A stretch of DNA of 34,810 nucleotides from Methanothermococcus sp. (GTDB lineage: Archaea; AGJL01; Methanococci; Methanococcales; Methanococcaceae). Positions 1 to 34,810 of this stretch are shown in pieces (position 1 is the stretch's first letter; each line of letters starts with the position of its first letter). The notes under the pieces were generated by a model that ran no database searches, had not been told where the DNA came from, and saw only the letters and a program-made list of their open reading frames with translations. The position numbers were made by a program, and so were the translations under genes. The stretch spans positions 1 through 34,810 of the forward strand of contig NZ_WAKW01000058.1 in the NCBI RefSeq assembly GCF_015523155.1, written 5' to 3'.

Positions 1-250
1 AAGCGAGCAAAAAACCGAAGGTTTTCTAATTTAGTATTGAAAATAGTGATGAAAACTTAAAAGTTAGTTTTAGGTCTCCACTTCGCTACGAGATGAATCC
101 TCAAAATCCCTTCGGGATTTATATATTTCCTTCGCTTCGCTCGGAAATGCGGGCAAAATTTATATAGTAGTATTGTCATGTATAGCCAGATAATTAAAAG
201 GTTTTCGTTTAACACCTTCCGTAAGAGAGGGTAATTCACTAAATATTACT
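1..250. repeat. Hairpin-rich intergenic element, copy 1
   Basis: This stretch has no convincing gene. It is built of tiny inverted repeats: AAAACC-GAA-GGTTTT at 11-25, AAATCCC-TTC-GGGATTT at 104-120, and TTTCC...GGAAA at 126-147 enclosing a GCTTCGC-rich core. Its right end (200-244) closely matches 27289-27333 in copy 4. It lies just 3' of the minus-strand methylthiotransferase gene. The 60-codon minus-strand reading frame at 57-239 crosses the hairpins, has no ribosome-binding site and is not counted as a gene. Function is unknown. It could be 3'-UTR structure or a decayed mobile repeat. Confidence 0.6.
200..244 (-). repeat. 45-nt repeat module (mate of 27289-27333)
   Basis: The first 14 nt on the plus strand (GGTTTTCGTTTAAC) and the last 16 nt (GGGTAATTCACTAAAT) are identical to 27289-27333. 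The 15-nt middles have equal length but differ at about 9 positions. The copy ends 18 nt beyond the stop of a minus-strand gene. The mate also lies 3' of a minus-strand gene in the same orientation, so a role at RNA 3' ends is possible. Strand is given relative to those genes. Confidence 0.65.
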
Positions 251-262
251 CCTATAATATAA

Positions 263-1555
263 CTAATCTAATATCTCTCCGAATAAACCAAAAGTCTTTG
301 CATCGGTTATTTTTATTTCTCTAAACTCTCCGATGTTTATGTTTTTATTTTCGCTGTTGAATTTGACAACTTTGCAGTTATGGGCAATTCCTTTATCCTT
401 TTCAGTAATTAAAACCTTTAATGTCTTTCCAATATACTTTTTATTGTTTTCATAGCTGAGTTCTCTTCTTAATTTATCCAATATTCTAGATCTTTTTTTC
501 CTAATTTTTGTATCTACCTGTTTTAATTTAGCCGCTTCTGTATGCTTTCTCTGAGAGTATTTTGCACTGTGAATATAATCAGGATTTATTTTTCTCAAAA
601 CTTCAAGAGTGTTCTCAAAGTTTTCTTCTTTTTCAGTAGGGAATCCAACAATTATATCTGTATTGAAGTTCAAGTCTTTCACTTTTCTTTTAAATTCATT
701 TACTATGCTGATAAATTCATCGACGGTATAACCTCTCTTCATATCCTTCAAAACCTGGTCATCTCCACTTTGAATAGGCAGATGCAAGAATTTTGCAACC
801 TTATCATTTTGGTATGATTCTATGAGCTCATCCATAATATTGGAAACATTTTTCGCATGCATCATTCCAATTCTCATATCGAATTCCCCATCAATAGAGG
901 CAATATCATTTATTAAGTTTGGAAGGGTATCGTTTTTATCAAATCCATAGCATGCGGTATCCTGTGAAGTTATAAGAATGTGCTTTACTCCGTTGTTTAT
1001 AAATTCCTCTGCCTTTTTAATTAGTAAATCTCTATCATAAGATATCAATCTTCCACGGGCAACCTTGACAATGCAGTAGGAGCATTTTCCAACACACCCC
1101 TCTGAAATAGGGAGCGGCATAATTAAAGAGTTTTCAGGTTTTAGATATTTTAATTTGTCATTTAAGTTTATGGGTGTAGTATTACTGCATGGATTGTATT
1201 TACTATGGTATTTATTATGAATTACATACCCGTGAATTATATTTCCAGATAGATGCGCCTCTTTTGGCATTATTAAAACATCGCCTTTATCTTCAACCTT
1301 TTCCTTCAACGCCTTTGGCATACATCCTGCTACAATAACTTTTTTGTTTAAGGATTTAAAATGCTTTATTCTTGAAATCATTCTATGTTCTGTCTCCAAT
1401 CTAACAGCACATGTATTTATAACTACAATATCTGCATCTTCTGGATTCTGAACTATTTGAAAATCTTCAAAACTCGCTATTGAATTTTTTATTATGATTG
1501 TATCTGCGGTATTAAGTGTGCATCCGTATCCTTCAATGTATATTTTTGTTTTCAT
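263..1555 (-). CDS. tRNA-A37 methylthiotransferase, archaeal MtaB/CDKAL1 type
   Basis: Radical SAM methylthiotransferase that probably converts t6A37 of tRNA to ms2t6A37 (430 aa, cytosolic). The N-terminal UPF0004 domain carries the three cluster cysteines C12 (YGCTLN), C49 (INTCAV) and C78 (AGCMP). The radical SAM motif CVGKCSYC at 154-161 binds the second 4Fe-4S cluster with SAM. A TRAM-like RNA-binding region follows from about residue 372. Length and domain order are normal for the family. The ATG at 1555 follows a GTGATG-type ribosome-binding site. The gene stands alone, divergent from the small surface protein at 1755. The MtaB-like subgroup rather than MiaB is inferred from the archaeal host and compact length. 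Confidence 0.9.
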   Translation of the reverse strand: MKTKIYIEGYGCTLNTADTIIIKNSIASFEDFQIVQNPEDADIVVINTCAVRLETEHRMISRIKHFKSLNKKVIVAGCMPKALKEKVEDKGDVLIMPKEAHLSGNIIHGYVIHNKYHSKYNPCSNTTPINLNDKLKYLKPENSLIMPLPISEGCVGKCSYCIVKVARGRLISYDRDLLIKKAEEFINNGVKHILITSQDTACYGFDKNDTLPNLINDIASIDGEFDMRIGMMHAKNVSNIMDELIESYQNDKVAKFLHLPIQSGDDQVLKDMKRGYTVDEFISIVNEFKRKVKDLNFNTDIIVGFPTEKEENFENTLEVLRKINPDYIHSAKYSQRKHTEAAKLKQVDTKIRKKRSRILDKLRRELSYENNKKYIGKTLKVLITEKDKGIAHNCKVVKFNSENKNINIGEFREIKITDAKTFGLFGEILD

Positions 1556-1710
1556 ATTGCCATCACATTTAAATTTAATCGTTATAAATTTGTAAAAATA
1601 GACATTTAATAATTTTAAATTTTTTAATCATTCGATAAAAATTAAATTTTTTAAATTATTTAAAAAATATGTTTATATAGTTTTTTCAGTGCTTAAATAT
1701 ATATTAAAAA

Positions 1711-1726
1711 CGCATATATAAATATA
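1711..1726 (+). promoter_or_regulatory. TATA box of the small surface protein gene
   Basis: The sequence CATATATAAATATAG lies about 30-40 bases before the ATG at 1755. Transcription would start near 1740-1748, leaving almost no leader, and no GGTGA-type ribosome-binding site is visible. The mRNA may therefore be leaderless or nearly so. Confidence 0.4.
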
Positions 1727-1754
1727 GTTAATTATATTTAAAAAATTATTTAGA

Positions 1755-2288
1755 ATGGATAATATGTTTAAAAAAATTATAATTTTAATGGGAATTTTTA
1801 GTTTATTTGGGATGATTTATGGGGAAACGATAGATATTGGAAATTTAGAAGTATCTAATTTTTCACATCCAAGTTATCCAAATGTTATATCTTTTAAATT
1901 AAATAATTTAAATGGGAGCTCATACATGTTAAACTTTACGCACTATGGGAATATAAACTGGACAATAACAAAATCTATACTGTTATATTTAAATGGCAGA
2001 GCCATTTATACGTTTAAAAAAGACAATTGTGGATGGGGGTGGGATAAAAAAACTACACTCATTACTATAAGTAAATCTTATCTTAAAATTGAGAATAACG
2101 AATTAAAATTAGTGCCAGATGGTCAAATCAAAAAATCTACATATTATAAGCTTAATGATATAACTATGGTGATTAAAACCACAACTACTACTACATCAAC
2201 AACAAAAGCACCAATCCCAACTCCTGCAATAATTATCAGCATTTTAGCAGTAGTTCTCATAATACTAAAAAATAGAGAAAACTTATAA
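1755..2288 (+). CDS. Small secreted, C-terminally anchored surface protein
   Basis: No known family recognised (177 aa). Residues 4-23 form a signal peptide or N-terminal membrane segment. The middle (about 24-140) is beta-strand-like with several N-x-S/T glycosylation sequons. A threonine-rich linker (141-150) leads to PIPTPA (153-158), a hydrophobic helix (159-171) and a short charged tail (KNRENL). A Pro-motif followed by a helix and a charged tail resembles the CTERM signals processed by archaeosortases; that reading is inference. It has no visible ribosome-binding site; the ATG at 1764 is an alternative start. The stop overlaps the convergent mptD stop by 6 bp. It is probably an envelope protein. 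Confidence 0.65.
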   Translation: MDNMFKKIIILMGIFSLFGMIYGETIDIGNLEVSNFSHPSYPNVISFKLNNLNGSSYMLNFTHYGNINWTITKSILLYLNGRAIYTFKKDNCGWGWDKKTTLITISKSYLKIENNELKLVPDGQIKKSTYYKLNDITMVIKTTTTTTSTTKAPIPTPAIIISILAVVLIILKNRENL

Positions 2289-2651
2289 AATCTCTTCAAC
2301 ATACATTAGTGGATAATCCAACTCCTTTATATATCTTAATCTTAATGATGCAATAGTATCATTTACTTTTATCTTTAATTTAACATTTAGCATATTGCCA
2401 TCCAATGAAACATATTTATCTTCTTTTAAATCCCCAATAATTTCAACTTTAATATCTTCAACACAAGGCTGGTTTTTCATAGCCTCTTCAATAGATTTTT
2501 CTAATATCTCCTTATTTTTTAAACTTATAGGTGTTCCAACGAATTGATGGAACAGAGCTCCTAATGTAATACCACCTTCAAAAATTGCTCTTTCCCTATC
2601 TGATAAATTTTTAAAGTAGCTGTTAAATATTTCATTTTCTTCAAGCTTCAT
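2283..2651 (-). CDS. mptD: Dihydroneopterin aldolase, archaeal MptD type
   Basis: A protein of 122 aa from the chosen start. It is recognised as the small archaeal aldolase that cleaves 7,8-dihydroneopterin to 6-hydroxymethyl-dihydropterin and glycolaldehyde in tetrahydromethanopterin synthesis. The conserved block DRERAIFEGG-ITLGALFHQFVGTP lies in the N-terminal half, followed by a SIEEAMKNQPCVEDI segment typical of the family. The ATG at 2651 is preferred because GGTGAAATC precedes it; a longer form from 2672 lacks a site. The DHH phosphoesterase lies upstream on the same strand. Assignment is from remembered family motifs. Confidence 0.75.
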   Translation of the reverse strand: MKLEENEIFNSYFKNLSDRERAIFEGGITLGALFHQFVGTPISLKNKEILEKSIEEAMKNQPCVEDIKVEIIGDLKEDKYVSLDGNMLNVKLKIKVNDTIASLRLRYIKELDYPLMYVEEIL

Positions 2652-2694
2652 GATTTCACCGTATTTTATCATTATTTTGTATTTTTATTACCAT

Positions 2695-3753
2695 TTATTT
2701 GATATATTCTTCCTTGAACATTTCATAACATAAATTTAAAACCTCTTTTATAACTTCATCTTTATTTCTTCCTTTTTCATATTTTGCATTTAAACCTGCG
2801 GCTTCTGCATGACCTCCGCCTTTTCCACCCAGTTTCTTTGCAATCTTTTCCATCAAACTGCCCAGATGAACTTTTCTTGAAATGGATTTCCTACATCTTG
2901 CACTTATTCTTATTTCTTGGTCCCTCTTCCTAACTGCAACCACAAAGGACACATCTGCACCAATGGATACTATTGTTTTTGCACAGGAAGCCTCGTGGGA
3001 GCTCACATGGGATAATGCCACAATACATTTATTTACATCCTTTAATTCCATTCTACTACATGCCTTTAAATGTGCTATTCTTTTACTTTCATCACTTTCC
3101 TGTGTAAGAAGGTATAAAATCTTCTGGAAGCTTATTCCCTTTATAAGCCATGCTATTGTATTGAATGTTCCTTCATTTGCAAGTTTTAAATGTTTTGTAT
3201 CATAGACTATTCCGCATAGTAAGGCGGTTCGAATGTTCTTTGGAGGATATATATTCATCTCCTTAAATATGTTTGAAACTATTTCACAGGTAGAGGGGGA
3301 TTTTTCATTTACAATGTATAAATCGCATAAATTTATTAAATCTGTTTTTCTGTGGTGGTCTATTAATATTGTTTTTGATTCCTTTAATTTATTTTCATCA
3401 ACAGATACTTGGTTTAAGCTGGATATATCTACAAAAAAAACCACTTTTGCCAATTTTGGATAATATACAATCTCAATATCTTCGTTTAATTCTTCTAATA
3501 CTGCCCTTGATAATTTACTTACAGAATTTGCCGAGATTCTAATGTTTTTATCCTTTGATTTGTTTAATGTATTTGCAAGATATTTTAGTCCAATAGCTGC
3601 ACCAACTGCATCAGGGTCTGCATTGTGATGACATAAAAATAAAATATCGTTCTCTTCCCGAAATACTTTTTTGAGCTGGACTATGATATTATCGCCAGAC
3701 AATCCACAAATCTTTGATTTAATATTTTCGTTAATTTTGTTAATTTTATCCAT
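2695..3753 (-). CDS. DHH/DHHA1-family phosphoesterase (RecJ/NrnA-like)
   Basis: A 352-aa cytosolic phosphoesterase with the two-domain DHH-DHHA1 plan. Motif I is HHNADPDAVG (42-51), motif II carries D109 in VDISS, motif III is DHH at 132-134, and the C-terminal DHHA1 domain has GGKGGGHAEAAG near residue 310. These residues bind two Mn ions and the substrate phosphate. Family members degrade short oligonucleotides, single-stranded DNA, cyclic dinucleotides or pAp; the substrate here cannot be chosen from sequence. The start is supported by GGTGTAATT before the ATG. It may be cotranscribed with mptD. A second DHH protein, the pyrophosphatase at 33068, is only distantly similar. Confidence 0.85.
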   Translation of the reverse strand: MDKINKINENIKSKICGLSGDNIIVQLKKVFREENDILFLCHHNADPDAVGAAIGLKYLANTLNKSKDKNIRISANSVSKLSRAVLEELNEDIEIVYYPKLAKVVFFVDISSLNQVSVDENKLKESKTILIDHHRKTDLINLCDLYIVNEKSPSTCEIVSNIFKEMNIYPPKNIRTALLCGIVYDTKHLKLANEGTFNTIAWLIKGISFQKILYLLTQESDESKRIAHLKACSRMELKDVNKCIVALSHVSSHEASCAKTIVSIGADVSFVVAVRKRDQEIRISARCRKSISRKVHLGSLMEKIAKKLGGKGGGHAEAAGLNAKYEKGRNKDEVIKEVLNLCYEMFKEEYIK

Positions 3754-3956
3754 AATTACACCAAATAATTAAAATAAAAATTAAAATTAAAATTCACTAA
3801 AAATAGAAAAAACTAATGAATATTATTTATTAAATAAATATAAAAATGTTATATTCTTGTTTAGAAGTAAGCAAAATAAACTTTTTCTAACATGGTTATT
3901 TTATTTATTTCATTTTTATTATTTTATTGCTATTTCATTATATATTATTACTATAA

Positions 3957-4709
3957 TTATATTGGAACAACAATAGGTATCCCTTTGTATTCATCCACAT
4001 GAACTCTGACACCATAAACTTCCTCAATATTTTCAGGTGAGATTACCTCTTTTCCACCTTCTGCAAAAATCTTCCCATCTTTCAGCATTATGAATTTATC
4101 GGAAAACCTTAAAGCAAGATTTAAATCATGCATAACTACAATTGAGGCAATATTTTGGGATTTTAATATATCCCTGACAATTCTCATAACTTCCAATTGA
4201 TTTTTTAAATCTAAATTGTTTGTTGGCTCATCTATTAATAAAATTTGTGGTTCTTGTACTAAAGCTCTCGCTATAATCACTTTTTGCAGTTCTCCACCAC
4301 TCAACTCATTTGTGTATCTTAAAGCATAATCTTCCAAATTCATAAGTTTTAAAACTTTGTGAGTTAGTTCGATATCCCTTTCTGACACTTCCCATTTTAT
4401 ATGGGGTTTCCTTCCTAACAAAACTGCATCAAATACAGTCATATAGTTTCCTTCAGCCCTCTGCGGAACATAGCCAACCCTTTTTGCCAATACATAGTTA
4501 TCTAATTTATTAATATCAAAATTATCAATTAATATTGTCCCTCTTTTTGGTTTTAAAATTTTATTTATGCATTTTAAGAGTGTTGATTTTCCAGCCCCAT
4601 TGATTCCTAAGATAGAAACTACTTCCCCTTTTTTAACCTCAAATTTTATATTGTTTAGGATTTTTCTGCTTTTATATGCAAATTCAACTCCATCAACAGA
4701 TAGAATCAT
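3957..4709 (-). CDS. ABC transporter ATPase, FepC/BtuD family
   Basis: ATPase subunit (250 aa) of an importer for an iron chelate, cobalamin or similar metal complex. Walker A is GINGAGKST (35-43), the Q-loop glutamine is Q83, the signature is LSGGE (136-140), Walker B is ILLIDEP (156-162), and an H-loop histidine lies in VVMHDLN near 193. It starts 14 bases after the permease stop, with GGTGAT before the ATG, so the two form an operon (permease first). No periplasmic-type binding protein gene lies on either side, so the ligand is unknown. Confidence 0.9.
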
Positions 4710-4723
4710 TAAATCACCAATTT

Positions 4724-5770
4724 TTATTTCTTATACCTTCTCAGCAATAAATAGAGAAACATCGGAGCTCCCATAAATGATGTTAGTATTCCAACAGGTA
4801 ATACTATTGGAGATATTATTGTTCGTGCAATGGTATCTGATATTAGAAGCAACACCGCACCAAATAGTGCAGATATAGGGATTAAAAACCTGTAATCTCC
4901 ACCAATGAATATCCTAACAATATGAGGACATATCAATCCGATAAATCCAATTATTCCCAAAAATGCAACATCTACAGATGTTAATAGTGAAGCAACAAGC
5001 ATCCCAATTAATCTTATTTTTTCTGTATTTACTCCTAAGGATTTTGCCGTCTCTTCTCCTGCCTCCAATGCGTTGTAGTCCCACCGCCTGTATATGAAAT
5101 ATAACAATGCAGGAATCATAATTGCAACCATAATGTATATTTCATTCCATAATGGTCTTCCTAAGTCTCCAAATGTCCAATATACCATTGCCGCTAACTG
5201 TAAATCATCTGCAAAGTATTGTATTAACATAGTTCCCGCCGTGAATAGTGAGCTCATAGCCACACCCGCCAAAATCATTGCTTCGGGCGTTAATCCCCTT
5301 AACTTTGCAAGTAATAATATTACAACAACTCCAATTAATGCACCGAGAAATGCAAAAATTGTAATGGAGTATGGATTATTTACAAATATGCGACCTGTGC
5401 TTTCTGCTCCTCCTGCACCTAAAAGTATTATTGCAAGTGAAGCACCGAACATTGCTCCATGAGAAATTCCCATTGTAAATGGACTTGCTAATGGATTCCT
5501 TAAAATACACTGCATAACTGCACCAGCAACTGCCAAAGATGCTCCAGCAGTTATTGCGGCAAATATTCTTGGCAATCTTATATTCCAAATAACCAACTTT
5601 GCATTTCCTGTTCCATTACCTATTAAAGCATTTATAACTTGATTTATCGTTAATCTGTAATCTCCAACGCATAAAGCATAAATTGCACTTAAAAACAAAA
5701 TTATAACTAAAATAATTCCAAAAATTATCTTCTTTTTTGTGTATTGTTTATATTTTTGTGGAATATCCAT
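4724..5770 (-). CDS. ABC transporter permease, FecCD/BtuC family
   Basis: Membrane subunit (348 aa) of the importer whose ATPase follows at 4709. About nine to ten hydrophobic helices are visible. Family motifs include [20 protein letters not shown] near 63-82, [16 protein letters not shown], and near the C-terminus [12 protein letters not shown] and [14 protein letters not shown]. The G-F-I-G-L-I-x-P-H-x-x-R segment is the cytoplasmic coupling region that contacts the ATPase. Transport of iron(III) chelates or corrinoids is the family norm; both are plausible in a methanogen. The ATG is preceded by GTGATGAT. A hairpin element lies upstream. Confidence 0.9.
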
Positions 5771-6082
5771 ATCATCACATTTTAAATTTATTTTATTTAT
5801 TAAAAATAATATTGAGATTTTTTATATAAAATATTACATTAATAAAAATAATTATTACTACAATATAAAGTTTTGTAAATTTATTAATTATAAGCAAACA
5901 CCTGAACTTTGCAGAGATTCTTTTAAAAAATAGTTATTTTGGGGGTTGCTTCCTAAATCTTTTTATTTACGATAGAAATAAAGATTTTCAAATATAATCT
6001 TCAAAATAAAGAAAACCTGCGGTTTTATAATTTCTCTGCTACTCTTAGGTAGTAAAAACCATAGAGAAAGAAAATAAGAGAA
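5771..6082. repeat. 312-bp gene-free gap with hairpin element, copy 2
   Basis: The gap lies between the permease start and the end of the propeller-like gene. 5771-5885 is plain AT-rich DNA, presumably the transporter promoter. From about 5892 there is structure: arms AAGCAAACACC (5892-5902) and GGGGGTTGCTT (5941-5951) pair at 9 of 11 positions around a 38-nt loop. AAAACC-TGC-GGTTTT (6012-6026) uses the same stem as copies 1 and 4. TTTCTCT (6031-6037) pairs with AGAGAAA (6063-6069) around an inner CTAC...GTAG pair. The last hairpin lies just 3' of the minus-strand gene ending at 6083 and could mark its transcript end. No reading frame was supported. Confidence 0.5.
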
Positions 6083-7279
6083 TTATGATTTTTTTCCCAT
6101 ATTAGCTAAAATCAAAATTATAATTAAAAGTATTAATCCATAGAGATAATAATATAAACCACTATTGGTTTCATTTTTCATTTTATTATTTCCATTTATA
6201 ATATTAACCAATTGCTGAGTTAAATCTTCCATATAATTTCCATTGAATTTAACTAATTTTGCAGATTCTTTATTAACACCCGCTAATAACCAATACCTAT
6301 CTTTATCCACATAAGTAATATAATCAACTCTTTTAACTTCTAAATCTGGAAGATTTTCTATTTTTCCATTTTTATATAGATAGCATCCGCTTATTGGATA
6401 ATCAACTATGCAGCATCTATTAGGTGAGCTCAGGATTTTTGTAGATATTAATAAAACTTCATTACCACCATAATCCATTGTATAAATTGGTTTATTAAGA
6501 ATTTCTGTTAAATTTCCATTATTGTATAAGTATAATCCACAATAACCATCTTTTGAATATAATGAAATTAATAGTTTTTTATAACCGATTGGTGCTATGC
6601 ATTGCTCTGTTAAATTATTTGGAAAGGTAAATAAATTGTATAAACTATTATTTTTATAAATAAAGGCAGATTTTTCTGTAATAATATACCAATCATTATC
6701 GTAGGGATTATATATCACATCCTTTGTATGATTTGGCAGAGTCTGGCTTTTTACATTTTTAATATCTGTAAAATTATGATATAAAACAAACCACTCTCCA
6801 TTACATGATGTTGTTGAACCCCTCCACTTAATAATTACGGTGTTTTTGTTATCGGTAACAAATTTATCTATTTCTGCCATTGAGCATCCTGAATAGTAAC
6901 CACTTACTGTTGTAGTGAAGTTTTTTCCATCAAAGAACCCTAACATTTCTGGATTGTAAAAAATCCATTTTCCTTTAAAATAACCAACTACAACGGGATG
7001 TTTAAAATAACTATAATAATTCCAATTCTTAGGTTTGAAGTTTATCTTTGAATCATTTAATTCAGATTTATTTATTGGAAATTCTGAAATTAGTTTAAAC
7101 CCTTTTCCATCGTATAGTATTTCATACATCTTTAAGTGGGATTTATCATAAACACTAATCATTGCATCTGTTCCATTTGTAGCCATGCCCTCGAATGATA
7201 TGTTGTATTTTATAGTTTCCTCTGCAAATAGCGGATTAAGAAATACAAATAAAACTAAAAAGAGGATAAATTTTTTCAA
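6083..7279 (-). CDS. Secreted, membrane-anchored beta-propeller-like protein
   Basis: No named family recognised (398 aa). Residues 1-19 are a signal peptide ending at FAEE. The final 25 residues contain one hydrophobic helix followed by GKKS, a C-terminal anchor. The body repeats a short motif of aromatic-x-Asn/Asp/Lys-Gly-Lys/Asn-x-hydrophobic at least six times: YDGKGFKL, FDGKNFTT, YKNNSLYNLF, LYNNGNLTEI, LYKNGKIENL, KFNGNYMEDL. This pattern is typical of kelch or WD-like blades. Many N-x-S/T sequons fit a glycosylated surface protein. The start codon is TTG at 7279, supported by GGTGATAAA immediately upstream. It lies 30 bases downstream of the frameshifted gene and may share the asnB transcript. 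Confidence 0.6.
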   Translation of the reverse strand: MKKFILFLVLFVFLNPLFAEETIKYNISFEGMATNGTDAMISVYDKSHLKMYEILYDGKGFKLISEFPINKSELNDSKINFKPKNWNYYSYFKHPVVVGYFKGKWIFYNPEMLGFFDGKNFTTTVSGYYSGCSMAEIDKFVTDNKNTVIIKWRGSTTSCNGEWFVLYHNFTDIKNVKSQTLPNHTKDVIYNPYDNDWYIITEKSAFIYKNNSLYNLFTFPNNLTEQCIAPIGYKKLLISLYSKDGYCGLYLYNNGNLTEILNKPIYTMDYGGNEVLLISTKILSSPNRCCIVDYPISGCYLYKNGKIENLPDLEVKRVDYITYVDKDRYWLLAGVNKESAKLVKFNGNYMEDLTQQLVNIINGNNKMKNETNSGLYYYLYGLILLIIILILANMGKKS

Positions 7280-7309
7280 TTTATCACCTAAAAAAACTTA
7301 AAATAAAAA

Positions 7310-7670
7310 TTAACATGTCGAATATCCATCGTTTGGACATGGATGTTCTTCGTAGTATCTTTTTACCACCTTATAACATTCTATATCGTTACTAAAGTAG
7401 TGATAAATATACTTAACATTTCCAACTTTATTCAATGCAATAATAATTAGCCGCTCTTCTAATGCATATATTTTTATATTTACATCCGCAGTTTTCAATA
7501 TTTCCTAACACTGTTTTATCGCATTCAAACTCTACGCCCCAACCTCTATTTTTACACTCTTGCATAAATTCAATCAATTTGTTAAAATCCATTTCAGAAT
7601 CTTTTGTCATATAATAATGAGGTTGTGGAGCTATATTTGTAAAACCTATTAGATTTTGACATAAATCCAT
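7310..7670 (-). pseudogene. Frameshifted small Cys-containing gene downstream of asnB
   Basis: Two overlapping frames look like one broken gene. The first (7670 to 7428, 80 codons) begins MDLCQNLIGFTNIAPQPHYY and stops at TAA. The second (stop at 7310) ends in KVVKRYYEEHPCPNDGYSTC and has only a TTG start with no ribosome-binding site. Removing one base from the five-A run at 7471-7475 (minus strand) joins CGCKYK to IYALEERLIIIALNKV and gives a continuous 119-aa protein; 361 bases is 3n+1, as this requires. The first frame starts 4 bases after the asnB stop, with a GGGA site inside asnB. Family is unknown. It could be a real decay event, a sequencing error or recoding. Confidence 0.6.
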
Positions 7671-7674
7671 ATTA

Positions 7675-9252
7675 TTAATTCCCTTTAAATCTATGCATAT
7701 CCTTCATCTTTTTCATTAAAACATTTTCAAAGAATTCATTTATTCTCTTTTTTGAATAACCGTATTTTCTTGCAACTGCATATATCATTTTTTCGCTTCC
7801 GCTTCCATACTGTGCCGCTTTTTTAGGCCGGTATGCTATGTAATTTGGAATATAATTTGAAGCAACATCCCTTAAAATTATTTTTCTTTCATTATCATTT
7901 AGTTTATATTCAATAGGTAAGGACAATCCCACTTCAACTACATCTTTATCTAAAAATGGGACCCTAAGCTCTACACCATTTGCCATTGTGCAGTGGTCAT
8001 CTCTTTCAAGATTTACCTTATAGATATTCATTACATCATTATACAATGACTTTTTAAGTTCTTCCTTTCCTTTTTCGGCTAATATTCTTCCATATCTATT
8101 ATATCCACCGAATAACTCATCTGCACCCTGTCCTGATAATACCACTTTTATCCCGTCCTCCTTAGCCATTTCAGAAGCAACATATATTGGGATACCTACT
8201 GCAAGTTTCATTAAATTTAGTTCATCAATGGCATAAGCCACATTTAAAAGGTATTTCTCATATTCCTCTGGCGATACGATTTTTTTTCTGAATTTTAAAC
8301 CCATATCCTTTGAAGCCTTTTCAGCATATTCTATATCTTCACTTTCTTCCGTGCCTACTGTGTATAATACCACATCACAATACTCTGACGCCATTTTTGC
8401 TACAAGTGTGCTATCAACACCGCCAGAATAGATAATTCCAATCCTGTCAATTCCCCTAGTTCTCTTTGATACGGAGTCCCATAGTGCTTCTTCAAGTTCC
8501 TTTTTACAGGTTTCATAATCTATATTTGTATGGTAATTATTTTCAAAATAATCCGTCCTAATTTTTTGAATGTTTTCCTCGACTTCATATTCATTTTCAT
8601 TTAAGTCATATATCAACTGACTGTTTGGATTTAAGCGAGATATTGGATAATTATATGCTTCTTCAAATGACATCTTATCTATTTCCATCAGTAAATACCA
8701 TAGTGCCTTTTTCTCAGAAGCAAAGGCAAAGTATTTATCCCTATCTATATAAAAAAGCGGTTTTACTCCAAAAACATCCCTTCTTAACATTATCCTGTTT
8801 TTATTTTTATCATACAGGCAGTATGCATAATCTCCGTCGAGCTCATTTAATATATCCTCTTCATAGCTATGGAGTATAATCTCACTATCTGTATCGGTGT
8901 TAAAATCGTGGTCATTTTGCAAATCTTCCATTAATTCATAGTAATTATAAATTTCTCCGTTGCAGATTGTCCATATACTTTCGTCCTCGTTTGGAATTGG
9001 TTGGCTTGCATGACCCACAATAGCCAATCGGTTATGCCCCATACCTAATCTATTGGATTTACCAAAGGGTATATTTACATCACTAAACTCTTTAAAATAG
9101 ATAACTTCGTCATCAAACATTAATCCAGAACCATCTGGACCCCTATGTTTTAAAATCTTCATTCCATTAATTAAATATTCTAAAATCTTCTTTTTACAAC
9201 TGCTCGGGTCATCGTCGTCATCTTTTACAATTATTCCATTTATTGAACACAT
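7675..9252 (-). CDS. asnB: Asparagine synthase (glutamine-hydrolysing)
   Basis: Makes asparagine from aspartate, glutamine and ATP (525 aa, cytosolic). The N-terminal Ntn glutaminase domain has the nucleophile C2 (MCSINGI), HRGPDG at 37-42, NGEIYN at 98-103 and RRDVFGVKPLFY at 158-169. The synthetase domain has the ATP pyrophosphatase loop SGGVDST at 276-282 and GQGADELFGGY further on. An acidic run of five Asp (11-15) after the first strand is unusual. Length is normal for the archaeal type. The ATG follows TTTAGGGATATATT. The frameshifted gene follows after 4 bases, suggesting coupled translation. Confidence 0.93.
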   Translation of the reverse strand: MCSINGIIVKDDDDDPSSCKKKILEYLINGMKILKHRGPDGSGLMFDDEVIYFKEFSDVNIPFGKSNRLGMGHNRLAIVGHASQPIPNEDESIWTICNGEIYNYYELMEDLQNDHDFNTDTDSEIILHSYEEDILNELDGDYAYCLYDKNKNRIMLRRDVFGVKPLFYIDRDKYFAFASEKKALWYLLMEIDKMSFEEAYNYPISRLNPNSQLIYDLNENEYEVEENIQKIRTDYFENNYHTNIDYETCKKELEEALWDSVSKRTRGIDRIGIIYSGGVDSTLVAKMASEYCDVVLYTVGTEESEDIEYAEKASKDMGLKFRKKIVSPEEYEKYLLNVAYAIDELNLMKLAVGIPIYVASEMAKEDGIKVVLSGQGADELFGGYNRYGRILAEKGKEELKKSLYNDVMNIYKVNLERDDHCTMANGVELRVPFLDKDVVEVGLSLPIEYKLNDNERKIILRDVASNYIPNYIAYRPKKAAQYGSGSEKMIYAVARKYGYSKKRINEFFENVLMKKMKDMHRFKGN

Positions 9253-9413
9253 AATATATCCCTAAATTTTAATATTCTTTTTAATTTTATATTTTAATTT
9301 TATGTTATATTTTTTATAAATTTTATTTTTTTATATAAATTACATTTATTTTTAATCTTTACTATTATTAATTAATATATATAAATCTTACTATTTTATT
9401 ATTTCTACATAGT

Positions 9414-10184
9414 CTATTGTCTAAAAACATCCTCCTCTTTTTTTCTAATTAAATCCTTCCCATTTCCATCAATAAATGGAACTGGTGCGTTTCTTATAAT
9501 TACGACAGGTATTCCTTCATTTGACTGACCCATTACAACGGATGCGGTAGCCGCGAGCTCATCTGCTATTCCAACTTCTGTTGTATGAAGGGGCCTTCCA
9601 AATAAATCTTCTTCCCCTCTCCTATCCCACAATGCACACACTCCACTGACTCCTATTGCCACACCGCAGGAACCTTTTCTAAATGGTCTCCCCATACTAT
9701 CGTTTATTATTACTCCAACCTTTTTTCCAGTTTTTTCTTCAATCATTTTTCGGAGCTCCGATGCACTTTTATCGGGGTTTTTTGGAAGGGGCTTTATGGC
9801 ATCAAGGGAATTGCTCTCATCGACTCCACTGTTTGCACATACAAAGCCATGTTTTGTTTCAGTAATGATAAATTTTTCACCAACTTTAACTATTTCATTT
9901 GATTCGTCAAGTATGACTTGCACAACCTCTGGGGATTTGTCCAACTGCTTTGCAAGTTCAATAGCCTCTTTGGATGGTTTTATATTCTCTTTTTTTAATA
10001 TATTTCCTTCAAGTTTTGATATGATGGTTTCTGCTATAACTATTATGTCCTTATCTTCTATTGGATAGCTTGAAATTAAATTAGCGAGATAATTTAGCCC
10101 TAACTTTTCATCTCCCGAGATTATCGGTATCTCCAAACCTATGACTTCCATTCTTCTTTTTTCCGTTATTTTATCCTTTAACAT
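9414..10184 (-). CDS. cofE: Coenzyme F420-0:L-glutamate ligase
   Basis: Adds L-glutamate residues to F420-0 using GTP, forming the gamma-glutamyl tail of F420 (256 aa). Family hallmarks are EVIGLEIPIIS near the N-terminus, KHGFVCANSGVDESN in the middle, IINDSMGRPFRKGSCGVAIG, and FGRPLHTTEVGIADELAATA with GQSNEGIPVVIIRNAP near the end. The ATG at 10184 has GGGAAAACC before it. An ATG at 10151 (MEVIGLEIP) would match the usual N-terminus more closely, so the true start may be either. It is divergent from lysA with a 204-bp AT-rich gap holding both promoters. Confidence 0.93.
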   Translation of the reverse strand: MLKDKITEKRRMEVIGLEIPIISGDEKLGLNYLANLISSYPIEDKDIIVIAETIISKLEGNILKKENIKPSKEAIELAKQLDKSPEVVQVILDESNEIVKVGEKFIITETKHGFVCANSGVDESNSLDAIKPLPKNPDKSASELRKMIEEKTGKKVGVIINDSMGRPFRKGSCGVAIGVSGVCALWDRRGEEDLFGRPLHTTEVGIADELAATASVVMGQSNEGIPVVIIRNAPVPFIDGNGKDLIRKKEEDVFRQ

Positions 10185-10388
10185 GGTTTTCCCTATTATG
10201 AAATTTATTCTATTATATAATTCCTTTATGTAATTATTATAATTTCCATAATAATATAAATAATATAATATAATTTATATAAAATAAAAATGTCCAATGA
10301 AAATATTAAAAATAAAAATGATAATAAAAGAGGGAATAATAAAATAAAAAATGAAATAAAATAAAAACTTAATAGAAACGGTGAGAAT

Positions 10389-11705
10389 ATGAAATTTCTT
10401 GGAAATGAAATGATAACTGTTGAAGATGGTATTTTAAAAATAGATGGATATAATGCAACAGAGCTCGCAAAAGAATACGGCACGCCACTTTATGTAATGA
10501 GTGAAAGCCAAATTGTTAAAAACTTTACAAGATACACCGAAGCATTTAAAGAATATACTGAAAAAACAGGAAAAGAATTTATTGTGGGATACGCATACAA
10601 GGCAAACTCAAACTTGGCAATTACAAGATTGCTATCAAAATTAGGATGCGGTGCCGATGTTGTAAGTGGTGGGGAGCTCTACACTGCAAAGCTTTCAAAT
10701 GTTCCATCAGAAAAAATAGTATTCAACGGAAATTGTAAAACAAAAGACGAAATAATAATGGGGATTGAAGCAAATATAAGGTCATTCAATGTAGATAGCA
10801 TAAGCGAATTAATATTAATAAATGAAACTGCAAAAGAAATGGGAAGGGTGGCAAATGTTGCATTTAGAATAAATCCCAATGTAAATCCAAAAACCCATCC
10901 AAAAATCTCAACAGGATTGAAAAAGAACAAATTTGGTCTTGATGTGGAATCAGGAGTAGCAATGAAGGCAATTAAAATGGCAACAGAAATGGAAAATGTA
11001 AATATTGTAGGAATACACTGCCACATAGGTTCCCAATTAACCGATATTACGCCGTTCATTGAAGAAACAAGGAAAGTTATGGATTTCGTCGTTGAATTGA
11101 AAAAAGAAGGAATTGAAATAAAAGATGTTAATTTAGGTGGTGGATTGGGTATTCCATACGACAAAAATACAGAAATTCCAGTTCAGAAGGATTTGGCTGA
11201 TGCCATAATAAATACAATGATGGAATATAAAGATAAAATCGAATTTCCAAATTTGATACTTGAACCGGGAAGAAGCTTAGTTGCAACAGCGGGGGTATTG
11301 CTTGGAAAAGTGCATCACATTAAAGAAACCCCTGTTGCAAAATGGGTAATGATTGACGCTGGTATGAACGACATGATGAGGCCTGCTATGTACGATGCAT
11401 ACCACGAAATAACTCCATGCCTAATAAGAAATGAAAATGAGAAAGAAGTTGTAAATATTGCAGGCGGTTTATGTGAGAGCTCAGATGTATTTGGAAAAGA
11501 TAGGAAACTCACAAAAATAGAAGTGGGTGATGTAATTGCCATATTGGATGTTGGAGCATACGGTATAAGTATGGCAAACAACTACAATGCAAGGGGAAGA
11601 CCAAGAATGATTTTAACAGGTGAAAAGGGAGTATCCATCATCAGGGAAAAAGAAACCTATGCAGATTTGCTTTCAAAGGATATTGTGCCTAATTATTTAT
11701 TATAA
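10389..11705 (+). CDS. lysA: Diaminopimelate decarboxylase
   Basis: Last step of lysine synthesis: decarboxylates meso-diaminopimelate using PLP (438 aa). The PLP lysine is K71 in YAYKANSN. The barrel motifs GIHCHIGSQ and NLGGGLGIPY bind phosphate and substrate, EPGRSLVA follows, and the second-subunit active-site segment is GGLCESSDVFGKDR. The fold-type III layout and length are normal. The ATG is preceded by GGTGAG. The window also holds dapL, another enzyme of the same pathway, 17 kb away. It is followed by a 183-bp gap and the convergent TAC cassette. Confidence 0.95.
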   Translation: MKFLGNEMITVEDGILKIDGYNATELAKEYGTPLYVMSESQIVKNFTRYTEAFKEYTEKTGKEFIVGYAYKANSNLAITRLLSKLGCGADVVSGGELYTAKLSNVPSEKIVFNGNCKTKDEIIMGIEANIRSFNVDSISELILINETAKEMGRVANVAFRINPNVNPKTHPKISTGLKKNKFGLDVESGVAMKAIKMATEMENVNIVGIHCHIGSQLTDITPFIEETRKVMDFVVELKKEGIEIKDVNLGGGLGIPYDKNTEIPVQKDLADAIINTMMEYKDKIEFPNLILEPGRSLVATAGVLLGKVHHIKETPVAKWVMIDAGMNDMMRPAMYDAYHEITPCLIRNENEKEVVNIAGGLCESSDVFGKDRKLTKIEVGDVIAILDVGAYGISMANNYNARGRPRMILTGEKGVSIIREKETYADLLSKDIVPNYLL

Positions 11706-11888
11706 TTATTAAAATCGTTAAAAATTAAGAGTTTTATTATTTCCTATTTTAATACTCTTTCTTGGAGCTCATATTAGATTATTTTAAACAAAGCACATAT
11801 AATTACAAAATCATAATCAGAGCTCTCATAATGTGAACTCAGGCAAATCTAAAAAAAGTTTGTTAAAAAATTAAATAAATAAAAATGA

Positions 11889-12365
11889 TTATTCGGTTTT
11901 ACAGCAATTTTCATCTTCTGTTTCTCCATATTCTTTTTCCATCATTCCTGCTATGTTCATAGGTGGAAGAACCACTGGTGGAATATTGGCGTTTGCAGTA
12001 ATGGTTGTAATAAGTGCCCTAGCATATGGGAATAATATGGAAACAGCATTTATCTCTGCAAACTGTCTAACCTTATCTATTTCAGATTCTACAACTTCAA
12101 ATTCTCCCAATAATTCAACACATAAATAAAATAGGACATTGGGGTTATTACTTTTTTCCCCAAGCGTTATCTTAATCGAAGTATTGAATTTATTAGGATT
12201 CTTATTATTGTAGTTTATAGTGGTTTTAACATTAGTAACTACTTTTGGATTAGATGTATTATTAAAATTCTCATTAAGTATAAATTCAATATGTTTCACT
12301 TTATAGTCATTAAATTTTAAAGCACATTTTGATGGAGTTTCTTCAGTATTAATGTTATTATTCAT
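11889..12365 (-). CDS. SecB-like chaperone of a TAC cassette
   Basis: A 158-aa protein with the SecB fold signature: FPYAR at 112-116, followed by a helix ending in IPPVVLPPMNI (about 128-138). This matches the strongly conserved SecB segment F-P-Y-A-R ... P-P-x-x-L-x-P-x-N. The preceding strands (about 40-85) fit the beta-sheet of SecB; the acidic tail ends in ENCCKTE. Archaea lack the bacterial SecA pathway, so general export is unlikely. As the third gene of a toxin-antitoxin pair it fits a TAC chaperone that folds or protects the antitoxin. The ATG at 12365 is preferred because GGTGAATCT precedes it; an ATG at 12377 is in frame. It starts 18 bases after the antitoxin stop. Confidence 0.85.
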   Translation of the reverse strand: MNNNINTEETPSKCALKFNDYKVKHIEFILNENFNNTSNPKVVTNVKTTINYNNKNPNKFNTSIKITLGEKSNNPNVLFYLCVELLGEFEVVESEIDKVRQFAEINAVSILFPYARALITTITANANIPPVVLPPMNIAGMMEKEYGETEDENCCKTE

Positions 12366-12383
12366 TAGATTCACCATAGTATC

Positions 12384-12644
12384 TTATGACGAGTAGGTAA
12401 TAATACTGCTCCCATAACCATATTTATTATTGTTTTTTATCTCATTTTGTATTTCAAAATCATATTTGGACAGACATATTTTAATATTTTTAATTTCTTT
12501 ATTAAATTCTAAATTGTAAATTGGGATTGGTGCAGGTTCTATTTCATGCCATCCACATTCCACCAAATCCCTTTTAATTTGTTCGGGGGTTCTATTTTTT
12601 AAATACTTCTTAACTCTCTCCATTGCTCTTTCATATTCATTCAT
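12384..12644 (-). CDS. Candidate antitoxin of the TAC cassette
   Basis: An 86-aa protein with no recognised family. The N-terminal half (about 1-33) is helical and charged, with ERAMERVKKYLKNRTPEQIK and then DLVECGWHEIEP. The C-terminal half is strand-like, ending in the uncharged tail YGYGSSIITYSS. In known TAC modules the antitoxin ends in a short chaperone-addiction segment; this tail is the natural candidate, which is inference. GGTGATAAT precedes the ATG and overlaps the TGA stop of the upstream toxin gene, a 4-base gap that implies coupled translation. Size, position and partners make it the antitoxin; no DNA-binding motif was recognised. Confidence 0.6.
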   Translation of the reverse strand: MNEYERAMERVKKYLKNRTPEQIKRDLVECGWHEIEPAPIPIYNLEFNKEIKNIKICLSKYDFEIQNEIKNNNKYGYGSSIITYSS

Positions 12645-12648
12645 ATTA

Positions 12649-13296
12649 TCACCATCTCTTTTTTAGGGGAGGGTATATATGTGGAAACAAAATGGTTAGT
12701 TCCTTATATTTTTTATCAATATCTTTAAGATAATGTATGCGTATATCTTTAATAATATTGGGATTTTTTACACATATTTGAGTTTGTGGGGGATTTACTT
12801 TTGGTTTATTATTCCCATTAATTATATACCCATCACCCAGAAGCCTTTTTGGAAAACGAAATGTATATTTTACAATATCATAATCTTCATTAAAGCCCAT
12901 TTTATTAAATAACAGATTTATCAATGCCCCATCAGGCACTGGATCCCCATGCTCATCAATTTCAGACATGACTTCCTTATATGCTGAAACATAAATTATG
13001 TAATGATTCGTTTTATCTAAATCAAGTATTCTATTTTTGTCAATCTTAATACTTGCACGCAATATTTTATAATCTTTAAATACTGATTTTCGTAAGTAAT
13101 ATGGCTTAATATTACTATTATTCTTTTTAACATATTTTTCTAATATCCAATGATATGCATGAATCTCATCTTCAAAAAAATAAATTCCATCTCCCAACCA
13201 ATGGCGATCCCCTTCGCTTTTATTAAATCCATGGTTTAATATTCTATTGACATTAGATTTATGCGTGCCATGATACACCACCTTGTTGTAATTCAT
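12649..13296 (-). CDS. ADP-ribosyltransferase (PARP-like fold) toxin candidate
   Basis: A 215-aa protein whose N-terminus reads YHGTHKSNVNRILNHGF and then HWLGDGIYFFED. This is the PARP/ART pattern: NAD-binding H9 in HGT, then G-x-G-I-Y-F with Y39 about 30 residues later, followed by the A-x-x-W helix (A47, W50). Near the C-terminus, QTQICVKNPNIIKDIRI (171-187) fits the last catalytic strand, with Q173 where PARPs have Glu. An H-Y-Q triad would suggest mono-ADP-ribosylation rather than chain synthesis. No signal peptide or membrane segment is visible. The ATG follows a TTAGGGTCGG leader. It is the first gene of the cassette, ahead of the antitoxin and SecB-like chaperone. Target (protein, RNA or DNA) is unknown. 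Confidence 0.75.
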   Translation of the reverse strand: MNYNKVVYHGTHKSNVNRILNHGFNKSEGDRHWLGDGIYFFEDEIHAYHWILEKYVKKNNSNIKPYYLRKSVFKDYKILRASIKIDKNRILDLDKTNHYIIYVSAYKEVMSEIDEHGDPVPDGALINLLFNKMGFNEDYDIVKYTFRFPKRLLGDGYIINGNNKPKVNPPQTQICVKNPNIIKDIRIHYLKDIDKKYKELTILFPHIYPPLKKRW

Positions 13297-13311
13297 GTTC
13301 CGACCCTAAAC

Positions 13312-13350
13312 TTATTTATAACTATTTTAATTGAACTATTATTTATAACT
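13312..13350 (-). promoter_or_regulatory. TAC cassette promoter with a duplicated TATA-like site
   Basis: The 12-mer TTATTTATAACT occurs exactly at 13312-13323 and 13339-13350. On the coding strand each reads AGTTATAAATAA, a TATA-box match. The distal copy would place the start of transcription near 13318, about 20 bases before the toxin ATG at 13296. The proximal copy is too close for that, so it may be an operator bound by the antitoxin or a second start. The role is inference; the repeat is exact. Confidence 0.5.
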
Positions 13351-13470
13351 TTTTCTTTTTATACTGAGCTCAGATTAAACACTTAAACACTTTAACTATG
13401 TTGTAAGTGTAGTAAATAGATGAGCTCCCCCAAAACCTTTTTTAATTACAGTCTAACAGGTTTAAACTTC

Positions 13471-13480
13471 TTTATATATC
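13471..13480 (+). promoter_or_regulatory. TATA box of the DUF1847 gene
   Basis: TTTATATATC lies 67-76 bases before the chosen ATG at 13547. Transcription would start near 13500 and leave a leader of about 45 bases carrying AAAAGGT. This also argues against a TTG start at 13496. Confidence 0.4.
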
Positions 13481-13546
13481 GTTAGGTTTATATCTTTGAT
13501 AAGAATTAAGATTGTTTATAAACGAACAGTGATAAAAGGTAAAACA

Positions 13547-14134
13547 ATGGAATGTGCAAAATGCGATAAAAAATTATGTGCAAATGGAAAAAACTGCTGT
13601 AAAGAAATTAGCGAAAAGATTATGAAAGAATATAAAAAAGATGAAAATTTAAAGATAGCAACAGTTTCATCATACATTGAAGGGACGTATTATATGAAAA
13701 AAAATAGATTGGAGGAGATTATAGAATTTTGTAAATTGATGGAATATAAAAAAATTGGAATAGCTTTCTGCATTGGATTAGAAAATGAAGCAAAAATTTT
13801 GGATAAAATTTTATCAAACTATTTTAAAACATACTCTATATGTTGCAAAGTTTGTGGAATTGACAAAGATAAACTTAATTTAACAAAAATAAATCCCAAT
13901 AATAAAGAATCCATGTGTAATCCCATAGGTCAGGCTGAAATTTTAAACAAAAAAGAGACAGATTTAAATATTATTGTAGGTTTGTGTATTGGACATGACA
14001 TATTATTCCAAAAATATTCAAGAGCTCCTACAACGACATTTTTAGTTAAGGATAGGGTTTTAGCACATAATCCAGTAGGAGCTCTATACAGTAAATACTA
14101 TTTAAAGAAGATGCTTAAAAATTTTAAAGAATAA
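13547..14134 (+). CDS. DUF1847 Cys-rich metal-binding protein
   Basis: A 195-aa protein of the DUF1847 type; no activity is known to me. It opens with a cysteine cluster (C3, C6, C11, C17, C18, in MECAKCDKKLCANGKNCC). Further cysteines follow in IAFCIGLENEAK, ICCKVCGIDKDK, ESMCNPIGQAEILN and VGLCIGHD, ending in FLVKDRVLAHNPVGALYS. The spread of Cys suggests Zn or Fe-S binding. I chose the ATG at 13547, preceded by AAAAGGTAAAACA; a TTG 51 bases earlier adds 17 residues that do not look like the family. It is divergent from the TAC cassette and convergent with the next gene, 6 bases apart. Confidence 0.75.
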   Translation: MECAKCDKKLCANGKNCCKEISEKIMKEYKKDENLKIATVSSYIEGTYYMKKNRLEEIIEFCKLMEYKKIGIAFCIGLENEAKILDKILSNYFKTYSICCKVCGIDKDKLNLTKINPNNKESMCNPIGQAEILNKKETDLNIIVGLCIGHDILFQKYSRAPTTTFLVKDRVLAHNPVGALYSKYYLKKMLKNFKE

Positions 14135-14140
14135 TTATTT

Positions 14141-15109
14141 TTAATTTTTTATTTTATTTTCCCTAAATTCCCTGAATAATTTAAACTCATCTTTATCGAG
14201 AGAATATAGTTTAATTTCAATGTCGTTAAAAATGCAGAAATTTTTGATATGACGATAGGATTTATCTCCATCATAGTCTTCAAAAAATGCATAAACAGGT
14301 TTTTTTTCATTGGATACAATATACATATTTTTGTCAATTTCTATCAATGAAGGTTTTTCTGTTAAAATATTTATCAACGAATCATTTTTAATCCTTTTAA
14401 ATCCTTTTTCTTTTATTTTTTTAATCAATTCGTCAAATGATATCAGGGTTTTTAAAAGAGCATTGGGGTGATTTCCTACATAACTATTAAATGTATTAAG
14501 GGGTATTTTCTTAATAAATGCTGTGATTTCACTAACTGCAAAAAGAGTTTTTATTTTTCCTAGTGCTTTCTTTCCTTCAAGTATTTTATTTTTTTTATTT
14601 TTAGACTCGTATAATGCAAAAATTTCGTCGCAGTTTTTGAATATCAATGTTCCTTTATCGGATTTGTATCTTTTTGGTATTAAAATTACTTCGTATAACC
14701 CCACTCCCACATAATTGTATATATTTGTATATAGGTTTATTGAAATGCCATTTTCAGTATTTACATCTGGTTTTACATTAGATGATATTAAACCATATAT
14801 CTTATTTATTTTATTTGGGAGTTCAGGTTTTGAAGTGGATGGAGTATTATTGTTCATTTCATTATCTATAATTTTTTTAATATCTTCATTCGAACATCTG
14901 TATATCTCAATCGAAAATATATCGGGTAGATGTTTTAATATTGTTTTTAAATCAGATTTCTTTTTATTCCAAATTGAAAATGTTAATTTTGAGTCTATAT
15001 AAAATAACATACCATTATCTATTTTTATAAACCCGGTAAAATTATGTAAAAGAGAAATGGCATTTTTAAAATCTGATAAATCACCAATCTTGGAATATAT
15101 TTTTTTCAT
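14141..15109 (-). CDS. Uncharacterised archaeal protein downstream of tRNA-Sec
   Basis: A 322-aa protein with no confident family. Residues 1-80 (IGDLSDFKNAISLLHNFTGFIKIDNG) look like a small alpha/beta domain, faintly like the archaeal DUF2226 family. A polar Asn/Pro/Ser-rich stretch (about 85-102) acts as a linker. The C-terminal part ends in a mixed Lys-rich domain with VYAFFEDYDGDKSYR. There is no signal peptide or membrane helix. The open frame continues upstream through the tRNA-Sec gene to 15244, but that part cannot be protein. The ATG at 15109 has TTAGGGACATT before it; an ATG at 15127 is also possible. It may be cotranscribed with the tRNA, whose 3' end is 43 bases upstream. Confidence 0.65.
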   Translation of the reverse strand: MKKIYSKIGDLSDFKNAISLLHNFTGFIKIDNGMLFYIDSKLTFSIWNKKKSDLKTILKHLPDIFSIEIYRCSNEDIKKIIDNEMNNNTPSTSKPELPNKINKIYGLISSNVKPDVNTENGISINLYTNIYNYVGVGLYEVILIPKRYKSDKGTLIFKNCDEIFALYESKNKKNKILEGKKALGKIKTLFAVSEITAFIKKIPLNTFNSYVGNHPNALLKTLISFDELIKKIKEKGFKRIKNDSLINILTEKPSLIEIDKNMYIVSNEKKPVYAFFEDYDGDKSYRHIKNFCIFNDIEIKLYSLDKDEFKLFREFRENKIKN

Positions 15110-15145
15110 AATGTCCCTAATTTCCATTGTGGAAAATAAAATAAT

Positions 15146-15151
15146 AAAAAA
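15146..15151 (-). terminator. Oligo-T after tRNA-Sec
   Basis: Six T residues on the minus strand directly follow the tRNA discriminator base. Oligo-T runs terminate archaeal RNA polymerase, so this may end the tRNA transcript, although the next gene could also be reached by read-through. Confidence 0.35.
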
Positions 15152-15240
15152 CGGCGCTGGGGGGGAATCGAACCCCGAGTTCAAACGAACTTGACGGATC
15201 TGAAGTCCGCCCTGTGCCACCAGGCACAGCACCCCGCGCC
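15152..15240 (-). tRNA. selC: tRNA-Sec (anticodon UCA)
   Basis: The 89-nt gene inserts selenocysteine at UGA codons. The anticodon loop is CTTCAGA (anticodon TCA) on a 6-bp stem. It has the archaeal tRNA-Sec shape: a long acceptor (GGCGCGGGG against CCCAGCGCC, one mismatch), a 7-bp D stem CTGTGCC/GGCACAG closed by only TGGT, a long variable arm AGTTC-GTTT-GAACT, and a 4-bp T stem GGGG-TTCGATT-CCCC. The discriminator is G and CCA is not encoded. The long D stem excludes a tRNA-Ser or a suppressor. A TATA-like TTATATTATATAAC lies about 20-35 bases upstream. The organism therefore decodes UGA as Sec; no selenoprotein gene is evident inside this window. Confidence 0.95.
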
Positions 15241-15440
15241 ACATTAATTAAATAATGTTATATAATATAAAGGTATAATAATATTGTTATTTTAGACGCC
15301 CTTTTTAACCATTATGATTTCTAATATATATATCTTTTCTATCCATTAAATCTTAAAAAAATGTTTATAATTAAGAAATATATCTTTAATTACTTTAATA
15401 AGTTATTTTAAGCTTTGTGATATGGTTTTATTCAAAAGAT

Positions 15441-15450
15441 TTATATATAA
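15441..15450 (+). promoter_or_regulatory. TATA box of the cdhD-cdhE operon
   Basis: TTATATATAA, preceded by the purine-rich AAAAGA, a good TFB-recognition context. It lies 62-71 bases before the cdhD ATG, giving a leader of roughly 40 bases with GGTGAT near its end. Confidence 0.5.
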
Positions 15451-15511
15451 CTTTTTTTAGAATATCTATTAATTTATAATGATTTATAATGATAGATTTT
15501 TTGGTGATTCT

Positions 15512-16702
15512 ATGGACCTTGATGCACTAATAAAAATAGTGGAAAAAGTAGGTAAGGTAGAAATAGACAATATTGAAATCACAGCAGATGAACTGGTAAT
15601 AAACATACCTTCGGCTCCACCGATGGTAATACCCCAAACTCCAGCATTAAAAGAAACACTTGTGGAAGCTGGACTAAACAAAGAATTGAAAATAGAAATT
15701 CCAGAGGTAGATTGGGAAACTCCAATAAATGAATACAAAGGACATATAAGAGAAATCCAGTTTGGAAAACCAAAATCGGAAGGAGGTAGAGGTAAGGTTG
15801 TAAAAATCGGTGGTCAAAGGGCATTGTATAGATTTGAAGAACCACAACCAAATGCACCTGTGGTAACCTTTGATATATTTGACATGCCTATGCCAGGTCT
15901 TCCAAAAAATGTTAGGCAGTATTTTGAGGATGTCATGCAAGACCCTACTGAATGGGCTAAAAAGTGTGTGAAAGAATATGGGGCAGATATGATTACAATA
16001 CATCATATATCAACAAACCCAAAAATCAAAGATACATCTGCAAGAGACGCGGCTAAATTAATGGAGGATTTATTGCAGGCTGTGGATGTTCCATTTGTTA
16101 TTGGAGGTAGCGGAGACCCTAAAAAAGACCCTATTGTATTGGAAGCTTGTGCAGAAGTCGCAGAAGGTGAAAGATGCTTACTTGCATCGGCAAACCTTGA
16201 TTTAGATTATAAAAAGGTTGCAGATGCTGCTATGAAATACGACCACAATGTGCTATCATGGACAATCATGGATCCAAACATGGCTAAGGATTTAAACAGA
16301 AGATTGATATCACATGGTTTAGATGCCGATAAAATAGTAATGGACCCAACAACCTGTGCATTAGGGTATGGTATAGAATTCTCAATAAATGCTATGACAA
16401 GACTACGAATAGCTGGTTTAAAAGGAGATGAGCTCGTAAATATGCCAATGTCATCAGGAACAACAAACGCTATTGGGGCAAGAGAGGCATGGATGGTAAA
16501 TCCTAAATGGGGCGATAGAACATACAGACTTCCATTATGGGAAATTTCAACAGGTTTAACCATGCTTTTAAGTGGCGTAGATATATTTATGATGCTCCAT
16601 CCAGTTTCAATATCAGTATTAAAAGAGTTGGGTAAAACACTAATAACAAAACCAGGAGAGGTAAAAATAAACACAGACAACTACGAATGGATAAGGGCAT
16701 AA
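15512..16702 (+). CDS. cdhD: Acetyl-CoA decarbonylase/synthase delta subunit
   Basis: Delta subunit (396 aa) of the corrinoid Fe-S protein of the methanogen ACDS complex. With CdhE it carries the methyl group between tetrahydromethanopterin and the acetyl-CoA synthase. Typical segments are GGQRALYRFEEPQPNAPVV, MITIHHISTNP, PFVIGGSGDPKKDP, MDPTTCALGYGIEFS and NMPMSSGTTNAIGAREAWM, which belong to its TIM-barrel fold. I chose the ATG at 15512 because GGTGATTCT precedes it; an in-frame ATG at 15479 has no site. cdhE follows after a 70-bp gap on the same strand, so the two are likely cotranscribed. The alpha, beta and epsilon subunit genes are not in the window. Confidence 0.93.
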   Translation: MDLDALIKIVEKVGKVEIDNIEITADELVINIPSAPPMVIPQTPALKETLVEAGLNKELKIEIPEVDWETPINEYKGHIREIQFGKPKSEGGRGKVVKIGGQRALYRFEEPQPNAPVVTFDIFDMPMPGLPKNVRQYFEDVMQDPTEWAKKCVKEYGADMITIHHISTNPKIKDTSARDAAKLMEDLLQAVDVPFVIGGSGDPKKDPIVLEACAEVAEGERCLLASANLDLDYKKVADAAMKYDHNVLSWTIMDPNMAKDLNRRLISHGLDADKIVMDPTTCALGYGIEFSINAMTRLRIAGLKGDELVNMPMSSGTTNAIGAREAWMVNPKWGDRTYRLPLWEISTGLTMLLSGVDIFMMLHPVSISVLKELGKTLITKPGEVKINTDNYEWIRA

Positions 16703-16772
16703 TTTATTTCTTAATTATTTTATTTATTCCTTATCTTTATTTTTTAAATATGGAACGCTATTGGTGATAATA

Positions 16773-18239
16773 ATGGCAAAAGTAAGTGCTATGGATATTT
16801 ACAAACTCCTTCCAAAAACGAATTGTAAAAAATGCGGCGAATCTTCCTGTATGGCTTTTGCAACAAAATTGCAGAACAAAAAAGCAATGGTTGAGCAATG
16901 CCCAATAATGAATACGCCAAAATTTGAAAAAAATAAAAAGAAACTTATAGAGATGCTATCTCCACCTGTAAAGGAAGTCTGGTTTGGCTATTCAGATAAA
17001 AAATGTGTTATGGGTGGAGACGAGGTAATGTATAGATATGAACTCTCATTTTTTAACCAAACCCCTCTTGGTATAGATATATCGGATAATTTACCAGAGG
17101 AAGAAATAAAAAATAGAGCTAAATATGTTGAGGATTTTGTATTTGAAAGAACTGGGGAAAAATTAAAATTGGATTTCGTTGCTATAAGGAACGCATCTAA
17201 TGATCCTGAAAAGTTTAAAAAAGCAGTTGAGGTTGTTCAGGGAACTACAAAGTTACCTATTGCATTGTGCTCACTTAATCCTGATAACATAGAAAAGGCT
17301 TTGGATGTTGTTAAATCAAAACCTATGATTTATACAGCTACAAAGGATAATTTTGCAGAACTCCTTAAAATGCTGATAGCAAAGAAAGAAGCTGGGAAGG
17401 AGTTTGCACTAGTTTTATCCTCAGATGATATAAAAACATTAAAGGGCATGACTAAGGAATGTGTTAAGTATGGTATTGAAGATTTAGTTTTAGACCCTCA
17501 TACAACACCTGAAAATATTGCAGAAACACTTGATAAGTTTGTAATGATAAGAAGAAGTGCAATAGAAAAAGAGGATAAATTATTGGGATACCCAATATTG
17601 GGGCTTCCAATAAACACCTACATGTATGTTCTAAATGGAAATAATCCAATAAATCAATTTATAGAAGAACCCGATAAAGTTGCGGGAATTATGGAAGCCA
17701 GAACGGCAAATGCAATGTTGAACAGGTATGCCGATGCAATAATACTTCATGGAACTGAGATATGGGAATTGATGCCAATATTGACCCTTAGACAGGCTAT
17801 ATTCACAGACCCAAGAAAACCTCAGGCAGTCGAACCTGGATTATATCCAATAGGAAACCCTGATGAAAACAGCCCTGTAATTATGACTACAAACTTCTCA
17901 TTAACATTCTACACAGTAACGGGAGACTTTGAAAAGGACAATGTTACATGCTGGTTATTGTCCATGGATACTGAGGGTAAGGCAGTTGATGTTGCAGTTG
18001 CCGGTGGTCAATACTGCGGCGAAAATGCTAAAAAGCTTATAGAAGAAACTAAAATAGGGGAAAAAGTAAATCATAGAATAATAATACTCCCAGGATTGGC
18101 AGCTCCTGTAAGGGGGGATATTGAAGAAAAAACTGGATGGACATGTGTTGTCGGAACAAGAGATTCTTCTCAGGTTGGAGAGTTTTTAAAGAAAAACTGG
18201 GAAAAAATATTAAATGACTGGAAATCTAAAAATGCATAA
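16773..18239 (+). CDS. cdhE: Acetyl-CoA decarbonylase/synthase gamma subunit
   Basis: Large subunit (488 aa) of the corrinoid Fe-S protein, binding the cobamide and one 4Fe-4S cluster. The cluster motif is NCKKCGESSCMAFA with C18, C21, C26 and C43. Downstream are the TIM-barrel methyl-carrier region and a C-terminal corrinoid-binding domain (GGQYCGENAKKLIEE, then ILPGLAAPVRGDIEEKTGW). The ATG at 16773 is preceded by GGTGATAATA; four upstream codons are not needed. It is the second gene of the cdhD-cdhE pair. A T-rich stretch after 18245 may end the transcript. Confidence 0.95.
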   Translation: MAKVSAMDIYKLLPKTNCKKCGESSCMAFATKLQNKKAMVEQCPIMNTPKFEKNKKKLIEMLSPPVKEVWFGYSDKKCVMGGDEVMYRYELSFFNQTPLGIDISDNLPEEEIKNRAKYVEDFVFERTGEKLKLDFVAIRNASNDPEKFKKAVEVVQGTTKLPIALCSLNPDNIEKALDVVKSKPMIYTATKDNFAELLKMLIAKKEAGKEFALVLSSDDIKTLKGMTKECVKYGIEDLVLDPHTTPENIAETLDKFVMIRRSAIEKEDKLLGYPILGLPINTYMYVLNGNNPINQFIEEPDKVAGIMEARTANAMLNRYADAIILHGTEIWELMPILTLRQAIFTDPRKPQAVEPGLYPIGNPDENSPVIMTTNFSLTFYTVTGDFEKDNVTCWLLSMDTEGKAVDVAVAGGQYCGENAKKLIEETKIGEKVNHRIIILPGLAAPVRGDIEEKTGWTCVVGTRDSSQVGEFLKKNWEKILNDWKSKNA

Positions 18240-18360
18240 ATATGTATTATTTTATTATTTTTTATTTTTTTATGTTATATCCATATATTTACAAATATCA
18301 ATTAGCGAAAAATATATATATAACTTCATCCTATTAGAGTTTGTTTTGATTATTAAGATT

Positions 18361-18433
18361 AGCCCGGTAGTGTAGTGGCCAATCATCCTAGGCTTTGGAC
18401 CTGGGGACTGCGGTTCGAATCCGCACCGGGCTA
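18361..18433 (+). tRNA. tRNA-Gln (anticodon UUG)
   Basis: A 73-nt gene. The acceptor AGCCCGG pairs perfectly with CCGGGCT; the anticodon stem CTAGG/CCTGG (one wobble) closes the loop CTTTGGA, anticodon TTG. The T arm GCGGTTCGAATCCGC is canonical and the discriminator is A; CCA is not encoded. In archaea this tRNA is charged with Glu and amidated by GatDE. An AAATATATATATAA TATA box lies about 40-50 bases upstream. Confidence 0.95.
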
Positions 18434-18518
18434 CTTTTTATTTTAGACATATGTATTTATATATCCGAATATATAAGATATGTTATATAATATATAATAT
18501 AAAATTCATGGTGTAATT

Positions 18519-19211
18519 ATGGATATAAATGTAAATATGAATGTTGCCATTATTTCAGAGGGGAAATATGGAGACCGAGCTACAGAAGTTATTGGAAAAA
18601 AGTTTAATTGTAATTTTTTAAAGATAAAGTATAGGGGAAATTTTGAAGATATTGAAATTGATAGAACTCAATTGGATGAGTTAAAAAAATATAATATGAT
18701 AATTACCTACACTATAAATCCAGATTTAACATATGCCCTAATAAATGAAATACAAAATATTAATAAAAAACTTAACAAAAATATCCTTGTAATAGTCGGA
18801 GCATGGAAAGGAGCAGGTTTTAAAAAACAACTTGAAAATTTTGGAAATGTAATTTGTCCAGATTTAATGTGTAATTTAGATGAACATGGTTTAAAAGATA
18901 AGTTGGATAAATACCCGCAATTAAAAGAGTTTTTAAAATACTTTGGAAAACCGGTTGTTAATATTTATCTAAACAATAATAATATAATCGAGAATATAGA
19001 TATAATAAGAGAAGCTCCTTGTGGTTCAAGTTCTAAAACATTGGAGGAATTCATTGGAAAAGAATTCAATGAAAAAACCCCAATAGATATTGGTTTAAGG
19101 GTTCAGCATTTTTGCAGAGCTGGAAAATTAAGAGTATTTGTTGAGAAAGAAAGTAAAAAAAGCATAGCAGGTAAAATATTGGTGGAAGGACTTAATATAA
19201 TTAAAAAATAA
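18519..19211 (+). CDS. DUF166-like archaeal protein
   Basis: A 230-aa cytosolic protein resembling the methanogen DUF166 family, sometimes mislabelled as thymidylate synthase. It has Rossmann-like segments NVAIISEGKYGDRATEVIG at the start and ILVIVGAWKGAGFKKQL in the middle, a CPDLMC pair, and a conserved-looking EAPCGSSSKTLEEFIG block near 167-182. IGLRVQHFCRAGKLRVF follows. The function is not established to me. GGTGTAATT precedes the ATG at 18519; an ATG at 18537 is also possible. It is convergent with tfs, 15 bases apart. Confidence 0.55.
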   Translation: MDINVNMNVAIISEGKYGDRATEVIGKKFNCNFLKIKYRGNFEDIEIDRTQLDELKKYNMIITYTINPDLTYALINEIQNINKKLNKNILVIVGAWKGAGFKKQLENFGNVICPDLMCNLDEHGLKDKLDKYPQLKEFLKYFGKPVVNIYLNNNNIIENIDIIREAPCGSSSKTLEEFIGKEFNEKTPIDIGLRVQHFCRAGKLRVFVEKESKKSIAGKILVEGLNIIKK

Positions 19212-19226
19212 ATGATTTAAAATGAC

Positions 19227-19544
19227 TTAATCATACTCCCTCCATGTATATCCACATTTTTTACATTTGTAAAATCTTGTTTCGGGTTCATCGGCACATC
19301 TTGTTTGTTGCAACCACCAGTACGCTTCCATATTTCCACATTTTGGACATTCTATTCTTGTAGTCGGTAGTGTATTTACATCCTCAATTACCACAATTTC
19401 CTGTTTTTTTGAATCTATTTTTTCCTTTAATTCATAAGACTCATCAGTCTGTTCCAAATCTTCTTCATATCCACATACCGTGCATACCAATTTTCCATCT
19501 TTTGGAAGCATTATATTTTTACATTTAGGGCAAAACTTTACCAC
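19227..19544 (-). CDS. tfs: Transcription factor S (archaeal TFIIS-like cleavage factor)
   Basis: Rescues backtracked RNA polymerase by stimulating RNA cleavage (105 aa). The N-terminal Zn ribbon uses C5, C8, C21 and C24; a linker follows; the C-terminal TFIIS ribbon uses C66, C69, C94 and C97. The acidic hairpin that enters the polymerase reads QTRCADEPETRFYKC with D85 and E86. The start is GTG at 19544 with GGTGATAAT before it. The same site, start codon and first four codons are repeated 175 bases upstream, next to a hairpin element, so the mRNA may carry a decoy start. Confidence 0.93.
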   Translation of the reverse strand: MVKFCPKCKNIMLPKDGKLVCTVCGYEEDLEQTDESYELKEKIDSKKQEIVVIEDVNTLPTTRIECPKCGNMEAYWWLQQTRCADEPETRFYKCKKCGYTWREYD

Positions 19545-19558
19545 ATTATCACCTTTTT
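19532..19558. repeat. 27-bp direct repeat, copy A (over the tfs start)
   Basis: This 27-bp sequence spans the tfs ribosome-binding site, its GTG start and the first codons. It is repeated without change at 19707-19733. Allowing one mismatch it extends four bases leftward (GGGC against GGGT). Confidence 0.8.
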
Positions 19559-19706
19559 AATTTAATACATAAAAATATATATTAAAAAGTTAGGAGGTTC
19601 CAAAACGAACGAAGTGAGTTTTGGATTTTCGAAATCTTTATTTCGAGTAATGAAATTTCGAAGAAATTTCATCTGATGGATGCACACTTTTTTAAAGGGT
19701 GCGGGT
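19559..19706. repeat. Hairpin-rich element, copy 3, between direct repeats
   Basis: A 148-bp stretch flanked by exact 27-bp direct repeats. It contains TCCAAAAC...GTTTTGGA (19599-19625), TCGAAAT-CTTT-ATTTCGA (19629-19646), and a perfect 10-bp stem ATGAAATTTC-GAA-GAAATTTCAT (19650-19672). The small GAA-type loops match the other elements. The arrangement looks like an insertion with target duplication, in the manner of a miniature element, although 27 bp is long for that; unequal recombination is the alternative. Confidence 0.55.
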
Positions 19707-19733
19707 AAAACTTTACCACATTATCACCTTTTT
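19707..19733. repeat. 27-bp direct repeat, copy B
   Basis: Exact duplicate of 19532-19558. Read on the minus strand it supplies GGTGATAATGTG and a short frame of 16 codons (VKFYPHPLKKCASIR after the GTG) ending at TGA inside the hairpin element. It could act as an upstream open reading frame of tfs. Confidence 0.8.
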
Positions 19734-19769
19734 TATTTTTTTATTTTTTTATCATCATTTTTTTATCTT

Positions 19770-20201
19770 TTATTTTATTATTTTTTCATTTTCTTTTTTA
19801 AATAATAAATAATCTTCAAATATCTTTTTGTGGTCAAAAGCTAAATCTAAATCTTTGACCTCTTCGATTTTAAAGAGTTTTGCCTCCTTGGCATCATCAG
19901 AACCTTTGAGGATTCCATCAATATATTTCAAAATATAAACCACAGAAACTGTATGGCCACGCGGGTCTCTGTTGGGGTCTGAATACACCCCAAGGAGATG
20001 TTTTATTTTGGTCTTTAAATTGGTTTCTTCATATATTTCCCGCATAACTGCATTTTCAGTGGTTTCTCCATATTCTACAAAACCTCCTGGAAATGCCCAT
20101 GAATCTTTAAAGGGTGGATTTTTTCTTTTTATTAATACTATCCTATCGTCAATTTGAATGATACCATCAACGGTTAAAGATGGTAATTTATATTTACACA
20201 T
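19770..20201 (-). CDS. Nudix hydrolase, ADP-ribose pyrophosphatase-like
   Basis: A 143-aa cytosolic Nudix protein. The Nudix box runs from G40 to L62 with E46, R54, E55, E58 and E59; the usual Gly before the last residue is Asn61. The substrate-side segments LLGVYSDPNRDPRGHTVSVVY and KDSWAFPGGFVEYGE are like archaeal ADP-ribose pyrophosphatases, which split ADP-ribose to AMP and ribose 5-phosphate; an NADH or dinucleotide substrate is not excluded. The ATG at 20201 has GGTGATGCTA before it; a start 12 bases earlier has none. It lies upstream of tfs on the same strand. Confidence 0.88.
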   Translation of the reverse strand: MCKYKLPSLTVDGIIQIDDRIVLIKRKNPPFKDSWAFPGGFVEYGETTENAVMREIYEETNLKTKIKHLLGVYSDPNRDPRGHTVSVVYILKYIDGILKGSDDAKEAKLFKIEEVKDLDLAFDHKKIFEDYLLFKKENEKIIK

Positions 20202-20494
20202 TAGCATCACCAAAAAAATAAAAGATAAATACCTTAAAAAAGGCTTTTATAATGTTATAATCTGCACTTATTTCTATAATCCCTATAAATACTTAATTTA
20301 TACCTCATATATATTATAACTTTTATACCTTTCTATTACAGGTTTTGAATTAAGAGAGTTTTTATAATATTTATATTTTACGATAAAAATTGATAAGGTA
20401 TATTAATAATATTTAACATTTATTTAAACTATAAATAATAACTATGTAAGTTATAAGAATTATAAAATAATTTTAAATAAATGGAGGCGATTTT

Positions 20495-22111
20495 TTGCAT
20501 TGGGCTGATTCAATAGCTAAAAAAATAATAAAAAAGAGAGAAAATCAAAATCCTGAAAAATATTTAGTTGCAAGTGGAATTACACCATCAGGACATATAC
20601 ATATAGGTAATGCAAGGGAAACGCTTACAGCAGATGCAATTTACAGGGGATTATTGAATAATGGTGTTAAAGCTGAGCTTATATTCATTGCCGATACCTA
20701 TGACCCACTTAGAAAGGTTTATCCATTTTTACCGGATGAGTATGAAAAATATGTCGGCATGCCTTTAAGCGAAATCCCATGTCCTGAGGGCTGCTGTGAA
20801 AGTTATGCAGACCATTTCCTAAAACCATTTGTAGATAGTTTGGATGATTTAGGTGTTAATTTAACGGTTTATAAAGCAGATGAGAATTATAAAAATGGGC
20901 TTTACGATGAAAAAATAATATTGGCACTGGAAAATAGGGATAAAATAAGAGATATATTAAATATATATAGAAAAGAACCCCTTCCAGAAGACTGGTATCC
21001 CTTAAATATAGTTTGTGAGAAATGTGGAAAATTAAGCACAACAAAGGTAATTAACTACGATAGTGAGAATAAAACCGTTGATTATGTATGTTCCTGCGGT
21101 TATAAAAACACGGTAAAACCATTTAAAGGTAGAGGGAAACTCCCTTGGAGAGTAGACTGGCCTGCAAGATGGAGTATATTCAATGTAATAGCAGAGCCTA
21201 TGGGTAAAGACCACGGGACATCCGGCGGTTCTTATGATACAGGGGTTAAAATTGCCAGAAAAATATACGACTATCAAGCACCAGAAAAAATAATTTACGA
21301 ATGGATTCAGTTAAAAATAGGGGACAAGGCAGTTCCAATGTCTTCATCATCTGGTGTAGTATTTGCAGTTAAAGATTGGGTAAAAATCTGCCATCCTGAG
21401 ATTTTAAGATTTTTGCTGTTGAGAAGCAAGCCTACAAAACATATCGACTTTGATTTAAAGGCTATTCCTAACCTTGTAGATGACTATGAGGAACTGGAAA
21501 GAAAATATTTCGAGCTAATGAAAAAGAGAGAAGAAGGTATTAAATTGAATGAAAATGAAATGGATAAGATAAGATTGTATGAGCTCTCAACACCAAAAAT
21601 ACCTGATGAGTTGCCTTTGCAAATACCATATAGATTCTGTGTAATAGTATCTCAGATAGCCTACGATGCTGAAAAAGAAGAAATTAATATGGATAAGGTG
21701 CTGGAAATCCTTAAAAGAAATAACTATAAATCAATCGATTCAATAAAAGAAAGTGATTTTGAAAGATTGAAGACAAGGCTATATATGGCTAGAAACTGGG
21801 CTTTGAACTATGGTGAAGTGCTAAAAATAATAGATTTAGAAAAAGCAAAGGAAATGTATGATGAATTGAATGAAAAACAAAAAAAATGGATAAAAGCATT
21901 TGGCGAGAAATTGAAAGAAATTGAATTCGATGCCTTATCCATACACGAGTTAATATATAACAGTGCAAAGGAAATGGAATTGAATCCAAAAGAGGCATTT
22001 TTGGCATCCTATAAAATACTCCTAGGCAAGAAATACGGTCCTAAATTGGGAAGTTTTTTATCATCACTTGATAAGGAGTTTGTAATTGGACGATATTCCT
22101 TGACAAAATAA
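20495..22111 (+). CDS. lysS: Lysyl-tRNA synthetase, class I
   Basis: Charges tRNA-Lys (538 aa). This is the class I form found in most methanogens instead of the class II enzyme. HIGN is at 36-39; the KMSKS equivalent is PMSSSSG at 281-287; a zinc ribbon in the catalytic insertion has C174, C177, C199 and C201. The C-terminal part is the helical anticodon-binding domain. The start is TTG at 20495, supported by the strong ATGGAGGCGATTTT site and by the family N-terminus HWADSIA. The 293-bp gap upstream is AT-rich and holds the lysS promoter and the 5' side of the Nudix gene, with nothing else seen. Confidence 0.95.
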
Positions 22112-22171
22112 ATTATCTCGATTATATCTAAATTAATTAATAATTTATTTTTTTATTTTTTAGGTGAAAAT

Positions 22172-22966
22172 ATGATAGAAATTATATCATATCAAGAAAT
22201 TAAAGGAAATAACAAAGATATTGTAGATATGGAGTTTGAAAAATTAACAAATGATATAAAAAATAAATACAATGCCGAAATACTATCAGTGGATTGTGAA
22301 GAGGAAGATGAAGGGGGTCTTTATACAAAAGTTGCAGAATTAAAGATAATATTTAATTCTTTTTTAGATTATATCGATTTTTGTCTTAATTATGGTGCTG
22401 ATTTGGATATAGTTAGCCCTTCAAAATTAAAAATTAGTTCAAAAGAATTTGGGGAGGCTCTTGCCTATATAATAGAGTTTTTTAAAAGATTCTATGAAAA
22501 ATACAAGATTATGTTTAATGTCCATATAAAAGAAGAGGAAGGTATGTCTATCAATATTGAAGAGTATAAAAACGGCATCTATGATGAGGATGACATATTT
22601 GCATTAGAGGAGGAGGGTCTTATAAAAGTAAAGGCAGTTTTTGAAGGTTTTGGGAGCTCCGAAGAGGATGTAATTAAAAAGATATTGTTATCATTAAGTG
22701 ATAATATAGTGGTGAATAGGATTATTACAAAACCTTTGGAAAAAGAGGGACCATATGAAAATGCTGAGTTCTATGGGTTAATAGCTGTGGAACTGTTTTG
22801 CAAACCTTTCGATATAGTAGAAATGGCATATAAATTTTTGCCTGTTGTAATATCCATTGAGAACAAATTTATTGAAATAAATGGTTTAGAATTGCAGGAT
22901 ATTGGAAATGATTTGGGAGGTGCAGTTTTCGAGCTTACCCATGCAACATTGATAAATAGTAAATAA
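22172..22966 (+). CDS. Uncharacterised methanogen protein
   Basis: A 264-aa acidic cytosolic protein, not recognised. It looks like two related alpha/beta halves. Residues about 1-110 contain the strand AEILSVDCEEEDEGGLYTKV and a helix around GEALAYIIEFFKRF. Residues about 150-255 contain IKVKAVFEGFGSSEEDVIKK and then YGLIAVELFCKPFDIVEM. No catalytic motif or membrane segment is visible. GGTGAAAAT precedes the ATG. It lies between lysS and korB on the same strand, with gaps of about 60 bases, so the three may be transcribed together. Confidence 0.7.
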   Translation: MIEIISYQEIKGNNKDIVDMEFEKLTNDIKNKYNAEILSVDCEEEDEGGLYTKVAELKIIFNSFLDYIDFCLNYGADLDIVSPSKLKISSKEFGEALAYIIEFFKRFYEKYKIMFNVHIKEEEGMSINIEEYKNGIYDEDDIFALEEEGLIKVKAVFEGFGSSEEDVIKKILLSLSDNIVVNRIITKPLEKEGPYENAEFYGLIAVELFCKPFDIVEMAYKFLPVVISIENKFIEINGLELQDIGNDLGGAVFELTHATLINSK

Positions 22967-23033
22967 TATAATAGATTACATGAACTTTTAAATTTTAAAT
23001 AAAGTATTTTAAATTTTATAATGGTGATAATAT

Positions 23034-23834
23034 ATGCATCCAGCAATAAAATATATGCGAAAGGATAGACTTCCTCACATATTCTGTCCAGGCTGTGGAA
23101 ATGGAATTGTACTAAATTGTTTTTTAAATGCCATTGAAAAATTAAACATGAGTTCTGATGATTATATAGTCATATCTGGAATTGGGTGTTCGTCAAGGCT
23201 ACCTGGATATCTAAATTGTGATTCGTTGCATACAACCCACGGAAGACCAATAGCATTTGCAACAGGTATAAAAATAGCTAGGAAAGATAAACAGGTTATT
23301 GTATTTACAGGAGATGGTGATTTATCTGCAATTGGTGGAAATCATTTTATTCATGGTTGTAGGAGAAATTTAGATATAACTGTTATCTGTATAAACAACA
23401 ACATATATGGAATGACAGGTGGGCAATATTCACCAACTACACCCCATGAAAAAAGAGCCACCACAGCACCCTATGGAAATCCGGAAAATCCTATGGATTT
23501 ATGTAAGTTGGCAATTGCCGCAGGTGCAACCTATGTAGCTAGATGGACTACCGCCCATCCTATTCAATTATCAAATGCCATAAAAAAAGGAATGGAAAAA
23601 AAAGGATTTTCATTTATTGAGGTAATTTCGCAGTGCCCTACATATTACGGAAGATTTAATATTTCTAAAAATCCTCCTGAAATGATAAAATTCTTTAAAG
23701 AAAATTCAATAACTATCAAAAAAGCTGAAAATCTTTCAGAGGAAGAATTAAAAGATAAAATCATTGTAGGAGAGTTTCTAAATATTGAAAAACCAGAATT
23801 CATAGAACAGCTAAGTATATTGCATAAGCAATAA
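23034..23834 (+). CDS. korB: 2-oxoglutarate:ferredoxin oxidoreductase beta subunit
   Basis: Thiamine-diphosphate subunit (266 aa) that oxidises 2-oxoglutarate to succinyl-CoA, reducing ferredoxin; in methanogens it works in the incomplete reductive TCA branch. Cluster cysteines are in FCPGCGNG (C18, C21) and GIGCSSR, with another in SQCPTYYGR. The TDP-Mg site is TGDGDLSAIGGNHF followed by INNNIYGMTGGQYSPTTP. The FCPGCGNG and CPTYYGR forms favour KorB over pyruvate oxidoreductase. GGTGATAATAT precedes the ATG. korG follows after 57 bases; alpha and delta subunit genes are not in this window. Confidence 0.88.
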   Translation: MHPAIKYMRKDRLPHIFCPGCGNGIVLNCFLNAIEKLNMSSDDYIVISGIGCSSRLPGYLNCDSLHTTHGRPIAFATGIKIARKDKQVIVFTGDGDLSAIGGNHFIHGCRRNLDITVICINNNIYGMTGGQYSPTTPHEKRATTAPYGNPENPMDLCKLAIAAGATYVARWTTAHPIQLSNAIKKGMEKKGFSFIEVISQCPTYYGRFNISKNPPEMIKFFKENSITIKKAENLSEEELKDKIIVGEFLNIEKPEFIEQLSILHKQ

Positions 23835-23891
23835 TTTTAAAAATAATTTTATATACGGTATTTAAAATATAACAGAATATCAGGTGAAATT

Positions 23892-24422
23892 ATGAGGAAA
23901 GAAATTAGATTATCTGGTTTTGGAGGTCAGGGGATAATATTAGCTGGTGTAATTTTAGGTAGGGGGGCTTCTCTCTACGATAACAAAAATGCCGTTCAAA
24001 CTCAATCTTATGGACCTGAGGCAAGGGGGGGAGCAAGTAAATCTGAGGTTGTGATATCTGAGGAGGAAATAAGCTTTCCAAAGGTAATAAAACCCGATAT
24101 ATTGGTTTGTATGTCTCAGCCAGCCTTTGATAAATACAGCATGGATGTAAAAGAAAATGGATATGTAATTGTTGATAAAGACCTAATTACTATACCAGAC
24201 GACTATAAAAATAATTCCAAAGTATATCGGGTGCCCTTCACAGAAATTGCTCAAAAAGAGATTGGTTTAAAAATAGTTGCAAATATTGTAATGCTCGGAG
24301 CTCTTACAAAAATAACCAACATTGTTTCAAAAGAGGCTATTGAAAAAGCCATATTGGATAGTGTCCCTAAGGGCACTGAGGAAAAAAATATAGAAGCTTT
24401 TGAAAAGGGATATAGTTACTAA
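23892..24422 (+). CDS. korG: 2-oxoglutarate:ferredoxin oxidoreductase gamma subunit
   Basis: Gamma subunit (176 aa) partnering KorB. Family motifs are LSGFGGQGIILAGVILG at the N-terminus, QTQSYGPEARGGASKSEVVIS, and KPDILVCMSQPAFDKY. Length is normal. GGTGAAATT precedes the ATG. The following antiporter gene begins 35 bases later. Confidence 0.88.
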   Translation: MRKEIRLSGFGGQGIILAGVILGRGASLYDNKNAVQTQSYGPEARGGASKSEVVISEEEISFPKVIKPDILVCMSQPAFDKYSMDVKENGYVIVDKDLITIPDDYKNNSKVYRVPFTEIAQKEIGLKIVANIVMLGALTKITNIVSKEAIEKAILDSVPKGTEEKNIEAFEKGYSY

Positions 24423-24457
24423 AATCATTATAAAAATAACTATGGAGTCGTGAAATT

Positions 24458-25624
24458 GTGGATTCCTATCTAATATTTTTTATAATAATCACATCCATAT
24501 TTGTAGTGCCCGAAATATTGAAAAAATTTAATATTCCAGGGATTACTGCCACAATGATAGCTGGAATAATAGCAGGACCTTACTGTCTTGGGCTAATACA
24601 TACAGACAATATTATAGAAACATTTGCTTCGTTTGGTGCGGTGTTTTTAATGTTTCTAGCAGGTATGGAAGTCGATAATGAAACCTTAAAGAGTGAATTC
24701 AAAAATTCAGTTATAATAAGTTTATTTTCACTTGTAATACCAGCCATAGGTGGTTATTTAATAGGTATGTGGTTTGGACTTAACTTTATAGGAGCTCTAC
24801 TATATGCCATTATATTTTCATCCCATTCTGTTGGTATAGTGTATGCGTTAATAGATGAACTAAAACTTACAAAATCTAAATTTGGAACAACGGCACTGAG
24901 TTCTACAATATTGGTAGATTTAAGTAGTCTGATAATATTATCGATAGTAATTAAATTAAGTATGGCTGGTCAAAATTTAAACATAGGTTATTTTATAGCC
25001 CTTGATATATTATATATAGTTGGACTTTTATTGACTATCCCGTTGATTTCAAAAATAATATTTCAAAAATTTGAAAAACTACATATTAAAAAAATACATT
25101 TTATACTATTTATTATACTGGTATCTATCCTTACAGGAGAACATATTGGATTACACCCCATAATTGGTGCTTTTATTACGGGTATAGCTGTTTCAGAATC
25201 TTTAACTAAAAAGGAACATGACGAGTTATTAAATAAAAATCTAAATGCCATAGGGTATGGGGTATTTATACCGATATTCTTCTTTGCATTGGGTATGGAT
25301 ACAAACATAAGAGTGTTGTTCAATTTAAACAATGTGGAGTTAATCTTAGCCACTATATCTGGTGCAATAATCTTAAAAATTTTATCTGGGTATATGTCCT
25401 TTAAACTTGTAGGTTATGACCATATAAAAAGTATCTGTGGAGGATTATTAACTATGCCAAAGATTTCAGCATCTCTTGTTGCAGCATCTGTTGGTAAAGA
25501 ACTTGGTATAATATCCAACGAATTTTTTGTTGCAATAGTCGTATTGTCCCTAATAACATCAATGATATCCCCCATATTGGTTAAAAATTTAATTATCAAA
25601 TATAAGGATTTATTTGCCGTTTAA
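24458..25624 (+). CDS. Monovalent cation/proton antiporter, CPA2 family
   Basis: Membrane antiporter (388 aa) exchanging Na+ or K+ for protons. About 11-12 hydrophobic helices are visible. The repeat signature GITATMIAGIIAGPYCLGLI is near 28-47, the conserved LMFLAGMEVD follows, and the core segment SSTILVDLSSLIIL carries the transport Asp in a single-Asp form (VD), unlike the DD of electrogenic members; an electroneutral mechanism is possible. HPIIGAFITGIAVSES lies in the second half. There is no cytoplasmic TrkA-N domain. The start is GTG at 24458 with GGAGTCGTGAAATT before it. Its stop overlaps the convergent mfnD end by 15 bp. Confidence 0.85.
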   Translation: MDSYLIFFIIITSIFVVPEILKKFNIPGITATMIAGIIAGPYCLGLIHTDNIIETFASFGAVFLMFLAGMEVDNETLKSEFKNSVIISLFSLVIPAIGGYLIGMWFGLNFIGALLYAIIFSSHSVGIVYALIDELKLTKSKFGTTALSSTILVDLSSLIILSIVIKLSMAGQNLNIGYFIALDILYIVGLLLTIPLISKIIFQKFEKLHIKKIHFILFIILVSILTGEHIGLHPIIGAFITGIAVSESLTKKEHDELLNKNLNAIGYGVFIPIFFFALGMDTNIRVLFNLNNVELILATISGAIILKILSGYMSFKLVGYDHIKSICGGLLTMPKISASLVAASVGKELGIISNEFFVAIVVLSLITSMISPILVKNLIIKYKDLFAV

Positions 25625-26560
25625 AAAAAAACTACCTTCTCTTCTTATAAATTTTTTTCCAGTATTTAATTTATAAATTAAATTCCTTTTAAATACATTA
25701 TCAACCAAAAGTTTTGCCAACGATGGATTTATATTTAGACCTACTATGGATGTTGTTATTCTTGGATTTATTTCAAGTACGTATATTTCATTATTTTTGT
25801 CTATAAGAATATCTACACCAACATAACCATTTAATCCATCTATTCTTTTTAAGGCTTTTTTTGATTCTTCAATTATTTTGTCTTTCAATGGATGAGATAT
25901 ATTTGTTTCACCGCCGCAGTATTTTTCATTACCAATGTACTGCTTATTTAAGCATAATGGATATATTTTTCTGTTGGAACTATTATTACTATTTTGAACT
26001 ATAAAACTTGTTGAATAGGATTCTCCATCTATAAATTCTTGAATAATATAATTTTCATCTATTATTTGGTGAGCTCCTCCGCACCCATCAACTTCTTTTA
26101 CAATATACTTTTTTAATGAAAATGTTTTTGGTGTTTTTACATAATCTCTAATCTTCTGATATGTTAAATATTTATTTCCTGCTATCTCAATACCTTTTGA
26201 AGAAGAGCCCAAATTTATAATATTATCATGTTTTTCAACCATTTTGGTTAAATCGTATAGTATATTATTACATTCTGGTGCAATTATCAAAGCTATATCC
26301 ATATCCATATTATTCAACAATTCATTTAATTTTGATTTATAATCTTTTTCTGGATTATATATTTTTAAATTAGGTTTATTTTTTAGTGAATTATAATAAT
26401 AACTTTTGTTAAGTTTATCAGCAATAATAGTAATAACAGAAAAACCATCGTTTAAAAAGTCGTTAAGTAATTTATTATACATCAATTTTCCTTCTTCAAA
26501 GATATTATTTTCTACGATTTCACCGCTGCCTACGGCATATTCAAAAAGCAATACCTTCAT
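25610..26560 (-). CDS. mfnD: ATP-grasp ligase, probable tyramine--L-glutamate ligase
   Basis: A 316-aa ATP-grasp protein. The start MKVLLFEYAVGSGE, the EGKLMYNKLLNDFL helix, the KEVDGCGGAHQIIDENYIIQEFI ATP-binding strand region and the metal-binding VLEINPRITTS near the C-terminus fit the methanofuran enzyme MfnD, which joins tyramine to the gamma-carboxyl of glutamate. GGTGATTTT precedes the ATG at 26560; a longer frame to 26608 has no site. It is convergent with the antiporter and downstream of the moaE-like gene on the opposite strand order. The ATP-grasp call is firm; the substrate is a family-level assignment. Confidence 0.75.
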   Translation of the reverse strand: MKVLLFEYAVGSGEIVENNIFEEGKLMYNKLLNDFLNDGFSVITIIADKLNKSYYYNSLKNKPNLKIYNPEKDYKSKLNELLNNMDMDIALIIAPECNNILYDLTKMVEKHDNIINLGSSSKGIEIAGNKYLTYQKIRDYVKTPKTFSLKKYIVKEVDGCGGAHQIIDENYIIQEFIDGESYSTSFIVQNSNNSSNRKIYPLCLNKQYIGNEKYCGGETNISHPLKDKIIEESKKALKRIDGLNGYVGVDILIDKNNEIYVLEINPRITTSIVGLNINPSLAKLLVDNVFKRNLIYKLNTGKKFIRREGSFFLNGK

Positions 26561-26654
26561 AAAATCACCAAAAAAATTATTTAAATTAATTAAAAAAATA
26601 ATGTTCATAAATTATTTAAGGGATATTTAAAGATATTAAAGATATTTTAAAGTG

Positions 26655-27011
26655 TTAATGGTACTTTTTTATGTTATCAATGATATACTCACATGCTAAA
26701 AATCCTTCTTTTCTATGTCTTGCAAATATATAAATGGATGACACCACATCTCCAACTTTTAAAGTGCCTTTGTTATGATAGATTACAACATCTAAAATGT
26801 CAAATTTTTCAATTGCATCTTTTCTAATATCTTCCAATATGTTTAGAATATCAGGAATTTCCATCTTATCAGTATGGACCTTTTTTCCTTCTTTAATATC
26901 GTAATTTCTTACAAATCCAGTAAATGATACATAACACCCCATTTCACCCTTATGTTTTTCCATCAATTCATCAACCTTTTCTTTAAACTTTTCATAATCG
27001 CCGAATATCAT
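26655..27011 (-). CDS. moaE: MoaE-like molybdopterin synthase large subunit, C-terminally short
   Basis: A 118-aa protein of the MoaE family, which with MoaD adds two sulfurs to make molybdopterin for Mo or W enzymes such as formylmethanofuran and formate dehydrogenases. Visible motifs are GCYVSFTGFVR (25-35), IYHNKGTLKVGDVVSSIYI (77-95) and ARHRKEGFLACEYIIDNIKK. The protein ends at KKYH and lacks the terminal P-x-W-K-x-E segment that carries a catalytic lysine in the bacterial enzyme; the usual MAEYE-like dimer region is also changed. It may be a divergent archaeal form. GGTGAAAAA precedes the ATG. moaD is not in the window. Confidence 0.78.
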   Translation of the reverse strand: MIFGDYEKFKEKVDELMEKHKGEMGCYVSFTGFVRNYDIKEGKKVHTDKMEIPDILNILEDIRKDAIEKFDILDVVIYHNKGTLKVGDVVSSIYIFARHRKEGFLACEYIIDNIKKYH

Positions 27012-27403
27012 TTTTTCACCAATATTTTAACTTATTCCGCAAAAGTCCCTTCCGTTATAAATCCTTCGGATTTTAACTTCGTTTGATTGTAAAATCTCCT
27101 CGCTTCGCGAAGATAAGGGATTAATCCTTTGGATTTTAGCTCGCAAATAAAGATTTGCGATGGGAGAGTTTATTTTAGACGGAGGGGTGTAATTCACTCA
27201 GAGTTATACCCTATATAAAGGTAATCTCTGGCTAAAATCCCCTATGAGTAGGAAGGTTTGCGAAGGGTGAGGGCTACGAAAACCTTTCGGTTTTCGTTTA
27301 ACCCTCCCTATAAGTATGGGTAATTCACTAAATTATAATAAAATAAACATAAATATATATTGGAATTTTCAGAGTTCAACTACTTAAAAAATAAGCTTAT
27401 TTA
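27012..27403. repeat. 392-bp gene-free gap with hairpin element, copy 4
   Basis: The longest gene-free gap. Structures in order: AAATCC-TTC-GGATTT (27059-27073), a CTTCGCGAAG palindrome near 27105, AATCC-TTT-GGATT (27123-27135), TCGCAAAT-AAAG-ATTTGCGA (27141-27160), and ACGAAAACC-TTTC-GGTTTTCGT (27276-27297). A GGGTGTAATTCACT variant at 27185 and the 45-nt module at 27289-27333 repeat the end of copy 1. No supported reading frame. The left end holds the moaE ribosome-binding site; the right 70 bases are plain AT-rich DNA next to the tldE stop. Confidence 0.6.
27289..27333 (-). repeat. 45-nt repeat module (mate of 200-244)
   Basis: Same length as 200-244, with identical first 14 and last 16 bases. 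It overlaps the right arm of the 9-bp ACGAAAACC/GGTTTTCGT hairpin. It lies 70 bases past the stop of the minus-strand tldE-like gene. Confidence 0.65.
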
Positions 27404-28657
27404 TTATATGATTATCTTTCCATTTATCAACAACGGCGGTGAAATAAGCTTCCCACGCTGTTCAACCTTATCCAATGGAATGGCGTCTTTAAGAATTTCA
27501 AATATATTTCCAGAGAGCATACCTTTTTTAACTGGTATTTTTTCGCCGTTTTTTACTATGTAGCTGTTGCTTATTTCAACTGAAAAGTCCCCTGTAATAG
27601 GATTGGAAGTATGGCATCCAATAAGTTGATTTACATATAAATATTCATTAAAATTATCGATTTTTTCAACTGGTTCTATTATAAAATTTGAAGCTGAAAC
27701 ACTTGGCAAACTACCATATGTTCTCATTCCATTTCCGGTGGATTCTTTTCCCTCAATATTAGCTCTCTTTATGTCGTATAAATAGTTCTTTAAAATTCCA
27801 TCTTTCACAAGAACAGTTCTTTTTGTTGGTGTTCCCTCACCATCAACTTTGGCAGAATATAACCCATAATCCAGAGTTCCATTATCTATAATATTAATAT
27901 TCTCCCCAAATATTTTTTCCCCAATTTTTCCAGCAAGGACAGACCTATTTCTTTGGACATTCTCGGCATTGAAGGAAGGTATAAACGTATATCCTAAAAG
28001 AGAACTTAACGCCCTTGTGGTTAATACGATATTTCCTTCGTATTCGGTTTTAATGCTCTTTGGTAATGTCAGTAGCTCTTTAACAGTGTTTGCTATTTCT
28101 TCAACATTAAATTTATAGGTTCTTGTCAAATAATCATAAGCTGTTTCACCGTCTTTTATTCCAGAAATTGACGCTGAATAGTATGTAAATTCCTCTTCAA
28201 CATTTAGTCCTTTTGAATTTACTATTTTATTGTATTCATAGGATTTACTTATTCCTCCGCCTGTAATGGTAATGCCACTTTCTGCCAATATATCTTCCAT
28301 TGTGATTAAATCATCTATAAGCTCTTTTTCACCCATGTATATTATCTCCCTATTGAACATCCCCTTTGGATTTGGATATTTTTCTGCGAGCTCTGGGAAG
28401 TTGGTATATTCATCTGGAACAAGGTTTTCCATTGCTTTATAAATTACCTTTTCATTTTCCTCAGATGAAAATGCAAATCCTATTTTATTGTCTTTTAATA
28501 CCCTCACACCAATGCCAAAATCCTTATTTTTTTCAACACTATCTAAACTATCTCCATCTAAATCTGCACTTGTGCTGTCTGATTTTGATAAAAAAATATC
28601 CACTTCAAAACCGTTTTTTTCTCCGATTTTTAATATTTTATCTATTAAATGTTCCAT
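27404..28657 (-). CDS. tldE: TldE/PmbA-family protease subunit
   Basis: A 417-aa protein of the TldD/PmbA family. It lacks the HExxxH zinc motif of TldD, so it is the non-metal TldE/PmbA partner that forms a heterodimeric peptidase with TldD. Family features: an N-terminal domain with FEVDIFLSKSDSTSADLDG and KDFGIGVRVLKDNKIGFA, then the C-terminal barrel with GEGTPTKRTVLVKDGILKNYLYD and NPITGDFSVEISNSYIVKNG. GGTGTAATT precedes the ATG. No tldD gene is in the window. Its physiological substrate in methanogens is not clear. Confidence 0.88.
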   Translation of the reverse strand: MEHLIDKILKIGEKNGFEVDIFLSKSDSTSADLDGDSLDSVEKNKDFGIGVRVLKDNKIGFAFSSEENEKVIYKAMENLVPDEYTNFPELAEKYPNPKGMFNREIIYMGEKELIDDLITMEDILAESGITITGGGISKSYEYNKIVNSKGLNVEEEFTYYSASISGIKDGETAYDYLTRTYKFNVEEIANTVKELLTLPKSIKTEYEGNIVLTTRALSSLLGYTFIPSFNAENVQRNRSVLAGKIGEKIFGENINIIDNGTLDYGLYSAKVDGEGTPTKRTVLVKDGILKNYLYDIKRANIEGKESTGNGMRTYGSLPSVSASNFIIEPVEKIDNFNEYLYVNQLIGCHTSNPITGDFSVEISNSYIVKNGEKIPVKKGMLSGNIFEILKDAIPLDKVEQRGKLISPPLLINGKIII

Positions 28658-28748
28658 AATTACACCTAAAAATCTTTTAAAAAATAAAAAAAGAAAAAAT
28701 AAAATATTTTATAGAAAATAAATAAAGTATTAATAATAAATCTAAGTT

Positions 28749-29999
28749 TTATTCAAATACAAATTCAATTTCTGATAATCTTCTTTTTACTTCATTTAAT
28801 ATCCTGTCTTCCTCTTCCTCCGATACTTTTCCATCTTTAAATGCTGGGAAACATGCCGCCAATCTTACAAAGCTTCCTGCATCATCCCATGGAACTGTTG
28901 AAATGAGCTTTTCTTTTATTAAATATTGTGAGAACTCCTCGGCATTGTTGAATACGATGCCGTCCTTTGTTCCTTTTGGTATTTTTAAGTATAAGTAGAA
29001 TGTTCCACCAGGCATTTTAGCATCAAATCCTAATTCATTAAACATATCCACCATTTTCTTCAATCTTCTCTCATATTTCTGCCTCGTTCTTTCTGTAATT
29101 TCTGGATGTTTTAAGCAGTATATTCCCGCCTTTTGAATTGGTATAAACTGACCACTGTCAAAGTTATCCTTAACTGTTGCAAAACCTTTTATTATTAACT
29201 CGTTTCCAACAACAAAAGCCAATCTCCAACCTGTCATGTTGTATGCCTTTGAAAAACTGTGGATTTCCACACCAACATCCTTTGCACCATCTACTGACAA
29301 GAATGATAATGGTTTGCCGTTGTAAGTGAGAGCCCCATAAGCTGCATCTTGAACAACAACTATGCTGTTTTCCTTTGCAAACTCAACAACTTCCCTATAA
29401 AATTCCACAGTTGCCTGAGCTCCAGTTGGGTTGTTTGGATAGTTCAAGTATAATATTTTTGCCCTCTTTTTTACATCCTCTGGAATGCTTTCCAAATCTG
29501 GTAAAAATCCATTTTCTTCAAGTAATGGAAGTTTATAAACTTCCCCGCCATACCATTCTGTGTGTGTGGCAGTTACTGGATATCCTGGAACAGTCATAAG
29601 GGTAATATCCCCAGGATTTATGAAAACTGAGGCAATATATGCCAACGCAGGTTTTGAACCCACTGAGTGAATTACCTCATTTACAGGGTCTATACCTTTA
29701 ACACCATATACATTTTCCATATATTCAACAACGGCATCTTTTAATTCTTGAATTCCGTTATCTGCATATCCTCTGTTTTCGTGTTTTTTTGCCTCATTAT
29801 ATAGTGTTTCTATTACCTCCGGGTCTGCCATCTCATCTGGTTCTCCCACACCCATATCTATTAATTCAACATCTGGAAATCTTTTTTTTGCCTCTTTTTT
29901 TGCCCTTTTTATCTTTTCGAATTTATATATTATATCCTCTTTACCAAAATTTTTTCCTCCAATTCTCTCAGCAAATAGATTTTGAATATAGCTTTTCAT
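28749..29999 (-). CDS. dapL: LL-diaminopimelate aminotransferase
   Basis: Converts tetrahydrodipicolinate and glutamate to LL-diaminopimelate in one step (416 aa), the route used by Methanococcales. It is a fold-type I PLP enzyme: NYPNNPTG at 186-193, the ring-binding Asp at D218 (VQDAAYG), the PLP lysine K251 in HSFSKAYNMTGWR, and a C-terminal RLAACFP with the carboxylate-binding Arg. The N-terminus (ERIGGKNFGKEDIIYKFEKIK) fits the methanogen subgroup. GGTGTTAAT precedes the ATG. Together with lysA it covers two steps of lysine synthesis in this window. Confidence 0.88.
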   Translation of the reverse strand: MKSYIQNLFAERIGGKNFGKEDIIYKFEKIKRAKKEAKKRFPDVELIDMGVGEPDEMADPEVIETLYNEAKKHENRGYADNGIQELKDAVVEYMENVYGVKGIDPVNEVIHSVGSKPALAYIASVFINPGDITLMTVPGYPVTATHTEWYGGEVYKLPLLEENGFLPDLESIPEDVKKRAKILYLNYPNNPTGAQATVEFYREVVEFAKENSIVVVQDAAYGALTYNGKPLSFLSVDGAKDVGVEIHSFSKAYNMTGWRLAFVVGNELIIKGFATVKDNFDSGQFIPIQKAGIYCLKHPEITERTRQKYERRLKKMVDMFNELGFDAKMPGGTFYLYLKIPKGTKDGIVFNNAEEFSQYLIKEKLISTVPWDDAGSFVRLAACFPAFKDGKVSEEEEDRILNEVKRRLSEIEFVFE

Positions 30000-30209
30000 A
30001 TTAACACCTTATTTAACTTTAAATATATTGTAAATAATATATATGTAATAATATACTATTATAATTTATTTTATAATTTTATAAACTTATTTTAGCATTA
30101 TAAAATATATAAGCATATATTAATTACTTTTTTATTTAAATGTTTTATATTATGTACTATATATATCTAAAATTTTATTATTTTAATTTATTATTTTTTT
30201 GGTGAAATT

Positions 30210-31613
30210 ATGAAGATTATAGTCGTAGGTGGAGGAACATCGGGTTTATTATCTGCCTTAGCACTTGAAAAAAAAGGTCATGAGGTAATAGTCCTTGAAA
30301 AAGATAAAATTGGAGGATTATGTAGAAGCGAACATATAGATGGTTATACTGTTGATATTGGAGTTCATGCCATTACCATGTTAAATGATGGACCGTTGAT
30401 AAGGTTGTTAAAAAAATATTCAAAATATCTTCCAAATTTTAGACCTTATGGAGATTATTATATTAGGACTGATAAATTATATAATATACCTGTGTCTATG
30501 CAGGAATGGACAACTACCCCGATAGTTCCAAACAGAGATAAGATTTTAATTACTACAAAAATAATAGACTTGATGACAAGCGGTTTTTCAAAGGAAACCT
30601 CTGTTTATGATGTGATCAAGGATATGAATTTAAGCAAAACATCAATTGATTTTTTCAATACTATATGTTATTTTTTAAGTGGGGAAGATGCTAAAAAAAC
30701 ACCCCTATGGAGATTATTCACTGGTGCAGGATATATACCAGAAGATGATATACTGCCTTTTATATATAAAGATTTAAAAATAAATCCATTAAAAACCGTA
30801 TTATTTAAAAAATTTAATAAATGTAAAATCCTGAATATATTAAATGCTGGTTTTTTATCATCTATAAAAAGAGGTTCTAAAAGATATATCAATAAATTTA
30901 TAAATAAAAACAGATATTGGACCCAGGGCTATCCCCTTGGGGGGATTCAATCCATTTGTGATTGTATATTGTATTCATTGAATAAAACAAATATAATATA
31001 TGAAGAAGTTAAAAAAATCATTGAAACGAGCAATAAAAATAAAAATGGTTATATTGTTGAAACCGATAAAAACAGCTATTATGCGGATGTTGTGATATAT
31101 TCCGCTCCATCCAGATTTCTTCCAGATATTGCAAAAATACCCGAAATTCAAAAAAATAAACATGATTTTAAAAATATAAAATTTACAGAATCGTTAACTG
31201 TTTGGATAGGTCATGGAGAAAATCCATTCCCATATACTGGTTCAGAGGTTTGGATAGATTATCCTTGCTGGGCAACATGTACCTCAAACTACGATAAAAA
31301 TTTAGCACCTGATGGAAAACATTTATTGGGATTTTCTTTTATTAATACGAAAAAGGAAGATATTTTAAATATTATAGAAAATAAATTAAACCTAAATATA
31401 GATAAAGCTGATATGATTCATTTTCAAGAACATATTCCTGAGCAGGCCTCTTGTGCAGTTAATCAATTCTTTGTTTATCCAAAAGTGAGGGATAATTTTT
31501 ACGTGGTTGGAACAGATGCCGATCCAAGAAGTATGGGCATTACAAGGGCTGCATATTCTGTTGAGGTAATGTTATCTGAGCTTGACAATACATTTAAAAA
31601 AATAAATAAATGA
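30210..31613 (+). CDS. FAD-dependent amine-oxidase/phytoene-desaturase-like oxidoreductase
   Basis: A 467-aa flavoprotein with GGGTSG (7-12) in the N-terminal dinucleotide fold, E30 for the ribose, and GGLCRS (36-41) for the FAD phosphate. The C-terminal flavin strand is FYVVGTDADPRSMGITRAAYS. The middle has a lid-like insertion rich in Lys and aromatic residues, and YTVDIGVHAI that lines the isoalloxazine. This plan is shared by protoporphyrinogen oxidase, carotenoid desaturases and UDP-galactopyranose mutase-like enzymes. The substrate is unknown. GGTGAAATT precedes the ATG. It is a single gene, divergent from dapL. Confidence 0.8.
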   Translation: MKIIVVGGGTSGLLSALALEKKGHEVIVLEKDKIGGLCRSEHIDGYTVDIGVHAITMLNDGPLIRLLKKYSKYLPNFRPYGDYYIRTDKLYNIPVSMQEWTTTPIVPNRDKILITTKIIDLMTSGFSKETSVYDVIKDMNLSKTSIDFFNTICYFLSGEDAKKTPLWRLFTGAGYIPEDDILPFIYKDLKINPLKTVLFKKFNKCKILNILNAGFLSSIKRGSKRYINKFINKNRYWTQGYPLGGIQSICDCILYSLNKTNIIYEEVKKIIETSNKNKNGYIVETDKNSYYADVVIYSAPSRFLPDIAKIPEIQKNKHDFKNIKFTESLTVWIGHGENPFPYTGSEVWIDYPCWATCTSNYDKNLAPDGKHLLGFSFINTKKEDILNIIENKLNLNIDKADMIHFQEHIPEQASCAVNQFFVYPKVRDNFYVVGTDADPRSMGITRAAYSVEVMLSELDNTFKKINK

Positions 31614-31747
31614 TAAAAAATAGCAATATAACGAAAAATAACGAAATTACAAAATTAAAAAAATTAGATAAAAAATTAATAATAAAATAAAATATAAATC
31701 GGTAAAATAAATATAAAAAAAGAAAAAAATGTAAAAACGGTGATATT

Positions 31748-32320
31748 ATGAATCTATTAGAAAAGACCTTAAAATCGTGCCCCATTGTAAGAAGAGGAAC
31801 ATATGACTATTTCATACATCCAATATCGGATGGAGTTCCAATAATGGAGCCAAAACTATTAAGGGAGGTTGCAATAAGGGTTATAAAAATCGCCAATATG
31901 GACAGTACAGATAAAATAGTTACGGCTGAGGCTATGGGAATACCCATTGCAACAGCAGTTTCTTTATACAGCGATATTCCATATGTCATTATGCGAAAAA
32001 GAAGGTATCTACTTGAAGGAGAAATTCCTGTCCATCAGGAAACTGGATACAGTAAAGGCGAGTTATATTTAAATGGGGTAAATAAAGGAGATAAAGTTTT
32101 GATTGTTGATGATGTTCTATCCACAGGAGGAACAATGGTAGCAATAATCAAAGCCTTGGAAAAAGCAGGGGCCCATATAGAAGATATTGTTTGTGCAATT
32201 GAAAGAGGAAATGGTAAAGAAATGGTAAAGGAAAAAACAGGTTATGATGTAAAAACTCTTGTTAAAATAGATGTAGTGGATGGAAAGATTAATTTTATAA
32301 AAAATAAAAAAAATAAATAA
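31748..32320 (+). CDS. hpt: Hypoxanthine/guanine phosphoribosyltransferase, archaeal type
   Basis: Purine salvage: base plus PRPP gives IMP or GMP (190 aa). The PRPP motif is [14 protein letters not shown] (about 118-131); [17 protein letters not shown] and [15 protein letters not shown] are typical of the archaeal adenine-phosphoribosyltransferase-like group. Adenine specificity cannot be ruled out by eye, but the archaeal members of this type act on hypoxanthine and guanine. GGTGATATT precedes the ATG. The FAH-family gene starts 11 bases later, so the two form an operon. Confidence 0.88.
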
Positions 32321-32331
32321 AGATGATTATC

Positions 32332-32946
32332 ATGAACTTAAATATAAATCCAACAAAAATAATCTGCGTAGGTTTAAATTATATCGACCATGCAAAAGAA
32401 TTGAATATGAAAATTCCAGAGGAGCCAATTATATTCTTAAAACCTACATCTTCAATAATATATAACAACGATAAAATAATTATCCCTAATCAATCAAATA
32501 GAGTGGATTATGAGGCAGAGCTTGCAGTGGTAATTGACAAAAAATGTAAAAATGTAAAAAAGGAAGATGCACTAAATTATATTAAGGGATATACCATATT
32601 AAATGACATCACAGCAAGGGACCTTCAAAAAAAGGACGGGCAATGGACAAGAGCTAAATCATTTGACACATTCTGCCCAATGGGTCCAAAAATAGTTAAA
32701 GATATTAACCCATATAATTTAGATATTCAGTTAAAAGTGAATGGGGAAATAAAACAAAAATCTAATACAAAAAATATGATTTTTACCGTTGAAGAACTTA
32801 TAGAATTTATATCCTCCATTATGACATTGTATCCTGACGATGTAATTTCAACGGGAACTCCTCCGGGTGTTGGAAAATTAAACCGGGGAGATGTAGTTGA
32901 GGCAGAAATTGAAGATATAGGTATTTTAAGAAATTATGTGGCATAA
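32332..32946 (+). CDS. Fumarylacetoacetate hydrolase-family protein
   Basis: A 204-aa single-domain FAH-fold protein. Motifs: IICVGLNYIDHAKELN at the N-terminus, the metal-binding DYEAELAVVI and GYTILNDITARDLQ, AKSFDTFCPMGPKI, and STGTPPGVGKLNRGD near the end. Members include oxaloacetate decarboxylase, fumarylpyruvate hydrolase and hydroxymuconate isomerase; the reaction here is not determined. The ATG at 32332 follows GATGATTATC; an ATG at 32323 just after the hpt stop would add three codons. It is the second gene of an operon with hpt. Confidence 0.85.
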   Translation: MNLNINPTKIICVGLNYIDHAKELNMKIPEEPIIFLKPTSSIIYNNDKIIIPNQSNRVDYEAELAVVIDKKCKNVKKEDALNYIKGYTILNDITARDLQKKDGQWTRAKSFDTFCPMGPKIVKDINPYNLDIQLKVNGEIKQKSNTKNMIFTVEELIEFISSIMTLYPDDVISTGTPPGVGKLNRGDVVEAEIEDIGILRNYVA

Positions 32947-33067
32947 TAAAAATAAAAAATATGAATTAATTATACATCTTATTATTTTATTATTTTATCT
33001 TTTGGGATATTATGGCAACGTTATTTAAAATTATGTTATTTTATATTTTTATGTTGCATGTAGTTAA

Positions 33068-33988
33068 TTACTGCATATAGTATTTTTCCAAAGGAGGAAC
33101 CACCTGTTTCTTTCTGGACATGACTCCCTCTAAAAATATGCTATTATTATCTAATTTTACATTAAATGCCTTTTCAAATGCTTCTTTATTTCCCACAACT
33201 AAAACTTCGCTTCCTTCTTTCATTATGTCGGTAATAAGGAACAATATTAAATCATAGCCTTCTTTGAATTTTTCTTCAAGTGCATTATATATGTCCTGTT
33301 TTTTTGCCTCAACTTCTGAAACATCTATTACTTCGACCTGACCAATACCTATTTTTTTACCGTTAAACTCAAAGTCTTTATAATCTATTGTAATAATTTC
33401 CTCGGGGCTCATACTACCAACCGTGGATTTTGCTTTAAGCATCTCCATACCATAAGAGTATATGTCCTTTATACCTGCAATTTCTGCAAGTTTTTCTGCG
33501 AGCTCTCTATCTGTATCTGTTGTTGTAACAGATTTGAATAAAATAGTGTCTGATAAAATAGCTGAAAGAAGCAATCCTGCTAAATCAGGTTTTAACTCTT
33601 TGTTTTTTCCACCAATAAATTCCATCATCCCCTTAAAATACAGTTCTGCTATTATCGTTGCTGTTGAACCCACTGGTTTTGCAATATACAATATTGGTTC
33701 TGAGGTGGTGATGCCGATTTTGTGGTGGTCGATTATTCCAATAAGTTTTCCATCATCTAAATCATCTAAACTCTGGGATTTTTCAGCATGATCTACAAGT
33801 ATGATTTTCTTATCCTTTGCAGATTTTATCAATTCTGGTTCCATAACTCCAAATCTTTTTAACACAAATTCAGTTTCTGGATTTAGGTCTCCCAGCCTTG
33901 CAGGAGCTCCGTCTAAAAAATGTGCCAAAACTATTGCTGAACATATACTATCAGTATCTGGGTTTTTGTGTCCTACAACATATATCAT
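33068..33988 (-). CDS. ppaC: Manganese-dependent inorganic pyrophosphatase (family II)
   Basis: Hydrolyses pyrophosphate (306 aa). DHH-family motifs: VGHKNPDTDSICSA at the N-terminus, VDHAEKSQS, the DHH signature IIDHHKIG, and the C-terminal substrate-binding SRKKQVVPPL. There is no CBS/DRTGG insertion, so this is the short, unregulated form. GGAGGATACT precedes the ATG. It stands alone, with AT-rich gaps of about 120 and 230 bp on either side. Confidence 0.93.
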   Translation of the reverse strand: MIYVVGHKNPDTDSICSAIVLAHFLDGAPARLGDLNPETEFVLKRFGVMEPELIKSAKDKKIILVDHAEKSQSLDDLDDGKLIGIIDHHKIGITTSEPILYIAKPVGSTATIIAELYFKGMMEFIGGKNKELKPDLAGLLLSAILSDTILFKSVTTTDTDRELAEKLAEIAGIKDIYSYGMEMLKAKSTVGSMSPEEIITIDYKDFEFNGKKIGIGQVEVIDVSEVEAKKQDIYNALEEKFKEGYDLILFLITDIMKEGSEVLVVGNKEAFEKAFNVKLDNNSIFLEGVMSRKKQVVPPLEKYYMQ

Positions 33989-34218
33989 AGTATCCTCCTC
34001 TGCTTTTTTTATTTTCTCTTTTAATCCTTCTTATGATTATGGTATTAATATTTTTCCAATATATAAAATTAAAAATTAACAAATAAAATAAAAATTAAAA
34101 AAAAATAAAGATAATAAATATTAATATTAATATATAATGATAAATTCTTTTAAATTCAATAAAATCTGCAATTAAGAAAATGAATAACGATTAATTTATA
34201 ATCAATATGGTGAAAATT

Positions 34219-34659
34219 ATGGAAAATAAGGGAAAAATAGAAAACTGCGAAAAAATACAATTCAGAGCAAAAAAAGGAAAATGGTTTGTTGTTAAAAAAA
34301 TGGATATTGATGAAAATACCGAGGACATAGAAGTTGCAAGGCTTTTAAACTCTATTGATGAAACCATCAATAAGAAGATAATAGAGTTCCTTCCATTTGA
34401 TATGAAAAAACTTGAAGAAATAGCTGATGAAATATATCAAAAGAAAAAGGGCAGAGTTAAAGAAGAGGATATAGCAAATGCACTTTCAAAATTAAAATCT
34501 CCTTCAACAACAAGAAAATTGAACAGCATAACGGAATTAAAAGAAGGTAAAGAGATATTGAAAATAATATTAAATAATATTATATTGGAAAGATTGGGCA
34601 TAAAGACAAGATTGGATACGAAATTAATAGATAAATACATGGAGAAAGCAAATGATTAA
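34219..34659 (+). CDS. Small uncharacterised archaeal protein
   Basis: A 146-aa cytosolic protein. The N-terminal block FRAKKGKWFVVKKMDIDENTEDIEVARLLNSIDETI is reminiscent of the archaeal DUF2666 family, a tentative memory-based match. The rest is charged helix (LEEIADEIYQKKKGRVKEEDIANAL) with no catalytic motif. The ATG at 34219 is preferred because GGTGAAAATT precedes it; an ATG at 34207 overlaps that site. It is convergent with the partial Fe-S gene, 11 bases apart. Confidence 0.55.
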   Translation: MENKGKIENCEKIQFRAKKGKWFVVKKMDIDENTEDIEVARLLNSIDETINKKIIEFLPFDMKKLEEIADEIYQKKKGRVKEEDIANALSKLKSPSTTRKLNSITELKEGKEILKIILNNIILERLGIKTRLDTKLIDKYMEKAND

Positions 34660-34670
34660 AAATAAAAAAA

Positions 34671-34810
34671 TCATTCCCTCTCTGGATTATATATCGGAGG
34701 GAGCTCATCATTCACACCAGGTATAAATCCAACTGTATCCCTATACCTCAACTGCATTCTATGATATATATAACTCAATGGAATTTCCATTGGACATACA
34801 TCCTCACACT
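34671..34810 (-). CDS. C-terminal fragment of a 4Fe-4S protein (FdhB/FrhB- or RnfC-like)
   Basis: The last 45 codons of a minus-strand gene that runs off the window edge. It opens with CEDVCPMEIPL, the end of a 4Fe-4S ferredoxin motif (C-x-x-x-C-P), then SYIYHRMQLRYRDTVGFIPG, and ends NPERE at a TGA stop. A C-P-x-x-I-P-L tail is seen in RnfC-type and some formate dehydrogenase beta proteins; I cannot decide between them. If it is FdhB, a selenocysteine FdhA might lie next door, which would fit the tRNA-Sec here. Confidence 0.5.
   Translation of the reverse strand, partial: CEDVCPMEIPLSYIYHRMQLRYRDTVGFIPGVNDELPPIYNPERE

Follow-up and report, generated by a model that had tools for sequence, protein, structure and literature searches.

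A hairpin element beside a duplicated tfs start in Methanothermococcus probably reflects insertion with duplication of the gene border

The window analysed here is the whole stretch of 34,810 nucleotides from Methanothermococcus sp., contig C57 of a 1.44-Mb draft genome that is 91% complete (G000 below). It carries an intact tfs gene, whose product matches the Pfam models Zn_ribbon_TFIIS (2e-19) and Zn_ribbon_RPB9 (2.7e-12), and upstream of it a NUDIX hydrolase gene that directly adjoins tfs in relatives without the hairpin element described below (Table 1). The start region of tfs is present twice, as copy D at the gene and copy D' 175 bp upstream. An earlier note had reported an exact 27-bp repeat covering the tfs ribosome-binding site, GTG start and first codons; the repeat lies where it was placed (19532-19558 and 19707-19733), as the core of a 36-nt repeat with 34 identical positions, and copy D does include the ribosome-binding site, the GTG codon (19544-19542) and the first codons. 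The pair scores 57.2 bits, and the next best match of this stretch within the window about 30 bits. D' opens a predicted decoy frame, which at 19719-19669 has exactly the 16 codons that had been claimed for it; the decoy frame upstream of tfs is equally long in G011, the closest relative of the window genome and a sister species. The 148 bp between the 27-bp copies had been taken as a single hairpin element. This DNA indeed folds strongly as RNA (-54.1 kcal/mol, z = -6.7), but the element proper is 108 bp long, since the match to a second, homologous copy in this genome (G000:C59:5586-5695, 93% identity) is confined to exactly that portion. Its right end, hairpin C, abuts D', and 31 bp separate its left end from D. 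These 31 bp probably belong to the duplicated segment as its outer, diverged part, because at better-preserved sites the matching stretch lies within the duplication, and they may hold a TATA-like tfs promoter. The element ends read AGGTTCC... and ...GGTTGC (inward GCAACC); the family alignment contains no terminal inverted repeat shared between them, and a search of Rfam gave no match to the element.

Table 1. Features at the tfs start (window positions).
Feature	Position	Strand	Basis
tfs (transcription factor S / TFIIS-like), intact, GTG start	19227-19544	-	105-aa ORF
Repeat copy D (tfs ribosome-binding site, start, first codons)	19528-19563	-	34/36 match
AT-rich stretch between D and hairpin element	19564-19594		31 bp
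Hairpin element E, 108 bp	19595-19702	+	homologous copy elsewhere in genome; model R1 match, E 2.8e-10
Hairpin A, TCCAAAAC ... GTTTTGGA, inner ACGAAGT mini-hairpin	19599-19625	+	family covariation, fold
First middle hairpin, optional, missing in most members	19629-19645	+	fold; also at G000:C59 and G011 tfs
Second middle hairpin, optional	19650-19672	+	fold; also at G000:C59 and G011 tfs
Predicted decoy frame opened by D', 16 codons and stop	19669-19719	-	ORF VVKFYPHPLKKCASIR*
Hairpin C, flush with D'	19682-19702	+	most widely conserved part of the family
Repeat copy D', truncated second tfs start	19703-19738	-	34/36 match
NUDIX hydrolase gene, upstream of tfs	19770-20213	-	Pfam NUDIX 9.3e-24

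The tfs element is one member of a dispersed family. A covariance model (R1) of hairpin A plus hairpin C, with which the best 150 candidates per genome were scored, gives at E<=1, where the weakest matches are not all true family members, 22 matches in G000, 31 in G011 and 4 in G009, a genome of the same genus; the other nine genomes of the genus have marginal matches only, in G004 and G006. Both hairpins are kept by compensatory changes: 98.7% of the cells are paired, no shuffle did as well, and 14 of the 19 hairpin pairs have changed on both sides. Family members are non-coding, about 58-111 bp long, and consist of hairpin A, an optional middle part and hairpin C. Related elements occur in three further genera of Methanococcaceae (genomes G012, G026, G028 and G029); in G026 and in one G012 array only hairpin C of the element is left. 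We found no description of such a family in the literature, a search that covered open-licence papers and is weak evidence of novelty, and as far as the searchable literature shows the family is undescribed.

Nearly every element is flanked by a direct repeat. Such a repeat scores at least 35 bits at 25 of the 31 sites scored in G000, G011 and G009 and 33.7 bits at one more, against a maximum of 29.2 bits for 1,500 random pseudo-elements placed in the same DNA. The five sites without a call are three G011 relics with hairpin A only, a complete element on G000:C66, and a nested element at G011:378269, where the automated scoring missed the element end and a decayed copy can be read by eye. Of two further nested sites in G009 (L126 and L127), outside the 31, one has a weak copy and the other none. 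The duplicated stretch runs from a point P inside a gene border outwards to the element edge Q and measures 28-85 bp, a range that leaves out one larger value, at C47, which is an alignment error. Three kinds of border are duplicated: tRNA T-loops, coding starts and coding ends. At tRNA genes P is the start of the T-loop (GTTCRAATC), and the copy usually reads GTTTGAATC. The targets, named putatively from reading their sequences with a subset checked against Pfam, include the starts of tfs, ksgA, a thiamine-binding-protein gene (MTH1187 type), trpG and a radical-SAM-like gene, and the ends of hisF, ntpD, argF, gatC and a methyltransferase gene. At all 26 sites it is the hairpin-A side that holds the intact gene. 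Copies that scarcely differ from the local border, with local intergenic DNA included, are found at hisF, ksgA, MTH1187 and several tRNA genes.

Compared with D, A-to-G and C-to-T changes are over-represented in the first ten bases of D' (27/48, compared with 14/73 further in; p = 3e-5), a count that takes each site once and rests on near-junction pairs that were hand-aligned and chosen after the pattern had been seen. Structure, and pairing with the element in particular, was considered as a cause of these changes and rejected: folding energy was better at 12 sites, the same at 2 and worse at 11. At coding borders, past the first 12 bases, 74 of 134 differences between D and D' fall at third positions (p = 1.6e-7). 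The share is 11/21 at Methanothermococcus loci, which is compatible with a copy drifting beside a constrained gene, and about 30/40 in relatives of the Methanococcus group (L168, L187, L195, L200, L201, L203 and L220).

Comparison with relatives reveals single-copy borders. The MTH1187 start and hisF end are single in G011, G009 and G007 and occupied in G000 only; the ntpD end is single in G009 and G007 and occupied in G011 only; and at tfs only one copy of the start is present in G007, G009, G012 and relatives further away. These comparisons are between species rather than strains, and the intergenic DNA is often not alignable to the base. The single-copy borders thus support insertion accompanied by duplication of the border and, together with homologous elements at many unrelated loci, are what is generally expected of a mobile element. 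An empty tfs site in sister strains had been proposed as a check; among species, G007, G009, G012 and more distant relatives have one, but the sister species does not: in G011 an element identical at 98 of 109 columns is inserted at the same codon, with its own repeat copies. The finding named as refuting the insertion reading, that all relatives carry the same arrangement with diverged repeats, is accordingly seen in G011 but not in the others. Since G011 shares the insertion and has repeat sequences of its own, the tfs insertion appears to be old. Thus the earlier suggestion that the hairpin elements can move draws support from the related copies at many unrelated loci, but the tfs site, its insertion being common to the sister genome, is not itself evidence of recent movement.

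The start codons of the two tfs copies agree within each genome (GTG in both copies of G000, ATG in both of G011). This within-species likeness suggests exchange between the copies, by gene conversion or unequal crossing over, or else that the same codon was hit twice independently. A similar likeness is seen at ksgA, where both G000 and G011 have arrays. Arrays of 2-4 units occur at ksgA, at tRNA genes and elsewhere; G011 has three 132-bp units at a tRNA gene, G012 four 93-bp units at the end of a protein gene, and G009 an array at a tRNA gene as well. Two contig ends in G000, the end of C20 and the start of C65 (L132 and L133), lie at an assembly break within the ksgA array, whose 112-bp tandem unit consists of an element and the ksgA start.

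The best explanation of these observations, and in our judgement a probable one, is that a small non-autonomous hairpin element, one of a family at Methanococcaceae gene borders, has inserted at the tfs site and occupies it, and that the border was duplicated with it. On insertion the hairpin-C end would be joined at P, within the gene border, and the hairpin-A end at Q, which lies outside the gene; the stretch between them (67 bp at tfs) would be duplicated, as might be expected of an integrase or transposase that makes widely staggered cuts in the two strands, with the gaps filled afterwards. The gene would retain its complete border on the hairpin-A side and so survive, with a truncated copy left on the hairpin-C side; tfs would now use signals between the element and its start. 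Later recombination between the flanking repeats would give rise to the arrays and, presumably by gene conversion, to similar copies within a species. The layout in the other genera is the same as in Methanothermococcus, which we count in favour of this reading. Insertion with target duplication, as the earlier note had it, therefore agrees with the duplications at nearly all complete elements and with the single-copy relatives, but the duplications are long and variable, and the fixed polarity would not be expected of plain insertion with target duplication. The third-position bias, strongest in the Methanococcus relatives, and the A-to-G and C-to-T excess in D' also speak against it, and none of the transposase families tested is common to all carriers, with the exception of CRISPR Cas1. 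More tentatively, and with considerably less confidence, we propose that Methanococcaceae possess an undescribed system that inserts hairpin-ended DNA at gene borders with fixed polarity, duplicating the border so that the gene survives; its integrase, perhaps CRISPR Cas1-Cas2, would belong to none of the transposase families tested, and some genomes would be left with spare gene ends that can be swapped in.

The main rival to insertion with border duplication, which we consider unlikely, holds that the mobile unit is the gene border together with its hairpin or hairpins, ending at hairpin C. On this account a unit from a paralog or a relative would supply the border now in use and push the resident border (D') outwards, as integrated elements do when they bring along a tRNA gene's 3' end. 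Fixed polarity would follow naturally, and the third-position differences (at L201 and L220, 5/5 each) are what an imported gene end might be expected to leave, so that elsewhere in the family they fit such an end better than the fresh target copy that the earlier note had assumed. In G026, moreover, the copy beyond hairpin C is often derived from another gene of a surface-protein family, and at least in that genome a unit bringing its own gene end would fit better. The bias is weak in Methanothermococcus, however, and the near-identity of D and D' past the junction at hisF, ksgA and several tRNA sites extends to local intergenic sequence; therefore the donor of such a unit would need a nearly identical genome. 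Separately, at four G026 loci (L217, L218, L219 and L224, on C8 and C11), hairpin C comes after a surface-protein-like gene and precedes the 3' gene end of another family member, and such alternative 3' ends could swap into the gene by recombination.

Off-target integration of hairpin DNA by Cas1-Cas2, at sites resembling the start of a CRISPR repeat and with the target duplicated as a CRISPR repeat is, would supply an enzyme for insertion with border duplication rather than a different anatomy; we regard it as quite doubtful. Cas1 is present in 7/7 carriers and in 4/15 other genomes (Fisher p = 0.002), but the association is confounded by ancestry, and those four genomes have Cas1 without hairpin elements. 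The T-loop motif GTTCRAATC resembles the start of the G011 CRISPR repeat (GTTAAAATC), whereas the P sites in protein genes show little likeness to a CRISPR repeat. Casposases, which are related to Cas1, have tRNA 3' ends or 3'-distal coding regions as their targets (the T-loop sequence TCAAATC in the case of the A. boonei enzyme) and produce duplications of 14-15 bp (PMC6614799). The duplications seen here vary in length, but that of a CRISPR repeat is constant (30 nt in G011), and the hairpin elements are longer than CRISPR spacers. Cas1 genes lie near a CRISPR array in G011, on G000:C9 and in G009, and the other G000 copy is in an apparent CRISPR-Cas operon. As separate observations, family members are found inside CRISPR arrays at L172, L174 and L179 (G029), where the duplicated flank is the CRISPR repeat, and at L054, L055, L061 and L065 (G007 and G006) CRISPR repeats are interrupted mid-repeat by a different hairpin insert (TTTACGAGCGAAGCGAGTAAATCGTAAAAATTCCGAAGGAATTTTGAGA).

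That replication slippage at a unit of gene and hairpin already in place gave local tandem duplications, with no mobility, is highly improbable: arrays exist, and a decayed hairpin-A relic follows D' at three sites (L115, L112 and L136), but at most sites (tfs, hisF, MTH1187 and several tRNA genes among them) D' runs into unique DNA without a second element, homologous elements occupy unrelated loci, and relatives lack both element and duplication. Other candidates were rejected. Reverse transcriptase (RVT_1) is found in G012 only among the seven carriers, and its absence from six of them argues against retrotransposition; Y1 transposase is missing in most carriers, and DDE_Tnp_1, searched with one Pfam model, is absent in G000 (91% complete), G012 and G026, so neither is a partner enzyme common to the carriers. 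Guide pairing between the stretch 5' of hairpin C and the target at P gave p = 0.008 for all sites in one version (0.09 and 0.41 for non-tRNA sites) and was abandoned when the wider set gave p = 0.54 and 0.36.

Several known systems resemble the family in part. Like MITEs and REP-type repeats, the elements are short, non-coding, dispersed, hairpin-forming and do not encode a transposase themselves. Terminal inverted repeats and short target duplications are features of MITEs, and we know of neither in REP elements; the elements described here lack terminal inverted repeats and are flanked by long duplications. They share subterminal hairpins with elements derived from IS200/IS605, a family that to our knowledge makes no target duplication, and differ in having one and in showing no cognate guide pairing. 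The E. coli tyrT repeats are tandem units behind a tRNA gene, each with the tRNA 3' end, but they are a single locus, and we know of no dispersed hairpin element or protein-gene borders there. Casposons insert, as the hairpin elements do, at tRNA 3' ends or 3'-distal coding regions, but they are large and have terminal inverted repeats and short duplications (PMC6614799); the hairpin elements have no inverted repeats and no cas1-solo inside, and the carrier Cas1 genes that we inspected lie with CRISPR loci, unlike the cas1-solo of a casposon. A parallel in duplication is that of IS1549 and IS1634, which produce long direct repeats of variable length (8-514 bp reported, without a mechanistic model; PMC2266710). 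These are complete insertion sequences, bounded by terminal inverted repeats and encoding a DDE transposase, whereas our far smaller elements, compared with MITEs of a DDE insertion sequence of the IS1634 type, have the long variable repeats but neither the inverted repeats nor, in G000, G012 and G026, a DDE_Tnp_1 partner transposase. Long variable target duplications, elsewhere an unexplained oddity of a few bacterial insertion sequences, are here the rule for a family, in tiny archaeal elements that combine them with fixed polarity, a tRNA T-loop target and no obvious transposase; the mechanism of integration thereby becomes testable in the genetically tractable Methanococcus. The family would also readily account for the duplicated gene ends, decoy start frames and tRNA fragments of carrier genomes, and it shows how gene borders can be entered without breaking genes.

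Some further observations concern hairpins and neighbouring sequence. A plasmid origin of the elements was considered and gave no convincing match; a viral origin was also considered, with one hairpin-C match in one viral contig (L235, IMG/VR, 7067-7090), where an exact hairpin C lies just upstream of a coding start. In an archaeon outside Methanococcaceae, an exact hairpin C is likewise found just 5' of a coding start, in a Candidatus Methanofastidiosum contig (L236, 1693-1717). At six sites (L117, L123, L124, L126, L127 and L143) the loop of hairpin C holds a second, nested hairpin element (CGAGCGATAGCGAG ... GAGATTTTT). Within the window, positions 27030-27340 form a hairpin-rich intergenic stretch with CTCGCTTCGCGAAG and AAAACCTTTCGGTTTT motifs and no R1 match, and a selenocysteine tRNA gene (15152-15240, minus strand) overlaps the region in which a 367-aa ORF, called mechanically on that strand, starts.
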